Origin: Bacteroidota bacterium
Lineage (GTDB): Bacteria; Bacteroidota; Bacteroidia; Chitinophagales; Chitinophagaceae
Assembly: GCA_030706605.1 (NCBI GenBank)
Contig: JAUZOE010000005.1
Location: 124,001-188,000, forward strand
Length of the DNA stretch: 64,000 nucleotides
Reading direction: 5' to 3'
Both the position numbers and the translations under genes were made by a program. Of this stretch, positions 1-64,000 are shown in pieces. Position 1 is the stretch's first letter. Every line of letters starts with the position of its first letter. Under the pieces are notes generated by a model. The model did not search any database. It had not been told where the DNA came from and saw only the letters and a list, made by a program, of their open reading frames with translations.

Positions 1-144
1 GCAAAGAATGCAGGAATATTAGCTACAGAAATTCTCGGCATCTCAGACAAAAATATATCCAAAAAATTAACCGCTTTTAAAAAGCAAATGAAGGACGAAG
101 TAGAGAAAAAAGCAAAAGCTGTTGAAACAAAGAAGAATTCTTAG
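1..144 (+). CDS. purE: PurE C-terminus (5-(carboxyamino)imidazole ribonucleotide mutase), partial
   Basis: The frame open from base 1 gives 47 residues ending at a TAG at 142-144. It begins AKNAGILATEILGISD, which matches the C-terminal helix of class I PurE (NAxLLAxxIL), followed by a Lys/Glu-rich tail. PurE interconverts N5-CAIR and CAIR in purine synthesis. The N-terminus, with its catalytic Ser and His, lies outside the window, so the call rests on this short tail. The long charged C-terminal extension after the helix is a little unusual. Confidence 0.6.
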   Translation, partial: AKNAGILATEILGISDKNISKKLTAFKKQMKDEVEKKAKAVETKKNS

Positions 145-402
145 AGAGGCTATAGTAATCGAATAAATATTGAGGATTTTCGTTTTCGATAAAAATAGCA
201 TTTGGCTTTACGAAAGTTATTTCTCTTTAATAGGCAATTCGCAAAAGCGATTTAAGTGAAATGATGATCAATGAAGGTATTTATTTAGGGAAACATTCGA
301 AGGGTGAAAATTTTCGGCTATTTTTGAGTTAGTGGTAATGCTATGACGACCATGCGGAACACAGACAGACAAACCATCACTTATCTTTCGACCTATCTCT
401 TA
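145..402. other. Spacer between purE and the nuclease-helicase gene, with a cassette-like left border
   Basis: No gene is visible here. Near its right end is GTTAGTGGT (328-336), which is close to the reverse complement of ACCGCTAAT at 5120-5128, just past the helicase stop (7 of 9 positions). The stretch 341-380, with CTATGACGACC and ACAGACAGACAAACC, reads more like a non-coding leader than a protein N-terminus. I infer that this is the left edge of an inserted gene cassette. Confidence 0.4.
382..389 (+). promoter_or_regulatory. Candidate -7 box of the nuclease-helicase gene
   Basis: TATCTTTC, one base off the Bacteroidota -7 consensus TAnnTTTG, lies 13 bases before the ATG at 403. It supports a start at 403 rather than the upstream ATG at 343, which this box would place before the transcription start. 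No convincing -33 element was found. Confidence 0.35.
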
Positions 403-3400
403 ATGACCGAGAATGAAAAAATATTAGCTGGACTAATTAAAGGAGTACAATCTTGGGACGACCTGAAACCAAAACTTTCAGAGTATAACACTTCTATTAC
501 AGACACTACAACCAAGACGACACTTGCAGGAAAACTCTTCGAAATTTTTGCAAAGTACTATTTCAAAGTAGACCCGACACAAAATCAACTTTATTCTGAT
601 GTTTGGCTTTATGACGAAGTTGATTCATTAACTAAAGAGGAATTGGGATTGCCTGTAAAAGACAAAGGCGTTGACCTTGTTTTAAAAGACAGGCAAGGAC
701 GCTTTTATGTTGTTCAATGTAAGTTTAAAAATAATGAAGAATCAATAGTCAATTTTGGAAAAGATAAAATTGCAAATACCTTTTTTTGGTCAAAGAAATG
801 CTTTGGTGTTATATTGTTTACAAATGTTGCAGATTGCACTGATGATATAAAAAACGAAAAGAATTTTAATGCTATTAAAAGTGATACTTTATTAAATCTT
901 GACTCATCATTTTTTAGTTCAGTTTCAAATTTCATTGAGCTAAACGTTCCAGCCCAAACAAAATGTCATGTCCGTAGAGAAGACCAGAAACTTGCAATTG
1001 AAAAAGTAGTAGAACACTTTAAAATAAATGATAGAGGACAATTAATTTTACCCTGTGGGGCTGGCAAAACAACAACCTCACTTTGGATTAAAGAAAAACT
1101 AAAAAGTCGGTCAACCTTAGTTCTATTTCCATCACTTGCTCTACTTAGACAATTTAAAACTGAATGGGCAGCACAAAGAAGCGATGATTATGTATACATA
1201 AATGTTTGCTCTGAAAAAGATATAGACAAGTCGAAAGATGATTCCCCCGTTACGCATACTTATGAAATATCTGGGGAGGTTACAACCTCTGCAGATAGAA
1301 TTAAAGAGTTTTTAGACTCTGAATTTGAAAATAAAATAGTTTTTTGCACCTATCAATCTTCCAAAGTAATTCAAGATGCCTTAGTTCAGTTAGTTAATTT
1401 TTCTTTTGACTTAATAATATGTGATGAAGCTCATCGAACAGCGGGTGGTGCAAAACAAAATACATTTGCAATTATACATGACGAAGCAAAAATAAGAGGG
1501 AGGAAACGCCTTTACATGACAGCTACGCCAAGAGTAGTTTCAGTTCAGCTCAAAGCAAAACTCGGACAAGACTATGCTTTGCTTTGCGATATGAGTAATT
1601 CAGATATTTATGGAACTGAAGCTTTCAGGATGAGTTTTGGAGAAGCTATCAATGATAATATTCTTGTAGACTACAAAATAATTGGCATTGGTGTTACTCA
1701 CAAACAAGTAAAACAATTTATTGAACAAAGACGTTTTGTAACGGAAGAATATGACTTAAAGGAAATTGCTGACAATTATGCATTGAATCTTGTAATGGAA
1801 AAATATTCCGCATTTCATGCTATTACATTTCATTCAAAGGTTGATTTTGCGAAAGAATTTTCAAAAAGACATAACAACTATTTCGGCCCAGATGTGTATT
1901 CAAATCATGTTTCCGGAAAAGATAAAACAAGCAAAAGAGCTGATATACTCAGAAGATTTAAAAATAATAACAAAGGGGTTGTAAGTAATGCAAGATGCTT
2001 GACGGAAGGAGTTGATGTACCAATTATTGACTTGATTTACTTCTGCGACCCCAAAAATTCAAAGATTGATATTGTACAAGCTTCTGGTAGAGCATTGAGG
2101 AAAGACAAGCATGGCAATAAAACCATTGGTTACATTGTCGTACCAATATTTCATCACATTGATGAGGATATTGAAAAAGAAATAGAGAAAAAACCATATT
2201 TCCAAAACTTAATACAAGTGATTCGTTCTTTATGTGACCAAGATGAAAGGTTACAGGCCGAAATAGATGAAGTGGCTTTCACAAAAGGAGAAAGGACATC
2301 AAGACGAATTGAAATAACATACGATGATAATGAGATTGAAAAAATTATTACTCTTGATGGCCTTGACAAAGAAGTTAAGAAATATTTATTTGACCAGATA
2401 ATTGAAAAGACTAGAGATAGCTGGAATTTAATGTACTCAAAACTTGTTGAATTCAAACACAAGTTCAAATCAACTAATATTCCAAGAAAACAAACTGAGT
2501 ATAATCAACTAAGGTGGTGGGTTCAAGCACAACGAGATAATTATTTCAAAAAGAAACTTGCTCAAAACCAGATTGATAAGCTTAATAAACTCGGATTTGA
2601 ATGGAAGGGAGAACAAAGAAGAGAAATCACTGACAGATTTGAAATTTGGATGCAGAGTTACAGAAAACTTCAAATTTATTTCGCCGAGCATGAAAACTCA
2701 GACGTTCCAGCGAGATATGAAAAAGATAAAAGTTTAGGGCCTTGGGTAGTTGAACAAAGAATTAGATATGAAAAGGGAAAATTATCTGAGAAACAGATTG
2801 AATTATTGGAAAATATAAAAATCAATTGGGACCCTAAGAATACATATCCGAAATTAATAGAAGCGTTGATAGAATATAAAAAGAAATATGGTAATGTCAA
2901 TGTTCCTCAAGGCAAATATGAACACAGAAAAATAGCTGCAAAATGTGCAAGAACTAGAGCAATTTATAAAACCGGTAATACATCAATAAAAGGAGATATA
3001 ATAGCCAAAGGAAAAGGACGAATAACAAAATGGGCAATTGAGAAATTAAATGAACTAGGGTTTGAATGGAATGTGGGAACCCCAGATTGGGATGAACGGT
3101 TCTCTGAATTGAAACAATATTATGAAATCAATGGTAATACAAACATTAAAGTCACGGAAAATCAAACTTTATTTTATTGGTGTTACAGACAAAGGAAAAA
3201 CAAAAAAGAACTAGAGCAAGAACAAATTCAAAAATTAAACTCAATAGATTTTGTTTTCGATCTACAAAAGACAAAAAATGAAGAATTATTCTTGGAGAAA
3301 GTTTCTACGCTAAAGGAATATTATGATACCAAAGCTAGCGGAGAATGTGATGTAACAAAAGAAACTTTAAGAAAAATTCAAAAATGGGAATCTGCCTTTC

Positions 3401-5106
3401 GTGTAGCTTATAGAGAAAACAATCTATCAGATGAATATTTTGAAATGCTTAGTGCTATTGATTTCAATTTTTCGCAAGAAAATTCTGAAGAGGAAATCTG
3501 GATTGAGTATTTCAATGAATTGCAACAATATTATGACCAATACAATTCGTTTATTATTCCAAATGAATATGAGTTTCTAAAATTGAAAAGATGGATAACA
3601 TATCAGCGAGGATTACATAATAAAAATAAACTTCGAGAAGACAGAAAACAAAAACTGCAAGGCCTTGGATACGATTTTACTGATAGCTATAAAACTGTTT
3701 CTATAAAGACTAAAGAAAATATTAGTAATACATTTTGGGACAAAAAAATTGAAGATTTAAAAAAATACTACGAGGCAAGTAATTCATTTGATGGTATTGA
3801 AAATAAAGATGAATACAAAGTACTTTATAGATGGATAAAAAAAATAAACTCTGAATTTAAAAAAGGGAAACTACAAGAATCTAGATTCATTCAATTAAAA
3901 GAAATGAATTTTGACTTTTTATATAAACCTATTAGACAGAAGAAGCCTAAAACAGACAATTGGGAAAAGCGATTTGAGGAATTGAAAGAATATTATAACT
4001 CAACTAGTACATTTTACCTATCAATGAAAAACCCTGACCAGAAATTATTAGCTTCTTGGTCAAGAGCACAGAAATCGGCTTATAAAAAAGGCAAGCTTCA
4101 AACCAATAGGATTAACGACTTAGAAAGTATTGGGTTTTCCTTCTTTGAAAATTATAACCCAAAAAAGCAAATAACAAGATGGAAAAACAACGAAGAAAAC
4201 TGGAATATAAAATATGAGCAATACAAAGCTTATTACGACAAAAACAATACTTTCTATATCCCAATACCCGATAAGGAGAATAAAAAACTAAGGGTATGGT
4301 GGCAGACACAAATTGCTAAGTTTAGACGTCACAAACTTTCAAGTGAACAAATCGAAAAATTCCATTCAATTGGATTTAGATTTGAATCAACCCAAATAAC
4401 AAAACCAAGAATAGAAAGAGATATAGCTGATAACAACATTATTGAGGAAACTTGGAATAAGAATTATTTATTACTCCTAGATTATAAAATAAAAAATGGC
4501 AATTGTAATGTTCCAAGAAGCTTTTCCAATAGTTCACTTGCATATTGGGTTTCACAACAAAGAACAAAATATAACAGAAACCAACTTTCTGAGGATAAAA
4601 TCATAAAACTGAATTTGCTTGAATTCAATTGGGGGAAAATTAAAGGCCAGTTAGAAAAAGAATTATGGCTTAAATCGTATAATAAACTGAAAGTATTTTA
4701 TGATTTATATGGTCATTCATCACCCACAATAGAATATGGCGACAAACAGCTTTTACAATGGATAATGCAACAAAGACATAGAGGGAAGAAAGGAATATTA
4801 AAACAAGATTACTATGATTTATTGGAAGCATTAAAATTCAATTGGAACGCCAATCCAAGTGGCGGACATGGAAAACCAAAGGATGATATTTGGCTACAGC
4901 ATTACCAAAAACTTGTTCTTTACAAAAACTTATTTAGTACAACGAATGTTTCACAAACAAATAAAGAATATAAAGCTTTAGGCAAATGGGTTAATGACCA
5001 ACGACACCATTATAAGAAAGGAAGAATGAGTGACTTTAGAATTAATAAACTTAATGATATTGATTTTGTTTGGGTCGCCAAGAAAACAATAGCAGCTACA
5101 GGGTGA
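403..5106 (+). CDS. Large Mrr-like nuclease / SF2 helicase with about 12 helicase-associated (HA) repeats
   Basis: The protein has 1567 residues from ATG 403; the frame also opens at ATG 343, but 343-402 looks like leader. Residues about 40-150 carry a PD-(D/E)XK restriction-endonuclease fold (E47, D91 in KGVDLVL, then Q105-C-K107). An SF2 helicase core follows: motif I GAGKT (219-223), DEAH (341-344), TAT (373-375), and motif VI QASGRALR (559-566). From W674 to about 1558 there are some 12 degenerate HA repeats of roughly 65-85 residues (W..Y..L..Y.....N.P......L..W...QR..Y.KGKL....I..L..I.F.W). Known family members are accessory genes, often suspected of acting on foreign DNA. That role is inferred here; no methyltransferase or partner gene is adjacent. 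The gene is AT-rich, and flanking inverted motifs suggest transfer. Confidence 0.85.
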   Translation: MTENEKILAGLIKGVQSWDDLKPKLSEYNTSITDTTTKTTLAGKLFEIFAKYYFKVDPTQNQLYSDVWLYDEVDSLTKEELGLPVKDKGVDLVLKDRQGRFYVVQCKFKNNEESIVNFGKDKIANTFFWSKKCFGVILFTNVADCTDDIKNEKNFNAIKSDTLLNLDSSFFSSVSNFIELNVPAQTKCHVRREDQKLAIEKVVEHFKINDRGQLILPCGAGKTTTSLWIKEKLKSRSTLVLFPSLALLRQFKTEWAAQRSDDYVYINVCSEKDIDKSKDDSPVTHTYEISGEVTTSADRIKEFLDSEFENKIVFCTYQSSKVIQDALVQLVNFSFDLIICDEAHRTAGGAKQNTFAIIHDEAKIRGRKRLYMTATPRVVSVQLKAKLGQDYALLCDMSNSDIYGTEAFRMSFGEAINDNILVDYKIIGIGVTHKQVKQFIEQRRFVTEEYDLKEIADNYALNLVMEKYSAFHAITFHSKVDFAKEFSKRHNNYFGPDVYSNHVSGKDKTSKRADILRRFKNNNKGVVSNARCLTEGVDVPIIDLIYFCDPKNSKIDIVQASGRALRKDKHGNKTIGYIVVPIFHHIDEDIEKEIEKKPYFQNLIQVIRSLCDQDERLQAEIDEVAFTKGERTSRRIEITYDDNEIEKIITLDGLDKEVKKYLFDQIIEKTRDSWNLMYSKLVEFKHKFKSTNIPRKQTEYNQLRWWVQAQRDNYFKKKLAQNQIDKLNKLGFEWKGEQRREITDRFEIWMQSYRKLQIYFAEHENSDVPARYEKDKSLGPWVVEQRIRYEKGKLSEKQIELLENIKINWDPKNTYPKLIEALIEYKKKYGNVNVPQGKYEHRKIAAKCARTRAIYKTGNTSIKGDIIAKGKGRITKWAIEKLNELGFEWNVGTPDWDERFSELKQYYEINGNTNIKVTENQTLFYWCYRQRKNKKELEQEQIQKLNSIDFVFDLQKTKNEELFLEKVSTLKEYYDTKASGECDVTKETLRKIQKWESAFRVAYRENNLSDEYFEMLSAIDFNFSQENSEEEIWIEYFNELQQYYDQYNSFIIPNEYEFLKLKRWITYQRGLHNKNKLREDRKQKLQGLGYDFTDSYKTVSIKTKENISNTFWDKKIEDLKKYYEASNSFDGIENKDEYKVLYRWIKKINSEFKKGKLQESRFIQLKEMNFDFLYKPIRQKKPKTDNWEKRFEELKEYYNSTSTFYLSMKNPDQKLLASWSRAQKSAYKKGKLQTNRINDLESIGFSFFENYNPKKQITRWKNNEENWNIKYEQYKAYYDKNNTFYIPIPDKENKKLRVWWQTQIAKFRRHKLSSEQIEKFHSIGFRFESTQITKPRIERDIADNNIIEETWNKNYLLLLDYKIKNGNCNVPRSFSNSSLAYWVSQQRTKYNRNQLSEDKIIKLNLLEFNWGKIKGQLEKELWLKSYNKLKVFYDLYGHSSPTIEYGDKQLLQWIMQQRHRGKKGILKQDYYDLLEALKFNWNANPSGGHGKPKDDIWLQHYQKLVLYKNLFSTTNVSQTNKEYKALGKWVNDQRHHYKKGRMSDFRINKLNDIDFVWVAKKTIAATG

Positions 5107-5445
5107 CAGAGAAGCACGAACCGCTAATAACTAAGGTTTCTTTTGCGTGAAGGGCAAGAAATGAAACCTCTGTTATTGAATGTAGGCTTCCCCCCATTTT
5201 AGTCCATGCATATAAAAAAGAAGCCTGGCGCAAGAATGTAGAAAAGGTTTTGTGAGTTGGCGATCTTGTGCCTACATAGAGCAAATGTTCATCCAGATAT
5301 AACACAAGTATAGCCAACACACAAAAGCCAGGCTACCAAAATGCGCTAAAGTTGGGCAGGAATATCTTATCAATTAAATGGGCAATAATGGGGCAAATGG
5401 GCATTAAAAGGGTAAGAAAAGAGCAAGGCAATCTACTCAAACGAC
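5107..5445. other. Non-coding spacer with a cassette-like right border
   Basis: It contains ACCGCTAAT (5120-5128, partner of 328-336) and the imperfect inverted repeat listed separately at 5222-5334. A possible reading frame on the minus strand (5096-5320) only spans this repeat and has no protein-like features. I see no gene. Confidence 0.5.
5222..5334. repeat. Imperfect long inverted repeat (structured element)
   Basis: The left arm is AGCCTGGC (5222-5229), then an 18-base insertion, then 5248-5270 (TTTTGTGAGTTGGCGAT..). The right arm 5303-5334 is its reverse complement apart from the insertion, two mismatches and one single-base indel. The loop is 5271-5302. The arm contains GTTGGCGATCTTGTGCC (5256-5272), nearly repeated at 13732-13749. 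It looks like a recombination-site or mobile-cassette boundary; no recombinase is in view. Confidence 0.55.
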
Positions 5446-7050
5446 TCATGAAGGACTCACTATACAAAATTTCTGCTCCATTTTTAACGACGCATCATAT
5501 AATACTTTAAAAAAATCATTGCCCCATTTTGAATAAAGGAGCATGAAATTTTCAGTTCGCTCCTGCAAACCATCATCAGGGAATAATGCAGCAAATATTT
5601 TAGCCAATTGATTCTTTTGGGTTACAAATTTTCTTTTTTCTGCACGCAACATTTTCTTCTCCAGGTTAGTCAATAAATGTAATTGCTTTGTTTGTAAAGC
5701 TTCTGCATGCTGCTCCAGTGTGGAATCAATTTGTTTTACTAAGCTTTTTATATGGGTATAAATATCGCGGAACTGTAATTTTTCATTTTCTAAATTCAAC
5801 TGGTATTTGCTTTCTTTATTCACCATTTCATTCAGCAAAACCTCGCTGCCTTTAAAAAGATCCATCGCATTAATATCCAGTTTCGCTAATAATTGTTGAT
5901 ACTTTTCTTCTATAATCAAAAATGAATTCCTGACAATCAATACAGGGTAAGGAACTTTATAATTCTTAAAAAGATCTTTCAACTGCAGCCAATAGGCCAG
6001 TTCTCCCCCACCCCCAATCCACGCAACATCGGGTAAAATCACTTCCTGGAATAATCCACGTAAAATCACATTAGGACTGAAACGTTCAGGATGCAATTTT
6101 AATTCTTCCTTCATGGCTTCTTTTGAAAATACTATATCGGTATCATGAATTACAAAATGGTCATCAACGGGCACAATCCTGTTTCTCAGGTTATCTTTTA
6201 AATAAAACAGGTTGATTTCCCTGGGGTATGCCTGTGCTTTATATTTTTCCGCTAATTTTTCGGAAGTATGATTCACTATTTTAGACGAGGTATGATTAAA
6301 AATATCTTCTTCAAAAACAGCAATCATTTCTTTCTTAAAAGCAGGGTTATCGGGCAGGAAGACTAATAATCCATACTCTTTAAATAAATAATGAATCAAT
6401 AAAAAGGTGGCCTCCTGGATAGTCCTGTTTTTGGTAAAACATGTTTTTAAAAGTTCAATTATTTCATTCCCATATTTTTCAACGGCTAATCTTCCTGAAA
6501 TTTTCTCAACCAGCCCGATAAGATGCTCATCTACTATCATTCTCCCTACAGCGCCTTTTTGTTGAGTTTCCCATATATATTTTTCGCCACCAATTACTAC
6601 ATGATTCAATTCTTCCAGGTCTGCATCTTCGCTTCCCATAAAAAAAACCGGGACAAAATCATATTCCGGCAATTGTTTTTTTAAAGTATCGGCAAGCTTT
6701 ATGGTATGTAAAATTTTGTAAATAAAATAAAGATGCCCGGTAAATATATTGGGCTGGTGTGCGGTGCAAATAGTAAACGTCTTTTCACTCAGGAGACTAT
6801 CGATATTCGCTTTTACTTTCTCACATTCATTTATATCCTGGTACTGCTTACCGAATTCTGCTATTAATAATTGCCTGTTGGTATTAAAATTTTCTCTTTG
6901 AGCAATAGCGTCTTTGATTCCTTTAATATTTACACTGTGTTCGTAAAAGTCTCTTAAATCTTCTGACTCATTAATATAGTCTAAAACAATTTTTGAGAAC
7001 TTTCCTGTTTCAGAAAAAGGTAGGTATGTGGATTGAAAGGCCTGGCTCAT
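5446..7050 (-). CDS. bshC: Bacillithiol biosynthesis cysteine-adding enzyme BshC
   Basis: The protein has 534 residues, the usual BshC length. Recognisable blocks are the N-terminal AFQSTYLPFSETGKFSKIV, the HQPNIFTGHLYFIYKILHTIKLA segment region (family pattern GQQPGxFTGPLYTxYKxxxxIKLA), and VPVFFMGSEDADLEE (family VPVFWMASEDHDFEE). BshC joins cysteine to GlcN-malate in the last step of making bacillithiol, a cytoplasmic low-molecular-weight thiol found in many Bacteroidota and Firmicutes. bshA and bshB are not in the window. The C-terminal third is a long coiled-coil-like helix region. A -7 box at 7094-7101 fits a single-gene transcript. Confidence 0.93.
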   Translation of the reverse strand: MSQAFQSTYLPFSETGKFSKIVLDYINESEDLRDFYEHSVNIKGIKDAIAQRENFNTNRQLLIAEFGKQYQDINECEKVKANIDSLLSEKTFTICTAHQPNIFTGHLYFIYKILHTIKLADTLKKQLPEYDFVPVFFMGSEDADLEELNHVVIGGEKYIWETQQKGAVGRMIVDEHLIGLVEKISGRLAVEKYGNEIIELLKTCFTKNRTIQEATFLLIHYLFKEYGLLVFLPDNPAFKKEMIAVFEEDIFNHTSSKIVNHTSEKLAEKYKAQAYPREINLFYLKDNLRNRIVPVDDHFVIHDTDIVFSKEAMKEELKLHPERFSPNVILRGLFQEVILPDVAWIGGGGELAYWLQLKDLFKNYKVPYPVLIVRNSFLIIEEKYQQLLAKLDINAMDLFKGSEVLLNEMVNKESKYQLNLENEKLQFRDIYTHIKSLVKQIDSTLEQHAEALQTKQLHLLTNLEKKMLRAEKRKFVTQKNQLAKIFAALFPDDGLQERTENFMLLYSKWGNDFFKVLYDASLKMEQKFCIVSPS

Positions 7051-7093
7051 CTATGATTTTAATTTCCTTAAAGATGCATTTATTTTTGAGGAG

Positions 7094-7101
7094 CAAAGAT
7101 A
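7094..7101 (-). promoter_or_regulatory. -7 box of bshC
   Basis: On the minus strand this reads TATCTTTG within TTATCTTTGC, an exact TAnnTTTG match, 43 bases before the bshC ATG. The same TTATCTTTGC string precedes infA (30082-30089), which strengthens both calls. Confidence 0.5.
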
Positions 7102-7141
7102 AAAGGAAAAAATTGAGGCAGGGTGCAATTTATGTATAAAC

Positions 7142-7195
7142 AAAAAACATAAGAACCAATAGGCCTGCAACATCCCATTGGTTCTTATGTTTTTT
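7142..7195 (-). terminator. Rho-independent terminator after the fucosidase gene (bidirectional shape)
   Basis: Perfect arms ACATAAGAACCAAT (7147-7160) and ATTGGTTCTTATGT (7177-7190) enclose a 16-base loop and are flanked by A6 and T6 runs. It lies between the stop of the minus-strand fucosidase (7266) and the bshC promoter. Confidence 0.8.
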
Positions 7196-7265
7196 ATACC
7201 CCTCAATATTCCCCCATCAGCATAAAATTAATAAAAGGTGGATCTCAAACCGAATCATCAATGCA

Positions 7266-8768
7266 TTATTTTAACTCAATTCTAAATCCTACAACCGGCA
7301 CAGCATCTACCGGCAATTTTGCTGGTTTGGCAATTACCAGCGCATCTCCATGCTGCTTCCAATGAAGCTTCTCTGTGCTTCCAAGCATTTTTACAGATGC
7401 TATTTTTTTATGAGAAACGGCTGAGTTTTTTCCTAATGAAGCAATCCGTATCTCTCCTGTTGGAGTGCCTAAACAAAATGCATACAGTGTATCTCCTTTT
7501 GTTGTGAAACGAATATCCCCTGCAGTATATTTAATTTTATCTTCATTAAAATTACTGCTTTTGACATCCGGGGCATTGGCAGGTTTTTCTCCATATACTT
7601 TCCATGGACGGGTACCAAAAATGCCTTCCCCATTAACGGAATTCCACATTGCAATTTCTTCCACAATATTAAGAACATCAGGCTCCAGGTCGCCTTCGGG
7701 TGTTTGTACAATATTGATCAATAAATTACCATTTTTGCTGACTATATCCACCAGCATCTGTACGACCTCTGTAGCACTTTTGTACTTTTGTCCCGTACGA
7801 TAAAACCAATCGCCGATAGAAGTATCTGTCTGCCACGGGAACTGGCTAATGGTATCCTTAACGCCACGTTCCAAATCCTGTACCCACATCCCATCCGAGG
7901 CTTGTTTGCAGGTATAAACAGCATCAAGCTGTCCACCATTTTTTGCCATATCCTGGTTATAAAAGTGCGCAAGCATGTTGCGTCCATATTCACCAAAAGG
8001 AAATTTGCTATCTGAATAAAGAAGATCAGGATGATAATTGTCAATAAGTTCTTTTATACTAAAAAACCATTCTCTCTGCCATTCCTTGTTTTTGCTTAGC
8101 CATTCGTGATCACCAGCTTCGGCTTTAGCATGATAAAGATCCTGGTACATCGGATTGGCCCCGTCGTAAGGAACTCCTGCCATGGGCCCGGTTGTATCGG
8201 CGCGGTGACTGGCCTGGAACCAGGTAAAGCTGGCGCCAAGATGTTCGGATACACCAAACTTCAATCCTTCTTTTTTTGCCGCCTTCTGCCAAATGCCTAC
8301 TACATCTTTTTTAGGCCCATAATTCACAGAATTCCATTTATGAATCTTAGAGTTCCAAAGAAAGAAATCATCATGATGCGTTCCCATGCTCACAAAATAT
8401 TTTGCCCCGGCCTTTTTATACAGAGCCATTAACTTTTCCGGATCCCACCTTTGTGCTTTCCATAAGGGTATTATGTCTTTATACCCAAATTTAGAAGGAT
8501 GGCCGTAATGTGCCACATGATATTTATAATCTTTACTTCCTTCCTCATACATTTTCCTGGCATACCAGTCGCCCTGGCGTGGCACGGCCTGTGGTCCCCA
8601 ATGGGCCCAGAAACCTAATTTTGCATCACGAAACCATTCCGGGTATTGATAAGCTTTGAGAGATTCAAAAGTTGGCTTAAAAGACGCCTCTTGTGCAGTA
8701 GCTAAAAAGTTCATAGTAACAATTAAGAATAAGGTAAGTACCGATTGTTTTAATAATTTAATTTTCAT
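7266..8768 (-). CDS. Secreted alpha-L-fucosidase, glycoside hydrolase family 29
   Basis: The protein has 500 residues. Residues 1-26 are a signal peptide ending ATAQ. The GH29 barrel follows: WFRDAKLGFWAHWGPQ (45-60), the substrate-binding HHDDF (131-135, where many GH29 enzymes have HHDGF), and PDLLYSDS with the likely nucleophile D253. A short C-terminal beta domain closes the protein. GH29 enzymes release alpha-linked L-fucose from glycans with retention. The general acid cannot be placed safely by eye. The gene stands alone, with a terminator behind it and a 400-base divergent region ahead. A second, distant GH29 protein lies at 60817-62466. Confidence 0.9.
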   Translation of the reverse strand: MKIKLLKQSVLTLFLIVTMNFLATAQEASFKPTFESLKAYQYPEWFRDAKLGFWAHWGPQAVPRQGDWYARKMYEEGSKDYKYHVAHYGHPSKFGYKDIIPLWKAQRWDPEKLMALYKKAGAKYFVSMGTHHDDFFLWNSKIHKWNSVNYGPKKDVVGIWQKAAKKEGLKFGVSEHLGASFTWFQASHRADTTGPMAGVPYDGANPMYQDLYHAKAEAGDHEWLSKNKEWQREWFFSIKELIDNYHPDLLYSDSKFPFGEYGRNMLAHFYNQDMAKNGGQLDAVYTCKQASDGMWVQDLERGVKDTISQFPWQTDTSIGDWFYRTGQKYKSATEVVQMLVDIVSKNGNLLINIVQTPEGDLEPDVLNIVEEIAMWNSVNGEGIFGTRPWKVYGEKPANAPDVKSSNFNEDKIKYTAGDIRFTTKGDTLYAFCLGTPTGEIRIASLGKNSAVSHKKIASVKMLGSTEKLHWKQHGDALVIAKPAKLPVDAVPVVGFRIELK

Positions 8769-9171
8769 GTTTGCTTTTAATTTGAGGTGGTAGTTGTTAT
8801 ATAAGATTTTCTAAAATAAAATCAATTGAGAACGATTTTCCAGGGATAAACCATAAGAAAAAATAGAAACCAATTAACCTCCTGGCTTTTATTGCTACTT
8901 ATTCCTTTTTACTGTACTCATATCAAAAATCAACCTGGCACCCTGCTTTAGTATTCTATGATCAAATATAACACTTGCTTTCATATATTATGAAAGCTTG
9001 CCAAACTATATAAAAATTAATTTACAATCGCCTGCAATCTTATTTATGTATAGCAAGGATTATTATCAATAGATAAGATTGACAGAATAGGCGCCAATTG
9101 AAATTGAAAAGGATTTGCCTGTCGACCCGATGAAAAAGCAGGTTATTCGTAGCTTTGTAAAAAAAAGTCAT
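8769..9171. other. Divergent intergenic region with an operator-like palindrome
   Basis: It separates the minus-strand fucosidase from the plus-strand aldo/keto reductase and should hold both promoters. The only clear structure is the palindrome at 8977-8997. No exact TAnnTTTG box stands out for either gene. No gene is visible. Confidence 0.5.
8977..8997. promoter_or_regulatory. Perfect 8-bp inverted repeat, possible operator
   Basis: GCTTTCAT-ATATT-ATGAAAGC: perfect arms, 5-base AT spacer, 21 bp in all. The size and spacing suit a dimeric HTH regulator site in a divergent promoter region, but no regulator gene is adjacent, so the role is a guess. Confidence 0.35.
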
Positions 9172-10152
9172 ATGGAATATTTAAGATTTGGTAATACGGG
9201 CATGAAAGTTTCTCCAATATGCCTGGGCACCATGACTTATGGAAAGCCTACAGACAGGTGGCCCTGGGCTTTAGACGAAGAACAAAGCCGGCCATTTATT
9301 AAAAAAGCACTGGAACTGGGTATTAATTTTTTTGATACAGCAGACATGTACTCCTACGGAGCCAGCGAAGAAGTGCTGGGCCGTGCATTAAAAGATTTTG
9401 CAAGCCGGGATGAAGTGGTTCTTGCTACCAAAGTATTCAATCCTATGGGACCCGGCCCAAACGATAAAGGGCTTTCCCGCAAGCATATTATGAGTGCGAT
9501 CAATGCCAGCCTGCGAAGGTTGGGGACAGATTACGTAGACCTATATCAAATTCATCGATGGGACTATGATACACCTGTTGAAGAAACCATGGAAGCATTG
9601 CACGATGTAGTGAAAGCAGGCAAGGCAAGGTATATCGGGGCATCGTCTATGTATAGCTGGCAGTTTGCCCAGGCTCAATATACCGCTGACCTGCATGGCT
9701 GGACAAGATTTGTTTCTATGCAGCCTCATTATAATCTCGTTTACCGGGAAGAAGAACGCGAAATGATCCCGTTTTGTGTAGATCAGAAAATTGCCGTAAT
9801 ACCCTGGTCGCCTTTGGCACGCGGACTTCTTACAGGCAAAAGAACCAAAGAAAGAAATGAAACTTTACGTGCCCAAACAGACCAGTTTGGCAAGTTACTC
9901 TACGGGCAGGACGCCGACTTTGAAATTGTAAACAGGGTTTCAGAAATTGCCACTTCAAGAGGGATACCTAATGCACAGGTTGCCCTCGCGTGGGTATTGA
10001 GTAAGCCTTTTATAACTGCGCCAATAGTAGGCGCCAGCAAGCCGGGACATTTGGAAGATGCCGAAGCTGCCTTATCAGTTCAATTATCGGAAGAAGAAAT
10101 TACCAAACTCGAAGAGCTTTACCAGCCGCACCCGGTACTTGGATTTCAGTAA
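9172..10152 (+). CDS. Aldo/keto reductase
   Basis: The protein has 326 residues from ATG 9172 (MEYLRFGNTGMKVS), the normal family start; the frame continues back to a TTG at 9115 but those residues have no family counterpart. The (beta/alpha)8 AKR tetrad is visible: D55 in FFDTAD, Y60, K87 in LATK, H128 in YQIHRWD. The C-terminal NADPH-binding block GASKPGHLEDAE is intact. It is a cytosolic NAD(P)H-dependent carbonyl reductase of unknown substrate. The next gene on the same strand is 114 bases away. Confidence 0.88.
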   Translation: MEYLRFGNTGMKVSPICLGTMTYGKPTDRWPWALDEEQSRPFIKKALELGINFFDTADMYSYGASEEVLGRALKDFASRDEVVLATKVFNPMGPGPNDKGLSRKHIMSAINASLRRLGTDYVDLYQIHRWDYDTPVEETMEALHDVVKAGKARYIGASSMYSWQFAQAQYTADLHGWTRFVSMQPHYNLVYREEEREMIPFCVDQKIAVIPWSPLARGLLTGKRTKERNETLRAQTDQFGKLLYGQDADFEIVNRVSEIATSRGIPNAQVALAWVLSKPFITAPIVGASKPGHLEDAEAALSVQLSEEEITKLEELYQPHPVLGFQ

Positions 10153-10266
10153 GAAAGCTCTTTAATGTTTCGTCATTCAGAAATCCATGTAAGCAGTTAT
10201 TTGCGTTTATAGATAACAGTAAAAGTGCCGGAAATAATTAACAGGAAAATTTTAAACAATAATAAA

Positions 10267-10491
10267 ATGAGTGCAGAAAAGAAAATAGAATATTCAAACG
10301 GAGAAATGACCATCATTTGGCAACCCGGATTGTGCCAGCATTCTGGTGTTTGTGTACGCACATTGCCCGCTGTCTACAACCCTAAGGAACGCCCGTGGAT
10401 TAAGATCAATAATGCCGCAACGACAGATTTAATAAACCAAGTAAAAAAGTGCCCTTCCGGTGCGCTGAGTTATCGACTAAATAAAGAATAA
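10267..10491 (+). CDS. Small (4Fe-4S) mono-cluster protein, Fer4_19/YjdI type
   Basis: The protein has 74 residues from ATG 10267; an upstream GTG frame at 10225 adds only unconserved sequence. Cysteines sit at C23 and C29 (GLCQHSGVC) and C62 (KKCPSGAL), the pattern of the divergent 4Fe-4S mono-cluster family, with H25 between the first two. Members are small soluble electron carriers or cluster proteins of unsettled function. It could be co-transcribed with the aldo/keto reductase upstream. Confidence 0.8.
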   Translation: MSAEKKIEYSNGEMTIIWQPGLCQHSGVCVRTLPAVYNPKERPWIKINNAATTDLINQVKKCPSGALSYRLNKE

Positions 10492-10545
10492 AAAAATCAA
10501 TAATTTTTTTATTCTTTCCTTTTAAAAGTATAAATTAAATATATT

Positions 10546-12237
10546 ATGCCCAACACTGACGACAATTCAATTTCACGACGAAAATTGCTTAGCTACCTGA
10601 CCACAGCTTCCATTGCTACAACCGGTTTATTGGCATCACCGGCAAAAGTCTTCGCAGGAAATAGTGACTTTGAAATACCTCCCCAGGATAAAAATTCGGG
10701 AACGAAGGTATTTAACATCCGCGATTTTGGAGCTGTAGGCGATGGTAAAACGCTGGATACATTGGCATTACAAAAAGCTATCGATGCCTGTACTAACGAT
10801 AAAGGAGGTATTGTATTGGTGCCAGCCGGTGTTTTTGTAATCGGCACAGTACAACTAAAAAGCAATGTTACCCTGCACATTGCTGCGATGGGCGTATTAT
10901 TAGGTACCGATGATGGCAAACAATATTATGCAGATAATACTATACCGCTCACCGGAGACACTACTTTAGATGATGGTAATGTAGGGTTGATATATGCTGT
11001 TGGGGCAGAGAATTTCAGTATCGAAGGTACCGGTACCATAGACGGGAACGGGGCGCGGTTTAGAAGTCCTGCAAAAGGAGTTCCGTCACCAGCGGGCATT
11101 AGCGATGAGCAACGTCCTTATCATCTTTTATTCTACCAGTGTAAAAATATTGCTGTCAACGGTATTTTTTTGAAAGACTGTGCCTATCATTCTCTCAGAG
11201 TGGTGCAGTGTGAGTATGCGAGGTTTGAAGGATTACATATTCATAGCCGTGTTATTCACAATAACGATGGGTTTCATTTTATCAGCAGCAGATATGTACA
11301 TGTAAGTAAATGCGATGTGCAGGTTGAGGACGACGCCTGTGCGTTGTTTGGCAGTTGCCAGTTTATTACGGTAAGTGATTGTTCTTTCAGCACCCGTTGG
11401 TCCATATTTCGCTTCGGCGGCGGCATTGCAGAAAATATAACGGTATCTGATTGTATCATATACGATACGTATGGATGTCCTGTAAAAATGCTGTGCGGGA
11501 GAGGTTCCCGTTTTGAAAACATTTTATTCTCCAATATTATTATGAAAAATGTTACCGGACCGATTTCTATTGGACTGACCACCGGACATGACGGTACTGA
11601 AGCGTTGGCTGATGTGCCCGGAATTGTACGTAACATTTCCTTTAACAATATAAGAGCTACTGTGGTAAAGCCGGTTACACCACCCTATGCGGAAGGAAAT
11701 GATTTCCACCCGGCTGAATTTTTTTCGTGTATAACACTGGATGCAATAGATGATGTATATCTTGAAAATATTTCTTTAAGTGATGTGCATGTTACTTTCC
11801 CAGGGGGCGGCACCGCAGAACAGGGTGCCTTACGTGATGTGCCCCAGGTGGCCGGAGAATATTTTGAAATGGGCGTTCCACCTTCGTATGCACTCTATGC
11901 AAGGAATGTAAAAGGCTTAACCCTTCAAAATGTCCGGTTTGAAAAAACAACCGCCGATGCAAGACCGGCAATCATATTCGATCATGTGGAAGATGCTTCA
12001 GTAAATGGTTTAAGTGTGCAGGGGGAAAAGACTGCTGAGTCAGTTGTACGATTTATCGACAGCAAATTTATTCTCCTTAATGCAGTAAGAAGCCTGACAG
12101 AGTCCTCTGTGTTTATGCAGGTGGAAGGGGCTGCATGTAACGATATCTCTATGTATGCAAGTGATATATCTAAATCAATAAAGCCCCTGAAGTTTAGTAA
12201 TGGGGCAAGCAACCGGTCGGTGAAGATGAACATTTGA
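10546..12237 (+). CDS. GH28-like right-handed beta-helix protein with Tat signal
   Basis: The protein has 563 residues. The N-terminus has a twin-arginine signal (SRRKLLSYL at 10-18, then a hydrophobic stretch ending near AKVFAG). The opening FNIRDFGAVGDGKTLDT is typical of pectin-lyase-fold GH28/PL9-like proteins. Of the GH28 active-site motifs, NDG (240-242) and EDD (261-263) are visible. The usual G-H-G block is replaced by sequence around STRWSIFRFGGG, and the R-I-K block by PVKMLCGRG. It is therefore probably a beta-helix glycosidase or lyase of unknown specificity rather than a plain polygalacturonase. Tat export suggests folding before secretion. Confidence 0.75.
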   Translation: MPNTDDNSISRRKLLSYLTTASIATTGLLASPAKVFAGNSDFEIPPQDKNSGTKVFNIRDFGAVGDGKTLDTLALQKAIDACTNDKGGIVLVPAGVFVIGTVQLKSNVTLHIAAMGVLLGTDDGKQYYADNTIPLTGDTTLDDGNVGLIYAVGAENFSIEGTGTIDGNGARFRSPAKGVPSPAGISDEQRPYHLLFYQCKNIAVNGIFLKDCAYHSLRVVQCEYARFEGLHIHSRVIHNNDGFHFISSRYVHVSKCDVQVEDDACALFGSCQFITVSDCSFSTRWSIFRFGGGIAENITVSDCIIYDTYGCPVKMLCGRGSRFENILFSNIIMKNVTGPISIGLTTGHDGTEALADVPGIVRNISFNNIRATVVKPVTPPYAEGNDFHPAEFFSCITLDAIDDVYLENISLSDVHVTFPGGGTAEQGALRDVPQVAGEYFEMGVPPSYALYARNVKGLTLQNVRFEKTTADARPAIIFDHVEDASVNGLSVQGEKTAESVVRFIDSKFILLNAVRSLTESSVFMQVEGAACNDISMYASDISKSIKPLKFSNGASNRSVKMNI

Positions 12238-12314
12238 TTTTTTTAGCCTTTGGTCTTCTTCTGCCCTTACTGGTGTTTCCAAAAACGCTTTCACACAGCA
12301 TAAAGGCATACTCC

Positions 12315-12492
12315 GCCGTTGGTTCGGTGTTAGTGCTGCAGGCTTTGTAGCTTAGCAATCACCAAGAACTCTTAAGGAGTTATGAACTAAACAAAATCTA
12401 AACTTACATTACTTTAAATACCTTAGCAGGAATAAAATTTCTTTATTATTACAGAGCTGCAAAGCCTTCTGCACGAACACAACATCGGCGGC
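12315..12492. repeat. Imperfect inverted repeat with 38-base arms
   Basis: Arm 12315-12352 and the reverse complement of arm 12455-12492 match at 28 of 38 positions without gaps; the best block is AGGCTTTG. The loop is 102 bases. Its position beside a lone AT-rich gene parallels the repeat at 5222-5334, though the sequences differ. It may be a mobile-cassette border or the remnant of a miniature element. Confidence 0.5.
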
Positions 12493-12608
12493 ATCTATTT
12501 TGTCTTTGTAATGCTTTAAATTTGGAAGAGAAGGAAGATCAACTGGGGCTAAATATTTTTTTTGTGATATTCAATATTTTGGTATAACCAAAAATAAATC
12601 TGGTAACA

Positions 12609-12616
12609 TATCTTTG
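12609..12616 (+). promoter_or_regulatory. -7 box of the SGNH hydrolase gene
   Basis: TATCTTTG is an exact TAnnTTTG match ending 8 bases before the ATG at 12625, which would give a transcript with almost no leader. Confidence 0.45.
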
Positions 12617-12624
12617 CGAGTATT

Positions 12625-13383
12625 ATGAGAGGTAAAAATGCACTTATACTAATATGCATAGTTTCTGTTTTCGCATTAATTGTTTTATTGTTTTATGTTA
12701 AACGGTTACGGTTTCAAAATAATTTAAAAGAACGTAGGTTAATTGAGTTATCAGTTAAGCCGCCTCATATTTCTCCCCCTTGCACTTATCAACTGAATTT
12801 ATTTGATTTTCATTATAAAAAGGAAACTGGTAACCCCAATATAATTATGTTGGGCAATTCATTAATAAGGCATGGTAAATGGGATAGTTTGCTTTCAAGA
12901 AAAGACGTTATTAATAGGGGAATTTCTGGAGATAGATTAAAGTGTATCTGCGAAAGACTTTCATATTTGGACGGGTACAATCCAAAGATATGTTTTATCG
13001 AAGGAGGAATAAATGACCTGCCAGGATCAAACCCTGATAGTTTATTTGAAGATTATAAGCAGATAGTATCTTATTTCAAGAAAAGAAAAATCATTCCGAT
13101 AATTAATCTCGTATTATTTATTAACCCAAGAGCCGGATTAAAATGGGATATTAGAAAGAACTATATTTCCATTAATAAGCAAGTCGCCTATCTAGACGAA
13201 AGGCTAATAGTTTATTCAAGCAGCGAACATATTACTTATATAGACCTTAATAAAAAACTGTGCCATGATAATGTACTGATGGATAAATATACTACAGATG
13301 GTGTCCATTTAACAAGTGAGGGTTATAGAATTTGGTCAGACGAAATAAAGAATATTTTGAAAAAATACAATATTAGAAGATAG
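12625..13383 (+). CDS. Membrane-anchored SGNH/GDSL-family hydrolase
   Basis: The protein has 252 residues. One N-terminal transmembrane helix (about 6-24) is followed by an SGNH fold: block I GNS with S79 in IIMLGNSL, block II NRGISGD (G102), block III GGIND (N130), and block V DGVH (D225, H228). Such enzymes are esterases acting on acetyl or lipid esters; the substrate is unknown. The anchor would place the active domain outside the membrane. The gene is rich in Lys, Ile and Asn codons and sits alone between repeat structures, which suggests acquisition. It is not closely similar to the secreted SGNH protein at 62700-63410. Confidence 0.8.
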   Translation: MRGKNALILICIVSVFALIVLLFYVKRLRFQNNLKERRLIELSVKPPHISPPCTYQLNLFDFHYKKETGNPNIIMLGNSLIRHGKWDSLLSRKDVINRGISGDRLKCICERLSYLDGYNPKICFIEGGINDLPGSNPDSLFEDYKQIVSYFKKRKIIPIINLVLFINPRAGLKWDIRKNYISINKQVAYLDERLIVYSSSEHITYIDLNKKLCHDNVLMDKYTTDGVHLTSEGYRIWSDEIKNILKKYNIRR

Positions 13384-13562
13384 GGGTTTAGTACAGACAT
13401 GGGCTATTTTATTTCCTATTCTTTTTGGCGGTGGGCTCCGCTATCGCTAGTTTGTCTCCAACCGAAAGTTGTGCTATCCTGAGTTTGTTAACTCAGAACT
13501 TATAAACATTAAATCTATAACAGAAATCCCATATTTAATAATCCGTATTTTATGACATACAT

Positions 13563-13586
13563 GTCCTTAGTTACAAATCTAAGGAC
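13563..13586. repeat. Perfect 8-bp hairpin
   Basis: GTCCTTAG and CTAAGGAC flank the 8-base loop TTACAAAT. No T-run follows, so it is not an ordinary terminator. Confidence 0.4.
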
Positions 13587-13699
13587 AGCGGCTCGTAATT
13601 ATTTAATCATTGTAGAGCGGAGGCAGTAAGAGTACTTAATTATTAAATGTCCCATCTTAGCGCAAGAAAACCTCTCTTCGTCAAACTGAAAAAAGTAAC

Positions 13700-13750
13700 G
13701 TTGGCGCAGGTTTGGTAGCTGAGTTAAGTGCGTTGGCGATACCTGTGCCA
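13700..13750. repeat. GTTGGCG-containing hairpin, possible recombination site
   Basis: TGGCGCAGGT (13702-13711) pairs with ACCTGTGCCA (13741-13750) at 9 of 10 positions around a 29-base loop. GTTGGCG occurs at 13700-13706 and again at 13732-13738. The second copy continues as GTTGGCGATACCTGTGCC, closely matching 5256-5272 in the repeat next to the nuclease-helicase. Confidence 0.45.
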
Positions 13751-13915
13751 TAATATTAAAACTGTAGCCATTATAACTAAGTCACCTTCTATTCACATGG
13801 TAGCGCGAGCATATGAAAAAGTGTTGCCCCTACCCGATAGTTCTAATATTTGTAAATCTCCTAAGGGGATATTCAGAGTTATAAAACCGGCACACATAAA
13901 CCATAAAACGTCTAT

Positions 13916-14157
13916 TGTATATCTATATAATTACGATTTTATACCCATCCAAAGACCATTGTATACCCATAGAATAACGATTGTATACCCTTACAAAGCC
14001 TATTATATACCCATAGAATGATGATTGTATACCCTTGCAAAGCCCATTGTATAACAATAGAATGATGATTGTATACCCTTACAAAGCCCATTATATAACA
14101 ATAGAATGATGATTGTATACCCATACAAAGACCATTGTATACCCTTATTTTGGCCAT
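13916..14157. repeat. Phased 22-bp tandem repeat array, 11 units
   Basis: Eleven contiguous units of exactly 22 bp with no indels start at 13916, 13938, 13960 and so on to 14136. Most begin TGTATACCC or a close variant and so carry the palindrome GTATAC or its decay products. Two unit types alternate in the middle: one continues TTACAAAGCCCAT, the other ATAGAATGATGAT, giving a 44-bp higher-order period. A more degenerate unit may precede at 13894-13915. Since 22 is not a multiple of 3, translations shift frame and no protein repeat is implied. The spacing is close to two helical turns, so all cores would face one side of the DNA. There is no repeat/spacer division as in CRISPR. Confidence 0.9.
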
Positions 14158-14426
14158 TTCGATGGCAACATGCCCGGCAGCAGGCATCATTTATAGGTCT
14201 TTCAGGGGACGAAATGTGGATAAATACTGTTTATATGATGCACTTTATACATTTTTTTTCTAAACCACCATGCCTTGTAATGCCCTGTTTACAGGCATGT
14301 AGCCCCGCAACGAAAAAGTGACTACTTTATCACATCCCATTTATGGGACTTGACGGGTATTGAATAATATTGGTACTTAGCATTCTAATTTACCAGTGAA
14401 TGAAATTCTAAAATCAAAAATCCAAC

Positions 14427-15056
14427 ATGATGAAAAAGCATCTGAGACAAGCAGTAAAAAACTTTAAAAGGTTGCCTGATTCCAAACTCCTGGTCTTTGG
14501 CCAAAATGTAACCGTATCTATGGCTATTGCTGTTAACTCCTTTCCCAACCCCATTCCTGCACTTGCCGACATTAATGCGGTGTTGATTGAGTACACCAGC
14601 CTGCTGCAATTGGCTACCTCCCGCAACAGGGTGCAGATAGCGCTGAAAAACCAGTGCAGGCAAACCCTAATAGGCATGCTTTCGCTATTAGTGGACTATA
14701 CCAACCTGGTGGCACAGGGGAACCCTGCTATGTTGGCGCAAAGTGGGTTTGACCTTAGTAAAATTCCTGAACCTATATGGATAACGGAACCCACTTACCT
14801 GGCGCTGAAGGATGGAAGCAACAGTGGCGAACTTACCCTGCATTGCAAACAGGTAAGAGGCGCTTTGAGCTACCTGTTCCAGTACACCTCCGATACACAA
14901 CTGTCTGAGGAAAGCTGGGTAAGCATAGCCGCTACCACGGTATCCTATACTTTTAAGAACCTGACCAGGGGTACTACCTATTACTGCCGTGTGGTGGCCA
15001 TAGGTGCTAATAAGCAAATGGTGAACAGCATCGTGGTGAACCGTGTGTCGCAATAG
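14427..15056 (+). CDS. Fibronectin type III domain protein with an N-terminal helical domain
   Basis: The protein has 209 residues. The N-terminal half (about 1-108) is helical and conserved-looking, with a core around RQTLIGMLSLLVDYTNLV and SGFDLSKIPEP. The C-terminal half (about 113-205) is an Fn3 domain: strand patterns GELTLHCKQV, SYLFQYTSD, YTFKNLTRGTTYYCRVVAIG. There is no signal peptide or membrane helix, so it may be cytoplasmic or exported by another route. Similar two-domain proteins occur in Bacteroidota without a known role. The codons look more GC-rich than in the preceding SGNH gene. It begins 270 bases after the 22-bp array, which may be its control region or part of the same mobile unit. 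ATG 14430 is an equally possible start. Confidence 0.75.
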   Translation: MMKKHLRQAVKNFKRLPDSKLLVFGQNVTVSMAIAVNSFPNPIPALADINAVLIEYTSLLQLATSRNRVQIALKNQCRQTLIGMLSLLVDYTNLVAQGNPAMLAQSGFDLSKIPEPIWITEPTYLALKDGSNSGELTLHCKQVRGALSYLFQYTSDTQLSEESWVSIAATTVSYTFKNLTRGTTYYCRVVAIGANKQMVNSIVVNRVSQ

Positions 15057-15099
15057 AGATGGTAGATAAACCTTATAAAATATCTGGTCGGGGGATAAT

Positions 15100-15555
15100 T
15101 CATTTCGGTTCCTCCAGCCTGAAATGCGTAACATCATATCTTTCAAATTCGTCTATGTATTTCTTTTGAAAGGCTTTAATCGCTGCTAACAATTTGGGGT
15201 TATTTAGTATTTCATAACTGTCAAGGTAACCGTATTGCTCTTGAAAATCCCTGTCTGCAAGTCTATAGGGCAGATAGTCTTTTATAACCTGGCTATTATA
15301 TATTTCTACTAAAGGCTGGCATTCATCATCCACTTCCATACTGATAAAAAACATAGGCTCGGTAAGTCCTCCATGCCTGAACCCATTAGTTTCGGGCGCT
15401 TCGGCCATGCCCGTGGCACAGATGCGATTCATTATATCATCTACCATTTTCTCATTATCATAGTGACAACTAATTAAAAAGTAGCGGGCCAGGTAAAGTT
15501 GCTTTGCCAGTTCTCTGAGTTCCTCCGCTGAAAATTGAATTGTAATTTCTTTCAT
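15100..15555 (-). CDS. Hypothetical acidic cytoplasmic protein
   Basis: The protein has 151 residues from ATG 15555 (MKEITIQFSAEELRELAKQLYLARYF); the frame extends 7 codons further upstream. I do not recognise the family. It is predicted soluble, mostly helical, acidic (DDECQPLVEI, FERYDVTHFRLEEPK), with no signal peptide and no catalytic motif. It converges on the Fn3 gene with a 43-base gap. Codon pattern and length support a real gene. Confidence 0.65.
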   Translation of the reverse strand: MKEITIQFSAEELRELAKQLYLARYFLISCHYDNEKMVDDIMNRICATGMAEAPETNGFRHGGLTEPMFFISMEVDDECQPLVEIYNSQVIKDYLPYRLADRDFQEQYGYLDSYEILNNPKLLAAIKAFQKKYIDEFERYDVTHFRLEEPK

Positions 15556-15671
15556 GATTTTTAGTTTGGGATTCAAAAGTTTTATATTTATTACACGACA
15601 GGTACAACTGACCGCTTCATTCGATATATAAATCCATCTTCTGGTGGCATGTTTTAATACCCTGGGCGTAA

Positions 15672-17201
15672 CTATAACTCTTTCCTTGTTTCATTTAATA
15701 AAGTTTTCAGCTCAAGTAATTTCTTTGGAAATTTTAAGGCAAGGTTGTCTGTTTCCTGAGGATCCGTTTTCAAATTATATAATTGATCTTCTTTGCTATA
15801 ACCACTTTCAATATTCACCGCTTTCAATAGCGTAGGGCCATTGCCGGGAGTTATGTATTTCCATCCATCTTTCACAATAGCCAAAGTATTATTTCCGGAC
15901 TGTTCAATTATATAATTCCTGTTTGTATTTTGCCTTCCTGTTAAGGTTGAGAAATAATCCCGGCTATCGGTAAATTCGTTTTCCGGTAATTTTTCATCCA
16001 GCATTTTTGCAAAAGATGCCATTAAATCTATTTGAGTGAACAAGGCATTTGAAATAGTGTGAGGTTTTATTTTATTGGCCCAATACACCATCATGGGAAC
16101 ACGGGTACCTCCTTCAAGTACACTATATTTTCCGCCCCGGTAAATACCGGCAGGCTTATAATGCTCAGCCAGTGCAGTTTCAGGTGATTGATCTAAATAA
16201 CCATCGTTCAATACGGGCCCGTTATCACTACTGAAAACTATCAAAGTATTGTCCAGCATTCCGCGTTGCTTTAATGCTTCCAGAATAATCCCAACTGTGT
16301 GATCCATTTCAAGAATGGCATCTCCGCGGTATCCCAGTTTGCTTTTCCCTTTAAACATGGTAGCCGGCATACGCGGCACATGTATATCATGAATGGCATA
16401 ATAAAGAAAAAATGGTTTTTTCTCTTCACGGCTTCTGTCAATAAATTCAATGGCTTTGGTATTGAAAGTAAGTCCCAGTTCTTCGTCTGTCCATTCCGCA
16501 CGCTTACCTCCTTTCATGTAACCAATACGACCGATGCCATTCACAATATGATAATTATGCCCCTGCATTGGATCATTTTTCATTTTCAACATTTCGGGAT
16601 GTTCTTTACCCAAAAGTTCCCCTGCAAAAGGGTGTTCATAACTTACATAAATCGGGTCGGAAGTATCTAAGCCAACTACGGTTTGATTCTCCATGAAAAC
16701 CGTAGGTGTGCGATCGGCTGTTGCCGGAAAAATAAATGAATAATCAAACCCAATTTCTCTTGGGCCGGGTGATACTTCTTTGTTCCAGTCAATGGGCGAT
16801 GTATTGCCCAAACCCAAATGCCATTTACCAATCGCCCCTGTAATATAACCCGCCCGTTTAAAAACTTTAGGTAAAGTAGTGATGTCAGTCGGGATAGTTA
16901 AATTCGCATTACCCGGCAAAATGCCGGTCCCTTTTTTACGCCAGGCATACCTGCCGGAAAGAATAGAAAACCTGGATGGAGTACATGTGGAAGCGGTACA
17001 ATGTGCATCCGTAAACCGCAACCCATTTTGCGCCAGCCAATCAATATGTGGGGTAGAAATAGCCGTAGCGCCATAACAACTTAAATCCCCATATCCTAAA
17101 TCATCAGTATAAAGAATTAAAACATTGGGCCTTTGCTGAGCTTTTAAATGAGTCACCAAAAACGCACATAACAAAAAGGTACACAGGAATACTTTCTTCA
17201 T
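15672..17201 (-). CDS. Secreted formylglycine-dependent sulfatase (S1 family)
   Basis: The protein has 509 residues. The signal peptide (1-21) ends LKAQ. NVLILYTDDLGYGDLSCYG gives the metal ligands D33 and D34. The sulfatase signature is C73-T-P-S-R77 within STCTPSRFSILSGRY, so C73 would be converted to formylglycine. GKWHLG and the later SSDNGP block (Ca ligands Asp and Asn) are present. Such enzymes remove sulfate esters from glycans in the periplasm or outside the cell. It lies 24 bases downstream of a second sulfatase on the same strand, so the two are almost certainly co-transcribed. No sulfatase-maturing radical SAM enzyme is in the window. Confidence 0.93.
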   Translation of the reverse strand: MKKVFLCTFLLCAFLVTHLKAQQRPNVLILYTDDLGYGDLSCYGATAISTPHIDWLAQNGLRFTDAHCTASTCTPSRFSILSGRYAWRKKGTGILPGNANLTIPTDITTLPKVFKRAGYITGAIGKWHLGLGNTSPIDWNKEVSPGPREIGFDYSFIFPATADRTPTVFMENQTVVGLDTSDPIYVSYEHPFAGELLGKEHPEMLKMKNDPMQGHNYHIVNGIGRIGYMKGGKRAEWTDEELGLTFNTKAIEFIDRSREEKKPFFLYYAIHDIHVPRMPATMFKGKSKLGYRGDAILEMDHTVGIILEALKQRGMLDNTLIVFSSDNGPVLNDGYLDQSPETALAEHYKPAGIYRGGKYSVLEGGTRVPMMVYWANKIKPHTISNALFTQIDLMASFAKMLDEKLPENEFTDSRDYFSTLTGRQNTNRNYIIEQSGNNTLAIVKDGWKYITPGNGPTLLKAVNIESGYSKEDQLYNLKTDPQETDNLALKFPKKLLELKTLLNETRKEL

Positions 17202-17225
17202 TTTATTATAATTTTTTCATAGTAT

Positions 17226-18800
17226 TTAATCCCAGTATTTTGAAAATATTTCCTTCATTACAGGGTACTGCTCATCACTGTCTCCTGCTTCTGCCTTCAC
17301 CTTCAACAATTCTACTTTTAGTTTTTGGATAATATTTTTATATTTTTTATCATTAATAGCATTGTGCAGTTCTTTCGGATCAACTGAAATGTCATAAAAT
17401 TCCCATGCCGGAGTTGTTGTTTCTTTGGATGCGCCCTTCATTCCCAAAGGTTGCCCATAATAAAAGATCAGTTTGTATTTACCCGTTCTGATTCCAAAGT
17501 GGCCCGGACGATCAGGGCTGTGCTCCCAATAACGATAATACATTTCCTTGCGCCAGTCTTTTGGCGTTTTGCCTTCCAGGTTGCTTCTGAAACTTCGCCC
17601 CTGGATAAAACCCGGTTTTTTCACTCCTGCATAATCCGCAAACAGTGCAGAAAAATCTTCATTGAGAACAATATCATTGATACGGGTTCCTCCTTTTATT
17701 TCTTTGGGATAGCGAATTACAAATGGCATACGCGATGACTCTTCATACATCATCCGCTTATCGAAAAAGCCATGCTCTCCCAGGAAGTATCCCTGGTCTG
17801 CTGTATAGATCACTACGGTGTTTTTGGACAGCCCTGCTTTATCAAGATAGTCTAATAACCTGCCAAGGTTTTCGTCTATGGCTGCTCCACAGCGCAAAAA
17901 ATCTTTGATGAATTTTTCATAAATCTTTTTCCTGGCTTGCAAGCTATCCAGTCCTTCAATTGAAAAAGGCATACCGGGATAATCTGTCCAGAATTTTGTT
18001 GGATTTTTTTGATACGCTTCCCATCTCTTTTCAAGGTTCTCCAGTTTTTGCCCATTGAAACTCCTGCCATTGGTCTGCGGACCAAAATCGTACAAAGAAA
18101 CCGGTACAGGAATATCTGTATTCTTATACAAATCTTTTAAACGGTCAGGATATTCAAATGGTTCGTGTGTCGCTTTAAAATGAACCATTAAAAAAAAAGG
18201 TTTTTTAGTATCTCTATTCTTTAGCCAATCTATTGAGTAGTCTGTAACCACATCTGTATTGTAGCCGGGATATTTCTTTCCGGCCTCAATGCCGTCATCC
18301 TGCCAGTCAGCCTCGGTTTTAAAAACCGGGTCAAAGTAAACCCCTTGTCCCGGCATTACCATGAAGTGATCAAACCCGGAGGGTTCTTTTTTCAAATGCC
18401 ATTTACCGATCAAGGCGGTCTGGTAGCCACTTTGATGCAGCACTTTTGCGATATTCATACTATCAGGACTTAGCGCATCTCCCAGCGTATAGACGCCATT
18501 GCGATTACTGTACTGCCCCGTCATAACCGTTGCCCTGCTAGGCACACAAATGGAATTAGAACAAAAAGCATCATTCAATACCGCTCCTTCTGCGGCAAGC
18601 CTTTTAATATTTTTATTCTTTACATAATCTTTTAGCACTCCACCATAAATACCCCATGCCTGCGAAGTGTGATCATCTGCCATAATATAAATAATATTGG
18701 GCCTGTCTGAATGATTTGCCGCAGAGGTTTGAGCATGAACGGCTGCTCTCTGAAAAAAGAAAATGAGAACTGTGGCTAAACAAGTAAAAGTAATTTTCAT
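17226..18800 (-). CDS. Secreted formylglycine-dependent sulfatase (S1 family)
   Basis: The protein has 524 residues. The signal peptide (about 1-24) ends VHAQ. PNIIYIMADDHTSQAWGIYG holds D42 and D43; the signature C85-V-P-S-R89 sits in SICVPSRATVMTGQYSNRNG. GKWHLKKEPSGFD, HFKATHEPFEYP and TADQGYFLGEHGFFDKR are typical of iduronate/heparan-type sulfatases, and the C-terminus resembles the usual small subdomain of that group (EFYDISVDPKELHN). It is first in the operon with the sulfatase downstream. Together with the fucosidases it suggests a sulfated fucose-rich substrate; that link is inferred. Confidence 0.93.
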   Translation of the reverse strand: MKITFTCLATVLIFFFQRAAVHAQTSAANHSDRPNIIYIMADDHTSQAWGIYGGVLKDYVKNKNIKRLAAEGAVLNDAFCSNSICVPSRATVMTGQYSNRNGVYTLGDALSPDSMNIAKVLHQSGYQTALIGKWHLKKEPSGFDHFMVMPGQGVYFDPVFKTEADWQDDGIEAGKKYPGYNTDVVTDYSIDWLKNRDTKKPFFLMVHFKATHEPFEYPDRLKDLYKNTDIPVPVSLYDFGPQTNGRSFNGQKLENLEKRWEAYQKNPTKFWTDYPGMPFSIEGLDSLQARKKIYEKFIKDFLRCGAAIDENLGRLLDYLDKAGLSKNTVVIYTADQGYFLGEHGFFDKRMMYEESSRMPFVIRYPKEIKGGTRINDIVLNEDFSALFADYAGVKKPGFIQGRSFRSNLEGKTPKDWRKEMYYRYWEHSPDRPGHFGIRTGKYKLIFYYGQPLGMKGASKETTTPAWEFYDISVDPKELHNAINDKKYKNIIQKLKVELLKVKAEAGDSDEQYPVMKEIFSKYWD

Positions 18801-19047
18801 AATTGTATTTATTTTAGAAGAAACGCAACTATTTATTCCCGGGGAAATTCATACCAGTTATTTCGCATCGTAAATCGTCCGTAATATACTTCAAAATCTA
18901 AAAATATAATCATGACAATGGCAAGGTCTTATTCTAACGGGAATCTCTTTGAGAAATAAAGACTTCCTCCGAATCAATTTCTTATACAGGATCAGGATTT
19001 TGTATTTTTATCGCACTTTATAAAATATCCAAACGATAAAAAATAGA
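18801..19047. other. Divergent promoter region, sulfatases / secreted protein
   Basis: These 247 bases separate the minus-strand sulfatase pair from the plus-strand gene at 19048. No exact -7 box or palindrome was found. Confidence 0.35.
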
Positions 19048-20745
19048 ATGAACAAAAAAATACCAGGTTTTATATTGATTGGCGTAGTGTGTCTATACCT
19101 GCTTTCTTCTTTTGGCAAAAGTGGCAAACACCTGCACCATCCGGGCAGCAATAAAGACCATCCCAAAATAGTAAACATTGTCAATTTTATTCGTTTACTT
19201 GAACCAAGAGACCCTAAGATTACCGAGGATGTTCTTTATCAAACTGTAGTGAAGCAAGTGCAGATGATGAAAAAATACCATCTTAGAGGCACCTTTTTAT
19301 TGCAATATGATGCCTTGATGGATCCCAGGTACCAAAAGCTTCTAAAAAGCCTTCCACGAAATTCTTTCGAAATTGGAGCCTGGTGGGAAATTCCACAGCC
19401 GCTGGTAGAAAATGCCGGCCTTAAATGGCGGGGCCGTTATCCATGGGACTGGCGTGCCAATATTGGATTTTCTACAGGATATTCTCCCAAAGAACGTGAA
19501 AAACTGGTGGATGTATATATGCACGATTTTAAAAAAATATTTGGATACTATCCCCAAACTGTGGGTTCGTGGTTTATTGATTCGCACACGCTAAATTACC
19601 TCTACCAGAAATACAAGATTGTGGCTTCCTGCAACTGTAAAGATCAATTTGGTACTGATGGTTATACTTTATGGGGAGGCTATTGGAACCAGGCATATTA
19701 TCCCAGCAAAATCAATTCATATATGCCTGCTCAAAATGAGAAGAACCAGATTTCGGTTCCTATTTTCAGGATGTTGGGAAGTGATCCCATTCGCCAATAT
19801 GATGAAGGTCTCGGCACAAACAGGCAAGGCGTGGTAACACTTGAACCTGTTTACAAATTTGGTGGTGGTGACTCTGCCTGGGTTAACTGGTATTTTAACC
19901 AATTGGTTGAGGGGACATGCATGGAATATGCATACACACAGGCAGGACAGGAAAATTCATTTACCTGGGATGCCATGAAAAAAGGATTCAATATTCAACT
20001 GCCTTTAATTGCCCGTTTAAGAGATGAGCACAAAATAAAAGTAGAAACATTATCAGAATCAGGTATCTGGTTTCGTAAACATTACAAAACAACTCCTGCA
20101 ACTTCAGTTACCGTAAATGAAGATTTGAAAGGAAGCGACCGAAAAACGGTTTGGTTTGACAGCAGGTTTTACCGGCTTAATTTATTATGGGGAAATGGCA
20201 CATTACGTTTTCGTGATATTCATTTATTTAATGAAAACTTCCCGTCAATTTATGCAACTAACAAAGCAACTTCCAATGAATGTTCCTTTTTTACACTTCC
20301 GTTTGTTGACGGATATATCTGGAGCTCGCCGGGAAAAATTGCAGGATTGCGTTTTAAAGCTATCGTAGATGGAAAAGAAATATTGATAGAAGGAAAAGAT
20401 CCTATTGTAACAAACGCTGTCCCCGGCAATCTGCATATATCCTGGCCATTGAAGTCATTTAACGAAACACTGGTGATGGATATTGATGAACGACAAATAA
20501 AGATTAATATAACCGGTGATCAATCCATTAATTGGTTTCTTGATCTTACTGCTGCACCTGCTGCCAATTTACCATTTCAAAACATCAACTCTACCCGGGT
20601 TGATTGCCGCTTTGAAAATATGAATTATTCAATCACTACCAGCAAAGGTATTTTTTCGAAACCAAGCGATAGTACAATTTTAAGAATAGCACCTGAAAAG
20701 AATGTTATAATACTAAACTTAGCAGGAGTCAGCCAGAAAAAGTAA
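19048..20745 (+). CDS. Large secreted protein of unknown function, possible deacetylase/glycosidase-like barrel
   Basis: The protein has 565 residues with an N-terminal hydrophobic signal or anchor (about 5-22). The N-terminal two thirds (HPKIVNIVNFIRLLEPRD, RGTFLLQYDALMD, SFEIGAWWEIPQPLVE, PQTVGSWFIDSHTLNYL, IVASCNCKDQFGTDG) read like a NodB- or GH57-like barrel that acts on sugars. The last 200 residues are beta-rich (WFLDLTAAPAANLPF). I cannot name a family with confidence; the Pfam families DUF3863/DUF3864 are the first to test. Its place opposite the sulfatases suggests a part in glycan breakdown. Confidence 0.6.
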   Translation: MNKKIPGFILIGVVCLYLLSSFGKSGKHLHHPGSNKDHPKIVNIVNFIRLLEPRDPKITEDVLYQTVVKQVQMMKKYHLRGTFLLQYDALMDPRYQKLLKSLPRNSFEIGAWWEIPQPLVENAGLKWRGRYPWDWRANIGFSTGYSPKEREKLVDVYMHDFKKIFGYYPQTVGSWFIDSHTLNYLYQKYKIVASCNCKDQFGTDGYTLWGGYWNQAYYPSKINSYMPAQNEKNQISVPIFRMLGSDPIRQYDEGLGTNRQGVVTLEPVYKFGGGDSAWVNWYFNQLVEGTCMEYAYTQAGQENSFTWDAMKKGFNIQLPLIARLRDEHKIKVETLSESGIWFRKHYKTTPATSVTVNEDLKGSDRKTVWFDSRFYRLNLLWGNGTLRFRDIHLFNENFPSIYATNKATSNECSFFTLPFVDGYIWSSPGKIAGLRFKAIVDGKEILIEGKDPIVTNAVPGNLHISWPLKSFNETLVMDIDERQIKINITGDQSINWFLDLTAAPAANLPFQNINSTRVDCRFENMNYSITTSKGIFSKPSDSTILRIAPEKNVIILNLAGVSQKK

Positions 20746-20792
20746 AAGCGGAATTAAGGATTTTCTCAATAGACAATTCTACATTACGAGAA

Positions 20793-20834
20793 ATACCCAA
20801 TCCAGGTGTATCAAATTGACCTGGGATTGGGTAT
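20793..20834. terminator. Bidirectional terminator-like hairpin between convergent genes
   Basis: ATACCCAATCCAGGT (20793-20807) pairs with ACCTGGGATTGGGTAT (20819-20834), a 15-bp stem with one bulged base. It lies between the stops at 20745 (+) and 20851 (-). T-runs are weak on both sides. Confidence 0.6.
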
Positions 20835-20850
20835 TCAATAATTAACTGCC

Positions 20851-21333
20851 CTATTGAGATGAATTGTCGTAATTCTGAAACTGATTACCAGTTCCGGAAT
20901 CTTCGTTATTATTATGCCTCCGATTTTGGTTATTCATTCGCCTCTGGTTGAAATTCCTTTGAGCATTAATAATTGCCTGATCTCTTTCAGATTTTAGATT
21001 TCGGATTTCCTGTCTCCTTTGAGAATGACCCAGGTTCTTGTCATTCCTTGCATTCCGGATCTTAGTCTTATAATCAATCTTTATAGATTGAATTTCTAAT
21101 GACAAGTTATAAGGCATTTTTCTAACCCCGTAATACGGGGACATATAATTATAAGGATAAGGATATCCCAAATAGGGATAGCCCATAAAAGGGTAACCAT
21201 ATCCAAAACCAAAGCCTACTGAAGGGACAACGACAACCCTCGGGGAATAAGAATGATGATGCCCTCCTTCTCTTTGCGCAGATACTCCCAATGAAAAAAT
21301 AGTCAATGAGAATATAATTATTATTGTTTTCAT
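20851..21333 (-). CDS. Small secreted Gly/Tyr/Pro-rich protein
   Basis: The protein has 160 residues. The signal peptide (1-19) ends VSAQ. Residues about 25-70 are low-complexity, with repeats of GY/YP (FGFGYGYPFMGYPYLGYP). A basic helical section follows (KIDYKTKIRNARNDK, SQRRQEIRNLKSERDQ), then an Asn/Arg-rich tail. Similar periplasmic or surface proteins of unknown function are common in Bacteroidota. No catalytic motif is visible. It is transcribed alone and converges on the gene at 19048. Confidence 0.65.
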   Translation of the reverse strand: MKTIIIIFSLTIFSLGVSAQREGGHHHSYSPRVVVVPSVGFGFGYGYPFMGYPYLGYPYPYNYMSPYYGVRKMPYNLSLEIQSIKIDYKTKIRNARNDKNLGHSQRRQEIRNLKSERDQAIINAQRNFNQRRMNNQNRRHNNNEDSGTGNQFQNYDNSSQ

Positions 21334-21664
21334 ATAAATGACTTTTATTAGAATTAGACTCCAAAACGGATGAAAAGATTAAACGGCTAACGGATTTATA
21401 ATCACCCTTTAACTTTCTATTTACAAAAGAGACAAAGAAAGAGAAAATGCAATTTTCTGATTGTGGATTCTCCATAAAAAAGTAGCATAGAAGTATGAAT
21501 TGAACTTTATTGACTTTTATGTCAATCAACATTATTTTATAGGATTAGGCACTTTAAGTTTACATCTTTGTCCGTATTTGGTTTATCTTCATTTACTTTT
21601 TATCCTGGGATAAAAAAAATTCAAAGCTTCATAAAAAAGGTAAAAATTTGAATGACTGTTTAAA
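21334..21664. other. Divergent intergenic region
   Basis: It lies between the minus-strand Gly/Tyr-rich gene and the plus-strand nucleoside hydrolase. A CATCTTTG string near 21569 resembles a -7 box without matching the consensus. I see no gene or clear repeat. Confidence 0.35.
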
Positions 21665-22642
21665 ATGAAATTATTCGTCTCCCTTCTTTTATTGATAGTG
21701 TTTTTTCCTGCTTTTGCTCAAAGTGTCTCTATCGCCACCCCTGTGATTCTGGATACTGATATAGGTCCCGACTATGATGACGTTGGCGCTGTAGCAGTTT
21801 TACACGCCCTTGCCGACAAAGGAGAAGCTATTCCCCTGGCGATTATTGCCTCTAATAAAAACGAATTAGTTGCACCGACAATTAATGTACTAAATATTTA
21901 TTTTGGCCGCCCTCACCTGCCAATAGGAGCCCCTAAAGGCCACGCACCTAATATAGGTGCATGGCAAAAATGGCCCGAAATGCTTTTGGCAAAATACGCA
22001 CATACCATAAAATCAACGGACGATGTTCCTGATGCGGTAAGTATTTACCGAAAAATATTGGCACAGCAAGCCGATCATAGTGTTACGATTGCGACGATTG
22101 GTTTTCTTACTAACTTATCTGACTTGCTTAATTCAAAACCAGATCAGTTTTCCCCCTTGCCAGGAAGAGAATTAATAAAACAAAAAGTGAGCAAACTGGT
22201 ATCTATGGCAGGCGGTTTTCCCAAGGGACGTGAGTATAATTTATTAACCGATTCCTCCGCTTCTGCCAATGTATTTGCCAACTGGCCAACTACCATAATT
22301 TTCAGTGGGTTTGAAATTGGTAAAGAAATAAAAACAGGTTTAGGACTCGTGAACGATCAATCCCTTGAAAGTCCGGTTAAAGACGTCTTTGCGTTGTGTA
22401 TTCCCAAAACAAAAGAAGATAGTGCCGGAAGAATGAGTTGGGATGAGACTACTGTGCTGGTAGCTATTCGGGGTGCCAAGCCTTATTTTGGATTACAAAG
22501 AGGGCATATCATTATTAATGGCGGAGATAATAGCTGGAAAGCAAATACCCATGGATCACAATATTACCTCACTAAAGCCATGCCTTACGAAGAAATAGCT
22601 GCAATATTAGAATCGTATATGAAGCATACAGGAAGGAAATAA
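21665..22642 (+). CDS. Secreted nucleoside hydrolase (inosine/uridine-preferring family)
   Basis: The protein has 325 residues. The signal peptide (1-19) ends AFAQ. The Ca-binding N-terminal Asp cluster is present with a two-residue insertion: D30-T-D32 ... D38-D39 (family DTDPGxDD). LGxxTN-like TIATIGFLTNLSDLL and the later active-site region WDETTVLVAI also fit. The family cleaves ribonucleosides to base and ribose. The signal peptide suggests periplasmic nucleoside salvage, possibly on other N-ribosides. It stands 243 bases before an MFS transporter on the same strand. Confidence 0.85.
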   Translation: MKLFVSLLLLIVFFPAFAQSVSIATPVILDTDIGPDYDDVGAVAVLHALADKGEAIPLAIIASNKNELVAPTINVLNIYFGRPHLPIGAPKGHAPNIGAWQKWPEMLLAKYAHTIKSTDDVPDAVSIYRKILAQQADHSVTIATIGFLTNLSDLLNSKPDQFSPLPGRELIKQKVSKLVSMAGGFPKGREYNLLTDSSASANVFANWPTTIIFSGFEIGKEIKTGLGLVNDQSLESPVKDVFALCIPKTKEDSAGRMSWDETTVLVAIRGAKPYFGLQRGHIIINGGDNSWKANTHGSQYYLTKAMPYEEIAAILESYMKHTGRK

Positions 22643-22885
22643 ATGATGTAGTTCTATCCAATTAAAGCCAACTATAACATTTATAAAAAATGCCAACCTG
22701 AGCAATTAAATTATTTCAGCCGAAAGGTTTTTGTATATTAGCATTCCCAAAAAATAAGCTATTATCTTAATCTGAAACCTTTCTGAAAATTTATTCTTTA
22801 ATAAGTTCAGGTATGTGAAAACCATATTACTACCATAGTTATGCTTTAAATATTTGATACGATTAGAAAAATAAAATCGAATAGA
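22643..22885. other. Spacer between nucleoside hydrolase and MFS gene
   Basis: Nothing recognisable; AT-rich, with no strong hairpin. It is long enough to hold a separate promoter for the transporter. Confidence 0.3.
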
Positions 22886-24139
22886 ATGATGACAAAAGAA
22901 AAAGGCAACCCTGTTACACATGAATATATGGATAGACGCAACCAACGAAATGCAGTGCTGGCTGGTTTTCTAGGCTGGACACTTGATGCATTTGATTTTT
23001 TTATACTGACATTTGTGCTTGCCACAGTAGCTAAAGATTTTAATAAAACCATTCCTGAAATAGCATTAACTCTTACTGCCAGCCTGGCTATGCGACCAGT
23101 AGGAGCCATTATTTTTGGATTAATGGCCGACCGGTATGGACGAAAAGGTCCGTTAATGATCACGATTATATTTTACTCCATCATGGAGATTTTCTCAGGG
23201 CTTGCACCTACTTACACTGCATTTTTAATATTACGATTATTATATGGTATAGGCATGGGAGGCGAATGGGGCGTAGGAGCTTCCTTAGTAATGGAATCCG
23301 TATCAGTAAAACGACGGGGCTTCCTGTCAGGGATATTGCAGGAAGGATATGCACTGGGATTTTTGCTGGCTGCCGGAGCTTATTATTTTATTTTTCCTCA
23401 TTTTGGATGGAGAGCTATGTTCTTTGTCGGCGGACTACCTGCTTTACTAACTTTATTTATCAGGTCCAGGGTAAAAGAAACAAAAGCGTGGAAAACCCAT
23501 CGATCTGCCAACTGGAAAGAATATGGGAATGCAGTAGCCAAACATTGGAAATTGTTTCTTTACCTGGTATTGCTCATGTCTATGATGAACCTTATTTCTC
23601 ATGGCACTCAGGACCTCTATCCTACTTTTTTACAACAACAAAAACATTTCAGTCCTCACGAAACGGCTGTAATCACAATGGTTTCGATGGTCGGGGCTAT
23701 TTTAGGCGGCTTACTATTTGGTCACTTATCCGACCTGTATGGCAGAAAGAAAATGATGGTGACTGCAGTTGTACTGGCTATTCTATTGATCCCACTGTGG
23801 TTACTTGCCGGAGGAAGCATTTTAATTGCTTTAGGCGCTTTCGGAATGCAATTTATGGTGCAGGGAGCATGGGGAATTATTCCCGCTCATATCAATGAAT
23901 TATCGCCTGGATCACTTCGTGGTTTCTTTCCGGGCTTTGCTTATCAATTAGGTGTCTTAATCGCATCGAGTATTGCATACATTGAAGCAGTACTCGCTCA
24001 ATATGTGAGTTATTCCACTTCTATGGAAATTTTAGCAGGGTCTGTGCTTGTTTTGGGGGCTATTGTAATCCTTGCTGGTCCCGAGGCGAAAGGAATCCAT
24101 TTTGATGCAAAAAAGCAGGAATTAGAAGTAACTGCTTAA
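22886..24139 (+). CDS. MFS transporter, sialate/lactate (SHS) type
   Basis: The protein has 417 residues with about 12 membrane helices. The first helix has the FLGWTLDAFDFFILTFVL pattern of the SHS group (sialic acid and lactate:H+ symporters). The MFS loop 2-3 motif is FGLMADRYGRKGPL and its second-half copy FGHLSDLYGRKKMM. R-G-E-W appears as GGEWGVGASLVME. The substrate is probably a monocarboxylate or acidic sugar. Adjacent genes do not settle it. ATGs at 22886 and 22889 are both possible starts. Confidence 0.85.
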   Translation: MMTKEKGNPVTHEYMDRRNQRNAVLAGFLGWTLDAFDFFILTFVLATVAKDFNKTIPEIALTLTASLAMRPVGAIIFGLMADRYGRKGPLMITIIFYSIMEIFSGLAPTYTAFLILRLLYGIGMGGEWGVGASLVMESVSVKRRGFLSGILQEGYALGFLLAAGAYYFIFPHFGWRAMFFVGGLPALLTLFIRSRVKETKAWKTHRSANWKEYGNAVAKHWKLFLYLVLLMSMMNLISHGTQDLYPTFLQQQKHFSPHETAVITMVSMVGAILGGLLFGHLSDLYGRKKMMVTAVVLAILLIPLWLLAGGSILIALGAFGMQFMVQGAWGIIPAHINELSPGSLRGFFPGFAYQLGVLIASSIAYIEAVLAQYVSYSTSMEILAGSVLVLGAIVILAGPEAKGIHFDAKKQELEVTA

Positions 24140-24201
24140 CCTTCTGCACAGACAATGCCTGTATAAAAAGCATTTCAGTAGCACAGTGAAGGACGAAAAA
24201 A

Positions 24202-24624
24202 TTAAATTAATTTTATAAAAGATTCGATAGCCAGTAAATAGCTTTTCAACCCAAAACCTGAAATAGTACCTGCACATTTTGAAGAAATATGAGAATATTT
24301 TCTGAATTCTTCACGGGCTTCCACGTTGGAAATATGCACTTCCACAACAGGTATTTTTATAGCAGCTATCGCATCGCCAATAGCAATTGAAGTATGAGTA
24401 TATCCTCCTGCATTTAAAATAATTCCATCCATTGTTTTGCCGGATTTCTGGATTTCATTAATTAACTCGCCCTCTACATTACTTTGATAATAATCAAAAT
24501 CAATAGTCTCGTATTTTTTTCTCAGCTTACCGAAATAATGTTCAAAGCTTTCAGATCCGTAGATATCGGTTTCCCTGCTACCAATAAGATTTAAATTAGG
24601 CCCGTTAATGATTGCTATTTTCAT
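24202..24624 (-). CDS. aroQ: 3-dehydroquinate dehydratase, type II
   Basis: The protein has 140 residues, typical of the dodecameric type II enzyme. NGPNLNLIGSRETDIYG carries the catalytic Tyr (Y22) and the lid Arg. NAGGYTHTS binds substrate, and EVHISN supplies the catalytic His. It catalyses the third shikimate step, 3-dehydroquinate to 3-dehydroshikimate, in the cytoplasm. It lies 48 bases after carA on the same strand but has its own -7 box at 24629-24636. Confidence 0.95.
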   Translation of the reverse strand: MKIAIINGPNLNLIGSRETDIYGSESFEHYFGKLRKKYETIDFDYYQSNVEGELINEIQKSGKTMDGIILNAGGYTHTSIAIGDAIAAIKIPVVEVHISNVEAREEFRKYSHISSKCAGTISGFGLKSYLLAIESFIKLI

Positions 24625-24628
24625 ATCA

Positions 24629-24636
24629 CAAATTTA
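24629..24636 (-). promoter_or_regulatory. -7 box of aroQ
   Basis: On the minus strand this reads TAAATTTG, an exact TAnnTTTG match ending 4 bases before the aroQ ATG, which would give a leaderless transcript. Confidence 0.4.
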
Positions 24637-24672
24637 GAGGAAAATAAATCCGAATTCAACTAATTAACTCAA

Positions 24673-25788
24673 TTAACTTTTCGAATTATTCTTTATCATT
24701 TCAAAAAAATCATCGAATAAATACCTGCTATCATGTGGACCCGGCGTTGATTCAGGATGATATTGCACAGAAAAAGCCGGACGATCTTTCAATCTAAGCC
24801 CTTCAATAGAATCATCATTCAGATTGATATGAGTAATTTCGATATTCACTGCTTTACGTACCGCTTCGGCATTCACCCCAAAGCCATGATTTTGTGTAGT
24901 AATTTCACATTTACCTGAAATTATATTTTTTACAGGATGGTTTAATCCTCTGTGCCCGTGATGCATTTTAAAAGTAGGAATCCCACATGCCAAAGCCAAT
25001 AGTTGCTGGCCGAGACAAATACCAAATAAAGGTTTATTAGCCTCAAGAATTTTTTTCACCGTCTGTACCGCATAATCCATTGGTTCAGGATCGCCGGGGC
25101 CATTACTGATGAAGTAGCCATCTGGATTAAATTTTTCCAGCTCTTCAAAAGTTGTTTTGGCATTAAAAACTTTCGCATAAGCACCTCTTTCTACAAAACA
25201 GTTTAAAATATTTTTCTTAATCCCAAAATCTAAAACGGCTATCCTGGGACTACTATTTTCATCTCCAACAGTATAGGATTCTTTCGTAGACACCTTAGAG
25301 GCCAATTCCAGGCCATCCATTGATGGCACTTCGGATAATGTTCTTTTTAGATCCTCAAGACTGATATTTTCAGAAGAAATGATACAGTTCATTGCACCGG
25401 CATTGCGTATATGAATTACCAGTGCCCGGCTATCAACACCTTCTATTGCAACTATATTTTGTTTCTCAAAATACTGCTGCAGGGAATCATCTGCTGCAAA
25501 ACGAGAATATTGCTCTTCTAAATTTCTGCCAATAATGCCCTTTACTTTTATGGAATCACTTTCCACATCAGCTTCATTAATACCATAATTCCCGATATGC
25601 ACATTGTTCATAATAACTACCTGCCCATAATAACTTGGATCAGTAAATACTTCCTGGTAGCCGGTCATTCCGGTATTGAAACAAATTTCTCCTGTAGTGG
25701 TCGCTGTTTTACCAAATGCTTTACCATGAAATACATTTCCATCTTCCAGGATTAAAACAGCAGGTTGGGTTGATTTTATATCAGACAT
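24673..25788 (-). CDS. carA: Carbamoyl-phosphate synthase small subunit
   Basis: The protein has 371 residues from ATG 25788 (MSDIKSTQPAVLILEDG); 12 further upstream codons are open but lie outside the family alignment. The N-terminal domain has GEICFNTGMTGYQE and the C-terminal class I glutaminase has the nucleophile Cys in FGICLGQQ and the His/Glu pair in QYHPESTPGP. It supplies ammonia from glutamine to CarB for arginine and pyrimidine synthesis. carB is not adjacent on this side. A TTTTCTTTG string at 25801-25808 may be its -7 box. Confidence 0.95.
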   Translation of the reverse strand: MSDIKSTQPAVLILEDGNVFHGKAFGKTATTTGEICFNTGMTGYQEVFTDPSYYGQVVIMNNVHIGNYGINEADVESDSIKVKGIIGRNLEEQYSRFAADDSLQQYFEKQNIVAIEGVDSRALVIHIRNAGAMNCIISSENISLEDLKRTLSEVPSMDGLELASKVSTKESYTVGDENSSPRIAVLDFGIKKNILNCFVERGAYAKVFNAKTTFEELEKFNPDGYFISNGPGDPEPMDYAVQTVKKILEANKPLFGICLGQQLLALACGIPTFKMHHGHRGLNHPVKNIISGKCEITTQNHGFGVNAEAVRKAVNIEITHINLNDDSIEGLRLKDRPAFSVQYHPESTPGPHDSRYLFDDFFEMIKNNSKS

Positions 25789-26070
25789 GTAAAAAGTTTT
25801 GCAAAGAAAAGGAATTGATGGCAAAAATATTGATTAGACAAAAGTTAATTGCTAACAAATGATTAATACTTTAGCTTAATTGTTCAGTTTTTACAATTAT
25901 TTTTAAAAAGAATGAACCATTTTTACCGTAAATCATTTTCCTTATCAGATTATTAAATGTTTATTAATTCTCCCGCACCTGTTCTAACTAATTTTATTTT
26001 TAAATAAAAGCAGGGCAAAAAAAATGTCCCGAAAAACGAGACATTTTAATATATTTTCTAGCTGCATCCA
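25789..26070. other. Spacer between rplQ and carA
   Basis: It contains the rplQ terminator (26017-26047) and presumably the carA promoter. Nothing else is seen. Confidence 0.4.
26017..26047 (-). terminator. Rho-independent terminator of the ribosomal protein operon
   Basis: On the minus strand AAAATGTCTCG and CGGGACATTTT pair around a T5 loop and are followed by a T-run. It starts 24 bases after the rplQ stop. Confidence 0.85.
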
Positions 26071-26829
26071 TTATCTTCCTGCAATTAATTTATCCTGAAG
26101 TTCTTTTAATTCATCCCATTTTTCATCAGCGGCCAATTGAGCCTGTTCGGGCCAGCTAGTAGGATCCTGGGCATTAAAATTTCCACCTGATTTTTCTAAT
26201 ATCTCTTTAAGTTCTTCAGGCGTACTTTTTGCTATTTTTGCAAATGTAGTGATACCAGCTTCTTGTAATGCCTCTGAAACTTTGGGACCTACACCTTCTA
26301 TTTTAGTAAGATCATCCTGCTTTTTTGCTTTCGCTTTTTCCACCGGGGCAGTTACTGCTTTTGTTTCAGTAGTTTCCTCAGCTTTGGCATCTGCAGCTTT
26401 TTTGCTTCTACCTGCTCTGCGGGTTTTCTTAACTCCTGTTTCTGTTTCGCCGATTCCTTTACCGTAAATTTCATTATAATCTACCAATTCGATCATGGCA
26501 ATTTCAGCATTATCACCAACTCTTTTTCCGAGCTTAATAACTCTTGTATATCCACCAGGACGTGATGCTATCTTAGGACTTATTACATCAAACAATTCTT
26601 TAACGGCTTCTTTATCCTGTAAATAGCTAAATACCAACCGCCGCTGATGCGTAGTGTTAGTTTTAGATTTGGTAATCAAGGGTTCCACATAAGGGCGCAA
26701 TGCTTTGGCCTTGGCCAAAGTAGTAACTATCTTCTTATATTGAAATAGCTGGCAGGCAAGGTTGCTTAATAAAGCTCTTCTATGGCTTGCAGTTCTGCTT
26801 AGATTGTTCGTTTTGTCTCCGTGACGCAT
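26071..26829 (-). CDS. rplQ: Ribosomal protein bL17 with a C-terminal helix-hairpin-helix extension
   Basis: The protein has 252 residues, about twice the usual L17. Residues 1-122 are the L17 core ([40 protein letters not shown]). Residues 123-171 are a Lys/Ala/Glu-rich linker. Residues 172-250 are a second domain with an HhH motif ([21 protein letters not shown]) and a C-terminal helix pair. L17 sits near the exit of the 50S tunnel. The HhH domain resembles those joined to other Bacteroidota proteins and may bind RNA, DNA or protein; its role is unknown. It is last in the operon. Confidence 0.96.
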
Positions 26830-26907
26830 GACTTTTGATTTTAAAGGTTATACCGTGTCAGGAATTATAACCCCGTTTATGATAAAAAAATGAATAAAAA
26901 ATATTTC

Positions 26908-27903
26908 TTACTCGTCATCTAATTTCAATTTGCTGAGATCCATTCCAAAACCCAGACCTCTTTCGTTAAGCACTTGTTCTATTTCGCTTAATGATTTCTG
27001 TCCAAAATTTCTGAATTTCATCAGGTCTTCCTGTTCGTATTGAACCAACTCGCTTAATGAATTAATCTTAGCAGCTTTCAGGCAATTAAAGGCTCTTACA
27101 GAAAGATCAAGATCTTCTAAAGGAGTTTTTAATACTTTGCGAAGTTGTAAAGTTTGTTCATCAACAAGATCTTCTTTCTTTTCTTCCTTATTATCGAAAG
27201 TAATATTTTCATCAGTAATGATCATCAGGTGCTGAATCAAAATTCTTGAAGCCTGCTTAACCGCTTCTTCCGGATGAATAGTTCCATCTGTAGAAACTTC
27301 CATTACTAATTTTTCGAAATCAGTTCTTTGTTCTACACGGGTATTTTCAATATTGTATTTTACATTCTTAATAGGCGTGTAAATAGCATCTATGGGAATA
27401 TATCCAAAATGAGAATTTTTTTCCCTGCTTTCCTCTGCTGGAACATAACCACGACCTTTAGAGATAGTAATTTCAATGTCCAGTTTAGCCGAAGCATCCA
27501 TTGTGCAAATGAGTAATTCAGGATTCATCACTTCAAAAATCGGGGAAGCTTCACCAATCATCCCGGCGGTAAATTCTGATTTATTTTTCAATGACAAACT
27601 GATTTTTTCAGTTCCTGCATCCTGGTCAGTTTTCTTTTTAAAACGAACCTGCTTCAGGTTAAGAATGATTTCAGTCACATCTTCTGTAATACCTTTTATT
27701 GTAGCAAATTCATGGTCGGCACCTGTGATGCTGATACCCACTATTGCGTAACCTTCAAGAGAATTGAGTAATACACGGCGAAGTGCATTTCCAATAGTAA
27801 CACCATATCCTGGTTCTAATGGGCGGAATTCGAATTGAGCTTCAAAATCTGTACTTTTTTGAAGAACGATTTTGTCTGGTTTTACAAAATTTAAAATGGC
27901 CAT
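26908..27903 (-). CDS. rpoA: RNA polymerase alpha subunit
   Basis: The protein has 331 residues. The N-terminal dimerisation domain has EPGYGVTIGNALRRVLLNSLEG; the C-terminal domain (about 245-325) has TPLEDLDLSVRAFNCLKAA and RNFGQKSLSEIEQVL, the DNA/activator-binding alpha-CTD. It lies between rpsD and rplQ in the conserved order. Confidence 0.98.
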   Translation of the reverse strand: MAILNFVKPDKIVLQKSTDFEAQFEFRPLEPGYGVTIGNALRRVLLNSLEGYAIVGISITGADHEFATIKGITEDVTEIILNLKQVRFKKKTDQDAGTEKISLSLKNKSEFTAGMIGEASPIFEVMNPELLICTMDASAKLDIEITISKGRGYVPAEESREKNSHFGYIPIDAIYTPIKNVKYNIENTRVEQRTDFEKLVMEVSTDGTIHPEEAVKQASRILIQHLMIITDENITFDNKEEKKEDLVDEQTLQLRKVLKTPLEDLDLSVRAFNCLKAAKINSLSELVQYEQEDLMKFRNFGQKSLSEIEQVLNERGLGFGMDLSKLKLDDE

Positions 27904-27969
27904 TTTTTATTTTGTTTATTTGATTTAAAAAATTTTAAAAATTCCTGTTTTCTAAAGAGAAAAGGATGA

Positions 27970-28575
27970 TTACTTACTATACAATTCTACGATAAGTGAT
28001 TCTTTAATATTTTCAGGAACACTTTCTCTTTCAGGGTAAGTGATAAAGGTTCCTTTCATTGTTGTCTCACTCCATTCAAGCCAGTTGAACTTTGGATTTT
28101 TAGGTCGCAGATTAGCAGTCAGGGACGTATTGTGAGCTGTTTTTTCTTTAAGCCCAATTACATCTCCTGGTTTTAATGAATAGGAAGGAATATTAAGTAC
28201 TTCACCATTTACGGTAATATGTTTATGCGAAACTAATTGGCGTGCTGCCTGACGGCTTGTCGCAATACCCATACGAAAAACAGTATTATCAAGACGGGCT
28301 TCCAGTAATTTGATTAATTGTTCACCGGTAACACCTTTAAGACGTGAAGCCTCATTAAATGTTTTACGAAATTGTTTTTCTAATAAGCCGTAAGTGTACT
28401 TGGCTTTTTGTTTTTCACGAAGTTGAAGAGCATATTCACCAAGACTTTTGCGCTTGCGTGCTGCTCCGTGCATTCCGGGAGGATTGCTGTTTTTTGTTAA
28501 CCACTTTCCGTTTCCTGTAATGGGTTCTCCAAATATCCTAGAAATTTTGGTTTTGGGACCTGTGTAACGAGCCAT
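27970..28575 (-). CDS. rpsD: Ribosomal protein uS4
   Basis: The protein has 201 residues from ATG 28575 (MARYTGPKTKISRIFGEP), the normal S4 start; the open frame continues 16 codons upstream. The S4 RNA-binding domain has LDNTVFRMGIATSRQAARQLV and HKHITVNG. It is a primary 16S rRNA binder of the 30S subunit and in other bacteria represses this operon. A 145-base gap separates it from rpsK. Confidence 0.97.
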   Translation of the reverse strand: MARYTGPKTKISRIFGEPITGNGKWLTKNSNPPGMHGAARKRKSLGEYALQLREKQKAKYTYGLLEKQFRKTFNEASRLKGVTGEQLIKLLEARLDNTVFRMGIATSRQAARQLVSHKHITVNGEVLNIPSYSLKPGDVIGLKEKTAHNTSLTANLRPKNPKFNWLEWSETTMKGTFITYPERESVPENIKESLIVELYSK

Positions 28576-28720
28576 AATTATAAATTGATTTTTTAGTGTC
28601 GGTGCATCATCATTAAAAATCAAAAATTAATGATACACCCGGTTATTAAATATGTGAGATTTCAAATACCCGATATGAAAGGCTATCCTTTTTACACCAG
28701 GTATCGTACATCGTACTTTG

Positions 28721-29119
28721 TTATACTCTTCTCTTTTTTGGAGGTCTGCAACCATTGTGAGGCAAAGGGGTAATGTCTTTAATCATTACAACTTCAATTC
28801 CTGATTGTGAAAGAGATCTTATAGCGCCTTCACGACCCGAACCCGGCCCCTTTACATAAACATCAACACGCTTTAACCCTGCATCAGTAGCCACTTTTGC
28901 TGCATCAGCAGCAGCCATCTGAGCGGCATAAGGAGTATTCTTTTTAGAACCTCTGAATCCCATTTTGCCAGCTGATGACCAGGAAATTACCTGCCCCTGC
29001 TTATTGGTTAAACTAATAATAATGTTGTTAAAACTTGCTACGATATGAGCATCGCCATAATTCTCAACTTTTACAATTCTTTTCTTAGAAGACGATTTTA
29101 CTTTTGTTGCTTTTGCCAT
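28721..29119 (-). CDS. rpsK: Ribosomal protein uS11
   Basis: The protein has 132 residues. The basic N-terminus is followed by [38 protein letters not shown] and the C-terminal [15 protein letters not shown] signature. It is part of the 30S platform. The 158-base gap to rpsM is long for this operon and holds two hairpins. Confidence 0.98.
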
Positions 29120-29171
29120 AATGAATTCTGATAGGTAATCTTTAAAAATTTATTCCCGATAATCGGAGACT

Positions 29172-29270
29172 GAATCAATCCTACTTCCGGCTTAAGATAT
29201 CTGGTATTGATTCAAAAAAACAAGCCTTATTTAAAATACTATGAGCCATCAGTTTATTGCTGACAGCTCA
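29172..29270 (-). promoter_or_regulatory. Two hairpins in the rpsM-rpsK intergenic region
   Basis: GAATCAAT (29172-29179) pairs with ATTGATTC (29206-29213). TGAGCCATCAG (29242-29252) pairs with CTGACAGCTCA (29260-29270) at 9 of 11 positions around a 7-base loop, just after the rpsM stop. They could be a processing or autoregulatory structure in the operon mRNA; no known leader family was recognised. Confidence 0.35.
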
Positions 29271-29277
29271 ATTAGTT

Positions 29278-29658
29278 TTATTTCTTAGGAGCTTTTTTCT
29301 TACCGGCAACAGTCTTGCGTTTTCCTTTACGGGTACGACTGTTAGTACGGGTACGCTGACCACGCAAAGGCAATCCTTTACGATGCCTTAATCCGCGATA
29401 ACAAGCAATATCAAGCAATCGTTTAATATTAGTTTGTACTTCGCTGCGTAAAGCACCTTCAGTTTTAAACTCGCTACTTATAACATTACGTATGGCAGTC
29501 TGCTCTTCATCATCCCATTGATTTACTTTTTTATTGTAATCAACATTTGCCTTATCTAAAATATAACGGGCAGTAGAAGAACCGATGCCATATATATAGG
29601 TAAGGCCAATTTCTCCCCTTTTGTTTTTTGGTAAATCTATACCGGCAATACGCGCCAT
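29278..29658 (-). CDS. rpsM: Ribosomal protein uS13
   Basis: The protein has 126 residues beginning [26 protein letters not shown], with the C-terminal [24 protein letters not shown] signature. It lies in the 30S head and contacts the P-site tRNA. A Lys-rich tail closes it. Confidence 0.98.
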
Positions 29659-29697
29659 AAGAATTTCTGATTTTTAATTTTTAATTTTTAAAATACC

Positions 29698-29814
29698 TTA
29701 TCCCTGCCTTTGCTTAAAGCGGGGATTCTTTTTGTTGATAACATAAAGCCTTCCTTTTCTCCTCACTATCTTGCAATCAACACTTCTCTTTTTTATTGCA
29801 GCCCTTACTTTCAT
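29698..29814 (-). CDS. rpmJ: Ribosomal protein bL36
   Basis: The protein has 38 residues: start at 29814 (CAT on the plus strand at 29812-29814), stop TAA at 29698-29700. It begins [20 protein letters not shown] and ends NPRFKQRQG, a clear L36. It keeps C14 but lacks the usual second Cys-x2-Cys/His zinc set ([14 protein letters not shown]), so it is the zinc-free form. It lies between infA and rpsM as expected. Confidence 0.95.
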
Positions 29815-29846
29815 GATTTTGCTTTTTATTGTCTCTGAAAGACTTG

Positions 29847-30065
29847 TTATTTATATCTAAAAATGATGCGCCCTCTTGACAGATCATAAGGACTCATCTC
29901 TACTCCTACTTTATCTCCAGGCAAAATTCTGATATAATGCATCCGCATTTTGCCTGAAATGGTCGCCAAAATCTCATGCCCATTTTCTAACTTAACCCTG
30001 AACATCGCATTGGATAAGGCTTCCAGAATAGTTCCGTCTTGTTTAATTAATGCTTGCTTGGCCAT
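29847..30065 (-). CDS. infA: Translation initiation factor IF-1
   Basis: The protein has 72 residues, a single OB fold ([61 protein letters not shown]). It blocks the A site during initiation. It is first in the infA-rpmJ-rpsM-rpsK-rpsD-rpoA-rplQ transcript. Confidence 0.97.
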
Positions 30066-30081
30066 ATTGTTTTTGGGAGCG

Positions 30082-30089
30082 CAAAGATA
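30082..30089 (-). promoter_or_regulatory. -7 box of the infA operon
   Basis: On the minus strand this reads TATCTTTG inside TTATCTTTGC, an exact TAnnTTTG match, 16 bases before the infA ATG. Confidence 0.5.
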
Positions 30090-30249
30090 AGTGGAAATAT
30101 TTAATTTTTGAAATAAAAGTCATGCTTTTTATATCTATCCTGAAAACATATTAAAAACACCTGTTTTTTGTTGATTATCATTCAACTTTTGCATGTGTTA
30201 TCCATTTGTAACTGATGATTATATTTTTTACATTTACATTTAACCCAAT

Positions 30250-30936
30250 ATGAAATATACTATGAAACCCAATATTTTATTCTTATGCTGTAGTATTATA
30301 GTTTTTGCCGGATGTTCTAAAAGTAAAAACAACATTAATACAACACCTGCCCAGGAAACATATTTAAATACTACATCTGGAAGTACATGGACATACCATG
30401 AAATAGATTCTTCAGGAGCTACTCCTTCCAATTCTGACTTTACGGTTACCTCCACTTCTGAAGATACTACTATAAGCACCAAAAGTTATCATATCTACCA
30501 TTACTCTTATGGCAGCAACGAATATTTAAATATTACCGGAAACAGTTATTACCATTTTGATTCTATACCGGGCGTACTGGGCGAAATTTTTGAAAGACTC
30601 TATTTAAAAGATGACGCAGCCATTGGTGCGAATTGGAAACAGAATATTTCTGTTACAGTTTCCAGCATTCCAATTCCGCTTACCATTTCTAATACCATTG
30701 CTGAAAAGGGAATTTCAAGAACCGTTAATGGGGGAAATTATACCGGGGTAATTCATGTAATAACCAGTATTTCATCCACTGCAATCCCCTCAGCATTTCT
30801 CACATCAAATATTGACAGTTATTATGCACCAAAATATGGCCTGATAGAAAACACCACCAAAATTCATCTTAATTACCTTGGGGTTACCCAAAATGTAAAT
30901 ATTGAAACGAAATTGCAAAGTTCAGTTTTAAAATAG
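30250..30936 (+). CDS. Lipoprotein of unknown function
   Basis: The protein has 228 residues from ATG 30250 (ATG 30262 is an alternative). The lipoprotein signal ends in the lipobox FAGC, and a Lys/Asn-rich region follows. The mature part is beta-rich and Ser/Thr-rich (TTSGSTWTYHEIDSS, KYGLIENTTKIHL), resembling many small Bacteroidota surface lipoproteins with a predicted lipocalin- or sandwich-like fold. No catalytic motif is seen. It is monocistronic and converges on the next gene with a 1-base gap. Confidence 0.75.
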   Translation: MKYTMKPNILFLCCSIIVFAGCSKSKNNINTTPAQETYLNTTSGSTWTYHEIDSSGATPSNSDFTVTSTSEDTTISTKSYHIYHYSYGSNEYLNITGNSYYHFDSIPGVLGEIFERLYLKDDAAIGANWKQNISVTVSSIPIPLTISNTIAEKGISRTVNGGNYTGVIHVITSISSTAIPSAFLTSNIDSYYAPKYGLIENTTKIHLNYLGVTQNVNIETKLQSSVLK

Positions 30937-30937
30937 A

Positions 30938-31342
30938 TCAGATAACCTCATCTGTCAGATGCACCTTGGTCATTTCTTCATAATGATTTTGTAATTCATG
31001 AACAGGAATGTGTTGCTGAATCACACGCTTTTCATCCCTATACCAAATTACAAAATTTGAAAAATCATCCTGTTTAGGTGTTTGAATACGAAAAGCACCC
31101 TTCATATATTTCACAGAACCACCTTCATTTACCTGCTTTGCAAATTTTAGTTTAAATAATTGCTCTTCATCGAGGGGCAATGGATAAAGATCTTCGCTTT
31201 TGAACCAAAAATCCTGAATACCATTGTTTACGCATATTTCTTTTTCATCATGGTTAAAGTCGGTTACTTCTCCCTGATATGCCTGTCCATCTGTTTCTGC
31301 AAGGACATAATCTCCGTTTTTCAAATCGCTGAATTTTATCAT
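30938..31342 (-). CDS. Hypothetical soluble protein
   Basis: The protein has 134 residues. The N-terminal 55 residues look like a small SH3-like barrel (FSDLKNGDYVLAETDGQAYQ, GEVTDFNHDEKEI), followed by a mixed alpha/beta region with conserved-looking aromatics. It has no signal peptide, no membrane segment and no known motif. I do not recognise it. It stands alone on the minus strand. Confidence 0.65.
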   Translation of the reverse strand: MIKFSDLKNGDYVLAETDGQAYQGEVTDFNHDEKEICVNNGIQDFWFKSEDLYPLPLDEEQLFKLKFAKQVNEGGSVKYMKGAFRIQTPKQDDFSNFVIWYRDEKRVIQQHIPVHELQNHYEEMTKVHLTDEVI

Positions 31343-31476
31343 AATGACATTTTTTACTCAATTTATAAAAATATTAAATGGTAACCGAATAAAATATTGC
31401 CTGGCAGGAGTAACATCGTTAATAACAGCTCGACATATAATTAATCGCCGTTAAGACATTATTCTCCTTATGACAT

Positions 31477-32451
31477 TTATTTTTTTTCATTTTTCAAAGC
31501 AAAATGCACTACCATATTTTTAATAGGCTTTACAGTTCGTAAATATGCATAGATTGATTTCAGATCAGAAGAATCCATACCGGTATACATAGCCCACGGC
31601 ATTACTGTATTTACCTTATCAGGGGCAAGCAATGGTAAATTCGCAGTATCCTTATATGCATCAAACCTTGCTAAAAAAGCAGATTCAGTCCACGAACCTA
31701 TTCCTGTAACCATGTCAGGAGTTATATTAGCCGACCGTACAATACCATTGGGCATTTCAAATTCTCGACCTCCGCCAAAAGCAAGATCAGGAATAATCTG
31801 CCCCCTTTTTACCTGGGTATGGCATTCCATGCAAGCAGCTGCATTTACCAAATAAGCCCCATATTTCACCGAATCAGATTTTGATGGCTTCTGCACAAAA
31901 GAAGCTTTTGCCGGGATAGTGTTCAGAATAAAATTCATAGGAAAATCAACCTCATGATCCGGCGTTTTGTTTTCTATAGGCGGAAGGCTACGGATATATG
32001 CAATAATATCATAGATATCTTCTTTATCCATTTTGCCATAATGTGAATAGGGCATCACAGGAAACATTGCATTTCCATATTTATCTACACCAGTGGTGAT
32101 CATTCTGAAAATTTCACCATCGGTCCAATCTTTTATATTAGCAGGGGTAATATTTTTTGAATAAAATTTCCCGGGGAAACCCTGTTTTTCGCTAAAATAT
32201 TCTCCACCTTTTCCTAATGTCCCAGCTTCAAGTGGGCCGGAAAAATGAGACCAATCCCTTGTAGAATGACAATCCATGCAAACTGCTACATGGTTGGCAA
32301 GATATTCACCATGTACAACCCTTTCCGGAGTAGATACTATTTTAAGATCCGGAGCAGGCCCCACATTGGGCAAAGCAAATTTTACGTAGGCAGCCAAACC
32401 GGTAATGATTATAACCACGAGTAGCAAAATTATCAGGATTACTTTTTTCAT
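31477..32451 (-). CDS. Diheme c-type cytochrome
   Basis: The protein has 324 residues from ATG 32451; ATGs 6 and 3 codons upstream are alternatives. An N-terminal membrane anchor (about 2-22) is followed by two cytochrome c domains with heme sites CMDCH (58-62) and CMECH (207-211). Possible distal Met ligands lie in each domain (for example NAMFPVMPYSHYG and NTVMPWAMYTG). The pattern is that of periplasmic electron carriers related to alcohol/aldehyde dehydrogenase cytochrome subunits. No dehydrogenase is next to it; another cytochrome follows upstream on the same strand. Confidence 0.88.
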   Translation of the reverse strand: MKKVILIILLLVVIIITGLAAYVKFALPNVGPAPDLKIVSTPERVVHGEYLANHVAVCMDCHSTRDWSHFSGPLEAGTLGKGGEYFSEKQGFPGKFYSKNITPANIKDWTDGEIFRMITTGVDKYGNAMFPVMPYSHYGKMDKEDIYDIIAYIRSLPPIENKTPDHEVDFPMNFILNTIPAKASFVQKPSKSDSVKYGAYLVNAAACMECHTQVKRGQIIPDLAFGGGREFEMPNGIVRSANITPDMVTGIGSWTESAFLARFDAYKDTANLPLLAPDKVNTVMPWAMYTGMDSSDLKSIYAYLRTVKPIKNMVVHFALKNEKK

Positions 32452-32635
32452 AATAGACATTTTGAGCAATAAATGTAAATATTTTTAATTATTTTTTGCA
32501 TAAAAATTACCAGAAAAGAATTTGCAGGAGAAGTAAACCTTTTATATTCTTCAGTCATTTTTATCTCATTTAAAAATTGAATAAACAACCCGTACCCATT
32601 TAGGCAAGGAGCATAAATCAACTTTAAATTAATCA

Positions 32636-33163
32636 TTATTTACTTTGTGCCGGAGCAGGAGGGGGTGGTGCCGGAGGCATTGGAGGCATAGGGCCTTCAT
32701 GGTGCTCCATAGGAGGTTTTGTTTGAGGATGCGGGTCCCCATGATGGCAGGTAAAACAAGTCACATAACTCAACATATTTTTTACGGAATCACCATCAAT
32801 AGTTATTTTTTCAGCAGTACTATCAAAATCTTTTTTCTTACTCATCTCTTCCTCAATCTCTTTAAAATAGGTAGTATTGATACCAATTGACATAAGCATC
32901 ATTTTCCGGGCAATCAATTTTTCAGGTTTCGCATCGCTGGCAAAATCCATTTTCCTCTCGGCTTCCATCCTTACATGACAATAATTACATTTTACTCCAA
33001 GCGAAGCAGTGAAATGATGCATTACGCTATCAAGACCATCCTTAGAGATATCTTTAGGAAGTACCTTCAAATTTTTAAACATTGGCGGGTTCGATGTGGT
33101 AAAGGCCTGGAATAGAAAAACACTCAATACACAGGTTGTTATAATCAGAATGCTCTTTTTCAT
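32636..33163 (-). CDS. Small c-type cytochrome, reaction-centre-cytochrome-like
   Basis: The protein has 175 residues. A signal sequence (1-22) is followed by two heme-binding motifs, CNYCH (59-63) and CFTCH (136-140), in the context FKNLKVLPKDIS, HHFTASLGVKCNYCH and ARKMMLMSIGIN, which matches the photosynthetic reaction-centre cytochrome-like family found in non-phototrophic Bacteroidota. The tail is Pro-rich (MPPAPPPPAPAQ). It is probably periplasmic and its partner is unknown. It is on the same strand as the diheme cytochrome, 184 bases away. Confidence 0.82.
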   Translation of the reverse strand: MKKSILIITTCVLSVFLFQAFTTSNPPMFKNLKVLPKDISKDGLDSVMHHFTASLGVKCNYCHVRMEAERKMDFASDAKPEKLIARKMMLMSIGINTTYFKEIEEEMSKKKDFDSTAEKITIDGDSVKNMLSYVTCFTCHHGDPHPQTKPPMEHHEGPMPPMPPAPPPPAPAQSK

Positions 33164-33291
33164 ATTTAAAAATTGAATGTCGAAATTATTAAAAAATAAA
33201 TTAATGCTCTAATTTTTTTTAACTTGCCGGAAGCCTTAACTTTTCAACTTAATGTGAATAAGTAATTGTCCAGAACTACTTTTTGATTTTT

Positions 33292-33299
33292 TATATTTG
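33292..33299 (+). promoter_or_regulatory. -7 box of the phoH transcript
   Basis: TATATTTG is an exact TAnnTTTG match 45 bases before the TTG start of phoH. A TTG at 33266-33268 is a possible upstream element. Confidence 0.4.
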
Positions 33300-33344
33300 A
33301 TTACACAATAGTTATTTCAATTTAACCATTTAAACCTAACCGTA

Positions 33345-34328
33345 TTGACAGAAACTATTATTAACCTCGAAACTGTAAACCCTATTGAGTTCTTTGGAGT
33401 AAACAATGGAAAACTTGATATCCTTAAAAAGAAATTCCCCAGGCTAAAAATCCTGAGTCGTGGAACACAGATAAAACTAAGTGGTGCCCCCGAACAAATT
33501 GAGAATGCAAGGGATAAAATAAATCTTGCAGTTCAATACCTGGAGAGAAACGGACATATGAGTGAAAATTATCTTGAACAGATCCTTGGTGGCGATGACG
33601 AAAAAGTCATCGACCATTTTATTGAAAAAAACCTTACAGATGTTTTGGTTTTTGGGCCTAATGGCAAAAGTGTAAGAGCCCGGACTGCCAACCAAAAACA
33701 AATGGTAAATGCTATTGACAAAAATGATATTGTTTTTGCTATAGGCCCTGCCGGCACAGGCAAAACCTATACTGCCGTTGCACTTGCAGTAAGGGCATTA
33801 AAAAACAAACAGGTAAAAAAGATTATCCTCACCAGGCCTGCCGTGGAAGCAGGAGAAAATCTCGGTTTCCTTCCAGGCGACCTGAAAGAAAAAATAGATC
33901 CTTATTTAAGACCGCTATATGATGCCCTGGACGATATGATACCTGCAGATAAACTCGGATATTACATGACTACCCGCACTATTGAAATTGCCCCTTTAGC
34001 GTATATGCGTGGACGTACACTCGATAATGCATTTATTATTTTAGATGAAGCCCAAAATGCAACTGATCTTCAATTAAAAATGTTTTTAACAAGGATAGGC
34101 GCCAATGCGAAAGCAATTATTAATGGTGATGTTACCCAGATTGATCTGCCGCCCAAGGTAAAAAGCGGATTAGAAAAATCTGTTAGAATCCTCGGGAAAA
34201 TAGATGGCATTGGTCATGTAGTGCTGAATGAAGAAGATGTGGTAAGGCACAAATTGGTAAAAGCAATTATCAAAGCTTATGATAAAGAAAAAATTAAAGA
34301 AATGGAAGAACATCTCCAACGTAAATGA
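33345..34328 (+). CDS. phoH: PhoH-family ATPase
   Basis: The protein has 327 residues. The start is a TTG at 33345 (MTETIINLETVNPIEFFG); no ATG occurs before residue 72, and the N-terminal KH-like region is conserved, so the TTG is likely real. Walker A is GPAGTGKT (134-141) and Walker B is FIILDEAQN. PhoH/YbeZ proteins are cytosolic NTPases tied to RNA metabolism and ribosome maturation. ybeY is not adjacent. The stop overlaps the next ATG (ATGA), so the two genes are translationally coupled. Confidence 0.92.
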   Translation: MTETIINLETVNPIEFFGVNNGKLDILKKKFPRLKILSRGTQIKLSGAPEQIENARDKINLAVQYLERNGHMSENYLEQILGGDDEKVIDHFIEKNLTDVLVFGPNGKSVRARTANQKQMVNAIDKNDIVFAIGPAGTGKTYTAVALAVRALKNKQVKKIILTRPAVEAGENLGFLPGDLKEKIDPYLRPLYDALDDMIPADKLGYYMTTRTIEIAPLAYMRGRTLDNAFIILDEAQNATDLQLKMFLTRIGANAKAIINGDVTQIDLPPKVKSGLEKSVRILGKIDGIGHVVLNEEDVVRHKLVKAIIKAYDKEKIKEMEEHLQRK

Positions 34329-34996
34329 GCAATGATCTAAAAAGGTGGCCCCTGTGCTGCCTTTTATTTTTTGCTTTATCATGCCATAACAGAGATGACA
34401 GTGCAACTGTTACAATTTCGAAAAAAGATTCTTTAATTGAATCCCAAAAAGCAATTTTTGCATTTGCGCAGATTCATAAAATAAAAAATTTCGTAAAATC
34501 TGGCGACCTCATTTTACGTACCGGAAAAGATTATACCAGCGAATTAATGAGGCGGCTATCGCAACATGATAAAACTTACTCTCATTGCGGCATTGCCAGT
34601 TTGGAAAATGATACCTTGTTTGTATACCATGCTCTTGGGGGAGAATGGAATCCTAACGAAAAATTACGCCGCGACCCGTTTGAACTTTTTTGTAATCCTT
34701 TTGAAAACCGGGGTTTTGGAATATACAGGTACCAGTTAAATAACGGACAGAAAAAAAATATGATACAACAGGTACATAAATTGTATTCACGGGGAGTTAA
34801 GTTTGATATGCAGTTTGACCTCGCATCAGATGACAGAATGTATTGCTCTGAATTTGTTTATAAGACCATTGAAAAAGCAACTAAAGATTCAGTTAAACTA
34901 AGTACCACCACGATTGACCATATTAAGTTCATAGCAATTGATAATCTCTTTATCAATCCTTCTTGCAAGGAAATAAAAAGAATCATTTTTCATTAA
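34325..34996 (+). CDS. YiiX-like permuted NlpC/P60 (papain-like) lipoprotein
   Basis: The protein has 223 residues. The lipoprotein signal has lipobox ALSC (C20). The permuted papain-fold motifs are SGDLILRTG, the His in YSHCGI (H87), and the Cys in MYCSEFVY (C173), the order seen in YiiX/YebB enzymes. These are cell-envelope amidases or peptidases of uncertain substrate. The start overlaps phoH by 4 bases, which is an odd partner for an RNA-linked ATPase; the overlap may be purely operonic. Confidence 0.8.
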   Translation: MSNDLKRWPLCCLLFFALSCHNRDDSATVTISKKDSLIESQKAIFAFAQIHKIKNFVKSGDLILRTGKDYTSELMRRLSQHDKTYSHCGIASLENDTLFVYHALGGEWNPNEKLRRDPFELFCNPFENRGFGIYRYQLNNGQKKNMIQQVHKLYSRGVKFDMQFDLASDDRMYCSEFVYKTIEKATKDSVKLSTTTIDHIKFIAIDNLFINPSCKEIKRIIFH

Positions 34997-35028
34997 ATAG
35001 AACTATGTCAATTTTTACAAATAAAAAT

Positions 35029-35036
35029 TACATTTG
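35029..35036 (+). promoter_or_regulatory. -7 box before the DUF4878 lipoprotein gene
   Basis: TACATTTG is an exact TAnnTTTG match 24 bases before ATG 35061. It argues against the longer frame that opens at 35034. Confidence 0.4.
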
Positions 35037-35060
35037 TTTACCAAATCAAAAAATATGATT

Positions 35061-35636
35061 ATGAAAAAGAGTATTTTATTAATATTTACGACTTCTTTGA
35101 TAATCTTTTCAGGATGTAAATCCGGTAGGGGCAGTGATCCCAAAACAGTCCTCAATCATTTCTTTGATGCCCTTTCAAACAAAAATATCGATGAAGCAAA
35201 GAAGTATGTTACCAAAGACAGTGAAGGGATGATGGATATGGTAGAAATGGGCATGAAAAATATTCCTGACAGCGCTGGTAATGCAATGTATAACAAGGAG
35301 AATATGGAAATGGGCAACGATATCATTTCCGGCGACAGAGCAACTGTACCAATAAAAGACAAAAAATCTGGAGAAGAAACAGATTTTGTTTTAAAAAAAG
35401 AAGATGGAGAATGGAAAGTAGCCTTTGACAAATCAACTCTCATGGAAATGGCGCAGAAAAAAATGAAAGAACATGGAATAAACGGGATGGGGGAACTAAA
35501 AAACGGGATGGATGAAAATATGGACAGTCTTCAAAATCATTTAAAAAACATTTCAAAAGAAGATATGCAACATGCCCAAAAAATGATGGATAGCGCAAAG
35601 AAGGTGCTCAACGAAATGCAAAAAAATGCTAAATAA
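35061..35636 (+). CDS. DUF4878-like lipoprotein
   Basis: The protein has 191 residues from ATG 35061; ATG 35055 is an alternative. The lipobox is FSGC. The NTF2-like start DPKTVLNHFFDALSNKNIDEAKKYV is followed by DGEWKVAFDK, the DUF4878 pattern of periplasmic or membrane-bound lipoproteins of unknown role. The C-terminal 70 residues are Met-rich and helical (MAQKKMKEHGINGMGELKNG), an unusual addition. A shorter relative follows at 35717. Confidence 0.72.
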   Translation: MKKSILLIFTTSLIIFSGCKSGRGSDPKTVLNHFFDALSNKNIDEAKKYVTKDSEGMMDMVEMGMKNIPDSAGNAMYNKENMEMGNDIISGDRATVPIKDKKSGEETDFVLKKEDGEWKVAFDKSTLMEMAQKKMKEHGINGMGELKNGMDENMDSLQNHLKNISKEDMQHAQKMMDSAKKVLNEMQKNAK

Positions 35637-35716
35637 TTATTTTAGAAACATGAAGGCAAGGGGCGTTTTTTCATTTACAGGTCAAAGATATTTACCTTCA
35701 TTGCCAAATTCAAAAA

Positions 35717-36121
35717 ATGAAAAAAATAATTATAATTGTTTCAGCTTTAATTTTTGGCATAAGCGCCTGTAATCATACAGCCGAAGTAAATAAAGCTGAT
35801 CCACTTGAATCGGGCCGGGGTTTTATAGAAGCATCTTTACAGGGCAACTATGTAGAAGCCAAAAAATATATTTTAGATGATAGCACCAATAATCAATATT
35901 TTGAAGGATTAAAGGACTTTAACAGCAAACTGAGCTATGAAGAAAGGCTGGGATTAAGAGATGCTAATATCATTATTGATTCTATACACCAGGTTTCTGA
36001 TTCAGTAAGTATTATCACTTATTCGAATACCTATAAAAATATTCCTTCAAAATTAAAAATGGTTAGGCAGAATAAAGAATGGCTGGTAGATTTTAAATAC
36101 ACTTTCCAGGGAAATCAATAA
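35717..36121 (+). CDS. DUF4878-like lipoprotein, short paralogue
   Basis: The protein has 134 residues. The lipobox is ISAC. It shares the NTF2-like pattern (GRGFIEASLQGNYVEAKKYI, VRQNKEWLVDFKYTF) with the gene before it but lacks the Met-rich tail. It lies 80 bases after that gene and 37 bases before crcB on the same strand, so it may share a transcript with the fluoride cluster. Confidence 0.68.
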   Translation: MKKIIIIVSALIFGISACNHTAEVNKADPLESGRGFIEASLQGNYVEAKKYILDDSTNNQYFEGLKDFNSKLSYEERLGLRDANIIIDSIHQVSDSVSIITYSNTYKNIPSKLKMVRQNKEWLVDFKYTFQGNQ

Positions 36122-36158
36122 ACCAGCAATTTTATAAAATTAAATTATTTCTTAAAAA

Positions 36159-36530
36159 ATGAAGATTATTTTATTGATTGGAATCGGGGGCTTCATTGGC
36201 GCAATATCCCGATACCTTCTTTCTTTAGGTATACAAAATAAAATTCTTTCTACCTTTCCCTATGGCACATTAACTGTAAACATTATCGGATGTTTTTTAA
36301 TTGGGGTAGTTTATGCTTTAGGCGATAGGGGAAATATTTCAGCAGAATGGAGGCTTTTCTTAGCAACAGGTATACTGGGTGGATTTACGACCTTTTCATC
36401 TTTTTCTAATGATACCGTAAGTATGCTGCGGGATGCACAATATGGATATGCTTTTTTGTATGCAGGCAGTAGTATATTACTTGGGCTGCTAGCCACTTTT
36501 TGCGGTATTTTTTTAATTAAACTTCTCTAA
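36159..36530 (+). CDS. crcB: Fluoride channel/exporter CrcB (FluC)
   Basis: The protein has 123 residues with four membrane helices. GGFIGAISRYLLSL, GTLTVNIIGCFLIGV and GFTTFSSFSNDT are the Fluc signatures, including the conserved Asn in the pore and the Phe-box region. It forms a dual-topology dimer that lets fluoride out of the cell. No crcB-motif (fluoride) riboswitch is visible in the 37-base spacer upstream. It is followed one base later by a DUF190 gene. Confidence 0.93.
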   Translation: MKIILLIGIGGFIGAISRYLLSLGIQNKILSTFPYGTLTVNIIGCFLIGVVYALGDRGNISAEWRLFLATGILGGFTTFSSFSNDTVSMLRDAQYGYAFLYAGSSILLGLLATFCGIFLIKLL

Positions 36531-36531
36531 A

Positions 36532-36879
36532 ATGGAAAATAATCCTTCTGCAAAATTACTTCGTATTTTTCTTGGCGAATCTGACAAATATCATCAGCAA
36601 TCCCTCTACGAAACCATTGTTTTTGAAGCAAAAAAACAATCACTTTCCGGCGCTACTGTTACCAGGGGAATTATGGGTTTTGGAGCCAATAGCCGGATTC
36701 ATTCTGCCAAACTTTTTGATATTTCATCTGATTTGCCGGTAGTAATTGAAATAGTAGATACTGAAGAAAAAATTTCTAAGTTTATAAAAACAGTGGAAGA
36801 TTTTTTTGAAGAAACAAAATCGGGAGGACTTATTACTATTGAAAAAGCAGAAGTAATCAGGTATAAATCGGGAAAATAA
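36532..36879 (+). CDS. DUF190 family protein
   Basis: The protein has 115 residues. AKLLRIFLGESDKYHQQSLYETIVFEAKKQ, with GATVTRGIMGFG, is the DUF190 signature; the fold is ferredoxin-like and related to PII regulators. Such genes very often neighbour crcB, and a role in fluoride response is suspected. It starts one base after crcB, so the two are certainly co-transcribed. Confidence 0.9.
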   Translation: MENNPSAKLLRIFLGESDKYHQQSLYETIVFEAKKQSLSGATVTRGIMGFGANSRIHSAKLFDISSDLPVVIEIVDTEEKISKFIKTVEDFFEETKSGGLITIEKAEVIRYKSGK

Positions 36880-36914
36880 TTTTTACTTATTGGTAATCCT
36901 TAAATCATTAGCTC

Positions 36915-37454
36915 ATGTACACGTTACACCCATGGCACGGCGCTCATTTTGGAACTGAGGCTCCGAAAATTGTAAATGCACTTATTGAAATTCCGCAAGG
37001 TTCCAAATCAAAATATGAAATAGATAAAGAAACCGGCCTATTAAAATTAGACCGGGTCATCTATTCTTCTTTTCACTATCCTATTAATTATGGTTTTATT
37101 CCACAAACACTGGGCAAAGATGGTGATCCACTGGATATTTTAGTCATGTGCTCAGAAGCTATCCAGCCATTATGCCTTGTAGAGGCTTATGTAATTGGGA
37201 ATATGCAAATGATAGATTCGGGATTAATAGATGATAAAATAATTGCAGTTGCTTTAAGAGATCCTGGCGTTAACTATATTACCAATCTTAAGGAAGTGCC
37301 ACAACACTTTTTCACAGTACTCAAAAATTATTTTGAACAATACAAAGTATTAGAAGATAAAAAAGTAGAGATTAATGATTTCCAGAAAAAAGAAGTAGCC
37401 TTTGATATTATCAAAGAATCAATAGAGTTTTATAAAGAGTCTTTTCCGAAGTGA
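36915..37454 (+). CDS. ppa: Inorganic pyrophosphatase, family I
   Basis: The protein has 179 residues. IEIPQGSKSKYEIDKETG, HYPINYGFIPQT and KDGDPLDILVM (the Asp metal ligands) are family I signatures. It hydrolyses pyrophosphate to phosphate in the cytoplasm and is a classic fluoride-inhibited enzyme. It lies 35 bases after the DUF190 gene, so crcB-DUF190-ppa forms one fluoride-tolerance-type cluster. Confidence 0.95.
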   Translation: MYTLHPWHGAHFGTEAPKIVNALIEIPQGSKSKYEIDKETGLLKLDRVIYSSFHYPINYGFIPQTLGKDGDPLDILVMCSEAIQPLCLVEAYVIGNMQMIDSGLIDDKIIAVALRDPGVNYITNLKEVPQHFFTVLKNYFEQYKVLEDKKVEINDFQKKEVAFDIIKESIEFYKESFPK

Positions 37455-37644
37455 TGTAAATATTTTTTAACATTTTTCAAAAATTACGCATTATTAATTT
37501 TTAAGAATTTTGCTTACTGATTGCCATTCTGACTACAAGCCAACATTACAAATTAATGTTTGGTTAGAAAAAAGGCTACTTCTTTTATATAAATTCAAGG
37601 TTAAAGTGACAAGAAATATAAAAATAAAAGGGTTGATTCTTTAC

Positions 37645-38193
37645 TTATTTTGGAAGCAGCACTTTGTTGATTACATGAATGACACCATTACTTTGGTTAA
37701 CGTCAGCTATAGTGATCATGGCCATTCCGCCATTTTCATCAGTTACTATTAAGTTCTTTCCCTTCCTGCTTAAATAAATATTTTCGCCTTCTACTGTTTT
37801 TAAAGAGGCTTTGCCATGATGTGCTTTTACCATTTTCATCAAATCCATTGAACTTAATTTGCCGGGAACTACATGATAAGTAAGAATGGAAGTAAGCTTT
37901 GCTTTGTTTTCTGGCTTCAGTAAAGTAGCTACTGTTCCGGCAGGCAAGGCATCAAATGCTTCGTTAGTAGGAGCAAATACGGTAAACGGGCCTTTACTTT
38001 CTAATGTGGACACTAGCCCTGCTGCTTTCACTGCTGTTACCAAAGTAGTATGATCTTTTGAATTGACTGCATTTTCTACAATATTTTTTGTAGGATACAT
38101 GGCTGCGCCGCCTACCATTTTAATTTGAGCAATACTGTTAGTAGAAACGAATGCGCTAAGGACAAACAGTCCTAATAATTTAATCTTTTTCAT
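37645..38193 (-). CDS. Secreted fasciclin (FAS1) domain protein
   Basis: The protein has 182 residues. The signal peptide (1-22) ends SIAQ. One FAS1 domain follows, with the H1 block FTVFAPTNEAFDALP, the central YHVVPGK, and the H2 block NGVIHVINKVLLP. FAS1 proteins are exported adhesion or surface proteins. It lies downstream of the anti-sigma/sigma pair on the same strand with a 214-base gap, an arrangement often seen in Bacteroidota and other phyla. Confidence 0.92.
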   Translation of the reverse strand: MKKIKLLGLFVLSAFVSTNSIAQIKMVGGAAMYPTKNIVENAVNSKDHTTLVTAVKAAGLVSTLESKGPFTVFAPTNEAFDALPAGTVATLLKPENKAKLTSILTYHVVPGKLSSMDLMKMVKAHHGKASLKTVEGENIYLSRKGKNLIVTDENGGMAMITIADVNQSNGVIHVINKVLLPK

Positions 38194-38407
38194 TTTGTAA
38201 TTTTTTGGTTAATGATTTTATATAAACCACTTACGCATTTATGAATGAGTTGGATTGGACTATTACAAAAAAAGAAAAGAATTGATCTATAGTTTCTTTA
38301 AAGAATCATTATGCAACCTGGAAATTTTGCGTCCGTCTATTAAAAAGAATAAAGAAATATATTAATACCGGCTAAAATAGCTTCTGTTACATGGGGAAGC
38401 AAAGGCT

Positions 38408-39202
38408 TTACATTTTTGCGCTTACTATCATTTCATCCATAGTTGGCGTAGGACTTCCGCCGGATTTTTCCAGTGTGATAGCAAAGGCATCCACTTTACC
38501 GAAAGATTTCATTTTTTGTATATGGTAAATTCCTTTTTTAGTAGCAATCATACCGCCGTCTATAGGTTTGCCATCCACAATTGCCCATAGTTGGTATTGC
38601 TTGCCCTCAGGCACTTCCGGTAGATTAGAAGGGTCAATATAAACCTGGCCGGTATTTTTCATCCAGAAGATTTTTGCAACAGCGCCAGGTTCTTTGGGTG
38701 TGCCGTTTAAAACTACAGGCTGAGCATATTTGTTGGTGACTACATCCAGGTCTGTGCTCATAGCCATATTTGATTTTTCCTGCTGGTCAATCTTTTGTTG
38801 GGCAAGTGTGAGATCATTAAGAGCTGTATGGTATTTATTATAAAATGAATAAATAAGCACCGTGCTTTCTATCAATAAAATAAATAATAAAGCTGCCGCT
38901 ATTTTAAAAAACAATGGAATCCTGTATTCCTTCCGGGATATGGGAATAACGGGTACAGGTACACTATCTTTGAGTGGCTGAGAAGCAATTTCGTTAAAAA
39001 TCTTTTCTTTTACTGAAGAAGAAGGTTGCATGGCATTAGCCTGTGCATAGTCTTCTAAAGATTTTTCAATTTCATCTAACTCCCGTTTTACTTCAGGATG
39101 ATTTTTTAGATAGTCTTCTACCATATTCGTTTCTTCAGGTGAAGAAATACCCATGGCATAAAGCTCAAGTAAACCGGATGATATGAATTCTTCTTTATTC
39201 AA
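38408..39202 (-). CDS. Anti-sigma factor, RskA-like
   Basis: The protein has 264 residues. The N-terminal cytoplasmic region (SGLLELYAMGISSPEETNMVEDYLKNHPEV) binds the sigma factor. One membrane helix lies at about 97-118. The C-terminal periplasmic anti-sigma-K domain has KQYQLWAIVDGKPIDGGMI and FAITLEKSGGSPTPT. The zinc-binding H-x3-C-x2-C motif is absent. It starts one base downstream of the sigma gene's stop, an obligate operon. Confidence 0.9.
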   Translation of the reverse strand: MNKEEFISSGLLELYAMGISSPEETNMVEDYLKNHPEVKRELDEIEKSLEDYAQANAMQPSSSVKEKIFNEIASQPLKDSVPVPVIPISRKEYRIPLFFKIAAALLFILLIESTVLIYSFYNKYHTALNDLTLAQQKIDQQEKSNMAMSTDLDVVTNKYAQPVVLNGTPKEPGAVAKIFWMKNTGQVYIDPSNLPEVPEGKQYQLWAIVDGKPIDGGMIATKKGIYHIQKMKSFGKVDAFAITLEKSGGSPTPTMDEMIVSAKM

Positions 39203-39203
39203 T

Positions 39204-39752
39204 TTATTGTTGTAATAATTTTCTTAATTCCATAATTGCCGTTCGCATTCTTGTTTTTACGGTACCTAACGGGATTTCTAATTTTTTTGAAATTTCGTCT
39301 TGTGTAAAACCTTCAAAATAAGCCAGGTCAATTATTTGTTTTTGCTCAATTTTAAGTTGCACCAAATGCTTTCTGACTCCAAGTGCATCAAAGCTGGTAG
39401 CGACATTGGCATCATTGCTCACGTTATCTACGGCATTTTCAACATTTTGGATTTTAGTTTGTTTCTTGTAACTTTTACTTCTGATGGTATCTATAGCCAA
39501 ATTCCGCGCAATATTCAGCATCCAGGTAAAAAGCCTTCCTTTCGTACGGTCATAGCTGGAAAAGTTGTTCCAGATTTTTACAAATGCCTCCTGCAAAACA
39601 TCTTCTGCCAATTCATGATTTTCAAGCATTTTAAATATGATACCATATAAAGCCCCTGAATAATTATCATACAAATAGGCAAAAGCAGATTGATCACCGG
39701 ATTTGAGTAATTCAATTAATTCGTCTTCATTGTATTTTATCGTTCCTTGCAA
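39204..39752 (-). CDS. ECF RNA polymerase sigma factor (SigK-like)
   Basis: The protein has 182 residues with regions sigma-2 (FAYLYDNYSGALYGIIFKML, LAEDVLQEAFVKIWNNF) and sigma-4 (DLAYFEGFTQDEISKKLEIPLGTVKTRMRTAI). It is paired with the membrane anti-sigma gene directly downstream; the fasciclin gene is a likely member of its regulon. Confidence 0.94.
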   Translation of the reverse strand: MQGTIKYNEDELIELLKSGDQSAFAYLYDNYSGALYGIIFKMLENHELAEDVLQEAFVKIWNNFSSYDRTKGRLFTWMLNIARNLAIDTIRSKSYKKQTKIQNVENAVDNVSNDANVATSFDALGVRKHLVQLKIEQKQIIDLAYFEGFTQDEISKKLEIPLGTVKTRMRTAIMELRKLLQQ

Positions 39753-39779
39753 ATGAATTTATAAGAGGCTTTAAAAAAA

Positions 39780-39787
39780 TAAAGATA
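39780..39787 (-). promoter_or_regulatory. -7-like box of the ECF sigma gene
   Basis: On the minus strand this reads TATCTTTA, one base off TAnnTTTG, 27 bases before the ATG. Confidence 0.3.
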
Positions 39788-39830
39788 AATTTTTTATAAC
39801 ACAAATTTGTTCATGAATAATACAAAAAAA

Positions 39831-41024
39831 TTATTTCTCGAAAAAAGCGACGCTTCCCCCTACCCATTCTTTATCCATATTATAGCTCACGCCTATCATT
39901 TTTCCTTTACTTAATCTTGCCAGGTTAGAAACTGCCACTGGTCTTTTCTTATCTTTACCCCAGAAATAAAAAATTCTGATCTCGGCTTTTGCGGGGATAT
40001 CGGGTGTCTGTATTACATCAGCATATTTTACTTTACGTTGCAATATCCAGTTCTCCGGGTCTTTTACACCATCAATATCATCCTGCATAATATCGATTAT
40101 CACGCCCTTCCCTGCAAAAGAAAATAATGGTTTCAAGACAAAGTTTTCAAGATCTCCGGGTAGTTGTGTTATCTCATTTAAGAAAAAAGTTTCGGGTACA
40201 TAAGGATGTTGAATAAAGGGAAGGGTAAATTTACTGATCCGGTAAAACCAGTTGGGATGCGGTACCCACTCTACATCTAATGGTTGTGTAATATCCACAA
40301 TGTTTCCCAATGAGTCTTTATTTTGTAACAGTTCATCGAAAATAATGCGATTATAAATTCTCTTTACTTCAATCTTTCTTCCGTCTTTTATATAAAACAA
40401 TTTCTGCCGTTCCCGCACCAAGTCAGTAATACAGATGATAGGAATGGTAAGGTAATCCTGTGTGCAATAAAAGTCGATCCGGGTCTTTTGTTCGTGAGGT
40501 TTTATTTCCAGCAAAATCACATTTTCAGGTTCGTGACCTCCTAAAATAATTTCTCTTAAAAATTGAATATAGGTTTCATCATTATATCCGTTTAAATAGT
40601 GGTCAAAATTTGCTGGAATAGAAAAATGCTTTTTGATTACCTGCGGAAAATAAACCTGGAAAGCAAATAAGGAAGGAAATCCCTGCATTTCTATTAATTG
40701 AGGTTCCAGCTCGCCTCTGTCATTTTCACAAATCCCAAAATCAAAAACAAGAAAATCAGTGTGTTCATTTTCCAAAGGAACTTTTTCTGTGGAAGGAATA
40801 GATCTTTGGGTTAATTCTTTAAAATTGGGAGCCACAATTACATCCACAATAGCTTCGCAGGCTTCTACCATTTTGGCAGTAAAATCTTTGGGAACAAAGA
40901 TGGGAGTTTCCGCCACGCGGAAAACAATGTCACCCGGATGTTTACTATCAAGATCTTTTAAAAAATCTTCATATTTCTTAGAGGTAAATTGAGCATTAAA
41001 TTGTTCTCTTAGTTCAGGTATCAT
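39831..41024 (-). CDS. Uncharacterised ATP-grasp-like protein
   Basis: The protein has 397 residues, soluble, without a signal peptide. The C-terminal half has ATP-grasp-like features: FVLKPLFSFAGKGVIIDI (Lys plus glycine-rich loop) and NWILQRKVKYADVI (the hinge region). The N-terminal half (FLVFDFGICENDRGELEPQLIEMQGFPSLFAFQ) resembles ligases that join a carboxylate to an amine. I cannot name substrate or product. It lies 38 bases after the class I amidotransferase gene on the same strand, which suggests a two-step amide- or peptide-forming unit. Confidence 0.6.
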   Translation of the reverse strand: MIPELREQFNAQFTSKKYEDFLKDLDSKHPGDIVFRVAETPIFVPKDFTAKMVEACEAIVDVIVAPNFKELTQRSIPSTEKVPLENEHTDFLVFDFGICENDRGELEPQLIEMQGFPSLFAFQVYFPQVIKKHFSIPANFDHYLNGYNDETYIQFLREIILGGHEPENVILLEIKPHEQKTRIDFYCTQDYLTIPIICITDLVRERQKLFYIKDGRKIEVKRIYNRIIFDELLQNKDSLGNIVDITQPLDVEWVPHPNWFYRISKFTLPFIQHPYVPETFFLNEITQLPGDLENFVLKPLFSFAGKGVIIDIMQDDIDGVKDPENWILQRKVKYADVIQTPDIPAKAEIRIFYFWGKDKKRPVAVSNLARLSKGKMIGVSYNMDKEWVGGSVAFFEK

Positions 41025-41062
41025 ACTTATTTTATTTTATCACATTGTGTGATAAGAATCTA

Positions 41063-41911
41063 TTAGATAGCATAAACCGAATGTAAATCATGTAGTGCAA
41101 TATTTAAAAAATTGGGAAGTATATGCGAATAGGTCCATGAAATTTTATCAGGGTCGTCCAATTGTTCAATCATAGATTTCCATTTAGCATATCCATAATT
41201 GTCAATTACCATTTTCTTTTTTTCATCTGTTTGCAGGTACATGCTCATACCTGCTGCATCAGCTTCGGGGTGAAACTGAGTACCCAGGAAATAATCACTG
41301 AAGCGGATACCCATAATTGCTCTTTCATAAGGAACATGTGGCCTGTCTTTTTCTATACATAATATTTTTGCACCTAAGCCTCGTATCCTGTTGTATTTTG
41401 GTTGTACCACCTGGTAATCGCGGCTGTCAACTGCATAAAAAGGATCCTTCATGTCTTCAAAAGCTGGTTCCTCATTTCCTTCGGGAAGCAGGTGAACGGG
41501 GAAAACACCAAATGCACCGGATTTGCGTTTGGTAATTTCTCCAATTTTATAATATCGACAAATTAATTGATAGGAGTGGCAGATAAAAAAAATATATTTC
41601 TTTTGACTATTAGCCGGGTTATTATTCCAGCGCTCCATTTTTTCAAACCATTGAAAATAAAGAGTATCCCATTCCATGCCTTCACTTTCAGTAGGGCTTC
41701 CGGGGCCGCCCGTACTTATATAAACATCATAATCCATCCCGGGTAATTCATTTTTTAACCGGACATCAAATTCTTTTGCTACAATATCAATATGATTCAT
41801 TTTTCCATATTCGCTGATAATCTCTCTTATGCATCTCATGCCCTGGTTTTCATGCCCTTCGTAAAGATCTAAAATGGCAATATGAATGATCTGTTTTTCG
41901 CTGAAATTCAT
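41063..41911 (-). CDS. Class I glutamine amidotransferase-like protein
   Basis: The protein has 282 residues from ATG 41911; the frame extends 17 codons upstream but MNFSEKQIIHIAILDLYEGHENQG is the likely start. STGGPGSP (66-73) forms the oxyanion strand. The nucleophile is C111 in FFICHSYQ, and the dyad is H214-x-E216 in GTQFHPEAD. It is a stand-alone glutaminase domain, longer than usual, resembling GuaA-type amidotransferases. The true acceptor subunit is unknown; the ATP-grasp-like gene 38 bases downstream is the obvious candidate. It follows glgC by 94 bases. Confidence 0.75.
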   Translation of the reverse strand: MNFSEKQIIHIAILDLYEGHENQGMRCIREIISEYGKMNHIDIVAKEFDVRLKNELPGMDYDVYISTGGPGSPTESEGMEWDTLYFQWFEKMERWNNNPANSQKKYIFFICHSYQLICRYYKIGEITKRKSGAFGVFPVHLLPEGNEEPAFEDMKDPFYAVDSRDYQVVQPKYNRIRGLGAKILCIEKDRPHVPYERAIMGIRFSDYFLGTQFHPEADAAGMSMYLQTDEKKKMVIDNYGYAKWKSMIEQLDDPDKISWTYSHILPNFLNIALHDLHSVYAI

Positions 41912-42005
41912 GGGGCAAATATAATTACTAGTTGCCAGATAGTAAATCAGCAGTACTTTCAATAAACGTTTGAGGCATTACACTTCTCTCTTATCTGCTC
42001 AACAA

Positions 42006-43289
42006 TCATTCTACAACAAACCCATCAGGAATGACAGATCCTTTTTTTATAACTATAATTCCATCTTTAATAGTATATAATACATCATCCCTGTTTTCCA
42101 GGTGTTTACCACCTTTTATCCTGACGTCGTTTCCTATACGGCAATTTTTATCAATAATAGCATTACTAATATAACAGTTGTCACCAATACCAAGTTTTGG
42201 CAAATCTCTTTCCGAAGCATAATTCATCTCCTCAATGGTTTCATAAAAATCAATACCCATTATATAACATTTAAAAATTTTAGTGCCATATCCGATCCTT
42301 GTCCTGATACCGACCACACAATCTTCAATCCTTTCTGCATTAATGATGCAACCATCTGCAGCGATAGTATTGATAAGTGTTGTGCCACTGATCTTTGCAG
42401 GAGGTAACATCCTGGGACGGCTATAAATTTTATTTTCGTTATCAAAAATATTGAATGGCGGTAATTCCTGAGTTAAGGCAAGATTGGCTTCAAAAAAAGA
42501 GGAAATATTCCCGATATCGGTCCAGTATCCACTATATTGATAACTCAATACATTATAATCATTTATGGAATTTGGAATAATTTCTTTACCAAAATCAGTA
42601 GCATTTTTATGCTGCTTTTCTAAAAGATTAAAAAGAATTTCTTTTTTAAATAGATAAATACCCATTGAAGCAAGATAGTTTCTACCGGCATTTTGCATTT
42701 CTTCGTTTGTATCGCTTATCCAATCCGGCAAGAGATCCAGACCTGGTTTTTCAATAAATGATATAATCCTGTTTTGATCATCTGCTTTTAAAATACCAAA
42801 TTCAGTGGCTTCATTTTGAGTTACAGGGATAGTAGCAATCGTAATATCTGCATTTTCTTTTTCGTGAATACGAAACATATTCCCAAAATCCATTTGATAT
42901 AGCTGGTCGCCAGATAGAATAAGTACATGATCAAATTCAAAATTAACTAAGTGCCTTAAAGATTGTCTTACTGCATCGGCAGTTCCCTGGTACCATGAAG
43001 TGCTATCAGGAGTTTGTTCTGCAGCGAGAATATCTACAAAACCATTACTAAAAGCACTGAACTGATACGTGTTTTTTATATGCTGATTCAGAGATTTTGA
43101 ATTGAACTGCGTAAGCACAAAAATCCTGTTGATGCTGGAATTAATACAATTCGAAATCGGAATATCCACTAAACGGTATTTCCCGGCAAGAGGTACCGCT
43201 GGCTTACTTCTGTTAGCTGTAAGAGGGTACAGGCGGGAACCTGCTCCCCCACCAAGAATTACTGCAACAACTGATTTGCTTATCCACAT
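42006..43289 (-). CDS. glgC: Glucose-1-phosphate adenylyltransferase
   Basis: The protein has 427 residues. GGGAGSRLYPLT (13-24) is the nucleotide-binding loop; KPAVPLAGKYRLVDIPISNCINS, the FVLTQFNSKSLNQHI block and GTADAVRQ are GlgC signatures. The C-terminal left-handed beta-helix is intact. It makes ADP-glucose from glucose-1-phosphate and ATP, the committed step of glycogen synthesis. glgA lies 236 bases upstream on the same strand. Confidence 0.96.
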   Translation of the reverse strand: MWISKSVVAVILGGGAGSRLYPLTANRSKPAVPLAGKYRLVDIPISNCINSSINRIFVLTQFNSKSLNQHIKNTYQFSAFSNGFVDILAAEQTPDSTSWYQGTADAVRQSLRHLVNFEFDHVLILSGDQLYQMDFGNMFRIHEKENADITIATIPVTQNEATEFGILKADDQNRIISFIEKPGLDLLPDWISDTNEEMQNAGRNYLASMGIYLFKKEILFNLLEKQHKNATDFGKEIIPNSINDYNVLSYQYSGYWTDIGNISSFFEANLALTQELPPFNIFDNENKIYSRPRMLPPAKISGTTLINTIAADGCIINAERIEDCVVGIRTRIGYGTKIFKCYIMGIDFYETIEEMNYASERDLPKLGIGDNCYISNAIIDKNCRIGNDVRIKGGKHLENRDDVLYTIKDGIIVIKKGSVIPDGFVVE

Positions 43290-43525
43290 AGTTTTTAATT
43301 TTAGTTTTATTTTTGAATTTATATTTAACCCGGAATTTTATGTATAATGATTTTCCTAAAACAGGTAGGTTCCTGACAACTCAGCCTGCACCACTTAAAA
43401 GACAATCGTGTAAATAATGAAGCTTTCCCTATTCCAGAATCTTTTCTTTAAACTTTGAATTTATTAACTTTTTAATTGATTAACTAATTAAATTTAATTT
43501 ATCTTATTATAAGCATACTAACAAT

Positions 43526-44935
43526 CTATGAATTATATAAATTAATATAAATCTGGGCACTCTTTTCCCAACTATGATCTATTTTCATGATATGCTTTCT
43601 TATTTTATTTACTTTGTCCTTTTGTTGATACAATTCAATTGCCCGGTGAATTGCATTACAAATGTCACCAACTGAAGCTATATCAAAGCATATCCCAAAA
43701 CCACCTGGCTCCCCGAAATCTTTTACGGTATCTTTCAATCCTCCGGTACGTCTGACTATCGGGATAGTGCCATAACGTAAAGCATAAATCTGGTTAAGCC
43801 CGCAAGGTTCTACCCGACTGGGCATTAATAAAAAATCGGCTCCTGCATACATCTGATGACTTAATTTTTCATTATACCCTATCATCGAATTGTAATATCC
43901 AAAAAACTGATTTTGCAAATTCTCTAATTGAAATTCCACTGCTTTATCTCCGCTTCCCAGGATCAGGAAATTCATTTTGCCTTCCATATAATAAATAGAA
44001 TCGCCAATTACCGCAGGTAGAAGATCCGCTGCTTTTTCTCCGACTAATCTCCCGATAAATACAATTAAAGGCTTGCTTTCGTCGAGATTAAATTGATCAC
44101 ATAATATTTTTTTGTTGGCAGCTTTTTTCTCTTTATAATCATCAATATCATATACATATTCCAGGAAAGCATCTGTTTTTGGGTTCCACACTTCATTATC
44201 AATGCCATTCAGAATTCCGAAACATTTACCTCTTTCATATTCAAATAATTTTTCTAACCCATTAGCTTCATGCATTAATTCTCCCAGGTATCCAGGGCTT
44301 ACCGTATTCACTTTTTCAGCACATTTTATGCCTGAAGCAAGTGGGTTGATATTTTTTTCCCAGTCAAGCATACCCCATTTCCATTTATCCCATTCGGGAA
44401 GATAATTAGATTTATTCCAGTCCATCCAGCCCTGGTATTGTGCATTATGGATAGTAAGAATTGTTTTAACCGAAGACAAATTCCGGTATATAAAACAATG
44501 TTTCATGATAAAAGGAATCAATGCCGTATGATGATCATGCACATTAATCACATCCGGGTGATGTTTCCATTTGCTAACCCAGTCTACTACTGCAATTTGA
44601 AAAGCTGTGAAACGCTCGGTATCATCACCATAACCATAAATTTTTTCCCGATCAAGTAGTCCAAAAATGTCCACCAGGTAAAGATCAAAACCTAAAGAAT
44701 TATTTACTTGTTTAATAATAGTATAATCAAGCCAATAATTAGCCATGCCAAATGCACCTTTATGAACCACTTCAAATTCATGTTCGTACAAAAATTTTGT
44801 ACGATACATTGGCATCACCACTTTAGCAATATGTCCTAATTTATTTTGATATTTCGGCAAGGCTCCAACTACATCACCTAAACCTCCCGCTTTGGCAACC
44901 GGATAACATTCTGCGCTTACATGTAAAATTTCCAT
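43526..44935 (-). CDS. glgA: Glycogen synthase (ADP-glucose, GT5)
   Basis: The protein has 469 residues. KAGGLGDVVG (15-24) binds ADP-glucose. INVHDHHTALIPFIMK, VNTVSPGYLGEL, FIGRLVGEKAADLL and MPSRVEPCGLNQIYALRYGTIPIVRRTGGL are GT5 signatures with the catalytic Glu in the EPCG block. It extends alpha-1,4-glucan chains. It is divergent from the sugar transporter gene at 45052. Confidence 0.96.
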   Translation of the reverse strand: MEILHVSAECYPVAKAGGLGDVVGALPKYQNKLGHIAKVVMPMYRTKFLYEHEFEVVHKGAFGMANYWLDYTIIKQVNNSLGFDLYLVDIFGLLDREKIYGYGDDTERFTAFQIAVVDWVSKWKHHPDVINVHDHHTALIPFIMKHCFIYRNLSSVKTILTIHNAQYQGWMDWNKSNYLPEWDKWKWGMLDWEKNINPLASGIKCAEKVNTVSPGYLGELMHEANGLEKLFEYERGKCFGILNGIDNEVWNPKTDAFLEYVYDIDDYKEKKAANKKILCDQFNLDESKPLIVFIGRLVGEKAADLLPAVIGDSIYYMEGKMNFLILGSGDKAVEFQLENLQNQFFGYYNSMIGYNEKLSHQMYAGADFLLMPSRVEPCGLNQIYALRYGTIPIVRRTGGLKDTVKDFGEPGGFGICFDIASVGDICNAIHRAIELYQQKDKVNKIRKHIMKIDHSWEKSAQIYINLYNS

Positions 44936-45051
44936 TGAATGAAAATAAGAAGTTTCAAATTAATAATCATTTTCTTATAAAAAAATTTTAAATAAAAAAA
45001 TCTAAAACTTAAAATTTTTCTATTACTTTCATTTTTAAAAAATAATATATA

Positions 45052-46812
45052 ATGGCTACACCTTCGATGAATTTACCTAAACAAAAATATACTTCAGGTA
45101 AACTGGAGCCCACCAATCATGGGGCACTTAGCACTTTAGTAATCGTGTTTTTCTTTTGGGGATTTATCGCAGCAGGTAATAGCGTTTTTATCCCTTTCTG
45201 TAAACATTATTTCACGCTGGACCAGTTTCAAAGCCAATTAATAGATTTTGCTTTCTACCTGGCTTATTATCTTGGTGCGCTGGCACTTTTTGCCTATGGC
45301 GCTTTTGGAGGCAAAGACCTGGTAGCCAAATGGGGTTATAAAAAAAGTATTGTTTATGGTTTATTATTTTCTGCATTAGGCGCTGTCGCCATGATTATTG
45401 CAGTAAATTCTAATACATTTATAGGAATGCTGGTCGGGTTATTCATTGTTGCTCTCGGATTTTCATTACAACAAACAGCAGCAAATCCTTTCGCAATTAT
45501 GCTTGGAGACCCTTCCACAGGTGCCAGTCGTATCAATCTTGGCGGAGGCGTTAATTCTTTTGGAACTATGATTGGTCCACTTGTTGTCGCTTTCGCTTTG
45601 TTTGGCACTACTGCTGCTATTACTGATGAAAAAATTGCAGGCCTTAGTCTTAGCAAAGTGATTATTCTATATACATTCGTGGGTATCCTTTTTGTTGCTG
45701 CTGCTGCACTATTTTATTTTTCTAAAAAAGTACCACATGGTATTTCCACCGAAAAAACAGAAAAAGCGAACAAAGCTTTATATTCTTTGCTTATCATGAC
45801 AGGACTCCTCATTATCATGTTTGTACCTGTTTTTAGTAGCTATAAGGTTGACCTTACCAATGCCTCTGAAACGGAAAGATTATCAATGGAAACCTATCGG
45901 GTAAAATGGTTATTTGGAGCGCTGGCAGTTGTTGTAATTAGTTTACTCGTCGCAAATATGCGAGCCAAAAGAAATCCTGAAGGATGGGGAGCTATGAAAT
46001 ATCCCCAGTTGGTTTTAGGCATGCTTGCTCTTTTCCTATATGTAGGCACCGAGGTGACTATTGTAAGCAACCTAAGCGACCTTCTTAGCAAACCGCAATT
46101 TGGTAGCATTCAATCTTCACAAGCCGCTCTTTATATCTCTATGTATTGGGGAAGTTTAATGATCGGGCGTTGGGTGGGTTCAATATCTGCTTTTGATTTT
46201 AAACCTTCGACAAAAAAACTTCTTACTTTCCTTCTCCCACTTATTGCATTCGGAATTATCTTAGCAGTAAATGCTCTTTCTAAATATGACGTTAGAATTC
46301 TATACTACTATATAATATGCGTGCTCATTCAAATCGGAGCTTTTTATTTAAGTAAAGATAAACCTGCGCGCATGCTTTTAATTTTTGGACTTTTAGGAAT
46401 AACTGCTATGGCCATTGGATTATTTTCAACAGGTACTTTAGCCATCTATGCATTTTTGAGTGGTGGCTTATTTTGCTCTATTATGTGGCCAGCTATTTTC
46501 ACTTTATCAATTGCCGGTTTAGGAAAATATACCACTCAGGGTGCTGCATTTTTAATTATGATGATCCTGGGGGGAGGAGTAATACCTCCAATACAAGGGA
46601 AATTAGCAGATTACCTTCAGTCAAAAAGTGATATAGTTGGATATGGAATACATCAATCATATTGGATACCTCTGCTGTGCTATGCATATATTACTTTCTT
46701 TGCATTCTTTGTAAAGAATATTTTAAAAAGGCAGGGGATTGATTATGATAAACCAATAGAAGATGAAACTGAATTAACTTTGCCTGAAGGTGCGGTAAAT
46801 ATAACCGCATAA
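45052..46812 (+). CDS. Sugar MFS transporter, FucP/glucose-galactose type
   Basis: The protein has 586 residues. [20 protein letters not shown] and the [19 protein letters not shown] block are FHS-family signatures. It is longer than the usual 430 residues because of a long central segment between the two halves (about residues 215-340), which adds helices. It probably imports glucose or a similar hexose by proton or sodium symport. The ROK kinase follows by 30 bases on the same strand, pointing to import plus phosphorylation of the same sugar. Confidence 0.85.
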
Positions 46813-46842
46813 AATATTATCTTTTTAGCTAAAATTTAAAAA

Positions 46843-47823
46843 ATGGAAGTAACAGGAGAATTTGCGATTGGAATTGATATAGGAGGTACAACTACTAAAT
46901 TTGGGATTGTAAATCACCGCGGAGAAATATCGCAAAAAGGCGATATAGAAACTACGAAATACCGCACGATCAATAAATTTATTGACCAATTATATATCGA
47001 ACTACTACCCTATATGGAAAAGGTGGGTGGGGAAAATTTAATAAAAGGCATTGGCGTAGGAGCCCCTAATGGGAATTTTTATACAGGTAATATTGAATAT
47101 GCCCCTAACCTGCATTGGAAAGGCATAATACCCCTTGCAAAACTCATCTCAGAAAAATTTAATAAACCCTGCACTTTAACTAATGATGCCAACGCAGCAG
47201 CAGTAGGCGAGATGATGTATGGCGCCTCCCGTGGTATGCGTGATTTTATTATGATCACACTAGGCACAGGTGTTGGCAGCGGTATTGTAGCCAACGGCCA
47301 ACTGATATATGGACATGATGGATTTGCCGGAGAACTTGGACATACTGTTATACGCCCGGGAGGTCGTCTCCATTGGGGTACAGGGAAAAAAGGAAGCCTG
47401 GAAGCCTATACTTCCGCAACAGGAATCTGTATTACAGCTAAAGAAATGCTTCATGAAAGAAGCAATGAAAAAAGTCTTTTAAGAGACATACCACGTGATG
47501 AGATCACTTCTAAATTTGTGTGTGAAGCGGCTCAAAAGGGAGATAAAATCGCAAAAGACGTTTTCAAGTTTACGGGGGAAATTCTGGGTGAAGCCTTGTC
47601 TAATTTTGTAATGTTTTCCTCTCCTGAAGCCATTATATTATTTGGCGGAGTCATTAAAGCAGGGAACATTTTATTGAACCCGGTAAAAAGAAGTATGGAA
47701 AAAAATCTTCTCCCTATTTTTCAAAACAAAGTAAAATTGTTATTTAGCGAACTAAAAGAGTCAGATGCTGCTATATTAGGCGCCAGTGCATTGGTATGGG
47801 AAATAAAACCAGAAGGAAAATAG
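46843..47823 (+). CDS. ROK-family sugar kinase (glucokinase-like)
   Basis: The protein has 326 residues. GIDIGGTTTKFGIV (10-23) is the ATP phosphate loop; the base is D115 in NDANAAAVGE; GELGH (164-168) and the ATP-binding block near GALVW-like ILGASALVWE are present. The ROK zinc motif (CxCGxxGCxE) is replaced by HWGTGKKGSLE (177-187): all three cysteines are absent. It probably phosphorylates glucose imported by the gene upstream, feeding glgC/glgA. Confidence 0.88.
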   Translation: MEVTGEFAIGIDIGGTTTKFGIVNHRGEISQKGDIETTKYRTINKFIDQLYIELLPYMEKVGGENLIKGIGVGAPNGNFYTGNIEYAPNLHWKGIIPLAKLISEKFNKPCTLTNDANAAAVGEMMYGASRGMRDFIMITLGTGVGSGIVANGQLIYGHDGFAGELGHTVIRPGGRLHWGTGKKGSLEAYTSATGICITAKEMLHERSNEKSLLRDIPRDEITSKFVCEAAQKGDKIAKDVFKFTGEILGEALSNFVMFSSPEAIILFGGVIKAGNILLNPVKRSMEKNLLPIFQNKVKLLFSELKESDAAILGASALVWEIKPEGK

Positions 47824-47899
47824 TGATATTTTGCCATAAAAATTTACTGAATTCCAGGCAATCTTATTTTATATATTTTCCGGTCTTACCAAAACTAAA

Positions 47900-48604
47900 C
47901 TATTGACGGGCCTTCACCATACCACTTCCTGATGTATGTATTTCAGGCGATGTAGGATTGCCCGAATAAACAATATCTCCACTGCCGCTTGTCCTGGCTA
48001 CCAGGTGAACGCTTGCAAATACATTAGCGTTTCCACTTCCCGAAATTGTTATCGAGGTATTTTCACTTTGCAGGTTAGCACACTCCACATCACCGCTACC
48101 ACTTATTTTACAATCAAAATCCCTGGTTCTTCCGGCAAGTGTAATATTTCCTGAACCCGAGCCCGTAACTTTTATAGTAGGTGCATCCAACTGCATATCC
48201 ACATTGCCGGAACCGGATACACTAAATTCTACTTGCCTGACATTCTTCATGATTCCATTTCCATTAATATTGCCAGAACCAGATGCAATTATTTTATCAA
48301 GAGACGGAGCGGTGATAAAAACTTTTGCATGATCATTACTGATATTAGAACCATATTGATAATGAATATTTAAAACCCCAGCTTCAACATCTGTAACTAT
48401 AAAGGGAATCAAATTTTCATCATTTTCCACAGTAACTGAATAACTGTCACCCTCCTTTATCTCAATATTAATAGATCCCGAAGTTTTTACTTCATGAAAC
48501 TCAGGAATATTTCTCTTTACGTCTTGTATGTCACCATTACCTGAAATAACACTACAAGAAACAAAACTTAAAGAAGCTATTAACAGGAAAATAAAATTTT
48601 TCAT
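47900..48604 (-). CDS. GIN-domain (DUF2807) lipoprotein
   Basis: The protein has 234 residues from ATG 48604; the frame extends 16 codons upstream. The lipobox is FVSC, followed by ISGNGDIQDVKRNIPEFHEVKTSGSINIEI, the GIN-domain start. The rest is a beta-helix of short repeats rich in SGSGN (for example GSGNINGNG, GSGNVDMQ, GSGDVECAN, SGSGDIVYSG). The family was once called putative auto-transporter adhesin; the function is unknown and the location is periplasmic or outer membrane. It is divergent from guaA, with its own -7 box. Confidence 0.88.
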   Translation of the reverse strand: MKNFIFLLIASLSFVSCSVISGNGDIQDVKRNIPEFHEVKTSGSINIEIKEGDSYSVTVENDENLIPFIVTDVEAGVLNIHYQYGSNISNDHAKVFITAPSLDKIIASGSGNINGNGIMKNVRQVEFSVSGSGNVDMQLDAPTIKVTGSGSGNITLAGRTRDFDCKISGSGDVECANLQSENTSITISGSGNANVFASVHLVARTSGSGDIVYSGNPTSPEIHTSGSGMVKARQ

Positions 48605-48634
48605 TGTATTTTGTTTTTGGTTGACATTAAAATG

Positions 48635-48642
48635 CAAATTTA
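48635..48642 (-). promoter_or_regulatory. -7 box of the GIN lipoprotein gene
   Basis: On the minus strand this reads TAAATTTG, an exact TAnnTTTG match, 30 bases before the ATG at 48604. Confidence 0.45.
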
Positions 48643-48661
48643 CAAACTTCAATAAACTATT

Positions 48662-48669
48662 TACCTTCG
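48662..48669 (+). promoter_or_regulatory. -7-like box of guaA
   Basis: TACCTTCG is one base off TAnnTTTG and lies 6 bases before the guaA ATG, again implying almost no leader. It sits back to back with the box at 48635-48642. Confidence 0.35.
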
Positions 48670-48675
48670 CAGCAA

Positions 48676-50208
48676 ATGACTCAAAAAATTCTGATCCTCG
48701 ACTTCGGCTCTCAATATACCCAATTGATAGCTCGTGCAGTTCGTGAAGCTAATGTGTATTGCGAAATAATACCATTCAATAAAAAAATTGAATTCTCTGC
48801 GGATTTAAAAGGAATTATCCTTTCGGGGTCTCCATTTTCCGTGAATGATTCTGGTGCCCCAAAAGTTGATTTAAAAAGCATCACTGACAAAGTTCCTTTA
48901 CTGGGCATTTGTTATGGAGCCCAGCTTATTGCCAAACTATCCGGTGGTAATGTAGAAAAAAGTGATAAGCGCGAATATGGCAGATCCAAACTTCAGATTA
49001 TGTCTTCTAATGAACTTTTGAAAGATGTAAAAAATGATTCTGATGTGTGGATGAGCCATAGTGATACAATTACAAATCTTCCCGATCATTTTACCATTGC
49101 TGCGTCTACGCATAATATTCCAGTAGCTGCCTTCAGTAATGAAAATGAAAAAAATAAAATTTACGGATTACAATTTCATCCTGAAGTTTATCATTCTGCC
49201 GAAGGCAAAAAAATAATAAAAAATTTCCTGGTCAATATTTGTAACTGTGCCCGGGACTGGACACCCGCGCATTTTGTCAATGACACTATCGCTTCCATAA
49301 AAAATACCATTGGCGATAAAAAAGTAATTATGGCTTTAAGTGGCGGTGTAGATTCTACCGTTGCTGCAACGCTGATTCATCGTGCAATAGGCAAAAACCT
49401 TTATGGCATTTTTGTAGATAATGGCGTGCTGAGAAAAAATGAATTTGAGCAGGTAATTGAATCCTGCAAAAGCATCGGCTTAAATATAAGAGGAGTAGAC
49501 GCCAAAGAGCATTTTTATACCAAACTGGCAGGAAAGCCGGACCCGGAAGAAAAAAGGAAAATTATCGGGAAAGGTTTTATAGATATTTTTGACCAGGAGG
49601 CCCATCAAATAGAAGATATTGAATTTTTAGGCCAGGGCACCATTTATCCCGATGTGATAGAATCAGCTTCTGTTCATGGCCCCTCAGCTACCATTAAATC
49701 GCATCACAATGTTGGCGGTCTTCCTGATTTTATGAAATTGAAATTAATAGAACCGCTCCGTTCTTTATTCAAAGATGAAGTACGGAAAGTAGGTGCTGAG
49801 TTGGGATTGCCTCCTGCCCTTTTAAACCGGCATCCTTTTCCTGGGCCGGGGCTTGCTATAAGAATATTAGGAGAGGTTACTGAAGAAAAGGTACAATTAT
49901 TGCAGAATGCAGATGCGATATATACAGAGGCTTTGAAGAAATACGATTTATATGCAACTGTCTGGCAAGCCGGCGCTATACTTTTACCTGTAAAAAGTGT
50001 CGGGGTGATGGGTGATGAGAGAACGTATGAATTCACGGTGGCCCTGAGAGCTGTTACATCTGTAGATGGAATGACTGCAGATTGGGCTCATTTGCCTTAT
50101 GATTTTTTAGCTTATGTTTCTAATGAAATCATTAATAATGTAAAGGGCATTAATCGTGTTGTCTATGACATAAGTAGCAAACCACCTGCTACCATTGAGT
50201 GGGAGTAA
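48676..50208 (+). CDS. guaA: GMP synthase (glutamine-hydrolysing)
   Basis: The protein has 510 residues. The N-terminal class I glutaminase has C79 in GICYGAQ and FHPE; the ATP-pyrophosphatase domain has [12 protein letters not shown]; the C-terminal dimerisation domain ends PPATIEWE. It converts XMP to GMP. The periplasmic-binding-fold gene starts 24 bases later and may be read through. Confidence 0.97.
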
Positions 50209-50232
50209 AAATTTTAATTATATAAATTGAGT

Positions 50233-51414
50233 ATGAAGAAATATATTCTGCCGTTAATTATACTTTTTCTTTTTACCGGAATTCAAAACTCATTTGCTCA
50301 AAGCAATTTGACTCCCGGAGAAAAAGTTTACAGGGTAGCCGTGTTTGCGCCGATGTATCTTGATTCCGCATTTACAATGGGGAAATTAAAATCAAATTCA
50401 CTTCCAAAATTTGCAATGCCTGGTGTTGACTTTGTACAAGGTGCAGAATTAGCTTTTGACACTTTACAACTTAATGGAAAAAAGGTAGAAGCATTTTTTT
50501 TTGATTCAAAATCATATTCGCAACCCACCAACTGGCTGATCGCAAACAAAAAACTGGACTATATGGATTTAATCATCGGGTCGGTAAAAGAACCTGAGTT
50601 TGGTGAATTGGCAAGGTTTGCCGTCCAAAAAGATATTCCATTTGTTTCAGCTACTTATCCTAATGATGGAGGAATCAGGGAAAATCCATTTACTATTATA
50701 GTAAACTCTACCCTGAAAGCTCATTGCGAAGGCATTTTCAGTTATTTACTTCAAAATCATGGAACTGATAATATTTACCTGGTAAAGAAAAAAAATGACA
50801 ACAGGATAGATGATTATTTCAGAGAGATCAACTATGCTAATGGCAAACCCCTTTTAAAAATAAAAACAATCATGCTGGATAGTTCCATTTCTTCCTATGG
50901 ATTGCGGTACCTAGTAGATACGACCAGGCCTGTAGTGATCATTGGAGCCAGTCTTAATGAAAAGTTTTCAACGAAATTAGCAGATGCCTGCTATCCTATT
51001 CAGAAAACCAATTCGCTAGTGCTGATAGGAATGCCCAACTGGGATGGATTCTGGAGTTTGCAAAAACAGGATGCCTACAAAGATTTCCCAATCCGGTACA
51101 CCACCCCGCATTATGATGCAAAAAATAATGCTTTTGAGAATTATATTACTGATAAGTATTTTCAGCAATACCGGACCCAACCGACAGACATGGCCTATAA
51201 AGGTTTTGAGTCAGCTTATTATTTCACCAACATTTTATTAAACTTCGACAAATCTTTTATGCAGCATCTCAATGAAGATGAATTTGCCCCTTTTCATGAT
51301 TTCAATTTCAGGCCCGTACGTGCTTACAGGAATAGTATAGTGCCCGATTATTTTGAAAATAAACATTTGTTTATCATGGAAATTCTGAATGGCGATCTTA
51401 TAAGAGAATGGTAA
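50233..51414 (+). CDS. Secreted periplasmic-binding-fold (PBP type 1) protein
   Basis: The protein has 393 residues from ATG 50233; a TTG two codons before also opens the frame. The signal peptide (to about residue 23) ends SFAQ. The mature part has the pattern of ABC amino-acid-type solute-binding proteins: RVAVFAPMYLDSAF, GVDFVQGAELAFDTLQ, KDIPFVSATYPNDGG, DMAYKGFESAYYF. The lack of transport genes nearby suggests a sensor or envelope role rather than uptake; Bacteroidota have similar orphan PBP-fold and LysM/PBP proteins. It follows guaA closely. Confidence 0.75.
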   Translation: MKKYILPLIILFLFTGIQNSFAQSNLTPGEKVYRVAVFAPMYLDSAFTMGKLKSNSLPKFAMPGVDFVQGAELAFDTLQLNGKKVEAFFFDSKSYSQPTNWLIANKKLDYMDLIIGSVKEPEFGELARFAVQKDIPFVSATYPNDGGIRENPFTIIVNSTLKAHCEGIFSYLLQNHGTDNIYLVKKKNDNRIDDYFREINYANGKPLLKIKTIMLDSSISSYGLRYLVDTTRPVVIIGASLNEKFSTKLADACYPIQKTNSLVLIGMPNWDGFWSLQKQDAYKDFPIRYTTPHYDAKNNAFENYITDKYFQQYRTQPTDMAYKGFESAYYFTNILLNFDKSFMQHLNEDEFAPFHDFNFRPVRAYRNSIVPDYFENKHLFIMEILNGDLIREW

Positions 51415-51508
51415 GATATTCTATCTTCAAATAAGAATTGCCCGCTTCCCTGTACTGACTTTGGTTAAATTGTCAATAAGCTGATTCCCGGTTCCATTAC
51501 ATGGCTAA

Positions 51509-51790
51509 TCAGTTTTGCTTTATCAATTTATCATTCTCAAAAGTTTCCCGGTATTCCAACTGGTCATTCTTATCATAGCGAACCCATGGGCCGTTTTTCT
51601 TTCCGTTTTTAAAGTTTCCTACTTGCCAAAGCTGGCCTGTTTCCCTGTAAAATTTCCATTCTCCTTCCATTTGTTCATTTTTAAAAAGTCCTTCAGCTTT
51701 TAACCTCCCATTTTTGAAAAAATAAGTCAGTCTCTCACCGATTAATTCGTGAGCTCTTTGTCCGTTGGCATAGTACTTTTTATCAAGCAT
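51509..51790 (-). CDS. MORN-repeat (YwqK-like) protein
   Basis: The protein has 93 residues from ATG 51790; the frame extends 27 codons upstream without family support. Four MORN_2 units are visible: GERLTYFFKNGRLKAEG, GEWKFYRETGQLWQVG, NGPWVRYDKNDQLEYRE and an N-terminal half unit. Such proteins are sometimes labelled YwqK antitoxins. No toxin is adjacent, so I would call it only a MORN protein. No signal peptide is seen from this start. Confidence 0.75.
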   Translation of the reverse strand: MLDKKYYANGQRAHELIGERLTYFFKNGRLKAEGLFKNEQMEGEWKFYRETGQLWQVGNFKNGKKNGPWVRYDKNDQLEYRETFENDKLIKQN

Positions 51791-51981
51791 TTTAAATTTC
51801 AAATTTAATATGGTTCCGGCTCCCCCATTATTAGCTTTATAACTAACGAAAGGGAAGTATAAAGTAAACAAAAAATAAAATATGATGGTATTTTTTATAA
51901 AAGATGTAGTGTCATTCTATCTAAAATAAATTTGATACAGGATTAAAAAAATAAGATATTTAACCCATTAAATTATTTATT

Positions 51982-52848
51982 ATGAAATGGCAAGGCAGGG
52001 AAGAAAGTAGCAATGTTGATGACCGCAGAGGTATCACAGGTGGACATGTGGCAGTTGGCGGAGGAATTATTGGCATTATTTTTATTTTAGCCAAATTCTT
52101 TTTGGGAGGTGGTGATGTAAACCAGTTGCAACAGGATTTACAACAGCAACAACAGCAGCCTCAACAGGAGATGACTGTTGAACAAAAAGCTGCAGATTAT
52201 AAAGAAGCTTCGTTTGTAAAAGTGGTATTAAAAGATACTGAAGATGTTTGGTCCAAAATTTTTGGCGACATGGGCAAAACCTATAAAGTGCCCACATTGG
52301 TTCTTTTCCGTGATGCTACCAATTCCGGATGTGGGAGTGCAAGTTCTCAAACCGGACCTTTCTATTGCCCGGCTGACCAGGATGTTTATATTGATCTGTC
52401 GTTTGCTCAGGAACTAAATCAACGTTTTAATGTTGCCGGAGATTTTGCCATGGCCTATGTGGTTGCGCATGAAGTGGGCCATCATGTGCAAAATTTACTG
52501 GGCACTACGCAAAAATTGGATGAAATCCGGCAACAGGTAAGCCAGACAGAGTATAATAAATATTCTGTAAAACTGGAACTTCAGGCAGATTTTTATGCCG
52601 GGGTATGGGCGCATTACGATCAGCAAATGAAAAATGTAATTGACCCTAACGATATAGAACAAGCGCTAACGGCTGCTAATGCCATCGGAGATGACAGGCT
52701 GCAAAAAGAAGCCACAGGCACTGTAACACCTGATGCATTTACACACGGCACTTCTGCACAAAGAATGTATTGGTTCAAAAAAGGATACGAAACTGGAGAT
52801 TTAAGCCAGGGAAATACGTTTGCCCCTGGGGCCGTAACCATGCGATAA
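51982..52848 (+). CDS. Neutral zinc metallopeptidase, YpfJ family
   Basis: The protein has 288 residues. MKWQGREESSNVDDRRG is the family N-terminus, followed by one membrane helix (about 26-42) and a Gln-rich linker (48-62). The zinc site is HEVGHH (163-168) in VVAHEVGHHVQ, with the third ligand in the ELQADFYAGVW block. SGCGSASSQTGPFYCPADQ gives a conserved Cys pair. It is membrane-anchored with the peptidase domain probably outside; the substrate is unknown. Confidence 0.93.
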   Translation: MKWQGREESSNVDDRRGITGGHVAVGGGIIGIIFILAKFFLGGGDVNQLQQDLQQQQQQPQQEMTVEQKAADYKEASFVKVVLKDTEDVWSKIFGDMGKTYKVPTLVLFRDATNSGCGSASSQTGPFYCPADQDVYIDLSFAQELNQRFNVAGDFAMAYVVAHEVGHHVQNLLGTTQKLDEIRQQVSQTEYNKYSVKLELQADFYAGVWAHYDQQMKNVIDPNDIEQALTAANAIGDDRLQKEATGTVTPDAFTHGTSAQRMYWFKKGYETGDLSQGNTFAPGAVTMR

Positions 52849-52888
52849 AGTTTGTCGCTGTTGAGTTTTAAATTTGATGTTTCCAATT

Positions 52889-52913
52889 TCTTCCAGGCCG
52901 TTTTCTCTGCTCA
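52889..52913. repeat. Partial copy of the dispersed CCAGGCCGT repeat
   Basis: TTCCAGGCCGTTTTCTCTG (52891-52909) resembles the head of the repeats at 57651 and 60696 (CCAGGCCGTGTTTTCTACT). The rest of that repeat is missing here. Confidence 0.35.
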
Positions 52914-52935
52914 AGGTGCATAGTGCCTTTTAAAG

Positions 52936-53316
52936 TCAGTTTAACAATGCTAAGACGAGCGTAAATATAGCCAGGAGTATTGTAACTGGCGTAAATAACA
53001 ATCGCTCAATTTTGTTTTTTGAAATTGCATTCCCAAGTGTGTTCAATAGGAACAAGCCTGTCATAAGCCACAATGCATAAGTCATTATTTTGTTTGGAAT
53101 ATTAATAATCAAAAAACCTGCTTGCGTCAGAATTACAATAATAAATATTGAGTTCATTACAATAGAGAAAATTTCAAAACGATACATTTCATTATTCGAT
53201 TTTAATCTACCTCCCCAAATAAAATTGTATGGAATTATCTTTAACAGAATGATGAAATGCAACAAAAGAAATAATGAGAGTAAAATCAAAAGTCCAAATT
53301 GAGCTATAATTGTCAT
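52936..53316 (-). CDS. Small integral membrane protein
   Basis: The protein has 126 residues with four hydrophobic segments (about 3-30, 48-72, 76-95, 105-125). YNFIWGGRLKSNNEMYRFEIFS between the first two looks conserved; similar sequences occur in Bacteroidota and some Firmicutes as hypothetical proteins. I cannot assign a function. A GTTAGCG motif lies 57 bases upstream (53374-53380). Confidence 0.65.
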   Translation of the reverse strand: MTIIAQFGLLILLSLFLLLHFIILLKIIPYNFIWGGRLKSNNEMYRFEIFSIVMNSIFIIVILTQAGFLIINIPNKIMTYALWLMTGLFLLNTLGNAISKNKIERLLFTPVTILLAIFTLVLALLN

Positions 53317-53398
53317 TTTCCTAAAGTGGTTTGTTGAATGTTACTATGTCTTTGACCTTGCACAAAATACAATGTTAGCGTCTTATCATACTTAGAGT

Positions 53399-53599
53399 TT
53401 AATTTGTTCTTTTTTCTTCAAAAACACTGCCGTCGTTTACAAGTATTTTTATTTCCAAAATAGGAACTCGACTATCTTTTATAAATTCAATCTGCGCCTC
53501 CTTATCCAGTATAAAGAGGTTGTTAGATAGTTGCTTTAATTCTGAAATACCACCTCCATTATAATCATTTTTACAATACAATTTGTCATTAGCGGACAA
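53399..53599 (-). pseudogene. Short open frame, possible gene fragment
   Basis: A 66-codon frame begins at a TTG two codons after an in-frame stop. The end reads like real protein (FILDKEAQIEFIKDSRVPILEIKILV), but the N-terminus has no start signal and the length is small. It may be the 3' remnant of a longer gene cut off by the insertion of the DUF4386 gene, or a genuine small protein. I do not recognise it. Confidence 0.3.
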
Positions 53600-53625
53600 A
53601 TAAAATTATTTTATTTCAATTCGTA

Positions 53626-54348
53626 TCACTTGCCGACAGTATTAGGCGGAGACTTGAATCCTTTGAAGACTAGGTAAATGCCTAGCGAAAACTCAAATAA
53701 TGCTACCAAAACTGCAGACAACCCTGCCAGGGCAGAATGTTGTCCGACGAGGCCGAATAGTACAGCGATATACCCGGCGAGGAGTATGGGGGCTCCCACA
53801 ATTCCGATAAATGAAAGAGCACGAGGCACCAGGCGTGACTGGTACAGCAGGAATCCCAGCAACAGGTCGCAAATAGCAGGCATAAAGCTTTGCCCAAGCA
53901 GGAAGATGCGGTCATAAAGGGCTGCAAGCGCATGGCCTGTAGCCAACGCCTCTGGTCCGGCGCCGTTCTGCCGCAAGGTTACGATGGACAAGAGAAATGC
54001 TACACCAACGAAGATGGTGCCGGATTCCAGGATCCGCGCGGCAACGAGGCCCAGCGCTGCACTTTCGTTCTGCTTTTTGAGCACCGGGTACAATACCACG
54101 GCGGTACCTATGCCGGCGAGGGCCACAATGATCTCGAGGATACCTCCGATGATGGCGTAAGTATCCGGACCAGCGCCAAGGATGTAGTTTGCACTCTTTA
54201 CCGGGCCGTAGATAGCGAGTGTCGGGATTGAAACAAAGGTGAGCAGGTAGAGCACACCTGCTACCAGCGAGGTCTTCCGCAGTGAGTTCATCGGGGTTTG
54301 TTCTGTTGATACACCCGTGACGATTAAGGTATTTATATTGGCATTCAT
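53626..54348 (-). CDS. DUF4386 family membrane protein
   Basis: The protein has 240 residues with about six membrane helices. SLRKTSLVAGVLYLLTFVSIP, LYDRIFLLGQSFMPAICDLLLGFLLYQSRLVPR and FIGIVGAPILLAG are DUF4386 signatures. The function is unknown. The gene is strikingly richer in G and C (for example 53741-54200) than all its neighbours, a sign of recent transfer. ATG 54291 is an alternative start. Confidence 0.88.
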   Translation of the reverse strand: MNANINTLIVTGVSTEQTPMNSLRKTSLVAGVLYLLTFVSIPTLAIYGPVKSANYILGAGPDTYAIIGGILEIIVALAGIGTAVVLYPVLKKQNESAALGLVAARILESGTIFVGVAFLLSIVTLRQNGAGPEALATGHALAALYDRIFLLGQSFMPAICDLLLGFLLYQSRLVPRALSFIGIVGAPILLAGYIAVLFGLVGQHSALAGLSAVLVALFEFSLGIYLVFKGFKSPPNTVGK

Positions 54349-54422
54349 TTTTTATTTTTTAAAATTTACAGGTACCCTTTTGTGAGATGATTGAAAACAA
54401 TGGCATAAACCGTTGTTTATTT

Positions 54423-55118
54423 TTATTTTCTCCCCAATGGGTTTGTCTTCCAGCGTTTAGAAAAATGTACACTGATCATCAAAGTCCTGTTATACATCTC
54501 TTTGCTGTAGACTAAATTCGTTAAACCATAATTGTATCTTATGTCCAACGCAATCCTCCTTCGTTTAAATGGAAACTCAAAACCTCCACCCATTTGAATT
54601 CCGGCATCAAACCTTTTAAACCCTTCACTTGAATTTTTAAATGAAAGTTTGGTAGACTGATCGTCAATTTCCCTGTTGCCACTAAGGTTATAAGCAATGG
54701 ATGGCCCGGCATTCATATAGAATTTACCAAAATGGAAACGAGCCAGTACCGACAATTCCAAAGTATTTAAACGAAGGGTTGATTCCTTAGCAGATAGAGG
54801 ATTGTTAGCTTTTAATTGGCCCCCCTTCCTCATAAAATACAACTCGGAAACAAGTGAAAACCCGGGTGTGATACCTGCCTGGAATGACGCCCCGGCCTGT
54901 ATGCCGTTACCTGTTTTCTTATAATCAGCCAGGGTGCTGTTAGATCCGCCGTAGTTGAGGTTGGTGCTCACCACATTTACCATGAGGTCCAGGTAAGTTT
55001 TTGCAGTTTTTTTGTCATCGTTTACTTTGTTTGATCCCGGCCCTTTAGTTTGGCCAAAGGTGGTTGCTGATAGGAAAATCATACCCAATATGATTCCTGT
55101 TTGTACTTTTTGCTTCAT
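54423..55118 (-). CDS. Outer-membrane beta-barrel protein (PorT-like)
   Basis: The protein has 231 residues. The signal peptide (1-23) ends TFGQ. The mature part alternates hydrophobic and polar residues in eight or so strands with Gly/aromatic turns (GIQAGASFQAGITPGFSLVSELYFMRKGGQL, MGGGFEFPFKRRRIALDIRYNYGL), typical of small Bacteroidota barrels. It lies 137 bases downstream of the LytTR/LytS pair on the same strand and may be their target. Confidence 0.82.
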   Translation of the reverse strand: MKQKVQTGIILGMIFLSATTFGQTKGPGSNKVNDDKKTAKTYLDLMVNVVSTNLNYGGSNSTLADYKKTGNGIQAGASFQAGITPGFSLVSELYFMRKGGQLKANNPLSAKESTLRLNTLELSVLARFHFGKFYMNAGPSIAYNLSGNREIDDQSTKLSFKNSSEGFKRFDAGIQMGGGFEFPFKRRRIALDIRYNYGLTNLVYSKEMYNRTLMISVHFSKRWKTNPLGRK

Positions 55119-55255
55119 GATTATTTTTTTAATTATTTTTAATTATTTAACTGAGGCAAAATTATATGAATGAGTGTGGGCCTGCAATTCAGCTATGCAA
55201 AGCAAAGGAGTATGTCTGCAACGGGATGATTTTCGTCTGCGAAATTATGGAAGGA

Positions 55256-55951
55256 TTATGCCCTGCTGTTAATGAGCTGAAGGAAAGCTTCTTTGTAGGT
55301 GTCTGAAACAGGAATTAATTGATCGGCAATTTTTATCCTGCTGCGCTCGATAGATTCTATTTTGTTAATAGCAACCATATACGATTTGTGCACCCTGCAA
55401 ACCAGGTGCGCAGGTATCAACTGTTCCATCTCATTAAAGCTCTGTAAAGTCATGATTTTTTTGTTTACGCAATGAATGCGCAGGTAATCTCTCATGCCCT
55501 CTATGTAAAGGATATCATTGATCATGATTTTTTCAAGGCGGTTTTCGGTTTTTACAAAAATAAAATCCAGTTGTTTACCAGCCATGCGTTGGCTTAAGTT
55601 CTCCTGGGCTTTATTTACAGCTTGTAAAAAACGATTAAACGTAAATGGTTTTAAAAGATAATCAGTTATCTTCAGTTCATATCCTTTTAAGGCATATTCC
55701 TGGTAGGCAGTTGTAATGATAACCTGGCTGGTTATTTTTGAACTTTCCAATAATTCTATTCCGGATAATTCATCCATATTGATATCCAGGAAAAGTAAAT
55801 CTACTTTGTTGTTATTTAAATAGGTAAGCCCGGTAAGGGCATTATCAAACGTGGCGCTCAAATTCAAAAAAGGAACTTTATTTACAAAGTCCCTGATTTT
55901 TTCCAACGCCAGGGGCTCGTCTTCTATGATGATGCAGGTATATTTATCCAT
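55256..55951 (-). CDS. LytTR-family response regulator
   Basis: The protein has 231 residues. The receiver domain has D11-E12 and the phospho-acceptor D56 (DLLFLDINMDE), with the conserved Lys in LLKPFTFNRF. The LytTR DNA-binding domain (about 125-228) has KIMINDILYIEGMRDYLRIH and VCRVHKSYMVAINKIESI. It overlaps the histidine kinase gene by 8 bases and forms a two-component system with it. Confidence 0.95.
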   Translation of the reverse strand: MDKYTCIIIEDEPLALEKIRDFVNKVPFLNLSATFDNALTGLTYLNNNKVDLLFLDINMDELSGIELLESSKITSQVIITTAYQEYALKGYELKITDYLLKPFTFNRFLQAVNKAQENLSQRMAGKQLDFIFVKTENRLEKIMINDILYIEGMRDYLRIHCVNKKIMTLQSFNEMEQLIPAHLVCRVHKSYMVAINKIESIERSRIKIADQLIPVSDTYKEAFLQLINSRA

Positions 55952-56999
55952 TGATAATCGTTAAGTTTACGCTGTACAGGTCATCTGTTTTATTTACTTC
56001 CAAAATATGTTTTTCCGAGTAAATAAGGTTTAGCCGTTTTTGAATAAGTTCATTACCCAAGCCACTATCGGGTTGCCGGGCCGATGGTTTTGAATCAAAT
56101 TTATTTTCACACCTGAATTCTATTTTCTGTGACTTTATACAAATATCAATAGAAATGGCGTTTTCAAGCTTTTTATTATTGGTATGTTTAAAGGCATTTT
56201 CAATAAACGGAATAAATATCATTGGCGCAATTTGCTTACTGCCTACATTCCCGGTTATGGTAAAGTGCACATAATCCCTGTTTGCCGTTCTTATTTTTTG
56301 CAGCGCTATATATTTTTCTATGTATTCAATTTCTTTGGAAAGGAGAATTTGAGTGGGCTTTGTTTCGTACAGCATAAACCGCATGATGTCCGACAATTTA
56401 TTCAAATACTCAGATGCGGCCACCGAATCTTTTAAAATTAACGCATCAATATTATTGATGGTGTTGAATAAAAGATGAGGGTCAAGCTGCGATTTTATCA
56501 ACGCCATTTCCATTTCATAGGTTTTCTCTTTTAAAGCTTCTTTCAATTTTATTTCATTAAACCAGGTGATAAAGCCTCTGATAACTAATGCTACTATGCC
56601 ACATACAATTCCAATAGAGGTCATCACCATGATCACCCTCGCAGCGGTAGACCGCCCGTTTTTGCCGCCCTGGTCCATGTCTATGATACGACCCGATTCT
56701 ATTAAATACCGTATCAAAACATACCCAACCACGGCTGCTCCTACTGAAATGACCAGGCCATGAAGTATCGAAAGCGGAATCTTTTTATGTTGCAGATACT
56801 TTGGAAACAACAGGAAATAATATAAAAAATAGGAAATACATGAAGGAATAAACGCAAAAACCAATAAGCTTTTAAGTGCGTTCATCACCAGGAATGTACT
56901 GTGATTGCTTCGATAGTATAACGCCAGGGCAATGAATACCAATAGGAAATAACAGGCCCAAAAACCAATGTGTATTAAAACTACGAATGACTTTTTCAT
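55944..56999 (-). CDS. LytS-type sensor histidine kinase
   Basis: The protein has 351 residues with four N-terminal membrane helices. The phospho-acceptor is H175 in SQLDPHLLFNTINNIDAL, the His_kinase signature, followed by an ATPase domain with PMIFIPFIENAFKH and DSGLGNELIQKRL. It lacks a periplasmic sensor domain. Its stop overlaps the start of the response regulator gene. Confidence 0.94.
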   Translation of the reverse strand: MKKSFVVLIHIGFWACYFLLVFIALALYYRSNHSTFLVMNALKSLLVFAFIPSCISYFLYYFLLFPKYLQHKKIPLSILHGLVISVGAAVVGYVLIRYLIESGRIIDMDQGGKNGRSTAARVIMVMTSIGIVCGIVALVIRGFITWFNEIKLKEALKEKTYEMEMALIKSQLDPHLLFNTINNIDALILKDSVAASEYLNKLSDIMRFMLYETKPTQILLSKEIEYIEKYIALQKIRTANRDYVHFTITGNVGSKQIAPMIFIPFIENAFKHTNNKKLENAISIDICIKSQKIEFRCENKFDSKPSARQPDSGLGNELIQKRLNLIYSEKHILEVNKTDDLYSVNLTIING

Positions 57000-57200
57000 G
57001 ATTTAAAATTAATTACTAAAAAGTGATCAAACGTCACTCATTTAGTCGGCTTTGAAGTAAATGTTATGCAAACCGGGCATATTTGTCTGCAAAAGGAAAA
57101 ATTTTGACAAACGGGAGGTAATTCCATAATTTCTTAATAGTGCTATATCACTCCATGTTTGTCCTATCCTGGAGATGGTATCAGAAAAGATTTTTCCCAG

Positions 57201-57249
57201 GCCGTGCCCTGCAACCTCACGGAGCCAGGAATACAGACACGGGAGGGGA
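57201..57249. repeat. Dispersed repeat, short form, copy 1
   Basis: It matches 57779-57827 at about 40 of 49 positions without gaps (shared GCCGTG.CCTGCA and CGGAGCCAGGA). It is headed by TTCCCAG (57194-57200), as in the long-form copies. Confidence 0.6.
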
Positions 57250-57650
57250 ATAACGCTTTTTTTATGAGGCCAAAGAAGGAACTCTCTAATAATCCTTGTT
57301 TGCAATGAGGAACAGAAGAGTGATATGTGAAATAAAAGATTGCTTCATCGTGCCTCCTCGCAAAGACGAGCGCTGTAGAGATTTGCTATTCATTGAAGCC
57401 TTCGGTGGGCGATGGCCGGACAAACGCGCGGAGCGATTGGGTTGTCCTTGAACTTTTTGGTTACTTTTTCTTTCAAGTCCACAGCAGCAGCAACTCCAAA
57501 CCAGTTAAAGTAACTATTTTTAAATAATTGATTTTGAATCAGTTAAAATTTGTTACTTAAGAGAGAAAAAGTGACAAGCAATTCATCTGTACAGACAACT
57601 ATTTTTTATGTCGGCAAAAATTCCACCACAAAAAAAAAGGTTGCCGGATT

Positions 57651-57729
57651 TTCCCCAGGCCGTGTTTTCTACTCCAGAGCTTGAAGCCAGGCAGGACCGA
57701 TAAATCTAAAAGAGTAATAAAAATGATTA
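57651..57729. repeat. Dispersed repeat, long form, copy 1
   Basis: Nearly identical to 60696-60778: shared GGCCGTGTTTTCTACTCCA, TTGAAGCCAGGCAG and AATCTAAAAGAGTAATAAAA, with a 4-base gap in the middle. The two copies flank the winged-helix regulator, the beta-propeller gene and the 60111 gene. Confidence 0.75.
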
Positions 57730-57778
57730 GCTTAGGCTGTAAGGTATATATTTGATAATCGGATTGAGAGTCTATGCA

Positions 57779-57827
57779 GCCGTGTCCTGCAGCCGCGCGG
57801 AGCCAGGAGAAGAGAAACGGCAGGGGA
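57779..57827. repeat. Dispersed repeat, short form, copy 2
   Basis: Partner of 57201-57249; 49 bases, about 40 identical. Confidence 0.6.
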
Positions 57828-57917
57828 GAAATCTAAATCAGGCAACGTATTACAATTGACAAAGTATTAATCATACAACCTGATTTATTTTACGCTTTGC
57901 ATGATTTTAATTGGTAA

Positions 57918-58775
57918 CTACTCAATAATAAATTTGTAACCCTTGCCATGTACGTTAATAAATTTAATGGAATTATCGTCACTTAATTTCTTACGCAATT
58001 TAGACACCAATACATCTACATTTCTACTGATCACAACTATACCTTCATCTCCCCAAATTTCTTTCATCAGTTTTTCCCTTTCAACGATTTGATTTATATT
58101 TTCCGCAAATATTTTTAGTGCTTTTGTTTCTTTTTCTGAAAGCGTAATATTGTTATTCTCACTTTTAAGAGCATTAGTATCTGTATAAAATCTAAAGCTT
58201 CCTAATTGTATGTAATCATCATTGTCGATAATTGATTCTTCGGTTGCTTTTTTACGAAACTTATCCTTTACATAAAAACCAATAAAACCTAAAGGAATAA
58301 TCAACAGCAACAACAAAAAGTAATTAAACTTATTTTTCTTCAAAAATTCAATTTCAACAACATAACAACCAAGCTCCAGCGTACGACCTCTGCAAGGTGT
58401 TAAATCGCCTGCCTGTCTATTTATTTCGAATGCAAAGACAGTTTCATTTTGTTTGCAATTCCTCAAATTCACTATATAATCTTTTGCCAAAGCGTTTTTT
58501 TGAAATTCCCGTTCCACTATATTGATTAGTGAATCTGAAATAAAACTAAAGTTGTTTTGAAAGAAGATCTGGTAGGTATTTTCATTTACTTTTTTAACCG
58601 GCAGCACTCTGGATGTAGCATCTTTAGCGGAAAGCAATAGCTGATGGCCTATATCACGTAATACAACTTCTACATGCTTCTCAGGAATTTCATTTTTTGT
58701 ATTGTTAAATGCAACAGCAGCAATCAAAATACCAACTATTATAATTGAAGATCCGAACAGAATGAATGGCTTCAT
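57918..58775 (-). CDS. Membrane-tethered winged-helix transcription regulator
   Basis: The protein has 285 residues. Membrane helix 1 lies at about 4-24, a periplasmic domain at 25-150 with three Cys (C107, C128, C137), membrane helix 2 at 151-169, and a cytoplasmic OmpR/PhoB-type winged helix at 190-284 (LSEKETKALKIFAEN, REKLMKEIWGDEGIVVISRNVDVLVSKLRKKL, NVHGKGYKFII). It lacks a receiver or kinase domain, so it would carry a periplasmic signal straight to DNA. It resembles ToxR/CadC in idea, but the DNA-binding domain is C-terminal. It is divergent from the beta-propeller gene at 58922, a likely target. Confidence 0.85.
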   Translation of the reverse strand: MKPFILFGSSIIIVGILIAAVAFNNTKNEIPEKHVEVVLRDIGHQLLLSAKDATSRVLPVKKVNENTYQIFFQNNFSFISDSLINIVEREFQKNALAKDYIVNLRNCKQNETVFAFEINRQAGDLTPCRGRTLELGCYVVEIEFLKKNKFNYFLLLLLIIPLGFIGFYVKDKFRKKATEESIIDNDDYIQLGSFRFYTDTNALKSENNNITLSEKETKALKIFAENINQIVEREKLMKEIWGDEGIVVISRNVDVLVSKLRKKLSDDNSIKFINVHGKGYKFIIE

Positions 58776-58921
58776 GTGTGCAAAATAATTGATTAAACTT
58801 CAGTTTTCAGTGGTTTTACAAACGTTTTACATATCCTTTACAAGTTTTTACTATAAAAAAGCTTCCCGATAATTGACGCCCGATATCTTTACCTTATCTT
58901 TTCACCCAATCAATTAAAGTA

Positions 58922-59962
58922 ATGAAGATCATCTATAACCTTGCTTTTTTGCTCCTTTTCACGGTTTCCTCATCTTCTCTTCTCCCGGGTAGCCATCCCG
59001 ACCCAAAAACAGAAAAGGCTGGAACTGCAAAGATCGTTTTTAAATCTACAGATGGCGGACAAAACTGGCAGGACATCAGCAAAGGGTTGCCAGAAAATTT
59101 TCGGGTGGATAGTATCCGGGGAAATAGCTTTTTTACAAATGACAAAGGGCTGTTTTTAAGGGTCGAAAACGGACTCTATCACAATAAACCAAATGCAGCC
59201 TCTCCATTTTGGACCAAAGAGATTTCCCCTGACGAACACAGCAACATTGTACCCGGTAAGTCCGGTATATTTTACTGGGGTGTAAATCTGAAAACAACAA
59301 ACGGAACGAGTGTATGGTCGCCGATGTTCGAAAATTACCTGGAGCCACGATTACGCAGCGTTTTTGAAACTGCTGGAGGCTCCATTTTTATCTGCATCGA
59401 CGGAGGTATGTATAGATCCACCGACATTGGAAAAACCTGGAAAAATGTTTATGCCGGAGGCCTGTTAGGAAATTTGGCAGAATCGAATGGCGTACTGCTG
59501 ACAGTCAGTATGAGAAGGATAATAAGATCGACCGATAATGGCGAAAACTGGATGCCGGTGATCAGTGAAGATAGTGTGGCCTGGGATGTAAAACCAATCA
59601 AAGGTGGATTCGCCGCAATAACTTCCCGTTCAGAGTCAGGTACCAGGAGGTTGAGTACATCCTACGACGGCGGTAAAACCTGGCAGTCCATTCATTCACG
59701 CCTCCAAGATAAAGTGGTTATTGATTCAATAGGGCGGACCTGGAATGATCGCATTAATGATCGCCTTCGTGCGCAAACCTTCGGGACTTCAATCGTCAAG
59801 GTTGGTGAGAACTTCTTTTGTACTCATCCTCACGGCATTTTCAAATCATCAGACAAAGGAAAAACATGGGAATTATTACTTCCATCTTTAGACGATAAGG
59901 GTTTCAATTTATTTGTTTCGGGCAACGTGATTTATGCCATTCGCAGTAAGGGTGGATGTTGA
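58922..59962 (+). CDS. Secreted Asp-box (BNR) beta-propeller protein
   Basis: The protein has 346 residues. A signal peptide covers about 1-24. Five Asp-box repeats are visible: KSTDGGQNWQD, RSTDIGKTWKN, RSTDNGENWMP, TSYDGGKTWQS and KSSDKGKTWEL, typical of sortilin/sialidase-type propellers. No sialidase Arg triad is recognisable, so enzyme activity is doubtful; glycan or protein binding is more likely. A TTATCTTTTC string at 58894-58903 may be its -7 box. It is divergent from the membrane-tethered regulator. Confidence 0.8.
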   Translation: MKIIYNLAFLLLFTVSSSSLLPGSHPDPKTEKAGTAKIVFKSTDGGQNWQDISKGLPENFRVDSIRGNSFFTNDKGLFLRVENGLYHNKPNAASPFWTKEISPDEHSNIVPGKSGIFYWGVNLKTTNGTSVWSPMFENYLEPRLRSVFETAGGSIFICIDGGMYRSTDIGKTWKNVYAGGLLGNLAESNGVLLTVSMRRIIRSTDNGENWMPVISEDSVAWDVKPIKGGFAAITSRSESGTRRLSTSYDGGKTWQSIHSRLQDKVVIDSIGRTWNDRINDRLRAQTFGTSIVKVGENFFCTHPHGIFKSSDKGKTWELLLPSLDDKGFNLFVSGNVIYAIRSKGGC

Positions 59963-59970
59963 AAATTAAG

Positions 59971-59993
59971 GCTAACTTTCAACCGATGTTAGC
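59971..59993. repeat. GCTAAC/GTTAGC hairpin
   Basis: GCTAAC (59971-59976) and GTTAGC (59988-59993) form a perfect 6-bp stem with an 11-base loop directly after the propeller gene. The sequence resembles the GTTAGCG motif at 53374-53380. Confidence 0.35.
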
Positions 59994-60110
59994 GAATGTT
60001 TCTTGTGCTACGAACCAAGGCGAGCAGGATATGAAACCATCATGATTTTGCCGAAATCCGCAGGGTAAATTATGATCGCTTCATCACCATTAAAAGCAAA
60101 AAATAAAAAA

Positions 60111-60683
60111 ATGAAAAATAAAAAAACCGTTTTGTACGGCGTGATTATTCTGTTAACAGGAGTAATTTATTTTGCCGTACAGGCTCAACAAAAAAATGGC
60201 ACTCATCGCGCTAACTTTTCTGGCGAATGGAAATCCGGAGAGTCGATAAGTATGGGCGGAAATATTGTTTGCTGCTATAACCCGGGGGACCGTATGCTAG
60301 CAAAAACAATGAAAATAGCAGAGCAGGCAAATTTTCTAACCATAGAGGTATCAAGCTCGTTTCCTGGCACAGCGCCGGTTACAAGCCAGGAGAAACTGAC
60401 CTTCGACGGTAAAGAAAGCCAAATTAATCATGGCCCGGAAAGAGGGAAAAAGTTTACCGTAAAGTGGTCAGATGATGGACAAACTATGACTGTAAACTCA
60501 ATTGTACACCTGATGGTTGCCACTCCTTATAATGTAAATGTTCTGGAACAAATGGTTGTTTACGTAACAGAGGTTTGGAAGTTGAGCAATGATGGCAAGT
60601 CTATTTCTGTTCAGGCCAATGCAAAATCAAACTCGTTCGACGACGGGCGTTCCTGGACGACCGTATTCGATAAAGCCAATTAG
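60111..60683 (+). CDS. Secreted protein of unknown function
   Basis: The protein has 190 residues from ATG 60111 (MKNKKTVLYGVIILLTGVIYF); 13 further codons are open upstream. The signal peptide ends VQAQ. The mature part (NFSGEWKSGESISMGG, EKLTFDGKESQINHG, KKFTVKWSDDGQTMTVNS, TEVWKLSNDGKSISVQ) is beta-rich and lipocalin-like, as in many Bacteroidota hypothetical proteins. It contains a Cys pair (CC near residue 55). The context gives no function. Confidence 0.7.
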   Translation: MKNKKTVLYGVIILLTGVIYFAVQAQQKNGTHRANFSGEWKSGESISMGGNIVCCYNPGDRMLAKTMKIAEQANFLTIEVSSSFPGTAPVTSQEKLTFDGKESQINHGPERGKKFTVKWSDDGQTMTVNSIVHLMVATPYNVNVLEQMVVYVTEVWKLSNDGKSISVQANAKSNSFDDGRSWTTVFDKAN

Positions 60684-60695
60684 TATTTAAAGACT

Positions 60696-60778
60696 TTCCC
60701 CGGCCGTGTTTTCTACTCCATGGTTTGAAGCCAGGCAGAACACGCCCGATGAATCTAAAAGAGTAATAAAAATGATTA
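60696..60778. repeat. Dispersed repeat, long form, copy 2
   Basis: Partner of 57651-57729; it lies directly after the stop of the 60111 gene. Confidence 0.75.
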
Positions 60779-60816
60779 TCCTGCTTTTCACAGGCCAACC
60801 CCGGCAGCCTCATTCG

Positions 60817-62466
60817 CTATGGCAGGGCCTGCTTAAATTGCTTCACATCACCATAAATAGTCATCCGGGGATGAATGAGCACCGCACGAAATTCATAGGA
60901 TTCATTTTTCTTTAAATCTTTTAATTCCATGGAAAAAGGCCCTTCTTTCGTCAGGGTAACCAAAGGAGTCCTGCTCCATTCCTTACTGTACAGGTTTTCT
61001 ACAAAACCCGCAAAGGGGCGGTATTCAAAGCCTGCCATCAGTTTTTCAGCGTCTCCTTTTTTGGCCAGATATCCTTTTAGTGTTACTGTATTCCCGGACA
61101 CTGCGGCTTCGAGCGTTTCAACAACAGGCGGGCCAAGGGCGGGAACCACATTTTCAAGTTTTACTGTAATCGGATCGGGCCATTTATTGTTATTATAAAT
61201 ACGTTGCGCACGGACTATTGAAATATGAAGACCATCTTCCTGCTGGCTAAATCTTGAGTGAACATCTTTTGAATTTTCATATTCACTCACAAGGTCATTT
61301 TGTCCTAATACACTTATTTTAGTTTCGGGAGTTGCTTTTACTGAACCCAAAACAAATTCTTTGCGGTCGCCCCTTTTCCAGTCGGGAATGCCTGTAATGA
61401 CCACATAAACTGTTTTACGGTCTTTCGAAGCGGTAAACCAAATATTCTTTTCGTGGGTAATGATCCAGGGACGCACTTTCTCAATCGCTTCATGGTTAAT
61501 AAAGTGCCAGGCAGCCATCTCCCTGAGACGGCTTTCCTGAGGATCAGGAATATTTCCATCAGGATGTGGCCCCACATCTAATAACAGGTTCCCCCCTTTG
61601 GCCCTGGTCTCAACCAATATTTCAATTAATCTTCCGGCCGATTTCAAATCATCATTGGTAGGTTTATATTGCCATTGTGTGCCCATGGTGATACATGATT
61701 CCCACAAAGTGTTGTTAGCTACGCCGGGCAGTGTTTGTTCCGGGGTATTTACAGCCCCCCTGGTAATCACCAAATCGGGCTGAAGTTTCCAGGCTTCTTC
61801 CCTGCATGCTTCTTCGCGTTCCCCATCAATGAACAACACATCAATTTTCCCATAATTGGAAAACAATTCATGCGTTTGTCTCCTGACCAGGTCATTATAG
61901 GCTTTTTCTGTTTTCGCATCCAACTTGATTCCCCCGCGTTGTATGGTAATGTGATGATCGTGCAGAAATTTGAAATCTTCGGGCGAATAATAAAATCCAA
62001 CTGCCAGCCCGGCTTTTCTTACCCCTGCAACATATTCTTTAAGGAGATCTTTTCGGTAAGGCGTATTCGTAATTTTTAAATCAGTAGTTTTTGTATCCCA
62101 CATGCAAAAGCCGGAGTGATGCTTGGTGGTAAAAACGATGTACTTCATCCCTGCCAGTTTTGCCAGGGTAGCTATCTTGTAGGCATCGAATTTATAGGGA
62201 TCAAATGTTTTAGGAAGTTCATTATAAAACTGGTTCACATAATCTTCTGAAGCACCTACCAGGGAGTGACTGATGACAATGCCAAGCTGGCTATCAAATC
62301 CAAGATGGATAAACATTCCGAATCCCTTGTCGCGCAACCATTCCTGCCGTTCAGGCTTGTTTTTATTTCCTGCATGCAGATGATCACTTTCTTCTATCTG
62401 TGCGAATGAATTGGTGGTACTCATAATTATGATGGCAAGTAAAAGGCAGTGTTTTATCAGATTCAT
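60817..62466 (-). CDS. Secreted GH29 alpha-L-fucosidase-like protein with C-terminal beta domain
   Basis: The protein has 549 residues from ATG 62466; the frame extends 8 codons upstream. The signal peptide (1-23) ends SFAQ. GH29 motifs: KGFGMFIHLGFDSQ, TKHHSGF (114-120) with the substrate His pair, and KIDVLFIDGE with the likely nucleophile D214. Residues about 430-549 form an Fn3-like beta domain (VVETLEAAVSGNTVTLKGYL). The HHSG variant of HHDG and the divergent N-terminus separate it from the first fucosidase, so the linkage specificity may differ. It is monocistronic. Confidence 0.85.
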   Translation of the reverse strand: MNLIKHCLLLAIIIMSTTNSFAQIEESDHLHAGNKNKPERQEWLRDKGFGMFIHLGFDSQLGIVISHSLVGASEDYVNQFYNELPKTFDPYKFDAYKIATLAKLAGMKYIVFTTKHHSGFCMWDTKTTDLKITNTPYRKDLLKEYVAGVRKAGLAVGFYYSPEDFKFLHDHHITIQRGGIKLDAKTEKAYNDLVRRQTHELFSNYGKIDVLFIDGEREEACREEAWKLQPDLVITRGAVNTPEQTLPGVANNTLWESCITMGTQWQYKPTNDDLKSAGRLIEILVETRAKGGNLLLDVGPHPDGNIPDPQESRLREMAAWHFINHEAIEKVRPWIITHEKNIWFTASKDRKTVYVVITGIPDWKRGDRKEFVLGSVKATPETKISVLGQNDLVSEYENSKDVHSRFSQQEDGLHISIVRAQRIYNNNKWPDPITVKLENVVPALGPPVVETLEAAVSGNTVTLKGYLAKKGDAEKLMAGFEYRPFAGFVENLYSKEWSRTPLVTLTKEGPFSMELKDLKKNESYEFRAVLIHPRMTIYGDVKQFKQALP

Positions 62467-62640
62467 TGTGTTGTTGGTATTAGTTAACAAGTTAATTAAT
62501 TTTCATTAAGATTCTTGCATAATTGCCAGTGAGGTCGAATTGGATTGTAGTGCATATAATCCAGGGATATCAGGTAAGGATGCCTGACAGGAAGGAATAA
62601 ATAGAATAACGCAACGCCCACAGGCGTAAGTCGTTGCCAC

Positions 62641-62682
62641 AAAAAAAATCCTAAACAGAAATTTCTGTTTAGGATTTTTTTT
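62641..62682. terminator. Perfect 21-bp palindromic terminator
   Basis: The arms 62641-62661 and 62662-62682 are exact reverse complements, beginning A8 and ending T8 around ATCCTAAACAG. It acts on either strand and separates the SGNH gene (stop at 62700, minus strand) from the fucosidase downstream. Confidence 0.85.
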
Positions 62683-62699
62683 CTTTTCCCGTATCATTT

Positions 62700-63410
62700 T
62701 TATTTCAGCGCTTTCGCAATAACCTTATCAGCAAGCCCTTCCATTATTTTATAACCTGCTTCTGTCGGGTGCACGCCATCAACAGATAATTTTGCAGGCA
62801 ATCCTTTTCTTTCATCTACCATGGATGAATAATAATCGAGATAGAAGAATTTATTTTTATGAGCATACTCTTTTATCCATTTATTCAGCTCAATGATTTT
62901 AGGAATCGGGTTAACGCCCTCCTTCCATGGAATGGTATAAGCAGGAAGCACAGACGATAAAATTACTTTAATACCATTGGCTTTTGCCAGTTGAGCCATA
63001 GAAGCCAGGTTATCTTCAATCATTTTAAGAGAAGAAGGTCCTGTATTGCCGGCTATGTCATTGATCCCGGCTAATATCACCACCACTTTGGGGCCCAGGT
63101 CTATCACATCCTGGGTAAATCGTATCAGCATTTGCGGTGTAGTTTGTCCACTGATGCCCCTGTCCACATAATTTTTTGAGAAATAATCAGGACTAAATTT
63201 TATCCAGGCATCTGTAATGGAATTCCCCATAAAAACGACCCTGTTTTTCTCGGGAGTTAATGCTGCATTTTCGGGCCGGTAACGACGAAGGTCGGGCCAA
63301 TCATTTTTTGCATTTAATTCTTCAGGCATATTTTCATTTTGAGCATATACACTTGCGCTTGCTATTGTAAATAATAAGGCCATACAAAGAGCCATTTGAA
63401 TATTTTTCAT
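62700..63410 (-). CDS. Secreted SGNH/GDSL hydrolase (acetylxylan-esterase/lysophospholipase-like)
   Basis: The protein has 236 residues. The signal peptide (1-24) ends VYAQ. SGNH blocks: FMGNSITDAW (S64), DRGISGQT (G88), LAGINDIAG (N117) and DGVHPTEAGY (D211, H214). It is probably an esterase that removes acetyl groups from polysaccharides. It is transcribed toward the fucosidase but ends in a strong terminator. Confidence 0.9.
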   Translation of the reverse strand: MKNIQMALCMALLFTIASASVYAQNENMPEELNAKNDWPDLRRYRPENAALTPEKNRVVFMGNSITDAWIKFSPDYFSKNYVDRGISGQTTPQMLIRFTQDVIDLGPKVVVILAGINDIAGNTGPSSLKMIEDNLASMAQLAKANGIKVILSSVLPAYTIPWKEGVNPIPKIIELNKWIKEYAHKNKFFYLDYYSSMVDERKGLPAKLSVDGVHPTEAGYKIMEGLADKVIAKALK

Positions 63411-63505
63411 TCTAATTTTTGGGTTTTATAATTGACAATCGTAATTGAATACAAACATACAAAATCATTCTTTGCAAAAATTCATCTTATGCAGGTGAGG
63501 TAATA

Positions 63506-64000
63506 TTAGCGACTCACATTGAAAGTAAAGCTGTAGCTTCCTGCGCAACCACCCGGAGCAAACCCCTGCACGACTACTACATATTGCCCCGGAACATCGC
63601 CTGTGTAAAAAGAAAACTTGCCTTTCCCATTTAAGTCTGTATCCAATGTAGGCGTCCAATACAATAAATCTCTAAAATCAGGCAAGCGGCTTGATCGTTC
63701 ATCACTGGTGGCATATTCAGGAGAATAAAATATTCTTTGCTGTTGCAATCCTTCATAATCCAATACTACATCCTGCGGATCAAGCGTATAATTTTCCAGG
63801 TTTCCTTTATAAGTAGTGAAACTTAAAATACCCTCAGCGTCGATAGGCCCATAATGGTATTTTTCAGATACCACTTCCAGTTTTTGGACTTTCAGCGGAT
63901 CATAGGCCATTATCTTATTAATATTAAAAACAGGGACGCCATCCAATAAAACCAAGGGGTTATTATCAAACATAACCACTGTAGGTTGTTTATCTTTTAA
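63506..64000 (-). CDS. C-terminal part of a TonB-plug-type protein, partial
   Basis: The frame is open to the window edge (164 codons visible; reads LKDKQPTVVMFDNN at the edge), so the 5' end lies outside. NPLVLLDGVPVFNINKIMAYDPLKVQKLEVV, followed by GILSFTTYKGN, is the TonB-dependent receptor plug pattern, but it lies only about 140 residues from the C-terminus and no barrel follows. This is the layout of large Bacteroidota proteins (macroglobulin MG2 plus carboxypeptidase-like plus plug) rather than of a SusC transporter. The last part has LPDFRDLLYWTPTLDTDLNGKGKFSFYTGDVPGQYVVVVQG. Confidence 0.75.
   Translation of the reverse strand, partial: LKDKQPTVVMFDNNPLVLLDGVPVFNINKIMAYDPLKVQKLEVVSEKYHYGPIDAEGILSFTTYKGNLENYTLDPQDVVLDYEGLQQQRIFYSPEYATSDERSSRLPDFRDLLYWTPTLDTDLNGKGKFSFYTGDVPGQYVVVVQGFAPGGCAGSYSFTFNVSR

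Follow-up and report, generated by a model that had tools for sequence, protein, structure and literature searches.

Tandem arrays of fixed 21- or 22-bp unit length and locus-private sequence accompany a family of helical + Fn3 genes

Is the pairing of a perfectly phased 22-bp repeat array with a downstream helical + Fn3 gene a property of one locus or of a whole gene family, and, in the latter case, which property of the array is kept? The locus lies in a 64,000-nucleotide stretch of Bacteroidota DNA (hereafter the window; part of contig C45 of our set), in a genome assembly of 4.27 Mb in 71 contigs that we refer to as the own genome (G000). A preliminary description, made from the letters of the window, had read the array as a row of phased protein-binding sites and had proposed that array and gene form a pair. 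The features with which we are concerned are the following.

13899..14158, no strand assigned: array with a 22-bp unit repeated about 11.8 times, in two alternating types (periodicity searches)
14159..14426, no strand assigned: gap between array and gene (sequence comparison)
14427-15056, + strand: gene for a 209-aa helical bundle + Fn3 protein (ORF, AlphaFold2, structure matches, Pfam)

The array itself is as regular as first described: the 242 bases from 13916 divide into 11 gapless 22-bp units (13916-14157), and Tandem Repeats Finder reports 0% indels both at period 44 (13914-14141, 5.2 copies, 88% matches, score 309) and at period 22 (13914-14144, 10.5 copies, 67% matches), with a lag-22 segment search placing the edges at 13899-14158. 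On average, odd units are 75% identical to one another and even units 88%, compared to 68% between the two sets, such that the proposed two-type alternation, with its 44-bp super-period, is real. The claim that most units keep GTATAC holds only barely (6 of 11 units), and the dyad-symmetric core of the array is TTGTAT-N4-ATACAA. The periodicity of this array (z = 18.3) excludes a chance origin, as none of 435 dinucleotide shuffles of the upstream regions of homologs exceeded z = 6. A BLAST search of the array against its own genome gave no second match at E ≤ 0.001. Sigma-70-like matches are more frequent in 13380-15100 than in shuffles (13 vs 5.5), but 11 of the 13 lie in the array or at its edge and simply recur with its repeat, and we therefore do not read them as promoters. 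In the gap, 118-129 bp are approximately 70% identical to the gaps of two Ginsengibacter orthologs, and an imperfect inverted repeat, CATGCC...GGCATG, lies at 14269-14299. We also note that the surrounding region (10546-18800) resembles a polysaccharide-degradation region, with a GH28-type gene, a GDSL hydrolase and two sulfatases, the first three named by Pfam and the second sulfatase by our own reading of the sequence.

The gene, which starts approximately 270 bp downstream of the array, does encode the 209-residue helical + Fn3 protein that had been predicted from its translation. The AlphaFold2 model (pLDDT 96.1) comprises an N-terminal helical bundle (helices 18-34, 46-65, 68-96 and 100-105) and, at the C-terminus, a domain that is matched best in the PDB by Fn3 domains; the Pfam fn3 match of this protein (E = 0.0011) falls under the Pfam cut-off, and 29 of 37 family members have an fn3 match at E ≤ 0.1. 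Searches of these 37 members with Pfam, NCBIfam and PADLOC recognized no DNA-binding domain and, besides the fn3-like domain, gave weak and scattered matches. We were also unable to assign a known fold to the N-terminal bundle, as Foldseek returned no match at E ≤ 0.001 and the VIA matches were within the noise for bundles. The proteins are mildly basic (median pI 8.6, n = 88). The first two helices diverge slightly more in amino-acid sequence than the Fn3 domain does (0.35 compared to 0.29, with the excess seen in 32 of 42 pairs); we do not take this as diversifying selection on the first helices, however, since the excess is small, dS is likewise raised in the clearest pair, and there is no clear diversification of specificity residues.

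Relatives of the window protein occur in 24 of 195 genomes of its taxonomic family (E ≤ 0.001). With our profile A1 they were found in 52 of 394 genomes at E ≤ 1e-20, and in 4 of 10 within the genus, while in a sample of the phylum ten of 395 genomes have the N-terminal domain at E ≤ 0.001, three of them by weak, partial matches only. Named records with the family include Pedobacter planticolens, Bacteroidetes MAGs and two Verrucomicrobia MAGs; phage and plasmid records gave no match, nor did viral contigs, which were searched with a narrow query. The own genome has eight copies of the gene, including a broken one (L066, G000:C1:213725-214338) with its match split in two pieces and a shorter array of 5.7 units. 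Five of these eight copies lie approximately 5 kb or less from a contig end (C39, C22, C32, C21 and C9), which suggests unresolved repeats close by, and one copy is flanked by long tandem arrays of approximately 122-123 bp (L061:2-572 and 5857-6332).

To relate array to gene, loci were collected by protein similarity alone: 133 family hits were reduced to 89 by identical protein stretches, and two of these, with <300 bp upstream, were dropped, leaving 87 homologs. The 1000 bp upstream of each start codon (set by profile) were then tested for periodicity at 29 lags (12-40), with a threshold of z > 6. The top lag was 21 or 22 above this threshold in 74 of the 87 distinct homologs (67 at 21 and 7 at 22, with the highest z being 23.4), a count to be read with the caveat that the loci are mutually related and hence non-independent, and at none of the 87 loci was lag 20 or 23 the top peak. 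Eleven homologs lie at z ≤ 6, among them L060 in the own genome and 6 of the 12 loci of genus g71, and 7 of these 11 peak at 21 nonetheless. At two further loci (L050 and L184) the top peak is a pentamer microsatellite, with a weaker 21-bp array present in both. In the own genome, an array stands beside 7 of the 8 gene copies; arrays are found also in other Bacteroidota families (L084, L085 and L115) and in one (L117) of the two Verrucomicrobia MAGs.

The corresponding background is low. Of 462 control segments of 1 kb from the own genome and the window, seven exceeded z = 6, and only three did so at lag 21 or 22, two of them in a single orphan locus (L187, discussed below) and one (L198) in apparent coding sequence. 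In 20 stretches of a congener (G045; 780 half-overlapping segments), the sole lag-21 signal lies within a 747-aa open frame, where the periodicity is heptad-like (L217:17667) and illustrates a source of false positives for scans of this kind. Arrays and helical + Fn3 genes are thus a linked pair, as had been proposed. Neither of the outcomes that would have reduced the array to a slipped-strand satellite, variable unit lengths or a lack of any linked gene family, was found.

What is kept in these arrays is the length of the unit and not its sequence, as units at different loci are mostly unrelated (e.g., TACATAAGGAAGGGCTTCCTGA with 22 bp, and CGGGAGAAGGATGTCTCCCAT and GTAAAGTAATATGGAAATGCC with 21 bp each). 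The arrays considered here and below are 59 with a segment score of at least 12 (58, 54 or 53 of them once arrays with too few units, or with a 22-bp unit, had been set aside), or a first set of 30 with a score of at least 15, from which L050 and L044 were left out. The 59 arrays have a median of 11.8 units and a median gap to the start codon of 200 bp (5-95%: 47-483); their edges are degenerate, and 13 of the 59 show clear higher-order repeats. The suggestion that the spacing is the conserved feature is therefore borne out, as is its reading as approximately two turns of DNA, whereas the proposed key, GTATAC or TGTATACCC, fails: tandem TRTATACCC (≤1 mismatch) gave 8 matches in 8 of the 195 genomes of the taxonomic family outside the own genome, while the reversed control gave 12, also in 8 genomes, and a search of the own genome with ≤3 mismatches was likewise not above its reversed control outside the array itself. 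The core TTGTATN4ATACAA (≤1 mismatch) has 37 sites in the own genome, 6 of them in the array and approximately 31 dispersed, compared to 15 for the reversed pattern; as this pattern is a rough control, we claim no trans targets from the approximately twofold excess.

Unit length, in turn, follows the protein tree. On a tree of 88 proteins (L066, at <190 aa, was left out), the 22-bp label, carried by seven rows, requires 3 changes compared to a shuffled mean of 6.9, and none of 500 shuffles was as low. All three Ginsengibacter orthologs (the window, L067 and L157) have a 22-bp unit; L148, a member of the other 22-bp clade, has a weak peak at 21.

The sequence of an array can be replaced while its surroundings are kept, as seen in three sister pairs in which the arrays are unrelated or nearly so between flanks that are 75-89% identical. 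L062 and L063, from the same genome, encode proteins that are 80% identical, with 82% homology from -273 to +619 that ends at the array edge, and a gap that is 86% identical; yet the best unit identity between their arrays, both of 21 bp (11.4 and 12.7 units), is 9/21 (p = 0.92). In L073 and L074, homology is found on both sides (-994 to -827 at 78%, and +33 to +686 at 75%) of arrays of 16.9 and 17.1 units of 22 bp, where the identity of 13/22 (p = 0.02) suggests that a weak resemblance may remain. L158 and L160 share 218 bp of upstream flank at 88.5%, approximately 200-380 bp off the arrays and not touching them, and the best unit identity is 10/21 (p = 0.73). Related arrays are also kept, as in L127/L150 (19/21, with copy homology running from the array edge to the stop codon), L125/L161 (18/21), L063/L066 and L062/L071 (both 16/21) and the window with L067 (17/22). 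Among 56 protein pairs with at least 45% identity, unit lengths differ in 6; in the 50 that are comparable, array similarity is present at p < 0.01 in 11 and absent in 39. The best match of L067 to the window array is in reverse orientation, but we have dropped the claim of an array inversion between these orthologs because dyad-symmetric arrays resemble their own reverse complement. The loss of similarity at constant length, beside non-coding DNA that is 86-89% identical, is the strangest of our observations; it would be compatible with replacement by a different array, with synthesis anew or with very rapid change.

The symmetry of the arrays offers a further clue to what they are. Dyad symmetry exceeds that of column-permuted arrays in the first set of 30 (Fisher, 7e-20), and against a dinucleotide-preserving null the 59 arrays have 6.59 complementary pairs compared to 5.73 (Wilcoxon, 1.8e-9; Fisher, 2e-4), with 10 of 59 reaching p < 0.05 individually. 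The self-inverse identity of whole arrays is 0.535, compared to 0.443 under column permutation, with 35 of 59 at p < 0.05. Helically phased, dyad-symmetric sites ahead of the gene are thus a trend across the set that individual arrays need not show; the arrays of L040, L046 and L072 have no dyad. At the dyad pairs of the 30 arrays, non-Watson-Crick cells are G.T in 173 cases, A.C in 152 and other in 459, and the arrays fold better than column-permuted ones to a similar extent on both strands (z = -1.99 on + and -1.83 on -), such that there is no strand bias; nor is there covariation, as double changes do not compensate each other (355 compared to 369 expected; 54 arrays). Dyads without strand bias have the symmetry of double-stranded DNA, which fits sites with two equivalent half-sites and speaks against structured RNA or hairpins. 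The units of 58 arrays are not distinguished by intrinsic curvature (mean rank 0.50 compared to permuted units, 2 below 0.05 and 3 above 0.95), and a Bacteroidota-type promoter pattern occurs in only 2 of 30 gaps.

Arrays can, however, exist without the gene. In approximately 860 kb sampled from two genomes, we found a double array (L187:8725-9279, G000:C1:28724-29278) in which 7.7 units of 22 bp are followed by 13.6 units of 21 bp. The double array is intergenic, with tRNA-like genes on one side and, approximately 240 bp downstream of it, a type I restriction R-subunit-like gene on the other (names from our own reading of the sequence); no Fn3 gene is nearby. Its 21-bp part is 67% identical to its own reverse complement over 324 bp; its 22-bp part matches the window array at 14/22 positions (p = 0.014), and from this resemblance could possibly be a distant relative. 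A short 22/44-bp array with strong palindromes (L229, G000:C12:178692-178819) shares flanking sequence with this orphan (77% over 128 bp). The gene therefore implies the array far more than the array implies the gene.

The observations to be accounted for are linkage, fixed unit length, private sequence, turnover between conserved flanks, dyads and the lack of strand bias. Binding sites lined up along a single face of the DNA would most simply explain a two-turn spacing that is fixed, together with dyads and a sequence private to each locus, and we consider it probable that the array is bound by protein. That array and gene form one two-part module, with the array serving as double-stranded DNA sites that are filled cooperatively, is in our estimation nearly an even call. 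In such a module, the array would act in cis as approximately 12 dyad-symmetric candidate binding sites, one every 21 or 22 bp and thus all on one helix face, and their cooperative filling would build a nucleoprotein filament upstream of the gene, with a unit sequence that is private to each locus and may be exchanged, and a two-turn spacing that may not. The protein encoded next to the array is our leading candidate for the binder, since the array accompanies its gene and has a unit length that tracks the protein tree. We make this assignment tentatively, with a partner encoded elsewhere as the other candidate; against it, no DNA-binding domain is recognized in the family and the protein is only mildly basic. 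The array would most likely serve to control, across the gap, how the gene itself is expressed, although we regard autoregulation as rather doubtful. Against the module as a whole stand the orphan array, the dyad-less arrays and the low share of arrays that reach significance singly under the dinucleotide null (10 of 59), the 11 of 87 homologs at z ≤ 6, the rarity of the promoter pattern in the gaps, the lack of clearly diversifying specificity residues and the related arrays in 11 of 50 sister pairs. In its boldest form, this reading has the helical + Fn3 protein keeping a DNA address of about a dozen sites, with an exact two-turn spacing, a sequence rewritten wholesale in place and an identity of its own for most copies, which we consider speculative; the part of it by which the array would be private in sequence and templated in length, and a product of no recognized CRISPR, retroelement or plasmid machinery, we hold with the same reserve.

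The alternative that survives best is that a regulator or nucleoid protein of the host, encoded at another site, binds the array, with the Fn3 gene as its target only and a two-turn unit that would hold sites and promoter on one face as the copy number changes. The lack of a recognized DNA-binding domain in the family and of any common neighbor able to be the binder would agree with this, as would the position of the orphan upstream of a restriction-subunit-like gene, but a sequence private to each locus is ill-suited to one common regulator, and unit length follows the protein tree; we regard this alternative as unlikely. It is less likely again that the array is a site for maintenance or mobility (iteron-, centromere- or transposon-end-like) that serves the duplication, spread or persistence of array and gene. 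The spacing is iteron-like, the own genome has eight copies, copy homology can span array edge to stop codon (L127/L150), and neither of the two flanking genes tested turned up in nine congeners (a search with no positive control); on the other hand, no Rep, Par or transposase is common to the neighborhoods, phage and plasmid records are without a match, and, with those flanking genes not found, no empty site was seen.

That the array is a neutral satellite, maintained through slippage and unequal exchange and tied to the gene by descent only, is in our view improbable. Homogenization can hold a period without selection, unit length is inherited, and degenerate edges and higher-order repeats would be expected of it, but it is harder to reconcile with a unit of exactly 21 or 22 bp in different genera and in two phyla, linkage at 74 of the 87 homologs, dyad symmetry, and the loss of array similarity beside well conserved non-coding flanks. 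That the array is transcribed, as a structured RNA or a source of small RNA, is very unlikely: the better folding of the arrays is found on both strands, strand bias and compensatory changes are lacking as described above, and an Rfam search of the window gave no match. A heptad-repeat peptide can be set aside almost entirely, as, despite the seven codons of a 21-bp unit and a slight excess of open frames (1.47 compared to 1.00 of 6 in column-permuted arrays), none of the six 22-bp arrays tested has a frame free of stops, and an open frame is likewise missing from 18 of the 53 21-bp arrays, in keeping with the description of the window array as non-coding.

How do these arrays compare with known systems? 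Iterons are direct repeats approximately two helical turns apart in a row, private to each replicon and beside a Rep gene. The present arrays share this layout of two-turn direct repeats of private sequence beside one gene. Unlike plasmid iterons, they lie on contigs, in several copies per genome and without a plasmid-record match, their units are dyad-symmetric, and no Rep-like protein was recognized among the 37 members (Pfam and NCBIfam) or as a common neighbor; the proposed likeness to iterons thus holds in layout only. With tandem operators they share sites that are dyad-symmetric, helically phased and positioned upstream of a gene, but usual tandem operators have few sites, whereas here there are approximately 12, with a sequence that differs at nearly every locus and a regulator that is only a candidate. 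The ParR/parC and ParB/parS centromeres likewise combine private repeats with a small gene; here, no group of neighboring genes is common to more than three loci, barring open frames inside arrays, and there is thus no constant motor gene. Like CRISPR and other spacer arrays, these are regular arrays beside a gene family, but the whole unit repeats contiguously without spacers, no neighbor gene is common and PADLOC gave no convincing match, which upholds the initial exclusion of CRISPR. With bacterial VNTRs and satellites they share degenerate edges and, in 13 of 59 arrays, higher-order repeats, but differ in dyad symmetry, in a single linked gene family and in a unit length that is constant over two phyla.

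To our knowledge, known arrays of this layout (iterons, tandem operators and centromeres) go with identified DNA-binding or replication proteins, and a literature search, with subscription journals and preprints mostly outside its reach, returned nothing comparable in the texts as far as they were accessible. We therefore rate fixed-length arrays of private sequence beside helical + Fn3 genes as a new kind of array, whose function we infer, and in the combination of a fixed 21- or 22-bp length with a gene-specific sequence we see the sign of a two-part genetic module not described before. The linkage, which is statistical in nature, is strong and extends over genera and two phyla; it concerns a protein family whose N-terminal domain is without a curated model; as length is conserved and sequence is not, alignment-based annotation misses these arrays. 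If the array is bound by its neighbor, the family would provide dozens of natural, private protein-DNA pairs that share one geometry, and a rewriting of the arrays in place would imply an array-making process that is not yet known.
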